Below are positions 1-55,256 of a DNA stretch of 55,256 nt, in pieces. Positions within the stretch are counted from its first letter, which is position 1. Every line of letters starts with the position of its first letter. The notes beneath the pieces are model-generated. The model saw nothing but the letters and a program-made list of their open reading frames with translations. It was not told the origin of the DNA and made no database searches. The translations under genes were made by a program, and so were the position numbers. The DNA comes from Leptolyngbyaceae cyanobacterium SM1_4_3 (GTDB lineage: Bacteria; Cyanobacteriota; Cyanobacteriia; Elainellales; Elainellaceae): contig JAAUTN010000009.1 in assembly GCA_012031415.1 (NCBI GenBank), forward strand, positions 1 to 55,256. The letters are read 5' to 3'.

Positions 1-142
1 TTATTTTTGGTTGATTTTGCGGAGATACTTTGCTGAAAAATCTGGGCAAATTCAACTTGTCGTGTTTAGAGAAAAAACGAATGGCAAGACAAAAAAAGAA
101 CCTCCCCCCGTATTGGAAAAAGCTGAACGGCGGGCAGCAGGT

Positions 143-460
143 ATGAAGTCGCTGAAAGTAGAGTTGAACTTTGGTAACTCGCGATCGCTCACCAATTTCC
201 TGGAGGCGATCGAGGAGATGCGTGAAAAGCAGGATGCCTACAATCAGCTTCTGTCCAGCGTTGACACAGCCTATGTGGAGATGCTGGAGTTTGAGAAGGC
301 CCTGGCAGATTTGACCGATCATATGCTGCTAGATATTGCGTCTCGCTTTGGGCGCAACAGCAGTGAGTATGAAGCGGCAGGCGGAGTGCGGAAGAGTGAG
401 CAAATTCGTCGTCGCTCTCGCGGCAAAAGAAACAACCGTGAGACAGAGGTTCAGGACTAA
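143..460 (+). CDS. Conserved-looking hypothetical protein, 105 aa
   Basis: I do not recognise the family. The protein starts MKSLKVELNFGN, has a central helical segment rich in Glu, Leu and Ala (about residues 18-75), and ends in a basic Arg/Ser/Lys tail, so it could bind nucleic acid or another protein. I chose the ATG at 143 over the in-frame one at 11 because the sequence before 143 is low in coding character. A 21-codon ORF (81-146, MARQKKNLPPYW...) overlaps this start as ATGA. That is either translational coupling or the true N-terminus separated by a one-base frameshift. No membrane segment or signal peptide is visible. Function unknown. Confidence 0.6.
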   Translation: MKSLKVELNFGNSRSLTNFLEAIEEMREKQDAYNQLLSSVDTAYVEMLEFEKALADLTDHMLLDIASRFGRNSSEYEAAGGVRKSEQIRRRSRGKRNNRETEVQD

Positions 461-477
461 AAACTCAATTACACTCG

Positions 478-525
478 TTGCCAAGCTCCAGCTTGGCAAT
501 GCAAGTAGGGAAGCTAGAGCTTCCC
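478..525. repeat. Two tandem hairpins (intergenic palindromic repeat)
   Basis: Hairpin 1 (478-499) has arms TTGCCAAGCT/AGCTTGGCAA around CC. Hairpin 2 (508-525) has arms GGGAAGCT/AGCTTCCC around AG. The block follows the stop of the 143-460 gene and could end its transcription. Its layout, CTCGTT + palindrome + AATGC + palindrome, matches the larger block at 52675-52770, so this is probably a dispersed repeat family. Confidence 0.75.
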
Positions 526-578
526 TTTACTTGTTTCTCTTGACACGTAGCAGGAGTTTGAATCGGGCAACCTGATTT

Positions 579-1145
579 TTAGGGTCGCCCCTTCAACCAG
601 CCAAACACATCTTTGACAGTAAGAGTCAACTCTACCCCGGTTAAAACAGGAAGAACATCCACTTCTACTAACTCAGTGGGAAGCTGATCGGGACGAAAGG
701 CTAGAATGACTCGTTCTTCGGGGTCAATTAGCCAGCCTAGCTGAGAACCATGCTTGAGACAGTGCAAGATATTACGAATGACCTTTGTCGTTTTCTGCTC
801 CGGCGAAAGAATATCTACAGTCCAATCAGGAGGCTGGTTAAATACATTGTCGATTTCCCCTGCTGAGTCAAAGGGAATCCGTTCCCAGGCAAATACAGCC
901 GCATCAGGCACAATCGACCTGCCTTCAAATGTACAGCGCAATTCTGGAAGTGCCATCGCAATTCGGGCTTCTTCCGCAACAGCATTCACAGCATCACAGA
1001 ACTTCAACTGTAGGCGAGAATGTTTTCCCTGGGGCATGGGCTTTTGTTCGACGCGACCCTCGATAAACTCGCTAGCAGGCTTTGTTTCTGGCAGCTTTAG
1101 GAACTCCTTGAGAGTCATCGTTGGGGAATTCACAACACCTGTCAT
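579..1145 (-). CDS. Uma2 family (DUF820) putative restriction endonuclease-like protein
   Basis: A 188-residue protein of the Uma2/DUF820 family, a PD-(D/E)XK-like nuclease fold greatly expanded in cyanobacteria. Family marks are EFIEGRVEQKPMPQGKHSRLQ near residues 27-47, VPDAAVFAW (the acidic position after strand 2, about residue 80), and PPDWTVDILSPEQ followed by a Lys about 12 residues later in the helix before the GWLIDPEE segment. The second acidic position is Asp (VDILSP) where many members have Glu. The length is normal for the family. It is one of three Uma2 genes in the first 14 kb and has no obvious partner. The biological role of the family is unproven. Confidence 0.9.
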   Translation of the reverse strand: MTGVVNSPTMTLKEFLKLPETKPASEFIEGRVEQKPMPQGKHSRLQLKFCDAVNAVAEEARIAMALPELRCTFEGRSIVPDAAVFAWERIPFDSAGEIDNVFNQPPDWTVDILSPEQKTTKVIRNILHCLKHGSQLGWLIDPEERVILAFRPDQLPTELVEVDVLPVLTGVELTLTVKDVFGWLKGRP

Positions 1146-1163
1146 CTGACCTTCTCCTGAGTA

Positions 1164-1263
1164 GGAATAGGGGCATTGCTGATTTAATCTATGAATTTAT
1201 GGAGCGCGCTTGCGCGGCTCCCAACAAAAATTTCATAGCCGGATTAAGCAACGCCGGAATAGG
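1164..1263. mobile_element. Palindromic MITE-like element with 8-bp target duplication
   Basis: An 84-bp near-palindrome (1172-1255) is flanked by the direct repeat GGAATAGG at 1164-1171 and 1256-1263. The left end reads GGCATTGCTGATT and the right end, reversed, GGCGTTGCTTAAT. The centre is a GC-rich hairpin GGAGCGCGC...GCGCGGCTCC. No coding capacity. Its ends resemble those of the insertion in the histidine kinase gene (44397-44475) and of the IS1-like remnant near 25.0-25.3 kb, so a transposase acting in trans is a reasonable inference. Confidence 0.75.
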
Positions 1264-1319
1264 AATTGAGGCTGTAACCCAGGTTATAACAAAAGGTTTG
1301 AGAAAATCTACTGAATTGA

Positions 1320-1472
1320 ATGGCAACAGCTAAAAAACACTGGGTTTGTTGGGCTTTTGAATGTCATGGGTCATCACCTCCAGACCAAATAGCTGTTACA
1401 CTTCCTGATAAGGTTACAGTAGTCTCAGAAAAGCCGTTTGAGAAGTTTATCATTCCAGACTTTTCCCTTTGA
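1320..1472 (+). CDS. Small ORF, 50 aa, unrecognised
   Basis: ATG at 1320 opens a 50-residue ORF beginning MATAKKHWVCWAFECHG and ending FIIPDFSL, 15 nt before the next start at 1488. The composition looks coding (Trp, Cys and aromatic residues, few rare codons), but no ribosome binding site stands out and I recognise no domain. It could be a remnant truncated by the MITE just upstream, or a small protein co-transcribed with the 1488 gene. Confidence 0.3.
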   Translation: MATAKKHWVCWAFECHGSSPPDQIAVTLPDKVTVVSEKPFEKFIIPDFSL

Positions 1473-1487
1473 AATGCTGTTAACGAA

Positions 1488-1928
1488 ATGAATCCAACTG
1501 AGATGAACCCCAATGGCACAACTGGAACAATTTCGGTAACTGTGCTGCTTCAGGATAATGGACAGTACCTTTGTCAGACATCAACTGATTTGGGCGATCG
1601 CCCTAGTGACAACATCCGTTGCTACGGTCAAACACAAGAACACGCCATTGCGATCGCCCTAGAAAAGTTAGCAGATCACTATCGCCAACTTGCTGAGGAG
1701 CGTCAAAATTTGGATTGGGATGCAGTAGAGCGAACTGAGACCGGAGAACCCATTCTGAATCGTTATCATGTGATCCTGCATTATGAACGCACTGGTGATG
1801 CAGAATCAAAGTTTGAAGCGATGCACGATACGATAATGGGAAATACAGTGGTTGAAAATGCAAAGATTACTGTAATTGAAGTTGCGGCTCATTTGCCAAT
1901 TGACCCGCTCACTCGATCGTGGGGTTAA
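1488..1928 (+). CDS. Hypothetical protein, 146 aa
   Basis: The N-terminal half (about residues 14-70) looks like a small beta/alpha domain with an antiparallel sheet (TISVTVLLQDNGQYLCQTS) followed by a helix (HAIAIALEKLADHYRQLAEE), reminiscent of HicB-type folds, though I cannot assign it. The C-terminal half has a YHVILHYERTGDAE...KITVIEVAAHLP pattern suggesting a second alpha/beta unit. No signal peptide or membrane segment. HIP1 sites lie inside the frame and encode ordinary residues. ATG at 1503 is an alternative start. Function unknown. Confidence 0.6.
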   Translation: MNPTEMNPNGTTGTISVTVLLQDNGQYLCQTSTDLGDRPSDNIRCYGQTQEHAIAIALEKLADHYRQLAEERQNLDWDAVERTETGEPILNRYHVILHYERTGDAESKFEAMHDTIMGNTVVENAKITVIEVAAHLPIDPLTRSWG

Positions 1929-1954
1929 GTCAGGCAAGCTGTGCGCCGCAAAAT

Positions 1955-2296
1955 TCAGGTTGAGGCTTTGTCTGACTCTAACCGCCTCAAATGCTGCTCA
2001 CCCCAGTTGCAGAGTTTTTGCAAAACTGGTTCCAAGCTTCTGCCGTATTCTGTAAACGAGTACTCCACTTTGGGGGGAACTTCTGAAAGAACAGTGCGAT
2101 GAACAATTTCATCGTTCTCTAACTCCCGCAACTGCTGAATCAACATCTTCTCAGAAATTTCGGGAATAAGTCGCTTAAGTTCACTGTAGCGTCTGGTGTA
2201 ATCCTTCAGGTGCCACAAAATAAGCAGTTTCCACTTTCCTCCTAAGACTTTCAGTGTTGCTTGTACAAACGCCGTTCCTTCTGTTTGCTCCTGCAT
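1955..2296 (-). CDS. HxlR family winged-helix transcriptional regulator
   Basis: A 113-residue one-domain regulator of the HxlR family. Diagnostic segments are LGGKWKLLILWHL (residues about 18-30), the wing/recognition region YSELKRLIPEISEKMLIQQLRELENDEIVHR and the C-terminal VEYSFTEYGRSLEPVLQKLCNWGEQH. Such proteins bind DNA as dimers and often respond to reactive carbonyls or oxidants and control a divergent oxidoreductase gene. Here the divergent neighbour is a short-chain dehydrogenase at 2417, with inverted repeats in the shared 120-bp intergenic region, so local control of that gene is likely. No Cys is present near the N-terminus, so thiol sensing as in YodB is not evident. Confidence 0.93.
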   Translation of the reverse strand: MQEQTEGTAFVQATLKVLGGKWKLLILWHLKDYTRRYSELKRLIPEISEKMLIQQLRELENDEIVHRTVLSEVPPKVEYSFTEYGRSLEPVLQKLCNWGEQHLRRLESDKAST

Positions 2297-2325
2297 GAAT
2301 ACTCTCCGCTGTAATGCTGACAGAC

Positions 2326-2367
2326 ACTTACAAAAAAGTAAGTACTTCCGAAAAAGTTAGTGGAAGT
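2326..2367. promoter_or_regulatory. Probable operator of the HxlR regulator
   Basis: The intergenic region shared by the divergent regulator and dehydrogenase contains a perfect inverted repeat ACTTAC-N6-GTAAGT (2326-2343). Immediately after it comes ACTTCC-N12-GGAAGT (2344-2367). The stretch AAAAAGTAAGT is also repeated as AAAAAGTTAGT. Tandem dyads of this type, placed 30-90 bp from both starts, are what a dimeric winged-helix regulator would bind. Confidence 0.65.
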
Positions 2368-2416
2368 ATACCCTTGATGGAGAGTGATTGTCAGTTAGTC
2401 CGAGGAAATCTTCGCT

Positions 2417-3148
2417 ATGCCAGTGGAAGGAAAAGTTGCCATCGTCACGGGTTCGTCACGGGGAATTGGACGGGCGATTGCCCAGCGGCTAGGAAAAGAC
2501 GGGGCAAACGTAGTTGTCACCTACAGCGGCAACCGAGATAAGGCAGAAGAGGTTGTTTCAACCATTGAAGCAAGTGGCGCAAAGGCAACAGCAATTCAGG
2601 TGGATATGAGGGAACTTGAGGATGTTCGGAGTCTTTTTCAGAAGGCGATCGAACACTTTAGTAAGGTAGATATTCTAGTCAACAATGCGGCTGGAAAAAA
2701 CATCTTTAAGCCCACTGCTGAGATGACGGTTGAAGAGTATGACAGTATGTTTAATATTACTCGTGGAGTGTACTTTGCGCTTCAGCAGGCGGCCCATTTC
2801 CTGTCTAATAACGGTCGAATTGTTAGCATCTCCACTAGCGGCACGGTGATGGCAATTCCTGCTGGAGGTGCGTATGCTGGGGCTAAAGCTGCGATTGAAC
2901 AATTTAGTGCTGGACTGGCGAAGGAACTCGGCGCAAGGGGCATCACGGTTAATACAGTTTCTCCTGGTGTCACAAACACTGATGGTCTTGTTTTAGATCA
3001 AGCACAAGTGGATCAGCTAGTTACTCAAACTCCGTTAGGACGACTGGGGCAGCCGATTGACGTAGCTGATGCGGTAGCGATGCTACTGTCGGATGATGCC
3101 CGCTGGATTACTGGACAACATATTCGAGCTAATGGTGGGATTGTCTAG
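2417..3148 (+). CDS. Short-chain dehydrogenase/reductase (3-oxoacyl-ACP reductase-like)
   Basis: A 243-residue classical SDR oxidoreductase using NAD(P)H. The nucleotide-binding motif TGSSRGIG is at residues 11-18, NNAAG (variant of NNAG) at about 89-93, the catalytic Ser lies in SISTSG near 139, and Tyr153/Lys157 form YAGAK. Arg15 after the first glycine-rich turn favours NADP(H). The C-terminus PLGRLGQPIDVADAV...WITGQHIRANGGI is standard. The substrate cannot be read from sequence; most relatives are called FabG-like, but divergence from an HxlR regulator suggests a stress-inducible carbonyl reductase. The start is supported by GAGGA upstream. Confidence 0.95.
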   Translation: MPVEGKVAIVTGSSRGIGRAIAQRLGKDGANVVVTYSGNRDKAEEVVSTIEASGAKATAIQVDMRELEDVRSLFQKAIEHFSKVDILVNNAAGKNIFKPTAEMTVEEYDSMFNITRGVYFALQQAAHFLSNNGRIVSISTSGTVMAIPAGGAYAGAKAAIEQFSAGLAKELGARGITVNTVSPGVTNTDGLVLDQAQVDQLVTQTPLGRLGQPIDVADAVAMLLSDDARWITGQHIRANGGIV

Positions 3149-3159
3149 AAGTGCCTCCT

Positions 3160-3187
3160 GTAAGGGCGAACGGCCGTTCGCCCCTAC
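3160..3187. terminator. Perfect 20-bp palindrome between convergent genes
   Basis: GGGCGAACGGCCGTTCGCCC (3164-3183), extended by GTA/TAC, lies 11 nt after the dehydrogenase stop and could form a strong hairpin for either strand. No T-tract follows, so it may be a dispersed repeat rather than a simple intrinsic terminator. Between here and the mgtE stop lie further repeat-like segments: GTAGGGTGTGTTAGCGCAGC with a matching CGTAACGCATC, and GGGCATCTTGCCC/GGGTGAGACACCC hairpins at about 3290-3342. Confidence 0.5.
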
Positions 3188-3375
3188 GAGAATTCATCCC
3201 TTCAATAGCAACGCCTGCATTTGCGTAGGGTGTGTTAGCGCAGCGTAACGCATCATCTCTGAAATTCGATGCGTTACTGTACATTTTGTGGGATGGGCAT
3301 CTTGCCCGTCCGGGCGGGTGAGACACCCACCCCACAGGTTATTTAATCCATGATCCTTGGTTGAAATGGATTTCC

Positions 3376-4719
3376 TCACCCCACAAGTTTTAGCATGACG
3401 GAAACTAACCCCAAAAAGGTTAAAAACCCAATCGCATCCAGTGTAGTCGTGAGTAGCGGGCCACTAATCAAAGCGGGATCAAGGTTTAACCGCTTGAGTC
3501 CCATTGGTAGCAGGGTTCCGGCGGTGGCGGCGACAAATACATTAATCACCATAACGAAGCCTGCGACTGCACCCACCCAGCGTTCTTCAGGGGTAGACCA
3601 GATGAGTGATAAAACTGCCAGAGTAAAACCTAATGCTAGAGCGGTTCCCAGCCCTGCCAACAGTTCTTTGCGAAGGATGCGGAGGGTGTCTTTAGGCGTG
3701 ACTTCACCAATTCCTAAGCCGCGCACGGTGACAGAGAGTGCTTGAATGGCAACGTTGCCACTGGTGTTAGAGAGGATGGGCATGATCACGGCCAGCACGG
3801 GCACTACGGAGATTACCTGTTGAAAGGGGGCGATCGCACTAGCCGCGCCGATGTATAGCCCAATGTTGCCGAGTAGCCAGGGCAGGCGTTTGCGAATCGT
3901 GACTGCGGGAGGAGAGAGGGCAGCTTCATCACCACTCACGCCCGCGAGCTTTTGGATATCTTCGGTGGCTTCCTCTTCGAGAATGTCGATTACGTCGTCA
4001 ATGGTGATAATGCCGACCAGACGGTCTTCCCGGTCAACGACGGGCAGCGCCAGCAGGTCATAGCGCTTCATCAGTTGCGCTACTTCCTCTTGAGGCATCG
4101 TAGTGTAAGCTTTGATGACGCGATCGCTAGCCAAGTCTTGAATTCGCGCATCAGGGATGGAAAACAAAAGCTGCCGCAGTGACACCACCCGCACTAGCCG
4201 CCGCTCATCGTCTGTCACGTAGGCGTAGTAAACCGTTTCCTTGTCCTGGTCAGACTGGCGAATTTTTCTCAGCGCCTCACCCACCGTTAAGCCCTGCCGC
4301 AGCCGCACATATTCGGTGGTCATCACCCGTCCGGCGGTGCCTTCGGGATAGCCAAGAATGGTGGCGGTTGCCTGTCGTTCTCCCGAACTCATCTGCGCCA
4401 ATAGCCGTCGCACGACTCTAGCAGGCAGTTCGTCAAATAGTTCTGCCCGGTCGTCAGGGCGCATTGCCTCAATGATTTGATGTACCTGCACGTCCTGAAG
4501 TGAGCTAATCAGAGATTCCTGCACCTCTGGCGGCAGGTACTCAAACACCTCAGTTGCTTGAATTTTGCTGAGCAAACGAAAGGCGATCGCTTGTCGCTCT
4601 GGGGGAAGCTCTTTAATGTAATCGCCCACATCCACAGCGGGCAAATAATTTAGCTCTAGCTTGAGCCGATTGAAATCTTGAATATCCAGCAGCGTATCGC
4701 GAGCGTCCTGAGTGAGCAT
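3376..4719 (-). CDS. mgtE: Magnesium transporter MgtE
   Basis: A 447-residue Mg2+ channel of the MgtE family acting in the cytoplasmic membrane. Domain order: N-terminal superhelical N domain (about 20-130, with LPPERQAIAFRLL and LPPEVQESLISSL repeats), two CBS domains (about 135-260, ending VGIITIDDVIDILEEEATEDIQKLAG), then a C-terminal block of five membrane helices (about 280-447) with the conserved MPILSNTSGNVAIQALSV and a Pro-rich third helix. Length and motifs are normal for the family. In known MgtE proteins the N and CBS domains bind Mg2+ and close the pore. The start is preceded by AGGAGG at ideal spacing; that site adjoins a hairpin in the leader. Confidence 0.96.
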   Translation of the reverse strand: MLTQDARDTLLDIQDFNRLKLELNYLPAVDVGDYIKELPPERQAIAFRLLSKIQATEVFEYLPPEVQESLISSLQDVQVHQIIEAMRPDDRAELFDELPARVVRRLLAQMSSGERQATATILGYPEGTAGRVMTTEYVRLRQGLTVGEALRKIRQSDQDKETVYYAYVTDDERRLVRVVSLRQLLFSIPDARIQDLASDRVIKAYTTMPQEEVAQLMKRYDLLALPVVDREDRLVGIITIDDVIDILEEEATEDIQKLAGVSGDEAALSPPAVTIRKRLPWLLGNIGLYIGAASAIAPFQQVISVVPVLAVIMPILSNTSGNVAIQALSVTVRGLGIGEVTPKDTLRILRKELLAGLGTALALGFTLAVLSLIWSTPEERWVGAVAGFVMVINVFVAATAGTLLPMGLKRLNLDPALISGPLLTTTLDAIGFLTFLGLVSVMLKLVG

Positions 4720-4730
4720 GACACAACCTC

Positions 4731-4870
4731 CTAAGCCTCCCCCGCGCAGGGAGACTTAGCTCACCAGGCTAGGGGAGATGAACAATAGTACTGAAGGATG
4801 GACTTCGGTCCATAAAATTGATTAACTCAGCATCAATGCCAGACAAGGCATTGCTAATTCTTATGTTACT
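4731..4870 (-). promoter_or_regulatory. Hairpin-rich 5' leader of mgtE (candidate cis-regulatory RNA)
   Basis: Read on the minus strand, three stem-loops precede the mgtE start: AATGCC-TTGTCT-GGCATT, then ATGGAC-CGAA-GTCCAT, then a stem of about 11 bp with arms CTAAGTCTCCC and GGGAGGCTTAG. The AGGAGG ribosome site overlaps the 3' edge of the last stem, so folding could limit translation. I cannot match it to the M-box consensus. Mg2+ control is an inference from the gene downstream. Confidence 0.45.
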
Positions 4871-5168
4871 TCCTCAAATACCCAAACTGGTAGCCCTCAT
4901 CCGGCAGAAGTTGTTTGACTCTGCCTCTAGTACTTTAAAGAAGTGGTGAATTTTAATTCTGATGGAGCAACGCAAACCGGAAAGAAGCAAACTTTCGACC
5001 GTTCAGCAGACACAATCGATGATTGTTTTGAGTGATTAGATTTCAAAACACTGCGTTCTGCCTTAGTACTAGCGATCGCCATAGCGCTCAGATCTGCGAC
5101 TTCTTCAAGAAGTCGCAGATCTTGCTGGAACTGGAAAACCAGAGAAAACGAGTGTTGTATCAGAAGTA
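4871..5168. other. Gene-free stretch between mgtE leader and WD40 gene
   Basis: No ORF with coding character on either strand. Apart from the 33-bp palindrome at 5090-5122 I see only AT-rich sequence and single HIP1 sites. Confidence 0.6.
5090..5122. repeat. 33-bp perfect palindrome, copy 1 of 3
   Basis: Arms AGATCTGCGACTTCT and its complement flank a TCA spacer. Identical arms occur at 38927-38959 and 51196-51228 with different 3-nt spacers. This copy lies 47 nt beyond the stop codon of the WD40 gene and could serve as its terminator. Confidence 0.9.
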
Positions 5169-6254
5169 CTAACGGGTGACTTGCCAGACCTTAATGGTGC
5201 CATCGTAGTTTACACCTGCCAGGATTTCACCATTGGGGCTAAAGCTGAGAGAGGCGGCTGTTTCTCCTTCTCGAACGGGTTCCTCTGCCAGGGTTTGAAT
5301 CAATTCACCCGTTGTTGGGTTCCATACGTTGACGGTGCTATCTAAATCGCTGGTGGCTAAAATCTTCCCGTTGGGGCTGTATTGCAGTGAGAAAACCGTT
5401 GATTCATGTCCGGTTAGAGTGTGCAGAAGCTCACCTTCTCGATTCCACAGTTTAACGGTGTTGTCAGAACTGCCGCTTGCCAGCGTCTCACCATCGGGGC
5501 TAAAGGTGAGTGAATGAATCGGGTACTCATGATCGGTTGGAAAGGTGAGAATGAGTTCTGCTGTTTCCAGGTTCCAGAGTTTGATGATTTTGTCTAATCC
5601 AGTGGTAGCGAGTGTTTTCCCATCATTGCTCAGAGCAATTCTGGAGCGCCTACCAGGAACCTCCACAGGGCGATCGCTTCCTTCAATTACAATCGCCTCA
5701 TGTCCTGCATTAAAGCTTTGCACCACCTGCTGACTCTCGACCGTCCATACTTGCACGGTCTGATCGTCTGGATTGGCGGTAATCAGCGTTTGTCCATCCT
5801 GGCTCAGAATGAGTAATTCGGTGAAATAGCCAATGTCGGGTAGGGCTTGAAGCGGTTCTTCCGTTTCCAGGTTCCAAAGCTGAATGTTGTGATGGCGATC
5901 GCTCACCACCAGCGTTTGACGATCATCCCCTATCGTCACCACTGACATTTCATCAAACAGTCCAGGGATTGTAGAAGTGAGTTCGCCTGACTGCAAATCC
6001 CACACTCTCACTTCACCGTCATAGGACCCTTGATCATTCGGTTCGCTGCCGCTCATGCCAGCGCTAATCAAGGATAAACCGTCCTCGCTAATGGTTATAG
6101 AACGTACATCAATCAAACGGCTATCGGAGTGACCCGGTAAGATGTGCAGCAGTTGTGCCTCTTGCCAGTTTGCCGCCGTGACGGTAGCTGCTATATTTTG
6201 ATTGCTTTGCGCGGTTATAATTGGCAGTGCAGCTTGCAGTGGCGATCGCCACAC
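5169..6254 (-). CDS. WD40 repeat protein, probably exported; signal peptide in another frame
   Basis: Seven WD40 units ending in motifs such as VWDLQSG, LWNLETEE, VWTVESQQ, LWNLETAE, LWNREGE, VWNPTTGE and VWQVTR form a single seven-bladed propeller, normally a protein-binding platform. The frame opens only at a GTG (6254). An ATG at 6306 in another frame encodes a good Sec signal peptide (basic start, then FLVTSLVGVAIATA). Dropping one A near 6231-6236 joins it to ALPIITAQS of the propeller frame. The gene is therefore probably 5169-6306 with a one-base frameshift, real or an assembly error. It stands alone on the minus strand; no partner is obvious. Confidence 0.85.
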   Translation of the reverse strand: MWRSPLQAALPIITAQSNQNIAATVTAANWQEAQLLHILPGHSDSRLIDVRSITISEDGLSLISAGMSGSEPNDQGSYDGEVRVWDLQSGELTSTIPGLFDEMSVVTIGDDRQTLVVSDRHHNIQLWNLETEEPLQALPDIGYFTELLILSQDGQTLITANPDDQTVQVWTVESQQVVQSFNAGHEAIVIEGSDRPVEVPGRRSRIALSNDGKTLATTGLDKIIKLWNLETAELILTFPTDHEYPIHSLTFSPDGETLASGSSDNTVKLWNREGELLHTLTGHESTVFSLQYSPNGKILATSDLDSTVNVWNPTTGELIQTLAEEPVREGETAASLSFSPNGEILAGVNYDGTIKVWQVTR

Positions 6255-6422
6255 CCACTAAACTGGTCACGAGGAAGGGCGATCGCTTAAAAATTTGTCC
6301 TATCATTATTTCAAACTCGGAACTCGTACTATTCTTTAAGAATCACGAGTAAGGATTGATGTTTCGGTCTGCCAACTGAACGTTGCGAAACTTTTTATAA
6401 AAACTGTGTTGAAGGATTAGCT

Positions 6423-7001
6423 ATGGATGCGCTTACGCTGAATCTACGTCCTGTTCTCGAACTCACTGACGAACAGTTCGAGAAACTTGCAGTTGCCAAT
6501 CGTGACTTGCGGCTGGAGCGCACTGCTAAAGGAGAACTAATCGTTATGCCACCCACTGGAGGAAGTACGGGCAAGCGCAATGCTAACCTAACTTTTCAGG
6601 TACAGGCTTGGAGTAATCAACATCCTCTCGGCGTTGTTTTTGACTCTTCAACAGCCTTTAGATTACAAAATGGAGCAACCCGTTCTCCAGATGTTTCCTG
6701 GATCAGGCAATCTCGTTGGGACAGCTTGCCTCCAGAACAGCAAGAGCGCTTTCCCCCAATTTGTCCAGATTTCGTCGTTGAGCTACGTTCCCGCACCGAT
6801 GGTTTGAAGGATTTGCAAAATAAGATGCAGGAATATCTGGAGAATGGGGCGCAGCTTGGCTGGTTGATTGATCCGCAAACAAAACAAGTGGAAGTTTATC
6901 GGGTGGGGCGATCGCCAGAAGTTTTACAGTCCCCTATGCAGCTTTCAGGAGAAAATATGCTGCCCGGATTCACCTTAGATTTGAAACCAATTTTTGATTA
7001 G
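6423..7001 (+). CDS. Uma2 family (DUF820) putative endonuclease-like protein
   Basis: A 192-residue Uma2 protein, complete. Family marks: an N-terminal helix LTDEQFEKLAVANRDLRLERTAKGELIVMPPTGG, SPDVSWI (acidic residue near 88), FVVELRSRTD (Glu near 119) and NKMQEYLENGAQLGWLIDPQ with the conserved Lys. It belongs to a different subgroup from the 579 and 13163 proteins because it carries the PPEQQERFPPICPDF segment. It lies between oppositely oriented genes and is probably monocistronic. The nuclease fold is established for the family; its target is unknown. Confidence 0.93.
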   Translation: MDALTLNLRPVLELTDEQFEKLAVANRDLRLERTAKGELIVMPPTGGSTGKRNANLTFQVQAWSNQHPLGVVFDSSTAFRLQNGATRSPDVSWIRQSRWDSLPPEQQERFPPICPDFVVELRSRTDGLKDLQNKMQEYLENGAQLGWLIDPQTKQVEVYRVGRSPEVLQSPMQLSGENMLPGFTLDLKPIFD

Positions 7002-7051
7002 GTGCAGTTCAACATTAGTAAGACAAAGTTTGACAAAAGTGCAGAACGAGT

Positions 7052-9982
7052 CTACTTCTCGCTGATTTTGAACTGACCCACGCTTTGCTGTAGCGCCTGA
7101 GCGACCTTGCGAAGCTGGTCAAAGGAAGAGGAGACGTGGTTGGCTTCGTCTGAAGTTTTGTTGGCGATCGCTGCTACATCCTGCATCGTTTCCGTCACCG
7201 TCTCAGCAGCGTGAGACTGCATCACTGCCGCCTGCACGATCGCCTTAACCAGGTCGCTAATTTGCTCACTCGCAGCGGTAATTTTGTTGAGGCTGTGGCG
7301 TGTTTCGTCAACCAGTTGAGTTCCGAGAACTACCTGTTTGGCTCCAATTTCCATTGCTGTTGCCACCTCTTGAGTTCCGGTTTGAATGCCAGCGACCAGC
7401 GATCGAATTTCCTTCGTTGCAAGTTCAGACTGTTGGGCTAGCGCCTGCACTTCCTTAGCGATGACCGCAAATCCGGTTCCATCTTTGCCTGCCCTGGATG
7501 CCTCAATGGAAGCATTTAGGGCCAGCATATTGGTTTGGTCGGCAAAGCTGCTGATTAGCCCGACGACAGTAGAGATTTCTTGGGAGGCTTCGCCCAGTTG
7601 CCTCACTTTTTGCGAAGTTTCTTCTGCCGTTGTTTGAATGGCTTGAATTCCTGCGACGGTGCGATTCATCGCGGCATCTCCTTCCTCTACGGTTTGTGCC
7701 GCCTGTTTGACAGCGGACTCAGCGGCTTCGGCATTGGCGACCGCTGCCCGAACGATGTCCGTCATTTCTCTAATTTGAGATAGGGCTGTGGCAACTTCTT
7801 CCGCCTGTCTTAGGGACTCTGCGGAGAGCGATCGCACCGAAGTCTCATTCTCATCGGTAGTAAATACAACCTGATTTGCGGCTTCTCGCACCTGAAGCAA
7901 GATCTTCCGCAAGTTATCCACCGTCGCGTTATAGGAATCAGCAATGGTGCCAATTTCATCTGGAGTCACCTTTGCCCGAATAGTAAGATCTCCTCGGCTA
8001 ATTGGATCTACCTCTTGCAATAGTTCCAGCGCTCGCCTTTGCAGATCATCCTTACTCTGACGCTGCTCTTCCGCTAGCTGTCTCGTTTCTTCCAACAGCA
8101 CAAATCGGTCGATAATCAGTCCCAAGTAATTTGAAAGCTGTTTAAGGAACTCAATCTCTGAAGAGTTCCAGTCGTAAGTTGCGGTACATTGGTCTGCGAT
8201 CAAAATACCTGAAAGCTGATCGTTACCCAGCACGGGACTGATCAAATGAGCTTTAACATCCTGCGCCTTCAGCCAGCTTAGATAGTCCAGCGGTAGTCCT
8301 GCATCAGCGATTTGATTAATTGGAAAAACATATCCACTTTGGCAATCGTTCAACAGTGCCTCTGGAAACTGAAAGTTCCTAACTGCCTGTGACGCAGCAG
8401 CCCACTCTGGAGCGCTAGACTCTGCTTCGATGTAACTGCTGCCATCAGAATTGAGGCGGTAAAATACCAGACGGTCTATGTTCAGCGCAACGCGAGCCTC
8501 CTGCACGGCCCGGTCAAACACCGCGCTCAGTTCTTGGCGGTTGGATGTTTTGGCTCCAGTGATGTTAGTTAACAGCCGCAATTGCTCAGATTCCTGACGC
8601 AGCCGTTCCTCGCTCAAGCGGCTGGTCATTCGGCTTAATTCTTGAGACAAAATGCCGATTTCGTCCTGACGATCTTCAGCCACCGCCAAACTTCCTACTG
8701 ACCGCCCTGCCGCAATTTCACCTGCAAGCTGGGTCAACCGCCGAATCGGACTGGAAAAAGAAGCCGCAACCGGAAAAGATAAGATTCCTGCCAGCAGCCA
8801 CATTCCTCCCCCAATTCCATAGGAAATCAACTGTTGCTGTCGCAGGTCGGTGGTTGCTGCTGCTAAAGGCCTGGCTACAAGGGTCATGCCAATGGGTCTT
8901 GCCGAATTGGGCTGAAGTAAGGCCTGATGGTCATAAAGCGGTCTGTAGTGCGCCAGATAAACCTGTCCGTCAATCGTCATCTCATCGACCAGCGGTTCTC
9001 CCTGTTCCAGGACTGCTGCTTTTACTGCTTCGTCAGCCTGGGCCTCAATTTCGGCTTCATAGGCTGGGTCGTTGATCATGACCAGATCGGTTGTGGTGAA
9101 GGCCGCAGAAATTGGAACCCCATAACCTTCTGAGAATTGTGCGGCAATGTCGTTGTGGTTGTTTAGAAACGACCCGGTGATGGCTAGCCCAACCCGCTGC
9201 CCATTGACTTCAACGGGCTGTACCGAGACGCTAATGATTCCTGCGGGTGCATCTGCGCTTTGGGGCGTGTTGGAGCCTAGCTGCGCCTGCAAGTCTAGCC
9301 GTTCTAACTGCCCGCTGGTAAAGGGTTCTATACCAGATAGAGGTTTTCCAGAACTCAGCACCTCGCGCACGATTGGAATATTGGTCAAAGCAGTTCCCAG
9401 TGGGGGAGACACGGGGCGATAGACGGATTTGAACCCCTCGTCGGAGGCTGAGGCACTCAGATCGATAACTTGAATGTCTTCAGCTACAATCTGACCTGAG
9501 TTATCGGTCAGAATTTGGAAGCTGGCGTGGGTTTCAGAGGAATCGTTAGAAGCGTTGTCGATCGCCAGAGCCTCTGTAAGCAGTGTTTGGTTCTGCTGTA
9601 CCTCTTCTGGGTTGCTGAGATTGATGTTTGTTGCTTTTACCAGCTTTGCCAGGTTGATCGCCTTTTCTTCACTCGAAAGCTGACTCCAGATTACATATTC
9701 ATCTGTAAAGCCTTGTCCTTCCCCTTCTAAGGTGGCGCTGAAGTCGGCGATCGCCCGATTCTTATTAATCGCGACAAGCGCCTGCGTTACAACAATCAGA
9801 GGAATGGCTGCACTTCCTACCAGCAGAATCAGAAGCTTACGCCGAAGGCTCCAGTTAGACCAAAGACTTTTCAGCCGTGTTGCACCGGACTTCTGCGGTG
9901 AGGAAAAACGGGGCTGATCGGCTGTTGCTGGATGGAGGTCAAGCGCAGTGGAGGGATGAAAGTTTGAGGTGGGGCGAATCAT
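7052..9982 (-). CDS. Methyl-accepting chemotaxis protein, PixJ-like architecture (HAMP-GAF-HAMP-MA)
   Basis: A 976-residue membrane chemoreceptor. Order: cytoplasmic N-terminus, TM1 (about 49-72), a large periplasmic sensor, probably dCache-like (about 75-380), TM2 (about 388-412), HAMP (about 412-462), GAF (about 480-640), a second HAMP-like linker (about 665-715) and the MA signalling domain (about 720-976) with the hairpin tip FADQTNMLALNASIEASRAG. The order recalls the PixJ/TaxD1 phototaxis receptors. The GAF has cyanobacteriochrome-like features (AGLPLDY...QDVKAHLISPV, IADQC, YDW), but the usual Cys-His pair is replaced by Asp-Tyr, so covalent bilin binding at that site is unlikely. No che genes adjoin it. 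A GGAAA motif precedes the ATG. Confidence 0.94.
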   Translation of the reverse strand: MIRPTSNFHPSTALDLHPATADQPRFSSPQKSGATRLKSLWSNWSLRRKLLILLVGSAAIPLIVVTQALVAINKNRAIADFSATLEGEGQGFTDEYVIWSQLSSEEKAINLAKLVKATNINLSNPEEVQQNQTLLTEALAIDNASNDSSETHASFQILTDNSGQIVAEDIQVIDLSASASDEGFKSVYRPVSPPLGTALTNIPIVREVLSSGKPLSGIEPFTSGQLERLDLQAQLGSNTPQSADAPAGIISVSVQPVEVNGQRVGLAITGSFLNNHNDIAAQFSEGYGVPISAAFTTTDLVMINDPAYEAEIEAQADEAVKAAVLEQGEPLVDEMTIDGQVYLAHYRPLYDHQALLQPNSARPIGMTLVARPLAAATTDLRQQQLISYGIGGGMWLLAGILSFPVAASFSSPIRRLTQLAGEIAAGRSVGSLAVAEDRQDEIGILSQELSRMTSRLSEERLRQESEQLRLLTNITGAKTSNRQELSAVFDRAVQEARVALNIDRLVFYRLNSDGSSYIEAESSAPEWAAASQAVRNFQFPEALLNDCQSGYVFPINQIADAGLPLDYLSWLKAQDVKAHLISPVLGNDQLSGILIADQCTATYDWNSSEIEFLKQLSNYLGLIIDRFVLLEETRQLAEEQRQSKDDLQRRALELLQEVDPISRGDLTIRAKVTPDEIGTIADSYNATVDNLRKILLQVREAANQVVFTTDENETSVRSLSAESLRQAEEVATALSQIREMTDIVRAAVANAEAAESAVKQAAQTVEEGDAAMNRTVAGIQAIQTTAEETSQKVRQLGEASQEISTVVGLISSFADQTNMLALNASIEASRAGKDGTGFAVIAKEVQALAQQSELATKEIRSLVAGIQTGTQEVATAMEIGAKQVVLGTQLVDETRHSLNKITAASEQISDLVKAIVQAAVMQSHAAETVTETMQDVAAIANKTSDEANHVSSSFDQLRKVAQALQQSVGQFKISEK

Positions 9983-10162
9983 GGAGTCAGTTTCCTGTTC
10001 TGAAAGTTGAGAGAATCAGGAAGATGCTTACCCTACAAATAACCCTGGTAGAAGAAAATTCGGCGCAGCGCGGTCAATCAAAAAAACTGTCAACCACAAT
10101 ATAGCAGTCCTGAACAGCCAGCATAATCATGACATATCCCTCGCTTTGTTAACCTGGGCTTT

Positions 10163-12374
10163 ATGGAATTGTTTGACCAGCAGCGCCAGCAGCTTATAGA
10201 AACCGAAGCGCCCTTAGCCGCCCGGATGCGTCCCCGGACGCTGGATCAGTTTGTCGGGCAAGATCACATCATTGGGCAGGGGCGACTGCTGCGACGGGCG
10301 ATTCAGGCAGACCAGCTTTCGTCACTCATTTTCTATGGCCCACCAGGAACGGGAAAGACGACTCTAGCACGAATTATTGCCAACACGACTGAGGCGCACT
10401 TTATCTCAATCAACGCAGTGCTGGCAGGGGTCAAGGAAATTCGAGAGGCGATCGCCACTGCCCAAGAGAAACGAGGAATGTATGCTCAAAAAACAATTCT
10501 ATTTGTGGATGAGGTACACCGCTTTAATAAGTCGCAGCAGGATGCGCTGTTGCCCTGGGTGGAAAACGGCACGGTGACTTTGATTGGCGCAACTACAGAA
10601 AATCCTTACTTTGAAGTGAACAAGGCACTGGTGAGCCGATCGCGCATTTTTCAACTGAAGTCGCTGGATCAGAATGACTTGAAGCAAGTAGTGATGCAGG
10701 CATTGCAGGATGGCGATCGCGGCTACGGCAAACTGACGATTCAGCTTCACCCGGATGCGCTCGACCACCTGGTTAACGTGGCGAATGGCGATGCCCGCGC
10801 CCTGCTGAATGCATTGGAACTGGCAGTTGAAACCACACCTGCCGATGAGAATGGCGTGATTCACATTAGCCTGTCGGTGGCGGAGGAGTCGATTCAGCAG
10901 CGGGCAGTCCTGTATGACAAAGAAGGAGATGCTCACTTTGATACAATCAGCGCTTTCATTAAAAGCCTGCGCGGTTCAGATCCAGATGCAGCGCTGTATT
11001 GGTTAGCACGAATGGTGTATGCCGGAGAAGATCCGCGCTTTATCTTTCGGCGAATGTTAATTCTTGCCAGTGAAGACGTGGGATTGGCAGCCCCGGATGC
11101 AGTGGCGATCGTCAATGCCTGCGCTCAGGCATTTGACCGGGTAGGAATGCCCGAAGGACGCTATCCGCTGGCTCAAGCCGCGCTCTACCTGGCAACGGTG
11201 CCCAAATCCAATAGCGTCATGGGTTTTTTGATGCCCTCGCGGCCGTTGAGCGAGAGCGAGAAGAGGATGTGCCGCTGCACTTGCGAGACGCAAACCGGGA
11301 TAAACACAGTTTTGGGCATGGTTCCGGCTACCTTTATCCACACTCTTATCGAGAGCATTGGGTAGCGCAGCAGTATTTGCCCAACAGTTTACAGGGACAG
11401 GTGTTTTACCAGCCTTCTGACCAGGGCTATGAGGAAGCAATTCAGCAGCAGGTCGCCCGACGACGGGAAGAACAGCTTGCCTCGCTGGTAGAAGGAATTG
11501 GCGTGGCATTACCCGAAGTTCTCACGTTTGGCCCTACAAATTCTGCCCAAGATCGTTGGTTACAGCGGACCTTGAGCCAAGTGGGGGAACAGTTAGGATG
11601 GGTGCGCGATCGCCTCTTTTCCCTTGCCCAACCCCAACGCCATCATCTGATTCTAGACCTGAACGCAGGCAGCGGTTTACTCACCTGGGAGGCACTACGC
11701 CGAGTGCCTGAAGGCGGTGTATATGCCTGCGTTCGCACCATTAACGATGCCGAAGCATTAAGAGAACAAGCAGCCGTTTTACCAGAACTCTCACGCCCAA
11801 TCGTGCTGCAATCCTCATTAGCAGACCTACCCAGTGCGTTAGCGGAATATCCTAATATTCAGTTTGATCACATGATTGGACGTAATGCCCTTTTGCAGGA
11901 AGGCGATCGCCCTTTATCCTTAACTCGTTGGTGAAACTACTTCACCCGAATAAGGCACTCACTTTAGCAGAAACAATTCCCCGTCACACTCAACGACTCT
12001 ATCAACTCCTGGAACCCGAACGATTCAGCAAAAAACTGTTGAATCGGCTGATTGAAGCAGAAGAAAGCATCTACACCAACCCGTCTGATCCAATGGTGAA
12101 TTGGGATGTGGATGAGTTGCGATCGCTCTTTCACACCGCAAATCTAACCGTTGACATCCAGGTTGAACATACCCAGACCGAAATTCGCATCACGTCTCAC
12201 CTATTGGAACGCTGGTTTCAACCTGGAGAATCGCGCCCTAGCTATGCAGATCACCTTTCTAACTCTCTAAGTGAATCTGAAGTGAGAACCGTGCGTGAGT
12301 TATTTATGAAATACTTGCTCAATCAAGTGATTAAGTGGGAAGGGGCGATCGCCTTCATTCAAGCCAGTTATTGA
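10163..12374 (+). pseudogene. RarA/MgsA-type AAA+ ATPase fused to a methyltransferase-like domain, two frameshifts
   Basis: Cyanobacteria carry a replication-fork ATPase (RarA/MgsA, clamp-loader-like AAA+) extended by a C-terminal Rossmann-like domain, about 735 aa in all. Segment 1 (10163-11365) has GPPGTGKT at residues 59-66, Walker [11 protein letters not shown] at 112-121 and GATTENP at 142-148, then loses frame at the T-run near 11223-11228 (six T where seven keep frame). Segment 2 (to 11934) continues DVPLHLRDANRDKHSFGHG and the SAM-binding-like LDLNAGSGLLTWEALRR. It loses frame again near 11910 in CCTTTATCC. Segment 3 (11928-12374) completes the C-terminus. Each break is repaired by one extra base. 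Either two assembly errors or a decayed gene; the AAA+ core alone could still be made. Confidence 0.85.
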
Positions 12375-12730
12375 GCTTCTGGTGTAGCCAGAGTTAAGCT
12401 CAATACAGTCGCTAATGCCTCAGAAATTGCGGCGATTTCTGTGTTAGTGAGTTTGCCTAGCAGTCGAATTAGTCTTGTTTCTGATACTGAACGGATTTGA
12501 AATGTGTCTACGGCTGAAGATTTACTCAAACCATTCTCAGAACTGGGTTCAAGTTTTACCATCCACGGCCTTGTTGCATATCTTTCTTTCCAATCTGTGA
12601 TCGGAACAATGATTTTGAGCGGTAAGATCCCAACCGCGTCGTCGTTAACAATTACCGTTGGACGTGTCTTACTAATCTCTGTTCCTACAGTTGGATCTAA
12701 TCTTACAACCCAAATTTCGCCTCTATTCAT
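12368..12730 (-). CDS. Type II toxin, MazF/PemK family endoribonuclease
   Basis: A 120-residue PemK/MazF-type toxin, an mRNA-cleaving ribonuclease. Its start MNRGEIWVVRLDPTVGTEISKTRPTVIV matches the family's first two strands, including the conserved R/G-rich turn and the Lys-Thr-Arg-Pro loop. VPITDW and the VDTFQIRSVSETRLIRLLGKL segment give the dimer and active-site strands. It begins 17 nt after the stop of the small acidic gene 12748-12990, the usual antitoxin-first order. Its 3' end overlaps the end of the RarA fragment on the opposite strand by a few bases. Confidence 0.93.
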   Translation of the reverse strand: MNRGEIWVVRLDPTVGTEISKTRPTVIVNDDAVGILPLKIIVPITDWKERYATRPWMVKLEPSSENGLSKSSAVDTFQIRSVSETRLIRLLGKLTNTEIAAISEALATVLSLTLATPEAQ

Positions 12731-12747
12731 AGACAGCTAAATAAGTG

Positions 12748-12990
12748 TCAACAATCGTCAGCTTCGTCATCGTAAAAATTTTCTCCATCCAGTTCGCCAA
12801 AAGCAATCAGATCGCTGCCTGGAGTATAATCTGAAACTGCCCCTAGAGCAGCCAATTTAAGCTGTTGCCTGATTTCATCTTTTGAAAGAGAAGACTCTTC
12901 TCGAATCAGACGAAGTGCTGCTTCAGCAATAGTTAGGCGATCGCTAACTGGCAACTGTGGAAGTGCTTGTAAAATTTCTGTAGTATTCAT
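12748..12990 (-). CDS. Antitoxin of the MazF-type toxin
   Basis: An 80-residue, strongly acidic protein. The N-terminus (MNTTEILQALPQLPVSDRLTIAEAALRLIREE) is a helical dimerisation/DNA-binding-like region seen in antitoxins paired with cyanobacterial MazF/PemK genes. The C-terminus (GELDGENFYDDEADDC) is an acidic tail suited to binding the toxin. It lies directly upstream of the toxin in the same transcript, and such antitoxins usually autorepress. About 45 nt of its coding sequence is duplicated upstream of its own start (13071-13115). Confidence 0.85.
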   Translation of the reverse strand: MNTTEILQALPQLPVSDRLTIAEAALRLIREESSLSKDEIRQQLKLAALGAVSDYTPGSDLIAFGELDGENFYDDEADDC

Positions 12991-13070
12991 CGTTCTTCTT
13001 AAGGTTATACGAAATATAACAGATGAACTTTACTCAAGTATCACCGCTTTTACTCCTAGTTTCCACGCTT

Positions 13071-13115
13071 ACTCTTCTCGAATCAGACGAAGTGCTGCTT
13101 CAGCAGTGGCTAAGC
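13071..13115 (-). pseudogene. Duplicated fragment of the antitoxin gene
   Basis: 45 nt match 12894-12938, inside the antitoxin gene, with about four mismatches, in the same orientation and 177 bp apart. It encodes the AEAALRLIREES segment on the minus strand without a start. It looks like the remnant of a second antitoxin copy or a local duplication. Confidence 0.7.
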
Positions 13116-13162
13116 AATGACTTATCATAGTAAAGCATCTCATCCGCAGTGAATTAGAGGCA

Positions 13163-13930
13163 ATGTCACTCATGGTGCAGCAACTGTCATCAGAACAACA
13201 GCCCTCAGAGAAGCAACTTTCAGACAGGCAGCCAGAGAAACAGCCTGTGATTTATCCTGAGAGCGATGGTCAACCGATGGCAGACAACACAAAACAGTTT
13301 CGCTGGATTGTCACCATCAAAGAAAATCTAGAGCGACTGTTTGCGGCAGACGCGATGGTTTTTGTGGCAGGTGATTTGCTCTGGTATCCGGTTGAGGGCA
13401 ATAACGCAATTTGTCAGGCCCCGGATGCAATGGTGGCGTTTGGTCGTCCTAAGGGCGATCGCGGCTCCTATCAGCAATGGCGCGAGGAGGGCATTGCGCC
13501 TCAGGTTGTGTTTGAAATTCTCTCCCCCAGCAATCGTCTCAAGGAGATGTCTAAAAAGCTCAAATTTTATGAGCAATACGGGGTTGAGGAATATTACATC
13601 TACGACCCTGATGGGATTGACTTTGCAGGTTGGCTGCGAACGGGTAATGCGTTTGAGGTGATCGAAGACCCTTCTGATTGGGTCAGTCCACGTTTGGGCA
13701 TTCGGTTTGTGTTGCAGCCAGACACTTTAGAAATCTATCGACCGGATGGCGATCGCTTCCTCACCCACGTCGAATTAGGACAACTGTGGGAGCAAGAACG
13801 CCAGCGGGCAGAAACAGCGATCGCCCAGCTAGAGCAAGAGCGGCTTCAGCGACAGCAGGAACAAGAGCGCTATCAGGCATTGCTCAATCATCTGCGGCAG
13901 CAGGGCATTGAACCACCCACGCTTGAATAA
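13163..13930 (+). CDS. Uma2 family (DUF820) protein with C-terminal coiled coil
   Basis: A 255-residue Uma2 protein. The nuclease-like core spans about residues 25-200: APDAMVAFGRPKGDRGSYQQW, VVFEILSPSNR (conserved Glu), KKLKFYEQYGVEEYYIYDPD. A Gln/Glu/Arg-rich helix (about 205-248) is predicted to form a coiled coil, as is common in this subgroup. The N-terminal 30 residues are low-complexity Gln/Ser/Lys/Pro; the ATG at 13172 is an alternative start. It runs toward the pentapeptide gene, with a shared terminator between them. Confidence 0.93.
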   Translation: MSLMVQQLSSEQQPSEKQLSDRQPEKQPVIYPESDGQPMADNTKQFRWIVTIKENLERLFAADAMVFVAGDLLWYPVEGNNAICQAPDAMVAFGRPKGDRGSYQQWREEGIAPQVVFEILSPSNRLKEMSKKLKFYEQYGVEEYYIYDPDGIDFAGWLRTGNAFEVIEDPSDWVSPRLGIRFVLQPDTLEIYRPDGDRFLTHVELGQLWEQERQRAETAIAQLEQERLQRQQEQERYQALLNHLRQQGIEPPTLE

Positions 13931-13957
13931 GTCCCCCCACCGACGAGACTAATTTAA

Positions 13958-14000
13958 TTTTTGTGTAAATGCAGGCACTCTACCCGTATTTACACAAAAA
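13958..14000. terminator. Bidirectional terminator between convergent genes
   Basis: Arms TTTTTGTGTAAAT and ATTTACACAAAAA (13 bp, perfect) surround a 17-nt loop. The U-rich tract at each end makes it functional in both directions. It sits 28 nt after the Uma2 stop and 13 nt before the pentapeptide-protein stop. Confidence 0.85.
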
Positions 14001-14012
14001 ACTGAACACACT

Positions 14013-14519
14013 CTACCGACAGCCCAAAGATTCTCGTGTGTCTACACCTGTCACCGGATTAGAGCCGCTAGCCATCTCACAGAGAGACAGCACTTGATCT
14101 CGGTCGAGCAGCGCGAAGCTAAAGTCAGCCCCTGTGACCTTTGCGCCTCGGAAATTTGACTTGAGCATCAGGGCAGAGTCAAGGATTGCGTCACTCAAAT
14201 CAGCCCCCGCAAAATCGGTGATGTAGGCAATGCCATCGCTGAAGTTTGCGCCGTGAAAATTGGCGCTATTCAATGCAGAGCCGTTAAACACCGCGCCCCG
14301 CAAATCGGCATTGCTAAAATTCGCTTCTTTCAAGTTGGCGTTGCTGAATTCTGCTTGCAGTAGAGTCTGACCTGAATAGTCTTTAACGCTGGCATCGGCA
14401 TCATCATAAGCTCGAATTGCTGCGGAACTGGCAGCCACGGCAGGCATCGGCAGCATGACTAATAGGGCTGCAATCAAAACTAATAGAGTCAAGACAAATT
14501 TAGGAAGCTGTAAACGCAT
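14013..14519 (-). CDS. Secreted pentapeptide-repeat protein (thylakoid-lumen type)
   Basis: A 168-residue protein with an N-terminal signal peptide (basic MRLQLPK, then a hydrophobic run to about residue 30 ending PAVAAS) and about 12-15 A(D/N)LXX units between residues 55 and 140 (for example ANLKEANFSNADLRGAVF). These fold into a right-handed quadrilateral beta-helix. The C-terminus has two Cys (LCEMASG and LGCR) that could form a disulfide, as in lumenal pentapeptide proteins. Likely periplasmic or thylakoid-lumenal; the function of these proteins is poorly known. It appears monocistronic. Confidence 0.9.
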   Translation of the reverse strand: MRLQLPKFVLTLLVLIAALLVMLPMPAVAASSAAIRAYDDADASVKDYSGQTLLQAEFSNANLKEANFSNADLRGAVFNGSALNSANFHGANFSDGIAYITDFAGADLSDAILDSALMLKSNFRGAKVTGADFSFALLDRDQVLSLCEMASGSNPVTGVDTRESLGCR

Positions 14520-14630
14520 GGCAGGTAGAATAATGCAGCAAGTGGCTTCATTAAAATTAACATTTGATGGGTCACTTGCGCTTTCTGCAAATATGACTGT
14601 ACTCCTACAGCTTAGAACGAGCAGGAGCGC

Positions 14631-16823
14631 CTAATTTTGCTGTCCTGGGTGAGAGGGTTCCAGAATTTCGCCCACTACTTCTTGGGGTGCGTAAGCAGGT
14701 GGATAAGGCGTTGATACTCGATCTTTTGAACCGTTTGCAACCGCGCCCAAAACCGACACGCCAGCAACCTTCAAGTCTTCTAAAGCCTGTTCTAATTGCG
14801 ATCGCTTCAGCTTTCCGAGACGGGAAACAAGGACCATGCCATCGGCGCGGGCCGTTAACAGCAGCGCATCTGCGTAGCCCACCAGCGGTGGCGTATCATA
14901 AATCACTAAGTCGAATGTTTTGTGGAATTCCTCCATCAGGCTTTGCATTCGGCGTGAAGCAAAGAACTTGGGTGGATCAGGGGGAGCCGAACCCGCCGTC
15001 AGGACAAACAGGTAATCTTCCTTCGACAATCGCTGAATTGCTTGATAGGGCGTAACGCTAGCAGAAATCAAGTCAGTTAAGCCTCGCGTATTGTTCACAC
15101 CCAGATGCCCGTGCAGGCTGGGACGGCGCAGATCTGTATCCACTAACAGAACTCGTTGCCCCATTGTGGCTGCTGCTCGGGCCAGGAAGATTGCCACTGT
15201 AGATTTGCCGCTGTTAGGGACAGCAGAACCGATAACTAGCGATCGCACCGGAGCATCAGGATTGAGCAGCCGAATATTAGTCCACAGGGAGCGAAACGCC
15301 TCCACAAAAGCCGGATCAAGCGGACGATGCCCATTGCCATTGCTTATTGCGCCTTGACTCATTTGCAACGAGCGAGCAATTACGTTTGCTGTACTAGCCG
15401 AATCTTCAAGCTCTTCATAATAGGGAATAACTCCCAAAATGGGCAGCTTGGTGACATCTTTAATTTGCTTAGGTGTATAGAGAAAATCACTCAGTTTGTC
15501 GAGCAATAAAGCCGTGCCAATGCCGATGAGTAAACCTAAAACGATGCCTAGAGCTGCGTTGCGAGTGACGCTTGCCGAGACGGGGCTGGGTTCACCAGGT
15601 GGGGTCAACACCTCCCAGGGAATTTCTTCCTGGGCAGCGTCAATGCGTAAAGCCTCTCGCTGCGATAAAAATAAGTTTAAGTTGTCTGTCGCGATTTGCA
15701 ACTCTCGCTGAATGTCAGTGTATTGGCGGCTCACCTCAGACAATTCATCAATTCTTGAGTTGATGTTGCCAATCGACCGCTCTAACGCTTGACTGCGGGT
15801 TTCAAGTTCACGAATTTGGCTAGCAACCTGTTCTAGGACCCGCTGTCCTTCTTGGCGCAACAGTGGATAAAGGCTCTCTCGCTGATCGGCTAGCACCTGC
15901 ATCTCTCGGCTATTTTCCCGAAACAGGGCTGAGCCTTGAGCCATTTGGCTATTCACATCTAAAATCAGATCTAGCAGCCTTTGGTAGCGGGCATTTTGAG
16001 TCAAGGCAGACGAGGCACCTGCTTCAGCCGACTGAGCCAGTTCTCCTTCCAGTTCTGCATAGAGCGATCGCGCCTGCCGTAGCTCTAGTTGAGTTTCTAA
16101 CTGTTGACTCGTAAATGTACTGGTTTGACCCGACAGTTCACCTCCCTTGGACTCAGGGTCAATCAGATTATTCTCCTGCCGCAAAACCTGTAGCCTTTGC
16201 TGTTGCTCATTGACCTGCTCCTGCAAAGGGTTAAGTTGAGACTCAATGAACTCTAATCCTACGCGAATATCTGCCTGACGTTCTTTCAGGCTGTATTCTA
16301 AATAAGCCTCAGAAATTGCATCTAAAGCAGTTCTAACTAATTCACGGTCGGGATGCTGGTAGCTAACCACCAGGATGTCTTTTGCATCAACCGAAATACC
16401 CAAACTACTGACAAAATCACCATAAGTCATGCCGGGGTACTGAGATTGAAGCTCTTCAACAACTGGAGTAATAATTCCGGGGCTTTGCAAAACTTTTAGC
16501 TGAGTTTCAGTCAAAACCGGTTGCTGAGTGGGCTGTTGTTCTTCTCTCCTACGACTCAAAGAGTCGGGGTTAGAAGATACAACCTCCGTTTCAACGCTCA
16601 CCGGTCGAGCCAAAATCTCCATGCTCGACTGATAAATAGGGGTATCAGTCAGGGCTTTGAATACGGCAGCAGCAGTGATTGTAGCAGTAATGCCTAAAAT
16701 CAGAAAGGCTTTACGACGAATAGCGGCTACTGTTTGACCAAGATCTAGCCCTCCTTCATCTCCTTCATCTGCATAAACAGCATCAACTGGAAGTACCCGT
16801 TGAGAATATTGGTCAGCCTTCAT
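14631..16823 (-). CDS. Exopolysaccharide chain-length regulator/tyrosine autokinase (Wzc-like)
   Basis: A 730-residue inner-membrane Wzc/BY-kinase family protein controlling polymer length and export. N-terminal Wzz domain with TM1 (about 39-58), a long periplasmic coiled coil (about 185-400), TM2 (about 428-448, GIVLGLLIGIGTALLL), then the cytoplasmic kinase: Walker A SAVPNSGKST (Asn and Ser where GEGKST is usual), Walker A' VLLVDTDLRRP and Walker B LVIYDTPPLVGYADA. The C-terminal tail has only the Tyr residues of PYPPAYAP, not a dense Tyr cluster. It lies downstream of the Wza-like gene on the same strand. The leader and the hairpin at 16919-16959 may set its expression relative to Wza. Confidence 0.95.
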   Translation of the reverse strand: MKADQYSQRVLPVDAVYADEGDEGGLDLGQTVAAIRRKAFLILGITATITAAAVFKALTDTPIYQSSMEILARPVSVETEVVSSNPDSLSRRREEQQPTQQPVLTETQLKVLQSPGIITPVVEELQSQYPGMTYGDFVSSLGISVDAKDILVVSYQHPDRELVRTALDAISEAYLEYSLKERQADIRVGLEFIESQLNPLQEQVNEQQQRLQVLRQENNLIDPESKGGELSGQTSTFTSQQLETQLELRQARSLYAELEGELAQSAEAGASSALTQNARYQRLLDLILDVNSQMAQGSALFRENSREMQVLADQRESLYPLLRQEGQRVLEQVASQIRELETRSQALERSIGNINSRIDELSEVSRQYTDIQRELQIATDNLNLFLSQREALRIDAAQEEIPWEVLTPPGEPSPVSASVTRNAALGIVLGLLIGIGTALLLDKLSDFLYTPKQIKDVTKLPILGVIPYYEELEDSASTANVIARSLQMSQGAISNGNGHRPLDPAFVEAFRSLWTNIRLLNPDAPVRSLVIGSAVPNSGKSTVAIFLARAAATMGQRVLLVDTDLRRPSLHGHLGVNNTRGLTDLISASVTPYQAIQRLSKEDYLFVLTAGSAPPDPPKFFASRRMQSLMEEFHKTFDLVIYDTPPLVGYADALLLTARADGMVLVSRLGKLKRSQLEQALEDLKVAGVSVLGAVANGSKDRVSTPYPPAYAPQEVVGEILEPSHPGQQN

Positions 16824-16918
16824 CTTTGCCCCCGCAGGTTAGTGAATCGTATCGCTAGTGGTAGACTTGAAACCGCATCAATAAGCTTCTTGCATGAATC
16901 CTATTTAGGTGTTTAGGA

Positions 16919-16959
16919 GCGTGAATTATCGTGCGGCTGAGCCGCGCAATAATTCACGC
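16919..16959 (-). terminator. Intercistronic hairpin between wza-like and wzc-like genes
   Basis: Twenty-base arms (GCGTGAATTATCGTGCGGCT and its near complement, two mismatches) around one base, starting 7 nt past the export-gene stop. No U-tract follows. It could attenuate or stabilise the transcript between the two genes, which are 142 nt apart. Confidence 0.55.
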
Positions 16960-16965
16960 AAGAGG

Positions 16966-18416
16966 TTAATCAAGTATTCTGAATGGAGCGCTGAGAATGG
17001 AGAAAAACCGATCCAGAGGAGTCAGGATAGTTCCTAATGTATCCGAGATGCTAGCCAAATTAGACCGCCCTACAATTACAACATCGTTATTTTGCAGAAT
17101 CGGGTTCTGTTCACTAATTCCCTCAGCAAAGTCAATAGGAATGCGCTCTTCTATAACGGTTCCATCAGGATTAAGTCGCACAAGCCGCACGGTTCCTCTA
17201 CGGGCACGAGTGTTAAACCCGCCAGCCGAAAGAATGGCTTGATTCATTGGGGTGTTAGGCGGAATTTCGACTACTCCTGCCTCAATGACTTCACCCACTA
17301 CCGTTACTCTAATGCTGTCTGGGGAGAAACTAGCGCTGCCGTAGAGTGACGCTTGTTCTGGGTCTAGAGCAGTTGCTGTGGGTACTACGATGGTGTCGCC
17401 TTCCTGTAAAACAGCATCCTGGCGCAAATCTCCCTGAAGCAACAGTGCCCGCAGGTCAATTTCAAAGACCTGCTCTTCCCCTGTGCGAGTGGGTCTGCGG
17501 ATCTCGATTTGGGCAATGTTAGCCATCGATTTGATGCCACCTGCCACTTGAATTGCTCGAGTCACGGTGGGGGGTCTGCCTGTCACGTTTAGCCCGCCAG
17601 GAACGCCTGCTTCTGAAGTTCTGGCAGTGCCCGTGACAGTGTAGGTGCCAGGACGAAACACTTCACCGACGATCGCAATATTGACTGCGGGGCTTTCATC
17701 TGGGGCAAAGCTGGCCGATGCTAGTCGGGAGGTTTCTAACAGGTCAATTTGCTCTGCGGTAGGCACAAAAATGGTGTCTCCGTCGCGCAGCGCAACGTCA
17801 TAGCGCAAATCACCTGTTGCTAGCAGTTGGCGCAAATCTACATTAATAATCTGATCTGCACCTGATCTTTGGGGACGACGGATCTCTACTCGACCAATAT
17901 CGGCAGCAAGAGTCGGACCTCCCGCCGTTTCTAACACTTGAGTCACGCTCGGAAATTGAGTCTCCTGACGTGGAATGGTGTAGGAACCGGGGCGACTGAC
18001 TTCTCCTGCAATACCAATTTGCAGCGGTCGAGGAGTGAGTAATGTAACGGTGACTAGGGGTTGTCGAAGGAATGCGTTGTATGCTGCTGAAATAACATCG
18101 GCCGCCTGACCGACGGTTAATCCTTGAACTGAAACTAGCCCTGCAACTGGAAGGTTGATTGAGCCATCGACTAAAACTTCAAATTCACCGCTATATTGAG
18201 GAAGCTGAAACGTATCAATGCGGATGCGATCGCCTGCTCCCAGGGTGTAGCCTGGGTTTGCTTGAGACGGGGCGGGTGGCGCTGTATATTGCGTTGTATT
18301 CTGTGCAGGTAACTGAGCTAAAGCAGGCAGAGGGGAAGCTACGGTGCGATCGCCAATAACCCGATTAAGGGTTGTGTGGTTCGTTTGGATAGATTGGCAA
18401 GACTCGTGTAAAACAT
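16966..18416 (-). pseudogene. Polysaccharide export protein (Wza-like, SLBB domains), one frameshift in the signal peptide
   Basis: Outer-membrane export-channel family. The main frame (from about 18345 to 16966, open well upstream of the GTG at 17946) encodes NPGYTLGAGDRIRIDTFQLPQ (poly_export domain) followed by three SLBB-type units: GIAGEVSRPGSYTI, IAIVGEVFRPGTYTV and VTVVGEVIEAGVVEI, each ending in a GDTI/NDVV loop. An ATG at 18416, with GGGAGAGG just upstream, starts a signal peptide (MFYTSLANLSKRTTQPLIGL-LAIAP) that hits TAG. Adding one base near 18342-18346 joins it to VASPLPALAQ, completing a signal peptide with an ALA-Q cleavage site. Probably one gene with a sequencing error or a recent lesion. 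It pairs with the Wzc-like gene. Confidence 0.85.
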
Positions 18417-19816
18417 ACCTCTCCCGATGTGGGCTAATAAAAGCTGCGATCGCATCTACTTTTGGCTGTGTTGCTCTAACTGTATTTGTTCTGACTAGTC
18501 CGCGGCGGTGAATGTTTCACTGAATTTGGAGCTACTGCAAACGGTGTTTTCTTTAGCACCAACCAATTGATTATTTGGACACCTTTCTAGATATTCTCCA
18601 AACTGGCTAGTAAAATCCGGATACTTCCTTAAAGTAGGAAGAGCTAATCGCCTTTTTGCAAAGAGAATTTTATTATTAAGACTAGGTAAAACTTGTTTCT
18701 AGAGAATTTTTATGGGCAGTTTTATTCAGTTATTTCCTGCCTCAAATTCCTTCTGGAATCCAGATTAAGCAAATTAAGCAATTTAAGAGCTAAGCTATCA
18801 GTTCTACTTAACCTTTGCGAATAGAAAGATATTGATTTTATACCAATTTTGATTTGAGTCTGCTCAGAACGAACTCTTGTGGAACAAGGGGCTTAGGTTT
18901 TTTGCTTTGTGAAATTCACAAAGAATTAGTATTAAGAAGACTCAGAACTTTAGAGCTGATTTATAAACTAAACCTTAAGAAGCCTGAAAGCCTGACACCG
19001 CTCAGTTTTGAGCCTGTGATCGCTTGATAAGCGCAATTTCTCAAAAGCTCTTGATCTACAGCAGTTTCAGGCGACTTAATAAATCAGCTCTTAAAACCGT
19101 CTATTTGAAATCTGACTTTAAGAGACATCATGTATTTGGAGACGTTACTAGTTAACACGGTGAGTGTTGTAACGAGTTTATTGCTTGATTTAATATAATT
19201 TTATACCTTTTCTCTAAAAAGAGGTTGCAGACAGAATAGCACCTGATTCAACTGGGTTTTCTTCCATCTGTAACCCTAACTTTTAGAATTGGTGTTACCA
19301 ACACACACCTCCGACTCAAATGACGGGAATAGCTAGGCGCTAGAATAGAAGAACCGATAATTCGCACAATTCTACGTCAGTCTCTTTACACTTTCGAGGA
19401 GAACGGAGAGTAAATCTTTAATATTCAGAGACGATGATCCCTATCCGGATCTTTTCAGCTATATCAATAGAAAATTGACGCATTTTTAATAGAGAAATAG
19501 AAAACATAAAGATTGTATGAATCCGGGAAGCGGAAAACGCTTTTTACAGTCTATTTTACTAACACTTGTTCAGGGCAAGGTGGAAGTATAATTGTTTATC
19601 CTGATCCGTTATTAAATAGGTGTATTGAGAATGGAAAGCAGTTGTTCATGCTGAATAGAATTGGTAGCGAATTAAACACTTAATGTTTGCTCTTTTTGGT
19701 GTTTGCTATCTACTAAATGTGTTTTGTTTGTGCAAAACAGTTTGTTGTGCAAATCAAGGCTTAAATAGTTGATTTCGTTACTTATTCCAGATAAAGTTCT
19801 TCCACAAATTCTCCAC
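18417..19816. other. 1.4-kb gene-free AT-rich region between the two arms of the polysaccharide locus
   Basis: No convincing ORF on either strand. It holds a segment shared with 25456-25502 (18582-18628), a 19-bp palindrome CTTTGTGAAATTCACAAAG (18905-18923), a multi-stem inverted-repeat element (18952-19091), and a smaller inverted repeat CGTTAC...GTAACG near 19143-19175. A TATAAT near 19193 could be a -10 box. Because the flanking genes diverge, promoters for both arms should lie here. Confidence 0.6.
18952..19091. ncRNA. Candidate structured RNA or palindromic element
   Basis: Outer arms AGAGCTGATTTAT (18952-18964) and ATAAATCAGCTCT (19079-19091) are perfectly complementary. Inside them TTAAG/CTTAA and GCCTGAAA/TTTCAGGC continue the stem, and the apical part contains hairpins CTCA-GTTT-TGAG and CGCTT-GAT-AAGCG. 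The nested arrangement suggests a folded RNA of about 140 nt or a decayed MITE. No target duplication was seen. Confidence 0.35.
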
Positions 19817-21280
19817 ATGAGCTTACGGCAGAAAGCAGTAAAAGGCGTAGTTTGGACAGCAATCGGAAACTGGGGCAGCCAACTTATTTCCTTTGCTGTT
19901 TTCTTTTTACTTGCTCGTTTACTCGGTCCAGAAGCTTTTGGCCTAGTTGCCTTAGCTAGTGTATTTTTTGCTTTCATGCAGGTCTTTCTAGACCAAGGCT
20001 TTGGTCAAGCACTCGTTCAACGCCAGAACCTGGAGCCGGAACACCTTGATACAGCGTTTTGGACTAATCTTGGAATTGGGATACTGCTATCTCTGGTTAC
20101 TATTGTAGCCGCAGATCAAATTGCTGAGATCTTTAAAGAACCTCGTTTAGTTGCTATTGTTCGATTGATGTCTCTCAATTTTATATTTGGAGGACTCAAC
20201 AGCGTTCAAGATGCAATTCTTAGCCGTGAACTCAACTTCAAAAAGTTAGCCATTCGATCGCTAATTTCAATTGCGACAGGTGGAATTGTCGGCGTAACGA
20301 TGGCACTTCAAGGCTATGGAGTTTGGAGCCTGGTTGGTCAAAGCTTGTCAAATGGTTTAGCTAGCGTCATCACACTATGGACGGCTACAAATTGGCATCC
20401 AAAATTCAAGTTCTCCACTAAACATTTCAAGGAATTATTCATCTACGGTATCAATGTTGTTGGAATCAATCTGCTCAACTTCGTGAATCGCCGTTCTGAT
20501 GACTTTTTAATTGGTTATTTTCTAGGTTCAGTTGCGCTAGGCTATTACAGTGTTGCCTATCGAATACTGATGATTACCAGTCAACTGATGATTGGCACAA
20601 TCCAAAAGATTGCGATGCCAGTTTTCTCTCGTTTGCAGCACGATCCAGACAAATTGCGACAGGCACTCTACCAGGCCATTCAGATTACTAGCCTGTTTGC
20701 TTTCCCGGTTTTCATTGGACTGTCTATTCTCTCACCTGAACTTATCCCCATCATCTTTGGTGAACAGTGGAAACCAAGCATTCCAGTTATGCAAATCTTG
20801 AATCTAGTCGGTATTCTATATGCTGGCTTTTACTATAACGGCCCGATGATCATGGCTTTAGGTAAGCCTTCCTGGAATCTATGGCTCAATTGCCTGCAAG
20901 CAGTTGGTAACGTGATATTTTTTCTCATCGCAGTTCGCTGGGGAATTGTTGCGGTCGCTGCCTCTTATGTCATACGAGGTTATTTGATGGCTCCAATCAC
21001 AGTGTGGGTCGTTAGTCGAGTTCTTCCCCTAAAACTGTTTGAATATCTTCGACAATATGCTGCCCCCTTTGCTGCAACGGGAGTGATGGTAGCTATCATC
21101 TTTGGAACAAAATCCCTTTTGGGCGAAGTAGTAAATACTACTGTTTTGTTAGTTCTCTGTATCGCAGTAGGTGCGATCGCCTACAGTGTGACCATCTTGC
21201 TGATTGCACCTCAGCTTTTACAACGGGCGATCGCCCTCTTCCGCTCTGCCTTGCCACAGTCGAAATTGAAGAAGACTTGA
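19817..21280 (+). CDS. Wzx-type polysaccharide flippase (MOP superfamily), copy 1
   Basis: A 487-residue lipopolysaccharide/exopolysaccharide transporter that flips undecaprenyl-linked repeat units across the inner membrane. It has 12-14 hydrophobic helices, the N-terminal MSLRQKAVKGVVWTAIGNWGSQ and the family stretch LLARLLGPEAFGLVALASVF. I chose ATG 19817 over the in-frame 19769 because the second flippase (27012) begins at the equivalent MSLRQKAV. The two paralogues align along their whole length (for example DDFLIGYFLGS/P, LGYYS(V/I)AYR, W(E/K)PSIPV). It heads the plus-strand arm of the locus. Confidence 0.93.
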   Translation: MSLRQKAVKGVVWTAIGNWGSQLISFAVFFLLARLLGPEAFGLVALASVFFAFMQVFLDQGFGQALVQRQNLEPEHLDTAFWTNLGIGILLSLVTIVAADQIAEIFKEPRLVAIVRLMSLNFIFGGLNSVQDAILSRELNFKKLAIRSLISIATGGIVGVTMALQGYGVWSLVGQSLSNGLASVITLWTATNWHPKFKFSTKHFKELFIYGINVVGINLLNFVNRRSDDFLIGYFLGSVALGYYSVAYRILMITSQLMIGTIQKIAMPVFSRLQHDPDKLRQALYQAIQITSLFAFPVFIGLSILSPELIPIIFGEQWKPSIPVMQILNLVGILYAGFYYNGPMIMALGKPSWNLWLNCLQAVGNVIFFLIAVRWGIVAVAASYVIRGYLMAPITVWVVSRVLPLKLFEYLRQYAAPFAATGVMVAIIFGTKSLLGEVVNTTVLLVLCIAVGAIAYSVTILLIAPQLLQRAIALFRSALPQSKLKKT

Positions 21281-21405
21281 ATCGTACCAATTTTATCTAA
21301 AGCTGCATAGAATCTAGGTGCCTGAAACCCCTGCCCATAGAGGAGACATTCTGTGCAACTTCATAAGAATTGGTAGTACCATCAACCTGTTATAAAGGAA
21401 ACCAG

Positions 21406-22560
21406 ATGAATACGTCAGGAAAGCAGAAAAAAGTTCTCATCTGTGGATTCTATGGGAACTACAACTTAGGGGATGAAGCCATGCTTTCTGGCATGATTCA
21501 GCTTCTACGAGAACAGTACCAACATCTCTCTTTTACTGTTTTCTCTAACGATGTTAAGGATACCTCTCAGCGATATGGTGTCCGTGCGATCGACCACTTA
21601 AATCGCAAGCAAAGATTACAAAGACTTCTAGCCATTGCTCAAAGCCAATACTTTATTCTGGGTGGCGGAGATCTGCTGCGCGATAGCGTTCTGTCCTCAA
21701 TTGCAAAAACTTGGCTTAAGCCACTTCAGCAAGCAATTAATCTAAATTGTCGTACTGCTGTTTTAGGAATCAGCGTTGGAGAAATTTGGCGTGATGAGAG
21801 CAAGATGTTAATTCCCAAGGTTCTCAACCGAGTTGATTTAATTGCAGTACGAGACAATAATTCCAAACAGGTTCTAGAGTCACTTGGTGTTACACAAAAA
21901 ATTTACGTTATGAGCGACTTGGCACTTCAAACCTTGCCGAAAGTAGCTCATGAACGAGTTCACTCGTTTGATCAACCTCCACAAGTGGGTATTTCTTTAC
22001 GCCATCTAAGCCTACGTGGACAATCAGTTAACCAAGACTTATATCCCACCATTCTCAAGGAAGTAGCCGCTGTTGCAGATGCTTTAGTTGAAAAGTATGG
22101 TGCAGTGATTCACTTTTTGCCGCTTCGCACTTTTGCAGATCGTTATCACAATAATGATGATGATTATGTTAGTGCCTTAGCAGCTATGCGCTACAGCCGC
22201 TATTCTTCGCAATTCATTGTTCACCGTTACTTTGATTCTCTATCAGCTTTTAATGACGTAATTAGTACACTTGATCTTATAGTTGGAATGCGATTGCATT
22301 CACTTATTTTAGGTGCAGGCATAGGAGTTCCTGTTATTGGAGCAGAATATGATCCAAAGATTCGAGGCTTCCTAGAAGAAATCAACCAAGCCAATCGATG
22401 CTTGTCTTTAGAGGATTTTAATCAAGAGAAAATACTGACATTGGCAGAAGATATTCTCACTCATGGAGCAAAAGACCGAGTTCAATTGCAGACTGGGATG
22501 CAAAATTATTGCACACGTTTGGTAGAAACTAGGAAGGCGTTGCATCAGTTTTTAAACTAG
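21406..22560 (+). CDS. Polysaccharide pyruvyl transferase family protein
   Basis: A 384-residue CsaB/WcaK-type enzyme that transfers pyruvate from PEP to a sugar, giving a negatively charged ketal on the polymer. Marks: the N-terminal ICGFYGNYNLGDEAMLSGM loop, LGGGDLLRDS and the C-terminal VGMRLHSLILGAGIGVPVIGAEYDPKIRGFLE. Start at 21406 because AAAGGAAA lies just upstream; the ATG-like start 36 nt earlier lacks one. It is cytoplasmic and sits between a flippase and a glycosyltransferase, so it probably decorates the repeat unit made by this locus. Confidence 0.93.
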   Translation: MNTSGKQKKVLICGFYGNYNLGDEAMLSGMIQLLREQYQHLSFTVFSNDVKDTSQRYGVRAIDHLNRKQRLQRLLAIAQSQYFILGGGDLLRDSVLSSIAKTWLKPLQQAINLNCRTAVLGISVGEIWRDESKMLIPKVLNRVDLIAVRDNNSKQVLESLGVTQKIYVMSDLALQTLPKVAHERVHSFDQPPQVGISLRHLSLRGQSVNQDLYPTILKEVAAVADALVEKYGAVIHFLPLRTFADRYHNNDDDYVSALAAMRYSRYSSQFIVHRYFDSLSAFNDVISTLDLIVGMRLHSLILGAGIGVPVIGAEYDPKIRGFLEEINQANRCLSLEDFNQEKILTLAEDILTHGAKDRVQLQTGMQNYCTRLVETRKALHQFLN

Positions 22561-22899
22561 TAAATGAGCTGACTATTTCATCAACAACTTACTACAGCCA
22601 CTATGAATATCAACAACTCCGTTAAGTCGTTTTCTCAATCAAAAGTAGGTGAGAGCATTGAAACTCCTGGAATCATAGTAGCTAAGAATCTGTTAGAGGT
22701 GTTAAATAAGGCTTGACAACCTCAGGAGGTAGTACAAGTGAGTTAGAAGAAATAATTGGTGAGGTAGAGCAAATGAACTCATGGTTGATTCAGATTCATC
22801 AGATTAACTAGACTAGCCAATCGATGACAAACAAATCGATGGAGATTACTTCTGCTTAATTGACGACAATCTATTCTTATCCCAATTACACCTCAAAAC
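22561..22899. other. Gene-free stretch with one tiny ORF
   Basis: A 37-codon ORF (22603-22716, MNINNSVKSFSQSKVGES...) is followed by CAGGAGG and a short run without an open frame. It may be the relic of a small gene; I recognise no family and give it low weight. Confidence 0.35.
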
Positions 22900-24036
22900 A
22901 TGAGATTAAATTTGTCTACTCAAGTAGAGCCATCGGTCGAAACCGATAATGCTGAAAGCAGCAAACACCCATCACCGCTAAAGGTTGTCACTGTACCGTA
23001 TTACTTGAATGAAAATCCTTACCAGAAGCAACTCCATGTTCATCTGAGTGATTTGGGAATTCAAGTCTCAGGACTGGAAGGTGGCATTTATATGCCTGCC
23101 GAAGTTGAGCATATAAACCCGAACATTCTTCATTTGCACTGGCTTCAGGTTTTCTCGCGATCGCCCAATTTCATTAGATCGTTCCTAAGACTGCTCAAAT
23201 TTATGGCTGGGCTACTTGTACTAAAGTGGTCTGGCGTAAAGATTGTTTGGACGGCTCACAATCTGAAAGATCATGAAAACACAAATCCTGTACTTGATCA
23301 GCTTTGTAGATCTTTTGTGATACAGCTTTCAGATGCCATCATTGCTCATGGAGAAGTCGCAAAACAGGAGATCCTGAACAATTTTAGGGTTAGCAGAGAG
23401 AACAAGATTTTTGTCATTCCACATGGGAACTACGTTGGCTATTACCCCAATGAGATCACTCAGGCAAAAGCGCGAAAGCAGCTAGAAATTAATGACTCAA
23501 AAATCGTTTTTCTCTTTCTCGGAATGATTAGACCCTACAAAGGTGTCAATGAGCTAATCGATATCTTCAAGCAGCTACACCAGGATGATGTAGAGCTGAT
23601 CATTGCGGGTAAACCGCTCAACCCAAACATTGAGACAGAAATAAACCAGAAAATTCAAGGACACGCCAACATCAAATTTAAGCCCGGATTTGTTCCAAAT
23701 GAGGAAATCCAGGTCTACATGAATGCTTGTGATGTGGTCGTCTTTCCATATCGCAACTTGTTGACATCGGGAGCAGCGATTCTAGCTATGTCGTTTGGCA
23801 AAGCCTGTCTTGCGCCAAAGATTGGCTGCCTGAAAGAAGTCCTGGATGATTCGGGTGCTTTTTTGTATGACCCTGATGCCCCAAATTTACTCCTTCAAAC
23901 GATTAATCAGGCAATTGAGCAACGGGCAGATTTAGGAACAATGGGCGAATATAATCGTCAAGTGGTTGAGCAGTGGTCTTGGGATCGTATTGCACAGATG
24001 ACAGGTGAAGTCTACCAGAAATGTCTTGAACCTTGA
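22900..24036 (+). CDS. Glycosyltransferase family 4/1 (GT-B fold)
   Basis: A 378-residue retaining-type GT-B glycosyltransferase. The N-domain carries HLHWLQVF and IVWTAHNLKDHE; the C-domain carries IPHGNYVGYYP, FLFLGMIRPYKGVNELIDIF, IIAGKP and FPYRNLLTSGAAILAMSFGKACLAPKIGCLKEVL, which is the EX7E-like donor-binding region in a variant form. Cytoplasmic, adding one sugar to the lipid-linked repeat unit. The first 30 residues are low complexity. Donor and acceptor cannot be read from sequence. Confidence 0.92.
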   Translation: MRLNLSTQVEPSVETDNAESSKHPSPLKVVTVPYYLNENPYQKQLHVHLSDLGIQVSGLEGGIYMPAEVEHINPNILHLHWLQVFSRSPNFIRSFLRLLKFMAGLLVLKWSGVKIVWTAHNLKDHENTNPVLDQLCRSFVIQLSDAIIAHGEVAKQEILNNFRVSRENKIFVIPHGNYVGYYPNEITQAKARKQLEINDSKIVFLFLGMIRPYKGVNELIDIFKQLHQDDVELIIAGKPLNPNIETEINQKIQGHANIKFKPGFVPNEEIQVYMNACDVVVFPYRNLLTSGAAILAMSFGKACLAPKIGCLKEVLDDSGAFLYDPDAPNLLLQTINQAIEQRADLGTMGEYNRQVVEQWSWDRIAQMTGEVYQKCLEP

Positions 24037-24119
24037 GAAGTTTTGACCCAGAAGAAACCGATTGATGCTGGTGAAAATCGAATCTAAGCCCACATCGTCC
24101 TTTTCAATCAATTGCAACT

Positions 24120-25031
24120 ATGAGTCAATCGTCTAAGCCATTTGTCTCGGTAATTATTCCTGTCTTTAACGACAACGAGCGGTTAAAGATTTGCCTAAAC
24201 GCTCTAGCCAAGCAAACTTACTCAGGTGATGCACATGAGATTATTGTTGTCGATAATGGCTCTACTCAGGATGTCAAAAGCGTAACTGAGCAGTTTAGCA
24301 AAGTACTTCTTGCTTATGAAAGTCGCCCTGGTTCCTACATTGCCCGCAACAAAGCGCTTTCAATAGCAAAAGGTGAGGTAATTGCATTTACAGATGCGGA
24401 TTGTATTCCTGAACCCGATTGGATAGAGAAAGGCGTAGCCAACCTGCTGAGCCAACCTAACGTTGGGTTGGTTGCTGGACGCATTGATCTCTTTGCTAGA
24501 AACCCCAACAAGCCGAGTCCCGTTGAGTTGTATGAAAGCCTTGAAATGAGTTTTCCCCAAGATAAATTTATCGAGGAAAAGCAATTTGGTGCGACAGCAA
24601 ATCTTTTCACTTTCAAGCAAGTGCTAGATGACGTAGGTTTTTTTGATGAGAACCTGAAGTCAGGGGGTGATCTTCAGTGGGGGCAGCGTGTTTTTGCCAG
24701 AGGATATAAGCAACTCTATGCAGATGATGCCTGCATAAAACATCCAACGCGAGATTCTTGGGAGGATTTGCGGAAGCGATCGCTTCGGATCATAGGGGGA
24801 AAGTATGACTTGATGAGAAAAACGGGTCAGTCAAATTTAACAGCGATTAAGGATCTAATCCTTTTTCTGAAGCCGCCTTTCAGAAGTTTCTTGCGGATCT
24901 GGACGGATGCAAGGCTACAAGGTCCTAAACAAAAGTTTCAGTTTACGGTTGTCATGTTGCGTCTCAGATATGTAGGAATTCAAGAGAGGTTACGACTTCA
25001 GCTAGGAGGAGGAATTTCTGACCGGGGTTAA
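24120..25031 (+). CDS. Glycosyltransferase family 2 (GT-A fold)
   Basis: A 303-residue inverting GT2 enzyme. FVSVIIPVFNDNERLKICLNAL opens the nucleotide-binding domain, followed by IIVVDNGSTQD, ARNKALSIAKGEVIAFTDADCIP (DxD-type TDAD metal site) and the acceptor-side GGDLQWGQRVFARGYKQLYADDA (ED-like catalytic region). The C-terminal 70 residues are basic and amphipathic, typical of membrane-associated members. It lies 83 nt after the GT4 gene, probably in the same operon. Confidence 0.93.
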   Translation: MSQSSKPFVSVIIPVFNDNERLKICLNALAKQTYSGDAHEIIVVDNGSTQDVKSVTEQFSKVLLAYESRPGSYIARNKALSIAKGEVIAFTDADCIPEPDWIEKGVANLLSQPNVGLVAGRIDLFARNPNKPSPVELYESLEMSFPQDKFIEEKQFGATANLFTFKQVLDDVGFFDENLKSGGDLQWGQRVFARGYKQLYADDACIKHPTRDSWEDLRKRSLRIIGGKYDLMRKTGQSNLTAIKDLILFLKPPFRSFLRIWTDARLQGPKQKFQFTVVMLRLRYVGIQERLRLQLGGGISDRG

Positions 25032-25041
25032 GCCAAAATTC

Positions 25042-25296
25042 GGCGTTGCATAATAGTGGGAGGAATCAAGCAGGAATCGAGACATTCCAAAATCTCAAGT
25101 AGTGAAGTAACAAGCGGATTGAAGTCCTCAGCATTTCTTCCAATTTGGAATAGCACAATGTCTTACGATGTAATCGGGCTAGACAGATGTAATTTTGTTT
25201 CCCTCTTCTCTTTCCGTTCTTACGGATAGGAGTAGATTGACATTCTGGACATTGCATTAGAACTCATCCAAATTCCTCCCTTCATCACGCAATGCC
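25042..25296 (-). mobile_element. Remnant of an IS1-family-like insertion sequence
   Basis: About 255 bp bounded by imperfect inverted ends GGCGTTGCATAATAGTGGGAGG-like (left; 22 nt starting at 25042) and the related GGCATTGCGTGATGAAGGG (right, reversed). Inside, the minus strand (25066-25257) begins MQCPECQSTPIRKNGKRRGK, the zinc-finger start of IS1-type InsA transposases, then runs into scrambled sequence after QNYIC. The transposase is therefore deleted and inactive. No target duplication was found. Confidence 0.7.
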
Positions 25297-25655
25297 GCGT
25301 TTATTAAGTTTAAAGCCATTGTAATGAGGGCAATACGAAGACTGGTTAAGACAAATGGTAAATACCAAAGCCTTGATGAATAAGGTTTAGCTTCATTCTT
25401 CATCCTTCATCCCCTTAGTGATATAGGATTTTTTTAAACACCCACTGATTGGATATCTTTCTGAATCTTTTCCAGATTAGCTAGCAGCATCCGGAGATTC
25501 CCAAGTAGAAGTATCAAGGTTTACAATTTTTTATAGAAAAAACTGATCTACCCGTTAGAAAGCTTGTTCTAGTTAAGAACGTATAAAGCTTTGCAAAAAG
25601 GGCTGACTTCTTTCAATCCCATTGAAGAAATAAGTTGGCACCCGTTTGGTAGATT
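25297..25655. other. Gene-free stretch upstream of a glycosyltransferase
   Basis: AT-rich, no ORF. It contains a TTCATTCTTCATCCTTCATCC tract near 25389-25410 and, at 25456-25502, the 47-nt segment about 70% identical to 18582-18628. Confidence 0.5.
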
Positions 25656-26791
25656 ATGAGAATCTATATTTATATGCGATCGTATAAACCTAACTTTAAA
25701 TATATTAACAGCGAGGGAACTCGAAAGGCGGTACATGGCTTGGCTCTGGGTCTGGTTAGCTGTAAAGCAGAAGTTACAGTTTTGTGTGAAGGAGACACCG
25801 ATGAAATTTCTGAAATGCCAGAAGGATACAGAATCCAACAATTTAGAAATACGCAAAAGCACAAAAAATTTAAAGTCGCAGATGGTTTTAATCCTTTTAT
25901 TAAAAACTGGCTCAACCATAAAGATCTTGTTATTCTAAGCGGAATATTTCAGCCTAATATTTATTCTCTCTACTGCTTGCTAAGGAGATATGGCATTCCT
26001 TATATAGTGCTACCTCACGATCCTTATAATCCTGCCATTTTCAGTAAAAATGCACATTTGAAGTGGCCTTACTGGTACTTGATTGAGCGCTGGGTACTGA
26101 AGCACGCAACAGCCATACAGGTGTTGGATGCTCGTCATGGTAGTTTCTTACGTGACTTAAAGATAGAAACTCCTGCGATCGCAGTACCCAATGGTTTCTC
26201 TCAAAAAGATATTTATCCTGAAGACCTTTTTAACTGGAACAGCGATGATATTCCTAATCTGCTCTTCTTAGGTCGAATAGATGCCCATAATAAAGGGCTA
26301 GATTTACTATTAGATGCATTTGCTCAGGTGCTTGAAACAGTTGACGCTAGACTCACGCTTCAAGGCTCTGACAAAGGCGATAAAACCAGCTTAAAAAATA
26401 GAGCTATGCATCTCTCGCTAGCAGATAAAATTTCTTTTCTTGAACCGAACTATGATATTTCTACCCCTTTAATGATCAAGGATTATGACATTTTTTGTCT
26501 GCCCTCTCGCTTTGAAGGTTTTGGACTCTCTGCCTTAGAAGCAATGCTAGCTGCTAGAGTTTACTGGTGTCTGAGGTTGCAGGCATTGCTCCTCATGTTT
26601 ATGCAAGCGGCTGTGGTGTTGTCGTAAAGCCTGAGGTATCTGCAATTCAGTCAGGATTGCTAGAATTGCTGACGCGACGCTCAGAGTGGAAAGAAATGGG
26701 TCTGAGAGGTCGCCACTACGTGCTTCAGAAGCTTTCCTGGGAAAGCATTGCCGCTAATGCACTAGAGCAGTATCAACAGCTAGTTGAGTGA
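25656..26791 (+). pseudogene. Glycosyltransferase family 4, one frameshift
   Basis: The first frame (25656 to about 26562) encodes most of a GT-B enzyme: VLPHDPYNPAIFSKNAHLKWPYW, VPNGFSQKDIYP, NLLFLGRIDAHNKGLDLLLDAF and CLPSRFEGFGLSALEAMLA. After AARV the frame ends in unrelated residues. The next frame (26567-26791) continues with LVSEVAGIAPHVYASGCGVVVKP and a normal C-terminus (SWESIAANALEQYQQLVE). One base added near 26560-26564 restores about 378 aa, the normal family length. A sequencing error is as likely as a real lesion; a truncated product would lack part of the donor-binding domain. Confidence 0.85.
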
Positions 26792-27011
26792 CGCTGAGAC
26801 GGCTTACCCCTTTCAGTCTTTACTATTGTCATCCGGGCAATTTGGAGTGGTCTTATCTAAAACTTTATATTTCTCGTAAAAGCTTCTCTTCAAAAGCGTA
26901 TAGTTTAGGTAAAAATACAGCAATTTATCCTGAAGATTAGTTACAAATTAGAATTAGGAACGTAGGGTGTTCAAATCAAGGTTGTCTAAACATCGTTAAT
27001 TTTTTCCTAGA

Positions 27012-28460
27012 ATGAGCCTACGGCAAAAAGCAGTTCAAGGTATCGCCTGGTCATTTATCCAGAGTTATGGCAATCAGGTCATTTCTTTACTAGTTTTTCT
27101 TCTGCTTGCGCGTCTACTAGGGCCGGAGGCATTTGGTTTAATTGCGTTAGCCAACATCTTCATTCACTTTACCCAAATCTTTCTCGATCAGGGGCTTTCA
27201 GAGGCGATCGTTCAGCGTAAAGACCTTGAACCAGAACACCTAGATAGCGCTTTTTGGACTAACATCGGTGGCGGCGCTCTATTGATGTCGATTGCTATGC
27301 TTGGCGCTCCTGTCGTGGCTCAGGTCTTTGAAGAACCTCAATTAATACCTGTGATTCGAGCGCTATCTCTCACATTGCTGATCGGTGGACTTAACGGTGT
27401 ACAGCAGGCAATCCTCCGCCGCAGTCTGTCCTTCAGAATCATAGCAATCCGTGCCTTAATTGCTGCACTAACTGGTGCTGTAGTAGCTATTGTAATGGCT
27501 TTGCAGGGGATGGGAGTGTGGAGCTTAGTTGGTCTAACTCTGACAGACAGAGTAGTCGGGGCAATCATCTTATGGCGAGTTAACGACTGGCGACCTAGCT
27601 TTCGATTTTCGCTCAAACACTTCCAGGATTTGTTCAGTTTTGGCGTTAATGTGCTGGGAATTGTCATCTTAGTATTTATCAGCCGCCGGGTTGATGACTT
27701 CTTGATTGGGTATTTTTTAGGTCCAGCGACTTTGGGTTACTACAGCATCGCTTATCGGGTGTTGACCATCATGACCCAAACTCTGTGTGACCAACCGCAG
27801 AAGGTTGCAATGCCGACATTCTCAAAGCTCCAGGAGGAGCTTGACAAGTTTCAGGGCGTTTTTTACAAAACTTCTCAGATGTTGAGTTTAGTGACCTTTC
27901 CTCTTTTCTGCGGAATCGTTGTCCTAGCGCCAGAAATTGTGCGAGGTGTGTTTGGCACTCAGTGGGAACCCAGTATTCCCGTGCTGCAATGCTTGATGAT
28001 AGCAGGCTGCCTACAGTCACTGTTCTACTTTTGTAGTCCTGCATTAATGGCAAAAGGTAAACCTTCTTGGAGCCTAACACTGTTTTTCTTAAATACAGTA
28101 TTTAGTGTAATTGGGTTTTTGTCTGTAGTACGTTGGGGAATTGTCGCTGTTTCAATATCGCTGATCGGTGTCGCATTAGCCATGTGTCCTGTGTATCTTT
28201 GGGTACTTCATCGTCAGCTACACATCAAAGTTATCCCTTTTCTAAGCAAGTATGTCCCTGCATTGTCCGCTTCCCTCGCGATGGTTGGCATGATTGTAGT
28301 CGCAAAATATTTGTTTGGTGATGTACTCACTCCATTAGCGGCATTAGCAATTTACGGAGTCATCGGAGCTTTGACTTATATCGCTGCAACTTTCCTGGTT
28401 GCACCAAGTCTTTTCCGTCAAGTTTTTGGTTTAGCGCGATCGCTTGTTGCAAGTAGCTGA
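27012..28460 (+). CDS. Wzx-type polysaccharide flippase (MOP superfamily), copy 2
   Basis: A 482-residue membrane flippase with 12-14 hydrophobic helices. It begins MSLRQKAVQGIAWSFIQSYGNQ and contains LLARLLGPEAFGLIALAN, DDFLIGYFLGPATLGYYSIAYR and WEPSIPVLQC, all close to copy 1 at 19817. It probably arose by duplication within the cluster. Two flippases may serve two different repeat units, or one may be a relict of recombination. Upstream lie 220 nt with no visible gene. Confidence 0.94.
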   Translation: MSLRQKAVQGIAWSFIQSYGNQVISLLVFLLLARLLGPEAFGLIALANIFIHFTQIFLDQGLSEAIVQRKDLEPEHLDSAFWTNIGGGALLMSIAMLGAPVVAQVFEEPQLIPVIRALSLTLLIGGLNGVQQAILRRSLSFRIIAIRALIAALTGAVVAIVMALQGMGVWSLVGLTLTDRVVGAIILWRVNDWRPSFRFSLKHFQDLFSFGVNVLGIVILVFISRRVDDFLIGYFLGPATLGYYSIAYRVLTIMTQTLCDQPQKVAMPTFSKLQEELDKFQGVFYKTSQMLSLVTFPLFCGIVVLAPEIVRGVFGTQWEPSIPVLQCLMIAGCLQSLFYFCSPALMAKGKPSWSLTLFFLNTVFSVIGFLSVVRWGIVAVSISLIGVALAMCPVYLWVLHRQLHIKVIPFLSKYVPALSASLAMVGMIVVAKYLFGDVLTPLAALAIYGVIGALTYIAATFLVAPSLFRQVFGLARSLVASS

Positions 28461-28556
28461 TGCTCATCAATGAATCTAGAGCATCTGATTGGGTGCAGCA
28501 GCATTACCAAAACCTGCCCTCACATCTCAAGTCATAATTGCATTAAAGAGTAAGTC

Positions 28557-29840
28557 ATGATAACACCCAGCCAAGAAGTGGAAAAGTCGCTTGATCCGCA
28601 ATCCGAGCGCTCCTACAATGTCATGCTGTTTGACTTATCCGTTGGGGGGCACCATCCAGCTTACATCCAACATTTAGTTCGCTACTGGGGCAAACATCAG
28701 TTACCAGGTCAGCTTAACATCGTGGTGCTACCCAAGTTTTTAGAGCAGCATCAAGATGTTATTGAACTAGCTCACTCCTTTGGAGACAGAGGAGTTAAAT
28801 TTGTCCCAATTTCATCAGCAGAAGCAGGAACTCTTAGCAACAGGGCTAGCTTCTTAAAGCGCAAGACTAGAAATTTGCAGGAGTGGAAGCTGTTTCGCAA
28901 GTATGCTGACTTGCTGAAACCTGATGAGTGTTTGTTTATGTACTTTGACACATTTCAACTGCCCACGCGATTTCTGGGGCGTAACTTGCCTTGCCCTATT
29001 TCTGGTTTATATTTTAGGGTCAGGTTTCATTATGGCGACTTTCAACCTGGAGCTTTTTCCTGGAAGGAGAGGTTCCAGCAGTGGTTAGAGCGCAACCATA
29101 TTTTTGGAGTAGTGAAACACCCGCAGTTAAAGACTTTATTCTGCCTAGATCCCTTTGCGGTCAAGTATTTTGATCGCGTCAAGAAAGCATCTAAGGTTGT
29201 CTACTTACCTGACCCGGTGCAGCTTTATACAGAAAGTGAGCTTAACCCCAAAACCCTTGGAACAGAGCTAGGAGTTGATCCCGATCGGCAGATATTTCTC
29301 TTGTTTGGAGTCTTAGACGGGCGCAAAGGATTGCATGAAATTCTGGATGCTGTTTTGTTATTGCCCACAGAACTGAGTCAGAAATTATGTCTCTTGCTCG
29401 TTGGCCCAATCCGTTTCGATCATAAAGTTCGTACAAAAGAGCAGATTCAGGCAATTACTGAATCGACACCAGCGCAGGTGGTTGTTTGCGATCAGTTCAT
29501 TCCTGATCGCCATGTTCAGAGCTATTTCCAAATCTCTGATGTTGTATTAGCAACTTATCAGCGCCACTTAGGAACCAGTAGTATTTTGATTCGGGCGGCA
29601 GCAGCAGGTAAACCGTCTCTCTCTACTGACTATGGCTTGATGGGCGAGTGGACTCGTCGTCACCAGTTAGGAATTACGGTTGATTCTGCAAAACCTGCGG
29701 AAGTTGCTAAAGGTATGGCTCAGTTTCTTCGGGAATCGCCACAAACGTTTTGCGATCGCGACAAAATGCAGTCCTTTGCAGCCGATAACTCCGCTGAACA
29801 CTACGCCAGCGTAATTTTTCAGAATTTGTCGGCAAAGTAA
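28557..29840 (+). CDS. Glycosyltransferase family 4-like
   Basis: A 427-residue GT-B protein. The N-domain starts YNVMLFDLSVGGHHPAYIQHLVRYW (the GGH glycine loop) and includes MYFDTFQLPTRFLG. The C-domain has VVYLPDPVQ, IFLLFGVLDGRKGLHEILDAVLLL, LLVGPIR, ISDVVLATYQRHLGTSSILIRAAAAGKPSL and DYGLMGEWT, typical of donor-binding GT4 members though with a divergent EX7E. Cytoplasmic. It follows the flippase by 96 nt. Substrate unknown. Confidence 0.88.
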   Translation: MITPSQEVEKSLDPQSERSYNVMLFDLSVGGHHPAYIQHLVRYWGKHQLPGQLNIVVLPKFLEQHQDVIELAHSFGDRGVKFVPISSAEAGTLSNRASFLKRKTRNLQEWKLFRKYADLLKPDECLFMYFDTFQLPTRFLGRNLPCPISGLYFRVRFHYGDFQPGAFSWKERFQQWLERNHIFGVVKHPQLKTLFCLDPFAVKYFDRVKKASKVVYLPDPVQLYTESELNPKTLGTELGVDPDRQIFLLFGVLDGRKGLHEILDAVLLLPTELSQKLCLLLVGPIRFDHKVRTKEQIQAITESTPAQVVVCDQFIPDRHVQSYFQISDVVLATYQRHLGTSSILIRAAAAGKPSLSTDYGLMGEWTRRHQLGITVDSAKPAEVAKGMAQFLRESPQTFCDRDKMQSFAADNSAEHYASVIFQNLSAK

Positions 29841-30129
29841 GGGAGAGGAATTCACTGCGGCTTTCATTGCTCACATTCATACGAAACTGAGGTTGAGACG
29901 ACTTGTACTCATTACCAGAGTTACAGGTTTCTCCCTGGGCAGTATCACCACAACTTTAAACTATGAACTGCAATCACCTGAAGATCAAGGGCGATCGCAC
30001 AAATTTCTCCTGTTTGAACTTCAAACAGATGTAAAGAGATATATATTCTCCAGCCTGTTGGAATGGCAACATCAAGTGGAATTAGGAATGGTCTAGCTTT
30101 ACTTAGTCCAAGTCACACTATTAGGACAA

Positions 30130-31080
30130 ATGCAAATGAAACAATTCCTAGTATCTATAGTCATTAATAACTACAACTACGGTCGCTACTTAGGCAATGC
30201 TATAAACAGTGCGTTAGGGCAGACATATTCTAATACTGAAGTCATTGTAGTAGATGACGGTTCTACTGATCAATCACGAGAAGTGATTTCTGGCTATGGC
30301 GATCGAATTGTTGCAATCCTAAAGGAGAACGGGGGGCAGGCTTCGGCCTTAAACGCAGGTTTTGCCGCCAGTCAAGGTGAAATAATCTGTTTTCTTGATT
30401 CTGATGATGTCTTTCTTCCTAACAAAGCTTCAGAAGTTGCAAATATTTTCCAAGAAAATCCGGATATTGGCTGGTGCTTCCATCCGCTTATTTTGGACGA
30501 AGCAGAAAAGCTATGTGATTTAGGCAGCAAGTATTCCACTGCTTCACAGCAGACAAAAAGTGAATACTCAAAAATTGATTTTAGAGTAGACATCCAGAAT
30601 GCTAAGCTGCCCACCTTTGTTCCTGCCACCTCTGGCTTGTGTTTCTCTAGAAACACTCTAAGTCAAATTTTTCCTATGCCAGAGTTAAAAGGAGTGACTA
30701 TCAGTGATCTGTATATCAAATATTCAGCAATTTCATTAGCTAGTGGATGCGCTTTAAAGGAAGCTTTGGCTGTTCAAGGGGTACATAGCAACAATGCATA
30801 TACTCGTAACAAGAACAGAGACGAATTGCGTTCCTTGTTTTCACGAATCAATACTTTCACTGCCTATTACATGAAGAAAGATTTTCCCTTTACCTCTAAG
30901 CTAACTAATAAGCTTTTTGCAAAGGGTTTAGCAACCCACCTACACTCCAGCAAAGGTGGCATTCAATTCAACGATATTAGAGACAATTATTTTGTAGAAG
31001 CTAGCTACTTAGAAGTTGTCTCAATTTGGATAAAGACATTCTTCTATTACGTGAAACTCTTTAAGAAAGAGCTTGTGTGA
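30130..31080 (+). CDS. Glycosyltransferase family 2
   Basis: A 316-residue GT-A enzyme: LVSIVINNYNYGRYLGNAINSAL, VIVVDDGSTDQS, ENGGQASALNAGF and ICFLDSDDVFLPNKAS (DxD-type metal site). The C-terminal half is divergent, with WCFHPLILDEAEKL and a long basic tail, so the acceptor cannot be guessed. ATG 30136 is an equally possible start. The 289 nt before it hold no convincing gene. It ends at 31080, overlapping a possible GTG start of the next gene. Confidence 0.92.
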   Translation: MQMKQFLVSIVINNYNYGRYLGNAINSALGQTYSNTEVIVVDDGSTDQSREVISGYGDRIVAILKENGGQASALNAGFAASQGEIICFLDSDDVFLPNKASEVANIFQENPDIGWCFHPLILDEAEKLCDLGSKYSTASQQTKSEYSKIDFRVDIQNAKLPTFVPATSGLCFSRNTLSQIFPMPELKGVTISDLYIKYSAISLASGCALKEALAVQGVHSNNAYTRNKNRDELRSLFSRINTFTAYYMKKDFPFTSKLTNKLFAKGLATHLHSSKGGIQFNDIRDNYFVEASYLEVVSIWIKTFFYYVKLFKKELV

Positions 31081-31118
31081 TTTTCCAGCAATATGTCCTC
31101 CATACTCACGAAATCTCT

Positions 31119-32312
31119 ATGAGACAGCAAAAAAGCATATCAACTCATGACCTGAAGATTGCCTGGTTGCTACCAACAGCATGGTTTTACTGGCAACCTT
31201 CTCTGAGTGAGCTTGCAAAACTATGCCCTAACACAAAGGTATTTGCTGGCTTGTTTCCGGGCTTCGCCAAAGGATTTGAAAACGCTCTGGATGTCGAGGT
31301 TGTAGGCAAACGAAAGGTCGTTGCCGTTACTAAATCTTCTACCAGCTACGGTGATAATTTCACCTACTTATCACCTAAAATTGTTCCTCGATTACTACGA
31401 TACAAACCAGATGTGGTTTTCTCCAGTTCCTTCGGTATCTGGACGATTTTGGCACTGTTGTTCAAACCAATCGGGGGATGGAAAGTTGTTATCGCCTACG
31501 AAGGTAGCTCTCCTGGCGTAGATTATCGCAACTCACCGCTCCGTCTATGGCTGAGAAGAATGATGGTTTGGGCGGCAGATGCTTGCATTACCAATAGTAA
31601 TGCTGGACAAAAGTATTTGATTGAAAGTTTGGCATCTCCTCAAGAACTCACGTTGGTGCAACCCTATGAGGTGCCAGATGCTCGCTCTTTGGCTGCCACT
31701 AACGAAAGCCTTGAGCTGGTTAGTCCAGAAAGTCAACTCAAGTTTTCTGAGTTAAAGCGCCCTGTATTTCTCTTTGTTGGCAGTATTGTTCCTCGCAAAG
31801 GGGTTCGGTGTTTGCTCGAAGCCTGCCGATTGCTTAAAGAGGCAGGCTTTCACTCCTTTAGCGTTTTGTTGGTAGGAGATGGCACTCAGCAATCGGAGCT
31901 ACGGGACTTTACACAAAAACACCAGCTCGAAGACTGTGTAACATGGGTCGGGCGAGTAAATTACGATGATGTCGGTACTTACTTTCACCATGCGGATGTA
32001 TTTGTCTTGCCAACTTTAGAAGACACTTGGGGTATGGTTGTTTTAGAAGCTATGTTGATGGGCAAAGTGGTGCTTTGCTCAACTGGTGCCGGAACTGCTG
32101 AACTAATTGTGGATGGTGAGAACGGCTACCGATTTTCACCGAATCAGCCGCAAGAGTTGGCAGCAGCAATGCAACGCCTGATTGAAGATCCCTCCCAAAT
32201 TCCTGCTATGTCGCAACGATCAAAGGACATCATGGCAGCCTATAGTCCTGAGAAGGCGGGGCTTTTTCTCAGTCAAGTAGCTGCTTCTGTATTGGGAGTG
32301 GAATCAACATGA
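31119..32312 (+). CDS. Glycosyltransferase family 4
   Basis: A GT-B enzyme of about 397 aa. N-domain: LKIAWLLPTAWFYWQPSLSEL, PDVVFSSSFGIWTILALLFK. C-domain: FLFVGSIVPRKGVRCLLEACRLL, VLLVGDGTQQSELRDF, HHADVFVLPTLEDTWGMVVLEAMLMGKVVLCSTGAGTAELI, with the E-D-T-W-G-M-V-V-L-E form of the EX7E motif. An in-frame GTG at 31077 overlaps the previous stop and would add 14 residues; I prefer the ATG at 31119 because homologous N-termini begin near the first strand. The next gene overlaps its stop as ATGA, so the two are translationally coupled. Confidence 0.93.
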   Translation: MRQQKSISTHDLKIAWLLPTAWFYWQPSLSELAKLCPNTKVFAGLFPGFAKGFENALDVEVVGKRKVVAVTKSSTSYGDNFTYLSPKIVPRLLRYKPDVVFSSSFGIWTILALLFKPIGGWKVVIAYEGSSPGVDYRNSPLRLWLRRMMVWAADACITNSNAGQKYLIESLASPQELTLVQPYEVPDARSLAATNESLELVSPESQLKFSELKRPVFLFVGSIVPRKGVRCLLEACRLLKEAGFHSFSVLLVGDGTQQSELRDFTQKHQLEDCVTWVGRVNYDDVGTYFHHADVFVLPTLEDTWGMVVLEAMLMGKVVLCSTGAGTAELIVDGENGYRFSPNQPQELAAAMQRLIEDPSQIPAMSQRSKDIMAAYSPEKAGLFLSQVAASVLGVEST

Positions 32313-33586
32313 GCGAACTCCCTAAGCTGCTTATTTCTGCTTATGCCTGTCGGCCCAACATGGGTTCTGAGCCAGGAGTAGGTTGGAACATTGCCTACGA
32401 ACTAGCAAAGTATTATAAGGTTTGGGTATTGACTCGGGAAAACAATCGTTCGTTTATTGAGTCTGAGTTAGCTCAAAATCCAGTTCCTAACTTGATGTTC
32501 ATCTATTGTGATCCTCCGGGGGCTAAATTTTGGAACCGTAGCTCAAAAACGGTATATCTTCATTACTATCTTTGGCAAATTAGCGCCTATTTTACAGCTC
32601 GACACCTACATTCCCAAATTTCGTGGGATTTGGTTCATCATGTGACTTATGTTCGCTATTCCTCTCCCAGTTTTTTGTCACTGTTGCCTATTTCGTTTGT
32701 CTGGGGTCCGGTCGGCGGTGGTGAGATGGCACCAGAAGCATTCTGGCAGGACTTTAGCTTTCGTGCAAAGGTGTACGAAGTGCTGCGCCGATTGTCTCAC
32801 CAGTTTGGTGAATTTGATCCCTTTACTCGAATGACAGCCAAACGGAGTGCCTTGGTAAGAGCGACTACAGAGGACACCGCGCAGCGTTTACAGTTGATGG
32901 GTGCTGAGCGGTTAGAACTGTTTTCTGCATTAGGGCTTTCAGCTAATGAGATGGCAACTTTGAATGCACTTCCAATGCCATCTTCTGAACCTATTCGATT
33001 CATTAGCATTGCACGGCTGCTGCATTGGAAAGGGCTGCATCTAGGGTTACGCGCTTTCGCTCAAGCAAAGTTGAGCCATGCAGAGTATTGGATTTTGGGT
33101 GAAGGTCCGGAGATCGATCGCCTGCGCGTTTTGGCTCAAGAACTAAATATTGCAGACCGGGTGACATTTCTGGGAGGGCTGCCTCGACAGGAAACCCTTG
33201 AAAAGTTGGGCAAAAGCCACATCCTGGTGCATCCTAGCTTGCACGATTCGGGGGGGTTGGTTTGCCTGGAAGCAATGGCAGCAGGTCGCCCAGTCATTTG
33301 TCTTGACTTAGGTGGGTCTTCGGTTCATGTGACTGAGCAAACAGGGTTTAAGGTCGCTGCCTTTTCTCCGGAGCAGGCTGTGTGTGATTTGGCAACGGCA
33401 ATGACTCAACTGGCAACTGATTCTGAGCTTCGATTGCAGATGGGTGCAGCAGGGCAGCAGCGAGTGAGGGAACATTTCTCGTGGGAACAAAAAGCTCAAA
33501 GCCTGGTGCAGCTCTATGAAAAGATTATTAGCGCTTCATCCAAGCAAAACTTGAGTTCTGCTGTCAGCACATCAGAGGTTCATTAG
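32309..33586 (+). CDS. Glycosyltransferase family 4 (ACRPNxGSEPG subgroup)
   Basis: A 425-residue GT-B enzyme of the subgroup opening LLISAYACRPNMGSEPGVGWN. Further marks: WDLVHHVTYVRYSSPSF, VWGPVGGGE, FISIARLLHWKGLHLGLRAFAQ, YWILGEGPEIDRLR, and HPSLHDSGGLVCLEAMAAGRPVICLDLGG (donor-site loop with Asp in place of the first Glu). The start overlaps the previous stop (ATGA). Cytoplasmic. Likely one of the repeat-unit-building enzymes of this operon. Confidence 0.94.
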   Translation: MSELPKLLISAYACRPNMGSEPGVGWNIAYELAKYYKVWVLTRENNRSFIESELAQNPVPNLMFIYCDPPGAKFWNRSSKTVYLHYYLWQISAYFTARHLHSQISWDLVHHVTYVRYSSPSFLSLLPISFVWGPVGGGEMAPEAFWQDFSFRAKVYEVLRRLSHQFGEFDPFTRMTAKRSALVRATTEDTAQRLQLMGAERLELFSALGLSANEMATLNALPMPSSEPIRFISIARLLHWKGLHLGLRAFAQAKLSHAEYWILGEGPEIDRLRVLAQELNIADRVTFLGGLPRQETLEKLGKSHILVHPSLHDSGGLVCLEAMAAGRPVICLDLGGSSVHVTEQTGFKVAAFSPEQAVCDLATAMTQLATDSELRLQMGAAGQQRVREHFSWEQKAQSLVQLYEKIISASSKQNLSSAVSTSEVH

Positions 33587-33634
33587 ACCAGAAATATGCA
33601 GACCATCGCCTCGGATTTATAGGCAAGGTGAAGG

Positions 33635-34774
33635 ATGTCAAGCCCCAACATTGTAATTTTTAATGGACGATTGCTGCCTGCTTCAGAGACTTTTGTGCGA
33701 TCGCAGGCAGAAGGATTACATCAGTTTACGCCATACTATGTCGGTGCGCGACGAGTACCGGGGCTAACGCTACCCTCTGAGCGAACACTAGTGATTAACA
33801 GTGGAAATTTACTTGGAGCCGCGCAAGAGTTTGCGTTCAAATCCTGGGGGTTTGCGCCGGGTTTTTTGGGGCGGGTGCGATCGCTCCAACCTGCACTCAT
33901 TCATGCCCACTTTGGTGTTTGTGGAGCTTTGGCATTGCCCCTGGCGAGAGCATTGCAGCTTCCTTTGATCGTTACCTATCACGGCTTTGATGCCTGTATG
34001 ACGGATGAGTATGCTCGCCGTGATTCAGTTAGCACAAGGGTTTACTTGCGTCGTCGAGAAGCCCTCAAAAGTGAAGCCCAATTGTTTATTGCAGTTTCTG
34101 ATTTCATCAAAAGTAGACTGATTGAACAGGGATTTTCAGAACATAAAATCTACGTACACTATATTGGAGTAGACACAGAAATCTTTCAACCTGAAGCAGC
34201 TATAGCGCGGGAACCTGTTGTTCTTTTTGTAGGAAGACTTACAGAAAAGAAAGGATGTGAATACTTAATTCAGGCAATGGCTCAAGTACAGTCTTCATTA
34301 AAAGACGCAAAGTTAGTTGTTATTGGCGATGGAAATCTCAAGGATGAACTCAAGTTGTTAGCAGAGAAATCACTGCACAATTATGAATTTCTCGGTTTAC
34401 AGCCTCCTGATGTTGTCAAAGTCTGGATGAATAAAGCATCAGTCTTCTGTGTTCCCAGTATTCAAGCTTCAACCGGTGATTGTGAAGGATTTGGAATCGT
34501 GTTTGCAGAAGCACAAGCAATGGGACTGCCCTGCGTCAGTTTTGCAAGTGGTGGTATCCCAGAGGCGATCGCTCATGGTGAAACAGGGTTTCTGGCCGCA
34601 GAGCGAGATTGGAAAACACTTGCTGAGTACATTTTGCAGATGCTCAAGGAGCCTACCCTCTGGCAGCGGTTTAGCGAAAATAGTCGCAAACGAGTGCTAA
34701 CACACTTCAACCTAAAGCAGCAAACAAAAGCACTGGAAGACATCTACCAGACCGTTTTGGACGGCAAGCTTTAA
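33635..34774 (+). CDS. Glycosyltransferase family 4
   Basis: A 379-residue GT-B enzyme: IVIFNGRLLPASETFVRSQAEGL opening (a WcaL/AmsK-like start), LIHAHFGVCGALALPLA, IVTYHGFDACMTDEYARR, VLFVGRLTEKKGCEYLIQAMAQ, VVIGDGNLKDELK, CVPSIQASTGDCEGFGIVFAEAQAMGLPCVSF with an intact EGFGIVFAE (EX7E). AAGGTGAAGG precedes the ATG. All the expected donor-binding residues are present, so it should be active. The relatives named transfer sugars in colanic-acid-type pathways; the sugar here is unknown. Confidence 0.94.
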   Translation: MSSPNIVIFNGRLLPASETFVRSQAEGLHQFTPYYVGARRVPGLTLPSERTLVINSGNLLGAAQEFAFKSWGFAPGFLGRVRSLQPALIHAHFGVCGALALPLARALQLPLIVTYHGFDACMTDEYARRDSVSTRVYLRRREALKSEAQLFIAVSDFIKSRLIEQGFSEHKIYVHYIGVDTEIFQPEAAIAREPVVLFVGRLTEKKGCEYLIQAMAQVQSSLKDAKLVVIGDGNLKDELKLLAEKSLHNYEFLGLQPPDVVKVWMNKASVFCVPSIQASTGDCEGFGIVFAEAQAMGLPCVSFASGGIPEAIAHGETGFLAAERDWKTLAEYILQMLKEPTLWQRFSENSRKRVLTHFNLKQQTKALEDIYQTVLDGKL

Positions 34775-34800
34775 ACACCAACGAATAAGGGAGCAGTGGA

Positions 34801-35973
34801 ATGCAGATTTTAAGTGTTCATAATGCCTATCAGATTCGTGGTGGTGAAGATGAGTCTCGCGCAGCAGAAGAGCGGCTGCTGCGCGAGAATGGGCATGAGG
34901 TGGACGTATATGAGGAAAACAACGATCGCGTTGCTAAACTCAGCTCTGCCCAACTCGCAATCAAAACTATCTGGTCTAAGGAAGCATATCAAACCGTTGA
35001 GCAACGGCTGACACAATCAGCCTATGACTTAATTCACGTTCAAAACTTCTTTCCACTCATTTCTCCCTCGATCTATTACGCGGCTAAAGCCGCAGGTGTT
35101 CCTGTTGTCCAGACTCTACGAAACTATCGACTCCTCTGCCCAAATGCTCTGTTTTTTCGGGACGGGAAAGTTTGCGAAGATTGTTTAGGGAAGTTTGTTC
35201 CCTATCCAGGAGTTTTGCACAGTTGCTATCGTGAAAATCGTGCAGCAAGTGGTGTCACGGCAGCGATGATTACAACTCACCGTCTGCTGGGCACCTGGAC
35301 AAAAGCCGTTGATTTATACATCACGCTAACTGAATTTGCTCGACAAAAATTTATTGAAGGTGGGCTACCTGGCGAAAAGATTGTCGTTAAGCCTAATTTT
35401 GTTCATCCTGATCCGGGTATTGGCAGTGGCAGCGGCGGCTATGCGCTTTATGTAGGTCGGCTCTCGGTTGAGAAAGGACTGGATACTTTATTAGCTGCCT
35501 GGGAACATTTGAATGCGCCCATTCCTCTCAAAATTATTGGGGATGGACCCTTAGCTGATCAGGTGGCAGCAGCAGCAGCACGGATGCCAAAGGTAGAATG
35601 GCTGGGGCGCAGACCCATGAGTGAGGTGTATGACTTGATGGGCGAAGCGATGTTTCTCATCTTTCCGTCAAAATGGTATGAAACCTTTGGCCGTGTGGCG
35701 GTCGAAGCCTTTGCTAAAGGGACTCCGGTGATTGCTGCAAACATTGGGGCGATCGCAGAACTCGTAGATCAGCCTCGCACTGGTCTACTCTTTCAAGCAG
35801 GAAATGCACAAGACCTGGCAGCCAAAGTTGAAGCTATCTTACTAGACCCCAAAGTCCTATTTGAGATGCGACAGTCCGCCCGATCTGAATATGAGGCAAA
35901 GTACACAGCAGCAGAAAACTATCGGCGACTGATGCAAATCTACGCGATGCTTCCAACTTACGTACAGGCGTAA
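34801..35973 (+). CDS. Glycosyltransferase family 4
   Basis: A 390-residue GT-B enzyme: ILSVHNAYQIRGGEDESRAAEERLL opening (glycine loop RGGED), YDLIHVQNFFPLISPSIYYAA, TLRNYRLLCPNALFFRDGKVCEDC (Cys-containing insert frequent in this subgroup), ALYVGRLSVEKGLDTLLAAWE, FPSKWYETFGRVAVEAFAKGTPVIAANIGAIAE (E-T-F-G-R-V-A-V-E donor motif). AAGGGAG precedes the start. It lies 26 nt after the preceding GT4 gene and 30 nt before the polymerase, consistent with one operon. Confidence 0.95.
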   Translation: MQILSVHNAYQIRGGEDESRAAEERLLRENGHEVDVYEENNDRVAKLSSAQLAIKTIWSKEAYQTVEQRLTQSAYDLIHVQNFFPLISPSIYYAAKAAGVPVVQTLRNYRLLCPNALFFRDGKVCEDCLGKFVPYPGVLHSCYRENRAASGVTAAMITTHRLLGTWTKAVDLYITLTEFARQKFIEGGLPGEKIVVKPNFVHPDPGIGSGSGGYALYVGRLSVEKGLDTLLAAWEHLNAPIPLKIIGDGPLADQVAAAAARMPKVEWLGRRPMSEVYDLMGEAMFLIFPSKWYETFGRVAVEAFAKGTPVIAANIGAIAELVDQPRTGLLFQAGNAQDLAAKVEAILLDPKVLFEMRQSARSEYEAKYTAAENYRRLMQIYAMLPTYVQA

Positions 35974-36003
35974 GCAAACACGATTGGGGTGAAAATAACA
36001 TCA

Positions 36004-37377
36004 ATGACTATTGCCGCCAAATCTAGCAAAAAATCGACGGGGTTCATTAGAAACTCTACGCTGATCTTGTTGGCATTTGCCACTGCCTTCTTTCCACGAG
36101 TGTTAGACAATGTAGGCGCTCCCTCCACGATTAATTTCGTTCACTTTGCAACCATTCCTTTAGCTACGGTTTGTGTAATCGCGACAAGTCGCAGCAAAAA
36201 TCGCTATCAAGTTGCTATTTCCTGGTCGCTGCTCATCGCTCTGTTGGCGTTGTTAGGAGTGATGCTTGCCAGCGCTCTAGTGAACGGGGCAGGCATTATT
36301 AACGTTGTTTTAGATTTCATGCTGCTAGGGGAGCCTTTCGTTTTGCTGCTCGCATTAGTTAGCATCCCTATGTCTTCAGGGAGCTTCCAGCAGATCAAAA
36401 AATGGCTAATTTACTTTAATTTTACCCATATTTTATTTGCCTACTTCCAGTGCTATGTTCTACGCTTACCTGCCACTCGTATTGCAGGCGGTGATTTAGT
36501 TCAAGGTGTTTTCTATTTCAGCGGCGCTGGGCACGTGGTTGGCTCTTCTGTCGCTTTGATCTTTGGGATGTATTACTTTATCAGTGCCAAGACAACTCCT
36601 CTCTGGCTGCGTGTAACAGTGATGCTAGCTGCTTTCTGGCAGATGATAATTTCTGATGCTAAGCAAGTCATCCTGACTTTCATGGTTGCTGGGGCACTCT
36701 TAATGCTGACAAAGTTCAAAGACATTGGAAAGCTCTTTCAATATCTAGCGATCGCAATAGTTTTTGGCTATGCATTTCTCTGGTGTATGGAGAATGTGCC
36801 TGCTTTCCGTTCATTCAACACCTGGGTTAGACCAGAAATTTACGGCCCTGATGGTGAAGCAACGTTACTCAAATCTGCATCTTTAAGAATCATTCCCTCC
36901 TTTTATGAATCTCCACTAAATTGGCTATTGGGGCTAGGCCCAGGACATACCGTTGGGCGACTTGGGGGCTGGATGCTTGAAGATTATTGGTCTTTACTCT
37001 CTCCCTTTGGTGCAACCATTCATCCTGCTAGTCAAGCTGTTTGGGATGCAGTAACGGCAAGCTGGCTTGGCGATCAGTCAAGTATGTTTTCGCCGCTGTT
37101 TGGCTGGGCAGGAATCTGGGGTGATTTAGGGCTTCTTGGATTGGGTGCATACCTCTACCTGGGTTGGATCGTATGGCAAAAGCTCTGCAAGGATGACTTC
37201 TCAAAATTCCTGGTACTCAATGTTTTTGTTGTCGGTCTAATTTTTTCTCAAATGGAAGAGCCAGGATATATGCTCACTGTTGCAACTTTGATTGGACTTC
37301 AATGGCAAGAACACAGGGCAACCAGGCGATCGCCCAGTCTTCCTGTCCAACTCAAATCTGGTGTAGTGAGTCACTAA
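36004..37377 (+). CDS. O-antigen ligase/Wzy-like polymerase
   Basis: A membrane protein of about 457 aa with 10-12 hydrophobic segments and large periplasmic loops. The loop near residues 280-370 contains GLGPGHTVGRLGGWML and SMFSPLFGWAGIWGDLGLLG, resembling the Wzy/O-antigen ligase family. As the last gene of the plus-strand arm, it is the best candidate for the enzyme that joins repeat units on the periplasmic side. A GTG at 35989 would extend it by five residues; I prefer the ATG at 36004, with GGGGTGA about 12 nt upstream. Family sequence conservation is weak, so the assignment rests on topology, loop motif and context. Confidence 0.8.
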   Translation: MTIAAKSSKKSTGFIRNSTLILLAFATAFFPRVLDNVGAPSTINFVHFATIPLATVCVIATSRSKNRYQVAISWSLLIALLALLGVMLASALVNGAGIINVVLDFMLLGEPFVLLLALVSIPMSSGSFQQIKKWLIYFNFTHILFAYFQCYVLRLPATRIAGGDLVQGVFYFSGAGHVVGSSVALIFGMYYFISAKTTPLWLRVTVMLAAFWQMIISDAKQVILTFMVAGALLMLTKFKDIGKLFQYLAIAIVFGYAFLWCMENVPAFRSFNTWVRPEIYGPDGEATLLKSASLRIIPSFYESPLNWLLGLGPGHTVGRLGGWMLEDYWSLLSPFGATIHPASQAVWDAVTASWLGDQSSMFSPLFGWAGIWGDLGLLGLGAYLYLGWIVWQKLCKDDFSKFLVLNVFVVGLIFSQMEEPGYMLTVATLIGLQWQEHRATRRSPSLPVQLKSGVVSH

Positions 37378-37502
37378 ACTTCCTCAAAACACTGCACTCT
37401 ATCCTAACCTGAGTGATTAGCACTATACCTGCTTCAATCGAAACGGGACACAGAAAGGAACTCTGTAGCCCGTTTTTGTACAGCATTATGCATACATCTT
37501 GG

Positions 37503-37558
37503 AATACATTTTGATGTGGAAGCCCTCACTCCGCCAGGCTTCCACATCAAAATGTATT
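37503..37558. terminator. Long perfect inverted repeat between convergent genes
   Basis: Two 22-nt arms (37503-37524 and 37537-37558, starting AATACATTTTGATG) are perfectly complementary around a 12-nt loop. It lies between the polymerase (plus) and exosortase (minus) stops and should stop both transcripts. The flanks also mirror each other (TTTGTACAGC before, GCGTTGTACAAA after), so it may be the core of a larger palindromic element (about 37476-37580). Confidence 0.8.
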
Positions 37559-37585
37559 AATTAGGGCAGCGTTGTACAAACAGTA

Positions 37586-38500
37586 TTACTGAACTTGCGA
37601 TCGCTTGGGCTTACGGTTAGCGACTCCCATCACGATGTAGTAATAAACAGTAAATAGTATCATTGAAAAAATTTGCCCGCCCCAGGAACCGTGCCAGAAC
37701 TCAAAAGACTCTTGACCCCAATACACAGATGCCATAGTTAATAGCATGATGCGCGGGACGTTGAAGATTAAAGCCAGAACAATGGCGATCGCCATCAGTA
37801 GAATAATTTTTGAGCGGCTCAATTTAAGAAATAACCCCAATAGCAGAGTGGCTGCTGCCATTTCTAGAGCCATATTGAAGCCATTGCAGCCCCAAGCCAC
37901 TGTCACCGCTCCTCCTGGCAAGGAGACGACTGTATCAGTTGCAATTGCAGGTTGACCAATTCCCCTTAGGGCTAAGCTGCCACTCCAGGCCATCAAGCGT
38001 TCAAGCACATCAGGTGGTGTAAGCAATCGCCAAACAACCCCAGCTACCTTATTTGGATGGGGGAACAGACCTAGAGTAATTAAAAAAGTAGGTAAAGGAT
38101 AGAGCCTAAAGAAAGAAACTCCCCAACAACTGCACGCAATCCCAAACATAATTGCCCAGAAGATAACGGATCGGCTCCAGTTTTCTGCTGCTAGAAAAGG
38201 CAGGAGCGTTACTCCACTCAGAATTAAGACATGACCCAATAACCTGTCCTCAGGAGGAGCAATCAATTTTTGGACTTGATGGCGCTGCTTCCAAAGCTCC
38301 CATAATCCTAACCCCACTGCTATGGCCATCAGAGCGATCGCAGAACCCTTAGAAGCGGCTAGAAGGAGTCTTCCAAGCCAAAGCACAAAACAGCAGAGTC
38401 CTACCAACACACCACAAAGAACAATACGTCCGTGCCCGGTTCGAGTTCCTTCAGACACAAGGTTGAGGATGGTCTGTTTAGACTGTTTGTTGCGCTTCAT
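37586..38500 (-). CDS. Exosortase/archaeosortase family protein (cyanoexosortase type)
   Basis: A membrane transpeptidase-like protein of about 304 aa with 7-8 hydrophobic segments. The three catalytic signatures are visible in order: Cys in VAWGCNGFNMALEMAAA, Arg in NVPRIMLLTMA and His in FWHGSWGGQIFSM. Exosortases process proteins bearing a C-terminal PEP-CTERM-like signal at the membrane and are often encoded with exopolysaccharide genes, as here. I chose the ATG at 38500, preceded by GAGG at good spacing, over the GTG at 38524. I see no PEP-CTERM substrate in this window; the targets would be elsewhere. Confidence 0.88.
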   Translation of the reverse strand: MKRNKQSKQTILNLVSEGTRTGHGRIVLCGVLVGLCCFVLWLGRLLLAASKGSAIALMAIAVGLGLWELWKQRHQVQKLIAPPEDRLLGHVLILSGVTLLPFLAAENWSRSVIFWAIMFGIACSCWGVSFFRLYPLPTFLITLGLFPHPNKVAGVVWRLLTPPDVLERLMAWSGSLALRGIGQPAIATDTVVSLPGGAVTVAWGCNGFNMALEMAAATLLLGLFLKLSRSKIILLMAIAIVLALIFNVPRIMLLTMASVYWGQESFEFWHGSWGGQIFSMILFTVYYYIVMGVANRKPKRSQVQ

Positions 38501-38524
38501 CAAAGTCAACCTCAGTATTGACAC

Positions 38525-39106
38525 ACACTATATTTCTCCAAATCAATCGATTTTGACCCCAGATCACCAGGTTGCTGTAAGAGAATGAGCCTCTGGAGAT
38601 CTGGTTTGCTGACAAGACTCTGTAAGGGAGTCCTAATAAATCTGTAATCGCCATAGCACAAGGCTTCGACGAAACCTGCCCCGACGATGGGTACGCCCTC
38701 TAGCACGTTTGTCAAGCAGCTAAGGGAATTCATACCAGCTTCAACACCTCACGCCGAGACATGAAGTGATTGGGTAGAAAATGCTGTGTCTACACCCTTG
38801 ACTATGTATAGAATACTCTATTCAATTAAAAGCAGAAAAGAGATAAATCCTAAACATTCCAAAATCTTTATTGAATATTGAGGACTTTATATGAATGGCG
38901 CTGAAATAAGTAAAAATGCAGCACTCAGATCTGCGACTTCTTTGAGAAGTCGCAGATCTTGCCGCCTTAAGTCAGTGCCATTGGACTTTATATTAGCTTT
39001 GCGATCGCAGTGCATTAACTAGTCCAAAGTATTGAAATAATCATAAATCCTGTTGGGTATGTGCTGCGAGAAAATTCCTAATAGGTATTGCTAAACAATA
39101 CCAACG
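38525..39106. other. Gene-free stretch between exosortase and cupin genes
   Basis: No convincing gene. A 73-codon minus-strand ORF (38512-38733) overlaps the exosortase start and lacks family resemblance. The stretch holds the 33-bp palindrome copy at 38927-38959 and AT-rich DNA with no other clear structure. Confidence 0.5.
38927..38959. repeat. 33-bp perfect palindrome, copy 2 of 3
   Basis: Same arms as 5090-5122 (AGATCTGCGACTTCT and complement), spacer TTG. It lies about 150 bp beyond the cupin-gene stop, upstream of the exosortase. Confidence 0.9.
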
Positions 39107-39730
39107 TTAAAAGGTTTGAACCGTGTGATGGATAGGATCAAACTCAAACCGCTGGGAATAGTCTGTTTCACCATAGAGATTAAAGGTGACGGTAGGTTCG
39201 CTGCCCAACGGCTCAACACAGTGAATTGTGTCGGGGAGAAAGCCAATGATATCTCCAGGTACCAGGTTTTTTTCACCCACTTGCTCAATTCGATTGGGAT
39301 GTTCTGAGGTGGGCGATCGCTTCCAAAACTGGTTTTTCTCCTCTCCGCCAATCACAGCCACAATTCCCCAGGTTCCGTGATTGTGGATTGGAGAAACATT
39401 TTCAGGCAACCAGGCAACCATTTGAACGGTGATTGGAAATTGATGTTCCTGATACAAAAAACGAACAGACCAGCCTGGATTGCTCGGTGGATTGGTAAAC
39501 TCCATTTGCAGCCAGTAAGAACTCGTCAACAGTCGCCGCACCAAAGGTTGAATCAGCAATAGCCGCTGATAGTCGTCAGTTGTCGTTAGCAGAATATCTT
39601 CCAGGTTAGTCAAAAATCGATAGAGCCGATAAGGTTCCACGAAGGAGTCAAGGTCAGGTTGAGGCTTGCAGGCTTTGCAGATTCCCTCAGGGGTGACTAT
39701 CCAATTCTGAGTATCCAGGCAATTATCCAT
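39107..39730 (-). CDS. Cupin protein related to cysteine dioxygenase type I
   Basis: A 207-residue metal-dependent double-stranded beta-helix protein. The metal-binding signature SPIHNHGTWGIVAVIGGEE (His-x-His plus downstream Glu) lies near residues 113-131, with the third His in DTIHCVEPLG. The length and the N-terminal helical part (FLTNLEDILLTTTDDYQRLLLIQPLVRRLL) match cysteine dioxygenase-like proteins of cyanobacteria. Whether it oxidises cysteine or another thiol is not evident. N-terminal CKACKP could bind metal or form a disulfide. Cytoplasmic and apparently monocistronic. Confidence 0.85.
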   Translation of the reverse strand: MDNCLDTQNWIVTPEGICKACKPQPDLDSFVEPYRLYRFLTNLEDILLTTTDDYQRLLLIQPLVRRLLTSSYWLQMEFTNPPSNPGWSVRFLYQEHQFPITVQMVAWLPENVSPIHNHGTWGIVAVIGGEEKNQFWKRSPTSEHPNRIEQVGEKNLVPGDIIGFLPDTIHCVEPLGSEPTVTFNLYGETDYSQRFEFDPIHHTVQTF

Positions 39731-39781
39731 CGTTTTAGTAGAAGTTTAAGCAAAAGAATCGTTTTTCTGTAACGATTGGAT

Positions 39782-39928
39782 TTAGAGGATGTTTGAAAAG
39801 TCTAATTTGTAACCCAAAGGTCTGTAGGGGCGTGGCATTCGGGCAAGAATTTTCGGTCTATTTCAGGATTTACCTGCCGAATGCTACGCCCTTACGGGGA
39901 CATTTGCTGCTTTTCAAACATCCTCTTA
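39782..39928. mobile_element. 141-bp MITE with 16-bp terminal inverted repeats and TTA duplications
   Basis: The element 39785-39925 starts GAGGATGTTTGAAAAG and ends with its exact complement. TTA flanks it on both sides (39782-39784, 39926-39928). The interior is itself partly palindromic (GGGGCGTGGCATTCGG and CCGAATGCTACGCCC). No coding capacity. The TTA duplication fits the T-N-A targets of IS5-related elements; the mobilising transposase is not in the window. Confidence 0.85.
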
Positions 39929-40090
39929 GCAATTCCAGATCGTCTATTCCAATTATCGGAGACTGAGCAATGAAAAAATGAGCTTTTCCTGAGTAAAAGG
40001 TTAATTTCTTGCGGCAATTAAAGATTGTGTCGCCGCTGTATGCCGCGCTTTGTATTCTACTCAAGCGAGAACTACTACGAGGTGCAAGTA

Positions 40091-41044
40091 ATGAATAAAA
40101 TTCTAAAAAAGATGGATTGGGTCAGGCGGATTGCGATCGCCCCCACCATCATTACCATCATCATTCTTGTAATCGCTAGCCTCAATATTCAACTGGCTTT
40201 CTCCCAGTCCATCACTCGCGATCGCTGTGAGCTAGACCCAAACTTTGTGTTTATCCCGGCGGGTGATTTTATCGCAGGCAGCGATCGCACAGAGCGGGAA
40301 TATGGGTATTATCTGTCTGCTCAATCCCTTGCCAGCAACGCGGAACGAATACCTCGGGTTGCACAACAACTCCAGCTACAAGCCTGGTTCGAGCGAGAGT
40401 CGCCACGTCAGAGGCAATCGCTGCCTGCTTTTTGTATTCGCCGCAATCTCATCACAAATGCTGACTACCAGGCTTTTGTTCTGGCAACGGGGCATCGTCC
40501 ACCTGGCATTTCTGAGGCAGAGTACCAGGAGCAAGGGTTTCTTGTGCATTCTTACGATGAGGTGCAAAACTATCTATGGGTAGGCAGCGATTATCCAAGT
40601 GGGACAGACCAGCACCCAGTTGTGCTGATTTCCTATCTTGATGCGATCGCCTTTGCCCAGTGGAAAGGGCAACAAGATCAAAAAACTTATCGACTTCCCA
40701 CTGTCGAAGAATGGGAAAAAGCAGCCCGAGGCACAGATGGACGTTACTTTCCCTGGGGAAACCAGTGGCAAGATGAAGCAACAAATTGGGCTGGCAGTGG
40801 CATAAACGGAACGAGTGCGATCGCCACATTTCTCTTAAGTCGCAGTCTTTATGGTGTAGAGGACATGGCAGGCAACGTGTTTGAATACACTTCAACGTTG
40901 CAACGGTCGGGCATTCAAACTTTAGCTGTGATGAAAGGCTGCTCTTGGGATGACTCTCCAGGATTTTGTCGTGCAGCTTATCAACACACTCGCCCCATAA
41001 ACTCTCGTCACATTTTATTTGGATTTCGTTTAATACAGGAATAG
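40091..41044 (+). CDS. Secreted SUMF1/formylglycine-generating-enzyme family protein
   Basis: A protein of about 317 aa. The signal peptide/anchor (basic MNKILKKMDWVRRIA, then hydrophobic to about residue 40, LAFSQS) is followed by an FGE-sulfatase fold: FVFIPAGDFIAGSDRTE, LPAFCIRRNLITNADYQAFV, HPVVLISYLDAIAFAQW, YRLPTVEEWEKAARG, YGVEDMAGNVFEYTS, MKGCSWDDSPGFCRAAYQ, FGFRLI. The family includes FGE, EgtB-like and regulatory domains. One pair of Cys (GCSW, GFCR) sits near the FGE active-site region, but the exact Cys motif differs, so catalysis is uncertain. Start at 40091 with GAGGTG upstream; 40025 is less likely. Confidence 0.88.
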   Translation: MNKILKKMDWVRRIAIAPTIITIIILVIASLNIQLAFSQSITRDRCELDPNFVFIPAGDFIAGSDRTEREYGYYLSAQSLASNAERIPRVAQQLQLQAWFERESPRQRQSLPAFCIRRNLITNADYQAFVLATGHRPPGISEAEYQEQGFLVHSYDEVQNYLWVGSDYPSGTDQHPVVLISYLDAIAFAQWKGQQDQKTYRLPTVEEWEKAARGTDGRYFPWGNQWQDEATNWAGSGINGTSAIATFLLSRSLYGVEDMAGNVFEYTSTLQRSGIQTLAVMKGCSWDDSPGFCRAAYQHTRPINSRHILFGFRLIQE

Positions 41045-41056
41045 CTATACCATCGC

Positions 41057-41093
41057 TAAATTGTGCCTTTCGCGTCGCGAAAGGCACAATTTA
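41057..41093. terminator. 37-bp perfect palindrome after the SUMF1-like gene
   Basis: Arms TAAATTGTGCCTTTCGCG and complement (18 bp) with a one-base centre, 13 nt past the stop codon. A very stable hairpin, without a long T-tract. A terminator or a dispersed repeat. Confidence 0.7.
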
Positions 41094-41258
41094 ACGCGTT
41101 TAACGAACTGACGAACTGACGTTAATTCAGTGTTATTCTTCTCTACTCAACTTCTCCTTAGCCATTTCTCAGGAAATTCTCAGGTTGTGGGGGGTTAATA
41201 GCGGATAAGCCCAGATTAGGTTCTGACACGATTCACTCACCCACTACCGGAGACTTGC

Positions 41259-41909
41259 ATGAGAGTTAAATACGCTGCGGCTTTTGCTACTGCTTCAATC
41301 CTGAGCGTAGGGTTGGCAGTTGTCTTTTCCCAGTCCACGATAAACAGAGTCCAGGCCGGTCCTCAAACTGTTGCTCAATCCAATCCTTGTGCGGGTGCGA
41401 ATCCTTGTGCAGGTGCTAACCCTTGTGCGGGTGCGAATCCTTGTGCGGGTGCGAATCCTTGTGCAGGTGCTAACCCTTGTGCGGGTGCTGATGCTTCTAC
41501 GACCGACTCTACTGCACCTTCTGTTTACTCCGATACTAGTGGCCTAGCTATTCGAGGAACTGACCCAGTTGCTTACTTTACGGAGAGTGGACCTGTTCAA
41601 GGTAGTAGTCAATTTGAGTATGAGTGGAATGGTGCAACTTGGAGATTTGCTAGTGCCCAAAACCGCACGCGCTTTGCCAGCAACCCTGAAGCTTATGCCC
41701 CTCAGTATGGTGGCTATTGTGCTAAAGCGGTTAGCGAAGGTAATCTTGCCTCAATTGATCCCAATGCCTGGAGAATTGTAGAGGGTAAGCTCTATCTCAA
41801 CTACAGTGCAGAAGTGCAGCAGCAATGGTTGCAAGATGTTCCGGGCAACATTGCCAAGGCCGATGCCAACTGGCCTGAGGTGTTAGTCGGAAATGTTGTT
41901 CATCAATAG
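41259..41909 (+). CDS. Secreted YHS-domain protein with six NPCAGA repeats
   Basis: A 216-residue exported protein. Signal peptide (MRVKYAAAFATASILSVGLAVVFS, cleavage near residue 34-41), then six perfect NPCAGA hexapeptides (about residues 42-77; Cys every six residues), a Ser/Thr linker and a YHS domain (about 90-190: YSDTSGLAIRGTDPVAYF, FEYEWNGATWRFASAQNRTRFASNPEAYAPQYGGYCAKAVSEG, ending in a short helix). YHS domains are linked to metal, often copper or heavy-metal, handling. The Cys array suggests a soft-metal-binding tether. The family's C-terminal helix (WLQDVPGNIAKADANWP) is typical. Monocistronic or weakly linked to the SUMF1-like gene upstream. Confidence 0.9.
   Translation: MRVKYAAAFATASILSVGLAVVFSQSTINRVQAGPQTVAQSNPCAGANPCAGANPCAGANPCAGANPCAGANPCAGADASTTDSTAPSVYSDTSGLAIRGTDPVAYFTESGPVQGSSQFEYEWNGATWRFASAQNRTRFASNPEAYAPQYGGYCAKAVSEGNLASIDPNAWRIVEGKLYLNYSAEVQQQWLQDVPGNIAKADANWPEVLVGNVVHQ
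41382..41489 (+). repeat. Six 18-bp in-frame tandem repeats
   Basis: Each unit reads AATCCTTGTGCGGGTGCG or a synonymous variant (AAC/AAT, GCA/GCG, GCT/GCG). All substitutions are silent, pointing to selection on the NPCAGA peptide rather than very recent DNA slippage. Confidence 0.95.
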
Positions 41910-42359
41910 AAATAAGAACATTACCGAATAAAGGGCGTTGCTCAATTCGGGTATGCATGGGTGTGAGTGTTGCGTTCGCGTAGTACTCGCACCCAATTTC
42001 ATATTTATACTCATTTAAAGGGCGCTGTGTACAAACGCAATGAAGCAAGGGATGAGGATCAAAGCTGGTTGACCGACAAAACTCCTAGAACCATTGACAC
42101 ACCGTAGGTTGGGTTTCACTTTGTTCCACCTAACCCATATCACAAGATTTGTCAGTCAATCAGGGATAAAAGTTACATTTCAGAAGGCTACAACGTTAGG
42201 TTGGTTGAAAGATGGACTTTATTTTTTTAATTCTTTAGAATTTACGCTCCTGCAAAATTAAAGAATTAGAGAGGTGAAAGTAAAGTTTTTCAAGAATTTC
42301 AACAACGACCTTAAAATCTAGTTGGTAAGGATATTGATTTTTGCAGGAAACATTACGTA
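41910..42359. other. Gene-free stretch with palindromic repeats
   Basis: It contains a MITE-like palindrome (about 41930-42027) related to the 1172 and 44397 elements: GGCGTTGCTCAATTCGGG start, GGGTGTGAGT...ACTCGCACCC hairpin, and near-identical AAAGGGCG(T/C)TG at both ends. A separate repeat, GTAGGTTGGGTTTC...CCACCTAACCC, lies at about 42104-42138. The rest is AT-rich with no gene and probably includes the histidine kinase promoter. Confidence 0.6.
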
Positions 42360-45190
42360 ATGTTGAGTCATAAGCTGCTGCGGTTGATTCTTCTTGTCAC
42401 CCTGGGTTTGCAAATCTTTGTTGTGGGACAGTTGAGCTATTTTTTCATCGGTAACGAGCCGCAGAGCAACGTTATCTTACTTGGTCTCTCGGCTGGAGGT
42501 TTGGCGATCGCCCTGACCTTTCTTCTTCAAATTGATCAGCGCCTCAAGCGAGAGACTGAAGGGAAAGCTGACGCGCTAAAAGAAATTAGTGCATCCAAAC
42601 AGGCTGAACAAGAATTACAGCAGCATAAAACTCAAATGCGTGCGTTCTATCAAATGGTAGTCGTCCAGGGTCTGACGTTTGAGCAAAGAGTTCAGCGATT
42701 TTTGGAGTTGGGCTGTGAATGTTTCAACTTAGAGCTTGGAATTTTTGCTCAAGTTGAAGAGAGTGACTATACCGTAGTTGCTGTTCACGGCTCAGACGAA
42801 TTACGTCCAGGTACAGTCTTTGACCTGAGCCAAACCTACTGTGCAGTTACCATTCACTCGGCAGAACCCGTCGGGTTTGAATTTGCACAAGAGTCAGAAT
42901 GGGTGACGCATCCCTGCTACCAAGCCTTCCGTCTGGAAGCTTACTTAGCCATGCGAGTTATGGTGAATGGAAAACTATACGGTACGCTCAATTTTTCCAG
43001 CCTGACTCCACACCCTCGCGAATTTACTAAAGTCGATCAGGGTCTGATTGAGATGATGTCTCAATGGATTGGCACGGCGCTAGAACGTCATCAATCAGAA
43101 GCAGCCCTCCATCAATCACAAGCTCGTTATCGTGCAGTAGTTGAAGACCAGACAGAATTGATCTGCCGCTTTCTGTCCGATGGAACGATTCTTTTTGTTA
43201 ACGAAGCTTTCTGTCGTTTTTTTGGAAGGGCGAAAGCAGAATTAATCGGTAAAAGCTATAAGCCAGTAATCTTTGAGGGCGATCGCGAAGCGGTCGTTCG
43301 GCTTATCGCGTCCATGAGTCTAGAACATCCAGTCGTCATGATTGAGAATCGAGTGCTGGTGAATGGTGAAATTCGCTGGACACAGTGGATAAACCGAATG
43401 ATTTTTGACCAGCAGGGACACTTTGTTGAGTATCAGTCAGTAGGGCGAGACATCACAGAGCTTAAACAGGCTGAGGAAGTTTCACGCCAGAACGAGGAGC
43501 GCTGGCAACTCGCTATTCAGGGAAATAACGACGGCATTTGGGATCATGACCTTGTAACGAACCGTCGCTTTATCTCTCCGCGCTGTACAGAAATTTTAGG
43601 ATACTTCTACGATGAGATTAGCGCATTTGACGCATGGATGAATATAGTTCATCCCGATGATGTTGAGAATATGCGTCAAGCTTTTCAAAGACACGTTGAC
43701 CGGGAAACCCCTTTTTACTCCTGTGAGTATCGAATTAAGTGTAAGGATGGTAGCTACAAGTGGCTGCTGACGCGGGGTAAGGCGCTGTGGAATGAGAAGG
43801 GAGAGGCAATTCGGGCGGTGGGTTCGGTTACAGATATTAGCGATCGCAAACGAGTAGAGTGGGAATTGCAGCAGGCGAAGGAAGCCGCCGAAGCCGCCAA
43901 TCGTGCTAAGAGTACATTTCTGTCCAACATGAGTCACGAGTTACGCACGCCTCTCAATGCAATTTTAGGATTTACTGAGCTTTTAAGTATGGACCCTGCT
44001 ACTAGCGACGAGCAGCTAGAACAGCTAGACATCATTCTTCGCAGCGGTGAGCATCTGTTGAAGTTGATTAATGATGTGCTTGAGCTATCTAAAATTGATG
44101 CAGGTCGAATCGTGTTGCATGAAAATCAATTCGACCTGCATCAACTGTTGAATGACTTGGAGACTATGCTCAGCAGTCAGGCATCCAGTAAGCGGCTACA
44201 GCTTTACTTTGTCTGCGCCCCAAACGTGCCTCAATATGTGCGTGCAGATGAAGGTAAACTGCGTCAGATTTTAATCAATCTATTGGGTAACGCAATTAAG
44301 TTTACTGAAAAAGGGAGTGTGAGTCTACGAGTTCAGCAGGCAAATCAGCAGACAAAGACAGACTTACCCTGCACTTTATATTCTTTACTCCTGCCTGACG
44401 TTGCTGGATCTGAGCGTATTTTGGAGCGTGAAGTTGAAGGTTTCACGCTCAAAATATACCTCTATTAAGCAATACTCTCCTGCCTTTTGTCCTGAGTTTT
44501 GAGGTTCAAGACACGGGCTTAGGGATTGCTCCTACGGAGATTGGTCAGTTGTTTGAGCCTTTTGTTCAAACGTCAACCGGACAGCAGCAACATCAGGGAA
44601 CGGGTCTGGGACTAGCAATCAGCAAACGGCTTGTACAGCTAATGGGTGGCCAAATTACAGTCAGCAGCGTGCCCAATCAGGGAACTGTCTTCAAATTTGA
44701 AATTCCGGTTAGCTTGATCAAACCCCACACTGAATCCACTTTCTCTGTCACTAAACGAGTGGCTAGTCTAGCACCTGGACAGCCTGCTTACCGCCTTTTA
44801 GTTGTGGAAGATCAACACGATAGCCGAAATTTAGCAGTCAAACTGCTCACTAAAGTAGGTTTTGATGTCTATGAAGCTACTGATGGTCAAGAAGCGATCG
44901 CCCTTTGGCAAAACTGGGAACCTGACCTAATTTTGATGGATATGCAAATGCCTGTGTTGAGTGGATATGAGGCAACTCAACAAATCCGAGTTTTGGAAGC
45001 AAACTGCACTGCCTCATCACCTCAACCCACAGTAATCATTGCAACGACTGCTAGTGCCTTTGAGGAGCAGCGATCGCAAATCTTACAGTCTGGCTGCAAC
45101 GATGCAGTTTATAAACCATACAAAGTAGAAGAGCTTTACGCCATTATTGCTAAGTATTTGGGCGTAAGTTACCTCTATTCACATGAGTAG
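42360..45190 (+). pseudogene. Hybrid sensor histidine kinase (TM-GAF-PAS-PAS-HisKA-HATPase-REC) split by a MITE
   Basis: Before the insertion the frame (42360 to about 44396) encodes two membrane helices (about 6-25 and 38-58), a GAF-like domain (about 90-245), two PAS/PAC domains (about 255-505, the second ending RAVGSVTDISDRKR), HisKA with the phospho-acceptor His in STFLSNMSHELRTPLNAIL, and the ATPase N-box LINLLGNAIKFTEKG. A 79-bp palindrome plus 9-bp duplication (44388-44484) then adds 88 nt and brings a stop at 44466. Removing it restores LLLPFVLSFEVQDTGLGIAP (G1 box), GTGLGLAIS (G2 box) and a REC domain (VVEDQHDS, DLILMDMQMP, final K near KPYK). The kinase is therefore inactivated here unless the 3' part is translated separately (ATG 44549). 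Confidence 0.9.
44388..44484. mobile_element. Palindromic MITE-like insertion with 9-bp target duplication inside the histidine kinase
   Basis: The direct repeat CTCCTGCCT at 44388-44396 and 44476-44484 bounds a 79-bp near-palindrome (44397-44475). Its ends GACGTTGCTGGAT and, reversed, AGTATTGCTTAAT match the 1172-1255 element. Its core hairpin is GAGCGTGAA...TTCACGCTC. Deleting element plus one repeat restores the kinase frame exactly. Confidence 0.88.
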
Positions 45191-45395
45191 GGAGCCTTAG
45201 CTGCTTCCCTGTCCAGATAGCAGCGGCGACGAGGGAAATACACTTTTCAGTGTAAAATATCATGGAGTAGAGTAATCTGGGAAAAAAAGTTTGTAGCATT
45301 TACTCTATTCTGACAAAGACTTTCCTATGTTTGATTGGCAAGCTTTTGTCCTGTAATAGAAATTTGTTACACGTCCCAATCTAATCGTTTGAGCA

Positions 45396-46517
45396 ATGCA
45401 AAGTCAATCTCCAGATGCAACTCCTTTACGGGTAGTTATTGTCAACGTCGGTGCTGTTTTGGCATTGATTGCCTTGTTTTATGGAGTGAAGCGATCGCAT
45501 CTCATCCGGCTCCAAAAAGACCTGAAACAGTTTGCGGTAGAGCGAAACTATGAAGAATGTATTGCTACAGCACAGATTATCGTATCTCAGACAGTCTTGA
45601 ACACAGAGCTTGAACAGATTTATCAACAGTGTCAGGCTGGGGCAACCTGGCAAAATGTTCAAACCCAAGTTCTGTCAGGGAAGTCAGGCTGGCTCTGGTC
45701 GGTAAGCATTCATCCCAATGGACGACAGTTGGTAGGCGGCACCGAAACTGGGACGGTCGAACTATGGGACTTGCAGACAGGCAAGTTAGAGCGTACCTTT
45801 TCGGGTCACTCCGATCGAGTTCTGGCAATTGCAGTGAGTCCAAATGGGCAGATCATTGCAAGTGGCAGTGGTGATGAAACAATTAAGCTGTGGAATCCAG
45901 AAGGAAAGCTGTTGCGTACCCTGACGGGGCACACTAGAGCCGTGAGAAGTCTGGTAATGAGTGCTGATGGTGAAACTCTGGTGAGTGGCGGTTGGGATAA
46001 TACAGTAAGAGTTTGGAACCTCACGACAGGGCAGCTTGTTCGCACTTTAACAGATCATGAAGCGGGCGTTTACTCAATTGCCCTTAGCCCTGATGGGCAG
46101 ACTCTCGCTAGCAGTAGTCATGATACTACAATCAAGCTGTGGAACCTTAACACAGGGCAACTGCTTCGTACCCTCAGCGGAAATTTACGGCAGGTAAGAG
46201 CGATCGCCATTAGCCCGGATGGAAAAATGCTGGCTAGCGGCGGCGGGGATATTAAACTGTGGAATATGGATACCGGAAAGCTAGTGCGTACCTTCTCTGG
46301 ACATACAGGTTTTGTGTTGGCGATCGCCTTCAACCCAGATGGTCAAACCCTTGCTAGCAGCAGCGGCGACGTTAAACTGTGGAACTTGCAAACGGGAGAG
46401 CTAATTAATACTTTCTCTGAGCATTCCGGGGATGTCAATTCAATCACCTTTAGCTCAGATGGCAAGACTTTGATCAGCGGCAGCAAAGATGAAACGATTC
46501 AAATCTCGCGTCAATAA
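45396..46517 (+). CDS. Membrane-anchored WD40 repeat protein
   Basis: A 373-residue protein. Residues about 12-31 (VVIVNVGAVLALIALFYGV) form one membrane anchor, about 35-85 a helical linker (YEECIATAQIIVSQTVLNTELEQIYQQC), then seven WD40 units (about 90-373) with repeated LWDLQTGKL, LWNPEGKL, VWNLTTGQL, LWNLNTGQL, LWNMDTGKL and LWNLQTGEL endings, forming a closed propeller. The blades are very alike, which implies recent internal duplication. The propeller would face one side of the membrane as a docking platform. It resembles the WD40 tail of the kinase at 48845, suggesting a related clientele. Confidence 0.9.
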   Translation: MQSQSPDATPLRVVIVNVGAVLALIALFYGVKRSHLIRLQKDLKQFAVERNYEECIATAQIIVSQTVLNTELEQIYQQCQAGATWQNVQTQVLSGKSGWLWSVSIHPNGRQLVGGTETGTVELWDLQTGKLERTFSGHSDRVLAIAVSPNGQIIASGSGDETIKLWNPEGKLLRTLTGHTRAVRSLVMSADGETLVSGGWDNTVRVWNLTTGQLVRTLTDHEAGVYSIALSPDGQTLASSSHDTTIKLWNLNTGQLLRTLSGNLRQVRAIAISPDGKMLASGGGDIKLWNMDTGKLVRTFSGHTGFVLAIAFNPDGQTLASSSGDVKLWNLQTGELINTFSEHSGDVNSITFSSDGKTLISGSKDETIQISRQ

Positions 46518-46533
46518 CTCATGATGTAAGATC

Positions 46534-46570
46534 TTTTAGAACGCGGAATCGAAGGTTTCGCGTTCTAAAA
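46534..46570. terminator. Bidirectional terminator hairpin
   Basis: Arms TTTTAGAACGCG/CGCGTTCTAAAA around a 13-nt loop (GAATCGAAGGTTT), between the stops of convergent genes. The loop and inner stem resemble the core of the histidine-kinase insertion (GTTGAAGGTTTCACG), so it may derive from the same element family. Confidence 0.75.
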
Positions 46571-46585
46571 AGTAATATTGATAGT

Positions 46586-48802
46586 TTAGACAGATCTGAG
46601 ATCTAAAGCTCGTTTGAGTTTCTGGAGTTTATCGCGATCGCTCTTCAACTCTTTCTGAACAATCTCGTGTTTTAGGATGCGTTTTCTAACAGGAGCCTGA
46701 TCTCTATCTGTTTCACTGGTAATGTGCATCATTTGATGCTTGGCAACTTGAAGGATTTTTTCAACTTGCTGTTCTTCAACCTCCAGTGCAAGGGTCAAAT
46801 TTTGTACCAGCTTTTCAACCAGACGATTTTTAGCCAGTGCTTGATAGTAGCTGCGTAGATTATTCCTAATCTTTTCCGCTTCCTTTTCTCGCTCTAGATC
46901 TCTATCTTCTCGATATAGGCGAATCAGAAACCTGAACAGAAAATAGAGAGCTATAACTAGCACAACAGATGAAATGTAAGGAGAAGCCTTAAATGCATTC
47001 ACAACGGGTGCTGAAATGTGCTGCATAATTTGCCGCCTGCCTGCAATTCCTAATACGCTAAAGAAGCTAAACATGAAGATGAATTGCATCCATTGACTTC
47101 TAATTTTCTTGAGCATATAAGCTATAGGAGACGCTTCTTGATAACGGCTTTCACTCAAAGGCATAGCAAAGGCTTCCTCAAAAATGGACTGGTTATCGAT
47201 GGTTTGCTCAGGCTGAAAGAGTGAACGATTCAAATTAACCGAAGGAATTGAGTGAAGCGCTTCATAAGCTTTTTGTAGTAGTCCTCTTAAGCCAGTTTGA
47301 GGGCACAGACACATTTCCCACTCTTCATCAGCCCACCAGCTTAATTCAGAACGGCAAAAGTTCATCAAAGCCGTATTTGCATCAATTATTTTTTCTTCGA
47401 CGGTTTCTGGTTTGAGTGGCTTGCGTTTAGCTCCTTTAGATTCAACGACTTCAATAGTAGAAAACCGTAGCTGAATATATTTTCGCCCCCGCTGTTTAAC
47501 CACATGAGGCGTTAGCTGGTCTACAAATCGTCGAATCTTATAAGAAATGCTATTTTCGAGATAATCGTCCAGTAGATCAACTTTTGACTGCTTTAATTTG
47601 TCTTTAGCCCGTTTGAAAAATACTCCTTTATCATCTTGAATTTGCCTCAGAACTGCATCAGCTTTTTCTTTGCTTTGGTTTTCTCTTGACTGTTGTAGTC
47701 GTGCCTGATCTCGCTGGTTTTCTCTTACTAATTTCTTTTCATCCCAATCAAGTAACTGTTCAAGCAAATTCAACTGAGCTAAAACCTGCGTGGTCAGTCG
47801 TCTAGCAAGAATATCTTCTGGTTTGCGCTTAACCAGTGACTCCAACGTTTTGAAGAGTTTATCTGACTCTTGTTGAAGTGTCGCGTTGTATTGGTCTGTT
47901 GATGTATTGGTCTGAGAATTACGTAGTGGCAGCCAAAAGACATTGGAGGAAGAAATAGACGGGTGCCAGGCATTCAAACTAGACCAGGACAATTTGGTAG
48001 TTTCAGCAGATTGACTGGGTGGATCTGATAGATCTGCTATGACTAAAAGATTAGCAAAGCCCGTTTTGCTAATCTTTTCAAGCAATTGTCGTTCAACCTC
48101 AGTTAAAGACGCATGAGGGTTTATCACCCAGCATAGAACGTCACATTCCGTAGTCAGGGTATCCACTCGCTCACCATCAGAAGCAACAATGGGGTGGTAC
48201 TCAAAGATTAGCTCTGGACTGGTTTCGGTGGGTGTAGGAGCGCCGAGAGTGATGCGATCGCCCTCCATTAAAACCTGACAGCCCTGCACCTGCTGTTCAT
48301 TAACATAGGTGCCATTTCTACTCAAGTCGCAAATTTGCCAACTTGTATAGGTTTGGTGAGAATCAGCTTCACAGGGCTGTATGTTGGCATGATATCCAGA
48401 AACCAGTACATACGAATCAGGAATTGGGATCTGGCACTCCGGGTGCCGTCCGATCGCTAGCTTTTCGGTGGTAAGGGGATAGCGCTGTGACGGGGCATTC
48501 GTTTGCAGAACGAATGCTGCTGTGGGTTCTGGCTGGGCTAGCTGCATGCTCGTCAGGGGTGTAACTTGAAACTGATAAGCTGCCGACAGGTTACAAGTCC
48601 TCAAAAGGTTATACAGCGCTGTTGCTAAGTTTGAATTGTGGCTCACAATTTGCAGCGTTAATTTCCCTGCTTGGAGAGAGAGTACACTTTTTTCTAACGT
48701 TTGAGCGATCGCCTCAAAGGTTTCATGCTGCTGGCTTCTAACAGCAACAAACTGCTGAATTTCCTGAATATTTTTGACCAGTTTTTCAGATTTAACTGAC
48801 AT
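46586..48802 (-). CDS. FHA-domain membrane protein resembling a dynamin with an eroded GTPase site
   Basis: A 738-residue protein. The FHA domain (about residues 120-210) has LAIGRHPECQIPIPDSYVLVSGYHANI (Arg-His-Ser-type phosphothreonine pocket residues) and DLSRNGTYVNEQQV. N-terminal LSLQAGKLTLQIVSHNSNLATALYNLL sits where a dynamin P-loop strand would be, but GxxxxGK(S/T) is absent. After the FHA, CDVLCWVINPHASLTEVERQLLEKISKTGFANLLVIADLSDP reads like the switch II to G4 part of a dynamin GTPase. A long basic coiled coil (about 320-430), two membrane helices (about 555-575 and 600-622) and a C-terminal helical tail follow. It lies 42 nt downstream of the Ser/Thr kinase gene, so it probably reads that kinase's phosphothreonines. 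The dynamin link is inference. Confidence 0.8.
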   Translation of the reverse strand: MSVKSEKLVKNIQEIQQFVAVRSQQHETFEAIAQTLEKSVLSLQAGKLTLQIVSHNSNLATALYNLLRTCNLSAAYQFQVTPLTSMQLAQPEPTAAFVLQTNAPSQRYPLTTEKLAIGRHPECQIPIPDSYVLVSGYHANIQPCEADSHQTYTSWQICDLSRNGTYVNEQQVQGCQVLMEGDRITLGAPTPTETSPELIFEYHPIVASDGERVDTLTTECDVLCWVINPHASLTEVERQLLEKISKTGFANLLVIADLSDPPSQSAETTKLSWSSLNAWHPSISSSNVFWLPLRNSQTNTSTDQYNATLQQESDKLFKTLESLVKRKPEDILARRLTTQVLAQLNLLEQLLDWDEKKLVRENQRDQARLQQSRENQSKEKADAVLRQIQDDKGVFFKRAKDKLKQSKVDLLDDYLENSISYKIRRFVDQLTPHVVKQRGRKYIQLRFSTIEVVESKGAKRKPLKPETVEEKIIDANTALMNFCRSELSWWADEEWEMCLCPQTGLRGLLQKAYEALHSIPSVNLNRSLFQPEQTIDNQSIFEEAFAMPLSESRYQEASPIAYMLKKIRSQWMQFIFMFSFFSVLGIAGRRQIMQHISAPVVNAFKASPYISSVVLVIALYFLFRFLIRLYREDRDLEREKEAEKIRNNLRSYYQALAKNRLVEKLVQNLTLALEVEEQQVEKILQVAKHQMMHITSETDRDQAPVRKRILKHEIVQKELKSDRDKLQKLKRALDLRSV

Positions 48803-48844
48803 AACTCTTGTCCCATGAGTAACTAACAGGAGTAACTAAATTGA

Positions 48845-51103
48845 TTAAGAACGCGAATCGAGGTGAGACATTTGCCAAAGTTTGATCGTTCTGTCCCAGC
48901 TTCCACTGGCTAGCGTCTGCCCATCGGGGCTAACCGCTACGGAGTAAACTTTACTGGTGTGTCCTCTGAAGGTGTGAAGTAACTCACCCGTATATAAGTT
49001 CCAGAGCTTTACCGTATTGTCTGCACTGCCGCTAACGAGCGTTCGGCTATCGGGACTGACGGCGATCGCGTGAACTTCATTGAAATGTCCAGTGAGGGTA
49101 TTGATTAATTCGCCACTGTGTAAATTCCAAACTTTAACGGTGTGGTCTGCACTGCCGCTGGCTAGCGTGGCTCCATTAGGGCTGATCGCGACGGCATGAA
49201 CCTCTGCGGAGTGTCCTTTCAACTGATGCAGAAGTTCTCCTGTCGGTAAGCTCCAAACCTTTACGGTATTATCTGTGCTGCCGCCAACCAGCAGCCAGCC
49301 GTCTGAACTGATGTCTAGTGAGGAAATCGGGGCTGTATGTCCTGTGAGGTCGTTTAACAGTTCGCCCGTTTGTAAGTTCCAAATTTTAATCGTGTTGTCT
49401 TCGCTGCTGCTCACTAAGGTTTGTCCATCTGGACTCATGGCAATCGCTGAAATTGTCCAGGTGTGACCTCTTAGCGTGTGTAGCAGTTCTCCAGTTTCAA
49501 GATTCCATACTTTAATGGTGTTGCCCATACTGCTGCTAGCCAAGAGTTGCCCATCAGCACTGGTGGCGATCGCTGGACTTTCTCCCGATCCGTCTGTCAA
49601 AGTTTGAATCGGTTGTTCTAAGACAACATCCCAAACTTTGATGGTTTTGTCTGTACTGGCGCTGGTAAGGGTTTCTCCATCTGCGTTGAAGGCGATCGCC
49701 GTAACCATTGAAGAGTGACCTGTAAGCGTTGAAATCAATCGTTCATCTCGCTGTTCACTAAACTCAGTAAATTGTGAGTTACGAGAAGAGTCTGAACCCG
49801 CCAGAAACCCAACAAAAATAGTTGTCCCAATTAGCATCAGCCCAATTCCAGCAAGTCGAGATATCATTTTGGGCTTGAGCAACCCCTTAAGGTCACACAA
49901 TCGCTGATAAATTTTGACTTGCGGTGTTTGATCAGGTTCCAATGGGCGAGTGGATGTCAGCAGTTGTTCGGTTTCTCGCTGCCGTCGATTCGTTTTGGAT
50001 GTTTCGTCAGATGGAAACAGATCCGGTAGAGGTCGCGAAACAGAAGGTTCTGCCTGGGGGGTAGTAGGTTTTACCTGAGTTGGGGTATAGCTAGAAGCAT
50101 CTGCTGACGGCAGCGCAGGAGCAGGGGAAGTAATCTTTGGTGTAGACACAGTATGGGCTAGAGCAGCATGATCAAGTTGCTCTAAATCGTGTATGACTGC
50201 TGCTGCGGTTTGGTAGCGGTCTTTCCAACTGTAGCGGGTCATAGTAGTCAGGATGGCTGCTAGTTCAGGGCTAACTTGTGTTTGCTGGGTCCAAAGTACT
50301 TCGGTAACACGCAGGTTTTCTTCAAAGCTACGAGGGTGAAGCCCTGTCAATGCCTGAATGCAAATCATGCCCAGAGCATAGATATCACTATTGAGGCAAG
50401 GTCTACCCCGAATTTGCTCTATTGGGGTGTATCCTGCACTGTTAATTGCAACCGTCACATCACTTTGTTGAGATACGATATCTCCCGTAGATGATTTCCC
50501 CAGTGCAGTTTGAATCTGTTTGACTGCGCCAAAGTCAATCAAGACGAGCCGATTATCGAGTTGGCGACGGATGATGTTTTCTGGCTTAATATCTCGGTGA
50601 ATGATGCCATGATCATGTACGAACGCCAAAATGCTCAAAACTTCCTTGAGAAGCTGAATGACTTGGGACTCAGACCAGCGATCGCCCTTCTCCTGATCTG
50701 ATGTAGCAGATTCAAAAGAAGCATCCCTAGCCGCTAATTCCAGGCTGAGTGGATGTCCTTCAATAAACTCCTGCACCAAGTAGAACTCTCGATCTTTCTC
50801 AAAGTGTGCCAGCAGTCGCGGAATCTGATCATGATGTCCCAGTTTTTCTAGCGTTTCTGCCTCGTTGCTAAATAAACGTCTGATATCATTCAAACTATCA
50901 AGCTCGGCTATTGCCAATGATTTGAGACGTTTGACCACACATTTAGGATGACCAGGGCGGCGAGTGTCCTGAGCGATGTAAGTTTCTCCAAAGCCGCCAC
51001 TGCCGAGTTTGTCAATCACCTGATATCGTCCGTCTAACAGTTCGTTGAGTGCAGACGACTGTACTGATGGTAGACCTTCGGAAGTATCAAGACTGGTAGG
51101 CAT
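48845..51103 (-). CDS. Ser/Thr protein kinase with transmembrane helix and WD40 propeller
   Basis: A Hanks-type kinase of about 752 aa. Kinase domain (about 18-300): GSGGFGETYIA glycine loop, VVKRL (catalytic Lys), IIHRDIKPENII catalytic loop, LIDFGAVKQ (DFG), ADGxxPIEQxRG-like activation segment (YTPIEQIRGRP). A Pro/Thr-rich linker follows, then one membrane helix (about 410-432, GIGLMLIGTTIFVGFLAG) and seven WD40 units (about 450-752), each near 40 residues and ending (V/I)KVWNL-like. I start at ATG 51103 (GGGGAA upstream), not the TTG at 51172. The kinase is cytoplasmic and the propeller lies across the membrane. It precedes the FHA gene on the same strand and diverges from the coiled-coil cluster. 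Confidence 0.95.
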   Translation of the reverse strand: MPTSLDTSEGLPSVQSSALNELLDGRYQVIDKLGSGGFGETYIAQDTRRPGHPKCVVKRLKSLAIAELDSLNDIRRLFSNEAETLEKLGHHDQIPRLLAHFEKDREFYLVQEFIEGHPLSLELAARDASFESATSDQEKGDRWSESQVIQLLKEVLSILAFVHDHGIIHRDIKPENIIRRQLDNRLVLIDFGAVKQIQTALGKSSTGDIVSQQSDVTVAINSAGYTPIEQIRGRPCLNSDIYALGMICIQALTGLHPRSFEENLRVTEVLWTQQTQVSPELAAILTTMTRYSWKDRYQTAAAVIHDLEQLDHAALAHTVSTPKITSPAPALPSADASSYTPTQVKPTTPQAEPSVSRPLPDLFPSDETSKTNRRQRETEQLLTSTRPLEPDQTPQVKIYQRLCDLKGLLKPKMISRLAGIGLMLIGTTIFVGFLAGSDSSRNSQFTEFSEQRDERLISTLTGHSSMVTAIAFNADGETLTSASTDKTIKVWDVVLEQPIQTLTDGSGESPAIATSADGQLLASSSMGNTIKVWNLETGELLHTLRGHTWTISAIAMSPDGQTLVSSSEDNTIKIWNLQTGELLNDLTGHTAPISSLDISSDGWLLVGGSTDNTVKVWSLPTGELLHQLKGHSAEVHAVAISPNGATLASGSADHTVKVWNLHSGELINTLTGHFNEVHAIAVSPDSRTLVSGSADNTVKLWNLYTGELLHTFRGHTSKVYSVAVSPDGQTLASGSWDRTIKLWQMSHLDSRS

Positions 51104-51195
51104 AAAATAATATTCCCCATACAGTTCTCTATTTACTTCTCGGTTGAGAACACTGTGTTTTATGCAAACCAAACAGTAATTTGCAAAGACTGTTC

Positions 51196-51228
51196 AGATC
51201 TGCGACTTCTCAGAGAAGTCGCAGATCT
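51196..51228. repeat. 33-bp perfect palindrome, copy 3 of 3
   Basis: Same arms as 5090-5122, spacer CAG. It lies in the divergent intergenic region between the Ser/Thr kinase (minus) and the small membrane protein (plus), so it is within either promoter region. Confidence 0.9.
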
Positions 51229-51416
51229 TAGACTCTAAGCCTCACAAATTAAATATGTAGTTTTGTAATGTTTTGCAGAATCCTGGTGTTTGGGTGACTG
51301 AGAAGCTAATAGAAGGTTGGGCGATCGCCTTTCAACATTCCATCCTTCGTTTTATAAAACTTGCTTCAGAAGAAGTTAGGGAAGTGTTGAGCTAGGAGCT
51401 TTGTAGGAGATGAGTT

Positions 51417-51713
51417 ATGAAATCTTCTCTCGTTTTGACCGCAGTAACAGTCGTATTTTTCCAACTCTTTTGGTTAATTCCATTTCTGTCAGGAGTTTGG
51501 GGACTCTGGTATGGGTGGCGAATGATGTCTGACCCAAGCTTTGCTCATACAGAGGCGGATATGTGGCTGCGTTCCCAGGAAATTGCTGAAGTCTCAACAA
51601 CTCATTGGAATAAGCCACGATTTGTCGATGCACTGTGTCATATCACAGTCGGACCCGTAGGAGTCGCAATGGGAATGTGGCTATTCCTGCAACAGATCGG
51701 TTGGAAAAAGTGA
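51417..51713 (+). CDS. Small membrane protein, 98 aa
   Basis: Hydrophobic segments at about residues 5-33 (VVFFQLFWLIPFLSGVWGLWY) and 73-92 (ITVGPVGVAMGMWLFLQQI) flank a soluble part with HTEADMWLRSQEIAEVSTTHWNKPRF. I recognise no family. TAGGAG lies 7 nt before the ATG. It is followed after 28 nt by the first coiled-coil gene, which it probably shares a transcript with. It may anchor the coiled-coil proteins to a membrane; this is inference from order only. Confidence 0.7.
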   Translation: MKSSLVLTAVTVVFFQLFWLIPFLSGVWGLWYGWRMMSDPSFAHTEADMWLRSQEIAEVSTTHWNKPRFVDALCHITVGPVGVAMGMWLFLQQIGWKK

Positions 51714-51741
51714 TTCGTTTACAGAAATACAAGAGGCTGCT

Positions 51742-52635
51742 ATGTCAGATATCACCGACTTAATTGATCAGAACATTGAGAAAATGAGGGAACTTTCGCA
51801 GGAGGGCGATCGCGCCCTTGAGGAAGTGAATGAACTGGAAGAGTTAATCGACACGCTGAGCGAAAACTTAGCATCTAAAGAACAGGAGACACTCTCCGGT
51901 TTTGAAACGCTCAGTCAACGCCTGGAAACGCTAGAACAACAGTTGTCAACTGAAATTCAAATGGCAAAAGATAGCCTCAGCCCGATTCAAGAAGCCGCTC
52001 AGGGAATTGAAACTCAACTCACTGGATTTGCTGAAATGATTCGCGGTCAGCTTAGTGAACTGCAAAGCAGCGCTGAGGAAATGATGAGTGAAATCGAAGC
52101 GAAGGCGACTGAAATTCAGCAAAATTTAGATACGATGACCACTCAGGCAGAGGAATTTGGCTCTGAAGTAGACACGCTGGAAGATGAAGCGGTCGCAGAG
52201 ATTGACGGCATGAAAGAATCGGTCGTGTCCGTTCGCAGTGAGTTTACCCAAAGTCAAACCCAACTCACCGATGGGTTTACCGCTTTGATGGAACTGATTG
52301 GTGAAAAACTAGAAACCCTGCAAGCAGATTTTGAGCATTTGATTGAAACCAGTAACACTGAACTAGGTGAACTGGATGTGGCTCTGGAAACGTCTGCCAG
52401 TGATGCGTTCACAACTATCCAAGAAAAGTTCAATGAGATTGGTGAAGGAATCACTACTTCGGCCCAAGAGTTGGTAGAAGCGGTTGCAGCAGTCGGGGAA
52501 GAGGCAGTGACGGATTGTGAAGAAATGAGCGATCGCTTTGGCGACATTATCGACAAATGCGGTGATGTAGTGGCGATTATTCAAGAGATGATGCCAACTC
52601 TCGAAAACGTAGAGGAAACGCTTGGGCAGGGATGA
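51742..52635 (+). CDS. Acidic coiled-coil protein 1
   Basis: A 297-residue, strongly acidic (Glu/Asp-rich, few Lys) all-helical protein with heptad patterns over nearly its whole length (MRELSQEGDRALEEVNELEELIDTL...). No signal peptide, no membrane segment, no recognised domain. The C-terminal part has DAFTTIQEKFNEIGEGITTSAQELVEAVAAVGEEAVTDCEEMSDRFGDIIDKCGDVV, with two Cys and less charge, likely a packing helix pair. It shares composition and layout with the 52816 and 54858 proteins. AAGAGG precedes the ATG. Function unknown. Confidence 0.85.
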   Translation: MSDITDLIDQNIEKMRELSQEGDRALEEVNELEELIDTLSENLASKEQETLSGFETLSQRLETLEQQLSTEIQMAKDSLSPIQEAAQGIETQLTGFAEMIRGQLSELQSSAEEMMSEIEAKATEIQQNLDTMTTQAEEFGSEVDTLEDEAVAEIDGMKESVVSVRSEFTQSQTQLTDGFTALMELIGEKLETLQADFEHLIETSNTELGELDVALETSASDAFTTIQEKFNEIGEGITTSAQELVEAVAAVGEEAVTDCEEMSDRFGDIIDKCGDVVAIIQEMMPTLENVEETLGQG

Positions 52636-52674
52636 GGAATGAGGGATGAAGGATGAGGGATGAAACCTACCTCG

Positions 52675-52770
52675 TTCCAATGCTCTGCGTTGGAATGCCC
52701 AATGGAGGCTCTGCCTCCTCAAACTAGCGGCAGAGCCGCTTGGATAGGATTCCCAGGCGGAGCCTGGGAA
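52675..52770. repeat. Four tandem hairpins in a row
   Basis: TTCCAA...TTGGAA (52675-52695), GGAGGC-TCT-GCCTCC (52704-52718), AGCGGC-AGA-GCCGCT (52726-52740) and TTCCCAGGC-GGA-GCCTGGGAA (52750-52770). Preceded by a GGATGA(G/A) tract (52630-52662). It lies between two coiled-coil genes and may partly terminate or process their transcript. Confidence 0.85.
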
Positions 52771-52815
52771 CCAGATTAAAAAACTTTTACTCGTTGTTAA
52801 ACGGAGAAACTCATC

Positions 52816-53799
52816 ATGGCTGAAGTGGTTGAACTCAATACTAATGTTGAAGAAACTTCAGATGCGCTAGAACGATTGCTCACGACTCTGGAGCAGGCGT
52901 GTGGAGACTTTCGAGAGCTAGCGACGGAACTGGAGACTGAGACGGAAGAATTGCGTCAAGGCGATGAACTGGACAGTCAGCTAGAAGCGCTGGAGCAAAG
53001 TTTATCTGATGCAGATAGTCAACTGGAAACAGCAGAAACAGAACTCACGTCCGCTTTAGATGAGTTGGAAGGGGCGATCGCCGACATCTCCACCGAACTC
53101 GAAGAAGCAAACAGCACCATCACCGAGATGCAAGGAGAATTTGGAGAACTCACTACTGCAATCACTGAATTTGAGACAGAACTGACCGAAGCTCAACAGG
53201 CACTAGGCACGCTTGAAGGGGCAGTGACCCAGCTTGAAGATGGCTTAACAGAAGCAATTCAAACCACCCAGGAAGCCTTTGAAACCCTGGAGCAAACCAT
53301 CACTGAAACCGAAGCCCAGGTAGATACTTTCTCTGAAATTGAAACTGATATTGATGAACTCGTCAGTGAACTGCAAGGCGCTCATCGAGAGACAATTGAA
53401 ACTAACTTTGACGAACTCAGTGAGGAGTTAAGAAGCACTCATTCTGAGGCAATCACCACTGCCAGTGATGATTGTGAAACCAGGCTCACAGAGCTATTTG
53501 AAACCTTTAGCACCGACGTGAGTGAAACCGTTGACCAGTACGAACAAGATGTCACCGAGGTAATTTCAGGACTTGCGGACGAGTGTGAAAACACTCATAA
53601 GGCAGCAGTCGGTGAAGCAGTGGAAGAAGTCACAGGTGGAGCCGTTGAAGAAATTGAAGGTGAAGCGGAAGAAACCAAAGGCGAAATGGAAGAAGCCCTA
53701 TCTGTAATGAGTGAACTTGACCCACTGACTCAAGAAGTCGTTACCGCTGCAAATGTGATGGTTGCTGCTAACACAATGGTCGAAGAAATGCTGGCTTAA
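52816..53799 (+). CDS. Acidic coiled-coil protein 2
   Basis: A 327-residue, extremely acidic helical protein with long heptad runs (LERLLTTLEQACGDFRELATELETETEEL..., then ELTSALDELEGAIADISTELEEA). The last 50 residues, GAVEEIEGEAEETKGEMEEALSVMSELDPLTQEVVTAANVMVAANTMVEEMLA, end in an Ala/Val/Met-rich helix that could contact a membrane or partner. GGAGAA precedes the ATG. It follows protein 1 by 180 nt with the four-hairpin repeat between. No domain recognised; it could be an elongated spacer, filament or scaffold. Confidence 0.85.
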   Translation: MAEVVELNTNVEETSDALERLLTTLEQACGDFRELATELETETEELRQGDELDSQLEALEQSLSDADSQLETAETELTSALDELEGAIADISTELEEANSTITEMQGEFGELTTAITEFETELTEAQQALGTLEGAVTQLEDGLTEAIQTTQEAFETLEQTITETEAQVDTFSEIETDIDELVSELQGAHRETIETNFDELSEELRSTHSEAITTASDDCETRLTELFETFSTDVSETVDQYEQDVTEVISGLADECENTHKAAVGEAVEEVTGGAVEEIEGEAEETKGEMEEALSVMSELDPLTQEVVTAANVMVAANTMVEEMLA

Positions 53800-53815
53800 G
53801 TACATCAAGTTATAG

Positions 53816-53893
53816 GGTGTATTAGGCAAAGCTGTAACATACCACCCTAGAAGGCTTGGGTGCGTTACGCTACCGCTAACACATCCGCACCGA
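53816..53893. repeat. Intergenic repeat with inverted segments
   Basis: AGGGTGTATTAGGCAAAGC and GGTGCGTTACGCTACCGC resemble the common cyanobacterial GTAGGGTGTGTTAGCG...CGTAACGCACC element, also seen in part at about 3218-3255. It lies between coiled-coil protein 2 and the glycine-zipper gene. Confidence 0.5.
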
Positions 53894-53934
53894 ATGCAAA
53901 ACCAACGAAGCAAAAACACAAGTACATAAGGGGA

Positions 53935-54375
53935 ATGAAAACTGTGAGCGTACAAAATTTAATTAGCCGCATCGAAACAGCTAGAAGTAATCTTCAAGGA
54001 GCAAAAACTCAGTTGTTTAGTTCAAGGGCAATAAATCCTGCAAACATCACTAGCCTTCAAAATCCAGGAACTACGGAACCTTGTACTCCAGAACCTAAAC
54101 CAGGTAGGGGAGAAGCAATACTGAAGGGGGCTTTGGCCGGTGCAGGGACAGGGGCTGTGGTTGGTGTAGGGGCTGGAGTAGCAATAGGTGTTGCTCCAGC
54201 AGCCACTGGAGTTGGTGCTGTAGCAACACCTATAACCGTCCCTCAAGGTATAGTTGCAGGTGGAATTATTGGAGCAGGTATAGGGGCTGGAGTAGGAGCA
54301 GTTGGCGGCTTACTATACTACGAGATAGATGCTATACCCGATGAGGGATGCCCTACGTTGCCACCCACACTGTAA
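53935..54375 (+). CDS. Glycine-zipper membrane protein, 146 aa
   Basis: Residues 1-55 are polar, with two short helices (VQNLISRIETARSNLQGAKTQLFSS) and a Cys/Pro stretch (CTPEPKPGRG). Residues about 57-130 form two glycine-zipper hydrophobic segments: AGAGTGAVVGVGAGVAIGV and GIVAGGIIGAGIGAGVGAVGG, a pattern that packs in membranes and can oligomerise into pores or channels. The tail (YYEIDAIPDEGCPTLPPTL) is acidic. No classical signal peptide. AAGGGG precedes the ATG closely; a GTG at 53944 is the alternative, and an in-frame start at 53860 is unlikely. It sits among the coiled-coil genes, so a membrane-inserting partner of them is a possible role. Confidence 0.75.
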   Translation: MKTVSVQNLISRIETARSNLQGAKTQLFSSRAINPANITSLQNPGTTEPCTPEPKPGRGEAILKGALAGAGTGAVVGVGAGVAIGVAPAATGVGAVATPITVPQGIVAGGIIGAGIGAGVGAVGGLLYYEIDAIPDEGCPTLPPTL

Positions 54376-54857
54376 TAAACTACTAGTGCAAGTCTGGTTA
54401 GTTTTCTCTTGCAGTAAACCTTTTTAATAGAAAGCTAGTAGAGCGGGCATTGCCTACTCTACAATCAAAATTCTGCCTCAGAGCGTGAGTTGTTGAGTTC
54501 AGAATATGACGGTTTAGCCTCAGAACCCAAAGTTTCACCTTTGGAAATCAAAATTTCTCCTCCAGAACAGAAAATTTATCCTTCGGAGCAGAAAACTTTG
54601 GGATCAAAGCAGTAAATTTCTCCTGCGGAAGTCAAAATTTCTCCTTCAAAGGCTGAAACTTTGGGTTCAGAGTAGTAAATTTTGAGGCCGGAATAGCAAA
54701 TTTCAGGTTCAGAAGCTCAATGGTTGCGATCACCACTCAAAAATTTCTTCTCTAAACAGCAACGATTGAGTTCAAAATGCCATCGTTCGGGTTTCCAAGC
54801 TTGAACCTTGAAAGTTTCTAAGTCCAGCATTTCTCACAATTCATTAGAGGTAATTAC
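54376..54857. other. Non-coding stretch carrying a 21-nt-period array
   Basis: No gene on either strand: stops occur in all frames. Most of it is the degenerate array described at 54460-54800. The remainder (54376-54459) is AT-rich with no clear structure. A ribosome site AGAGG precedes the next start. Confidence 0.75.
54460..54800 (+). repeat. Degenerate tandem array, exact 21-nt period, about 16 units
   Basis: Units follow a loose consensus NN-TCA-GAA-NNN-AAA-ATT-TCT (for example CCTTTGGAAATCAAAATT and CCTGCGGAAGTCAAAATT). The GAA-equivalent triplet recurs at 54481, 54502, 54523, 54544, 54565, 54586, 54607, 54628, 54649, 54670, 54691, 54712, 54733, 54754, 54775 and 54796, with no phase slip. 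In the triplet frame some units contain TAA or TAG, so it is not an open reading frame now. 21 bp equals two helical turns, placing AAATTT tracts on one DNA face. Confidence 0.85.
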
Positions 54858-55256
54858 CATGAGTGAAGCAACCAGTTCTTTGGAACAGTTAGCAACGGAT
54901 TTACCTGAAAAACTGAGGCTTCTCACCGAGGAAGCAAGTGCAGTTCAGGATGAAATTAATACGTTTGAAGAAAGTTTGAGTGGAATGCAGGAGGAGTTTA
55001 GCGGACTAATCGATCAAATTGAAACCAGTTTGGATGAGTTGCAATCGGAAGTAACAGAGCATCAGACCGAACTGACCGAAAGTATCTCGGATTTGGGCAG
55101 TGAGTTTGAGACTTTGCAAAGTGAAGTGATGAGCGATCGCACCGAACTTGAAACCGAGCTACAAGAAGCCCAGACTAAGCTCACCGAACTCAACACCAGT
55201 TTAGAGGAAGGCTTGTCATCCCTCTCAACGGCGGGTGAAACGGCTCTCAATACGTT
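54858..55256 (+). CDS. Acidic coiled-coil protein 3 (cut by the window end)
   Basis: The open frame from ATG 54858 runs 133 codons to the end of the window. It begins MSEATSSLEQLATDLPEKLRLL and continues as Glu/Leu/Ser/Thr-rich heptads (DEINTFEESLSGMQEEFSGLIDQIETSLDEL...), the same style as proteins 1 and 2, including the QTELTESISDLGSEFETLQSEV segment. AGAGG lies 11 nt upstream. No other domain within the visible part. It shows that the cluster extends beyond this window. Confidence 0.85.

Follow-up and report, generated by a model that had tools for sequence, protein, structure and literature searches.

The question raised by this locus is whether a cyanobacterial protein that carries an FHA domain is a dynamin that has lost its GTPase site and come under the control of threonine phosphorylation. 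The window, the whole stretch of 55,256 nucleotides that was analysed, comes from a cyanobacterium, and the gene is ORF 46586-48802(-) (738 aa, ATG start). The initial annotation had read this ORF as an FHA protein resembling a dynamin whose GTPase site is lost and into which an FHA domain is inserted. The ORF was confirmed, the quoted strings are present (KLTLQIVSHNSNLATALYNLL, residues 47-67; CDVLCWVINPHASLTEVERQLLEKI, residues 220-244; LLVIADLSDP, residues 252-261), and Pfam PF00498, the only family above cut-off, matches residues 117-187 (E 2.8e-13). The nearest named relatives are found in Leptolyngbyaceae MAG RM1_406_9 and Cyanobacteria bacterium FACHB-471. The family is present in 25 of 388 sampled cyanobacterial genomes (genome search, E 1e-20 or better), with identities to the window protein ranging from 81% to about 25%. 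The full architecture is kept by relatives at 81, 76, 48, 46, 39 and about 28% identity, so the ORF is more than a chance reading frame.

The genes of the locus and the parts of the protein are given below. Residue numbers are those of the 738-aa protein.

46586..48802 (-): gene of the FHA-bearing pseudo-dynamin, 738 aa (ORF, Pfam and profile matches)
48845..51172 (-): gene of a Ser/Thr kinase with WD40 repeats, directly upstream of the pseudo-dynamin; HRDIKPEN and DFG intact
51742..52635 (+): type 3 of the four acidic coiled-coil proteins
52816..53799 (+): type 0 of the same four; in relatives its C-terminus is hydrophobic
54808..55254 (+): type 2 of the four, its start only, the window ending within the gene
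48662..48802 (-): N-terminal helices, residues 1-47 (helices 4-22 and 27-39 predicted with low confidence; putative BDLP neck helices)
48596..48664 (-): strand and helix at the presumed place of the P-loop, without GKS, residues 47-69 (placed by order)
48551..48577 (-): strand YQFQVTPLT, placed where dynamins have the DxxG strand but lacking DxxG, residues 76-84
48242..48454 (-): FHA domain, residues 117-187 (PF00498, E 2.8e-13); phosphothreonine-binding residues intact
48020..48145 (-): match to the strand and helix that follow switch II in dynamins and to their G4 strand, without NKxD, residues 220-261 (profile comparison, PDB search)
47513..47899 (-): long helices matching dynamin neck and trunk, residues 302-430 (profile alignment, low-confidence prediction)
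46907..47098 (-): two hydrophobic segments that align with the paddle region of BDLP, residues 569-632 (hydropathy, profile alignment)
46601..46906 (-): C-terminal helices, residues 633-734 (profile alignment, low-confidence prediction)

Other family matches were rejected. IcmF-related, PSII_Pbs27, VPS51 and COG7 (weak Pfam matches in relatives) are below cut-off or inconsistent across members, and NCBIfam TIGR01620, at residues 544-674, is far below its cut-off. The protein has no PADLOC match.

Dynamin descent was examined with a profile of 26 family sequences, the FHA part excised, which was compared by HHalign with diverse cyanobacterial dynamin-like proteins. This HMM-HMM comparison, proposed in the initial annotation, gave a co-linear match over 457 columns (E 2.4e-9, score 84.5), beginning immediately behind switch II and reaching the C-terminal helices. 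Reversed targets scored 22.5, unrelated families (response regulators, SDRs, kinases, acidic coiled coils) scored at most 26.6 forward or reversed, and shuffled-column controls of earlier HHalign runs scored at most 19.2. Each half also matches dynamins when taken alone: the G-like half with score 45 (E 3e-5), the helical half with score 42.5 (E 2e-4). In an unfiltered search with a dynamin HMM, some acidic coiled-coil proteins came out ahead of members of the family. This indicates a composition bias in the helical half; that half alone is therefore not trusted, and the unfiltered run, dominated by coiled-coil bias, is not used as support.

The head segment that follows the FHA domain was searched against PDB (177,635 sequences). 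The top matches are three constructs of the mitofusin Fzo1 (E 0.0015-0.0019), and EngA comes next (0.085). A longer post-FHA profile again placed Fzo1 first (E 0.009), with TrmE and EngA lower. In the genome search, the post-FHA profile gave weak matches outside the family (E 6e-4 to 1e-2), a number of which lie on open frames of about 680-716 aa. The single match whose sequence was read (L144) is a dynamin-like protein, and its P-loop, GDLKRGKS, is intact. In a mixed database of 798 proteins, the non-family matches at E < 1 are dynamins only. The dynamin used as reference (L034) has both PF00350 and PF21808 and is closely homologous to Nostoc BDLP (PDB 2J68). The assignment of CDVLCWVINPHASLTEVERQLLEKI and LLVIADLSDP to the switch II to G4 part agrees with both the HHalign alignment of the post-switch II segment and the Fzo1 match. 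Pfam Dynamin_N and PF21808 match neither the window protein nor nine relatives. Residues 1-92 alone gave no GTPase signal in a profile search (N-terminal strand and helix: best E 0.02). Taken together, the profile evidence supports dynamin descent of the 738-aa protein.

The nucleotide site is lost. A P-loop GxxxxGKS/T is present at the expected place in 0 of 27 members. The position of the Walker A Lys is Ala in 18 members and Lys in none; the following Ser/Thr and the DxxG and NKxD (or RD) positions are unconserved across the 27. Read from the sequences, FHA-less members have about 55 residues between the first strand and the CDVLC strand, versus about 130 in BDLP, so that a large portion of switch I is missing. 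The claim that the GTPase site is lost therefore holds. As to KLTLQIVSHNSNLATALYNLL at the P-loop strand and helix, the loss of GKS stands, whereas its placement there follows from order, the segment having no significant match alone. The P-loop is part of the definition of dynamin superfamily GTPases, and a review of cyanobacterial dynamins finds it in nearly all its collected sequences and does not mention FHA domains (PMC5827413). By its sequence, the protein is dynamin-derived, yet fails the nucleotide features that define dynamin GTPases; pseudo-dynamin is used here in that sense.

The FHA domain is located directly before the segment that follows switch II, not at a terminus. Three relatives are devoid of it: L029 (585 aa), L021 (555 aa) and the divergent L141 (544 aa), the last of which the post-FHA profile detected in an additional genome. 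The domain is therefore a module that members may have or lack between about residues 90 and 205, in agreement with the initial reading of an FHA domain inserted in a dynamin. In the tree, the FHA-less rows are scattered, L141 and L021 being on long branches and L029 weakly placed, so the tree fits either one gain of the FHA with losses or several gains. Among FHA-bearing members, G118, R119, S135, H138, N163 and N168 are nearly invariant. FHA residues of this kind hold phosphothreonine. Since they are intact, the FHA of the pseudo-dynamin is expected to bind phosphothreonine.

The remainder of the protein was described initially as a long coiled coil, paired membrane helices and a helical tail. 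The hydrophobic pair was recovered: segment 569-589 is marginal (mean hydropathy 1.38) and segment 605-632 (approximate start) is clear (2.25). Of 27 relatives, 25 conserve the pair; in L020 and L006 it is weaker. It lies at the aligned place between the trunk helices, where dynamins have their membrane-binding tip, and would form such a tip here. The long helices that flank it come from low-confidence predicted secondary structure. AlphaFold, run on three sequences (window, L007, L008), gave pLDDT of 38 for the full protein and 37 for residues 1-335, values too low for a usable model. In BDLP, neck helices are found within residues 1-68, and the hydrophobic tip is at the paddle (PMC2862293). 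The two predicted helices ahead of the strand at the P-loop place may correspond to these neck helices.

The kinase gene is separated from the pseudo-dynamin gene by about 45 bp in the window, and the two genes overlap in several relatives. As controls, 20 stretches of 18 kb were taken arbitrarily from some of the genomes that hold family loci. A kinase-related gene is found at 21 of 27 family loci versus 2 of 20 controls; at the other six family loci, no kinase is found in the stretch seen. One FHA-bearing locus (L156) has a degenerate kinase only. An active neighbouring kinase, with intact motifs, accompanies 19 of 24 FHA-bearing loci versus none of the three FHA-less ones (Fisher p 0.019; few cases, phylogeny ignored). 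At the FHA-less loci L161 and L165, there is no kinase in the stretch seen. The pseudokinase beside FHA-less L021 (L160:10419-12506(-)) has Asn instead of the VAIK Lys (CVVN), HGN instead of HRD and GFG instead of DFG. This coincidence of FHA absence with the absence of an active kinase is the strongest available indication that what the linked kinase produces is read by the FHA.

Several relatives have, immediately downstream of the pseudo-dynamin gene and convergent with it, a gene for a second FHA protein of about 425-475 aa (L152:6967-8262(+), similar in L154, L155 and L156); that of L152 carries WD40 repeats. The module may thus use two FHA readers. The kinase 48845-51172(-) matches the PADLOC PD-T4-6 models (E 3.5e-91). 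These models are probably generic to Hanks-type kinases; a defence role is conceivable but is not claimed here.

Acidic coiled-coil genes are found at 20 of 27 family loci versus 0 of 20 control stretches; the arrays lie in the window (51742-55254(+)) and in L146-L164. Their products (about 300 aa; about 18-30% Asp+Glu, 9-11% Thr) belong to four mutually similar, paralogous types, and complete arrays generally hold one of each. They match no specific family above cut-off and gave coil-type matches only. The type 1 gene of the same genome is on another contig (C93:731-1612). Type 1 is present in 23 of 388 genomes, all 23 being among the 25 that have the pseudo-dynamin (p 4e-35, phylogeny ignored). 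The co-occurrence extends to three genomes in which the genes lie apart (G299, G322, G359). The two genomes that have the pseudo-dynamin but not type 1 (G010, G079) are one lineage, with weaker membrane segments. The kinase, the pseudo-dynamin and the four acidic coiled-coil paralogues are a conserved module. Their co-inheritance suggests a membrane machine switched by phosphorylation.

Several other features of these loci were observed. The system occurs twice in one genome (G165), and either copy has a separate coiled-coil array. One copy is on C30 (L152) with FHA and kinase, the other on C103 (L161), FHA-less and with no kinase in the stretch seen. In the window, a 171-aa protein encoded among the coiled-coil genes (53860-54375(+)) has a long glycine-zipper-like hydrophobic stretch and no Pfam match; L007 has a homologue in the corresponding position. 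Two ORFs in different frames (42360-44468 and 44549-45190(+)) encode a sensor histidine kinase of the PAS/GAF type. Its L007 relative is a single 811-aa ORF matching both, so the split in the window is a frameshift or an assembly error. ORF 41259-41909(+) encodes an exported-looking protein with six CAGANP repeats, followed by a domain that resembles, by eye, YHS-type proteins.

The reading preferred here, held with somewhat more confidence than doubt, is that of a dynamin-derived pseudo-GTPase that would act as a membrane-anchored scaffold, its assembly being set by the kinase and the FHA instead of GTP. The elongated body, like that of bacterial dynamins, would comprise a reduced G-like head, the N-terminal fold of which is presumptive, a helical neck and trunk, a hydrophobic membrane tip and C-terminal helices, with the FHA in the switch region. 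The hydrophobic pair would anchor it in the membrane. The upstream Ser/Thr kinase would phosphorylate threonines, most likely its own or those of the acidic Thr-rich coiled-coil proteins, which are the leading candidates for phosphorylated partners. The FHA would bind the phosphothreonine. This binding, replacing GTP binding and hydrolysis, would set the assembly of pseudo-dynamins with each other and with coiled-coil partners, and a phosphorylation signal would thereby cause a membrane to be scaffolded or tethered. We infer the phosphopeptide gating from three observations: the FHA residues are intact, a kinase is linked, and FHA and active kinase are absent together. The extension of this scheme to a six-component membrane system, in which threonine phosphorylation read by the FHA replaces GTP as assembly switch and the coiled coils are the phosphorylated, co-assembling partners, is proposed tentatively.

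The main rival accepts a dynamin-derived pseudo-GTPase and reads the FHA as a docking module to a phosphorylated partner, assembly being constitutive and ungated. FHA domains often serve as plain recruitment modules, and the persistence of three FHA-less relatives implies that the pseudo-dynamin body works without one. The FHA is located here in the switch region rather than at an end of the protein, however, and its absence goes with that of an active neighbouring kinase; docking without gating is considered possible but rather unlikely. That the FHA protein is an ordinary signalling adaptor, with the kinase and coiled-coil genes as chance company, would fit the abundance of kinases and FHA proteins in cyanobacteria (PMC2176072, a survey of cyanobacterial kinases in which dynamin is not mentioned). 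The excess over control stretches (kinase 21/27 vs 2/20, coiled coils 20/27 vs 0/20) and the co-inheritance (p 4e-35, phylogeny ignored), which includes unlinked genes, already disfavour chance company, and this reading is given very little credence.

Two further alternatives concern the head. An unrelated alpha/beta domain joined to helices could resemble a dynamin by convergence and composition; the lack of a match for the N-terminal part, the lack of a Pfam dynamin match and the coil bias in one search direction all fit this. It is nevertheless improbable, given the low-bias matches of the G-like part alone (Fzo1 E 0.0015, HHalign E 3e-5) and a full-length co-linear match whose score far exceeds those of the controls. 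Some nucleotide-binding sites lack a classical P-loop, and the protein could be an unusual active GTPase or ATPase with a divergent site. Against this, the motif positions of Walker A (Lys, Ser/Thr), DxxG and NKxD have been lost or vary among the 27 members, and FHA-less members have about 55 residues from the first strand to CDVLC where BDLP has about 130; an active enzyme is thus highly improbable.

The preferred reading, a dynamin-derived pseudo-GTPase governed by phosphorylation, was compared with known systems. Nostoc BDLP (PDB 2J68, 2J69, 2W6D; PF00350 and PF21808) shares the co-linear profile from after switch II to the C-terminus, the hydrophobic tip at the paddle and helices ahead of the head. 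The pseudo-dynamin differs from it in having no P-loop, DxxG or NKxD, a shorter head, an FHA in the switch region, and a linked kinase and coiled-coil set. Fzo1 (PDB 9KFF, 9KFD, 9KFE), which of all solved structures matches the post-FHA segment best (E 0.0015), is also a membrane-anchored dynamin-family protein, but it is eukaryotic, an active GTPase, and has no FHA. OdhI/GarA and FhaB (FHA proteins paired with Hanks-type kinases; NCBIfam matches) share the conserved FHA binding residues and an adjacent Ser/Thr kinase; their architectures are small or different, none with a dynamin body. PseudoGTPases of the p190RhoGAP type (PMC9840978, PMC10211241) keep a GTPase fold without nucleotide chemistry but are eukaryotic and of other GTPase families; the papers searched describe none with a dynamin body or FHA insert. 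Among the parts of the open-access full-text literature covered, no protein combining an FHA with a bacterial dynamin and no pseudo- or degenerate dynamin of this kind is described, which is weak evidence; the module of kinase, four coiled-coil proteins and pseudo-dynamin is apparently undescribed.

Dynamins are taken to need GTP. If the proposed mechanism is true, a phosphopeptide reader in the switch region would mean that the dynamin assembly cycle can be driven by a signal other than GTP. This lineage would then allow tests of which parts of the action of dynamins depend on GTP, and the co-inherited kinase and four coiled-coil proteins would provide a defined module for doing so.
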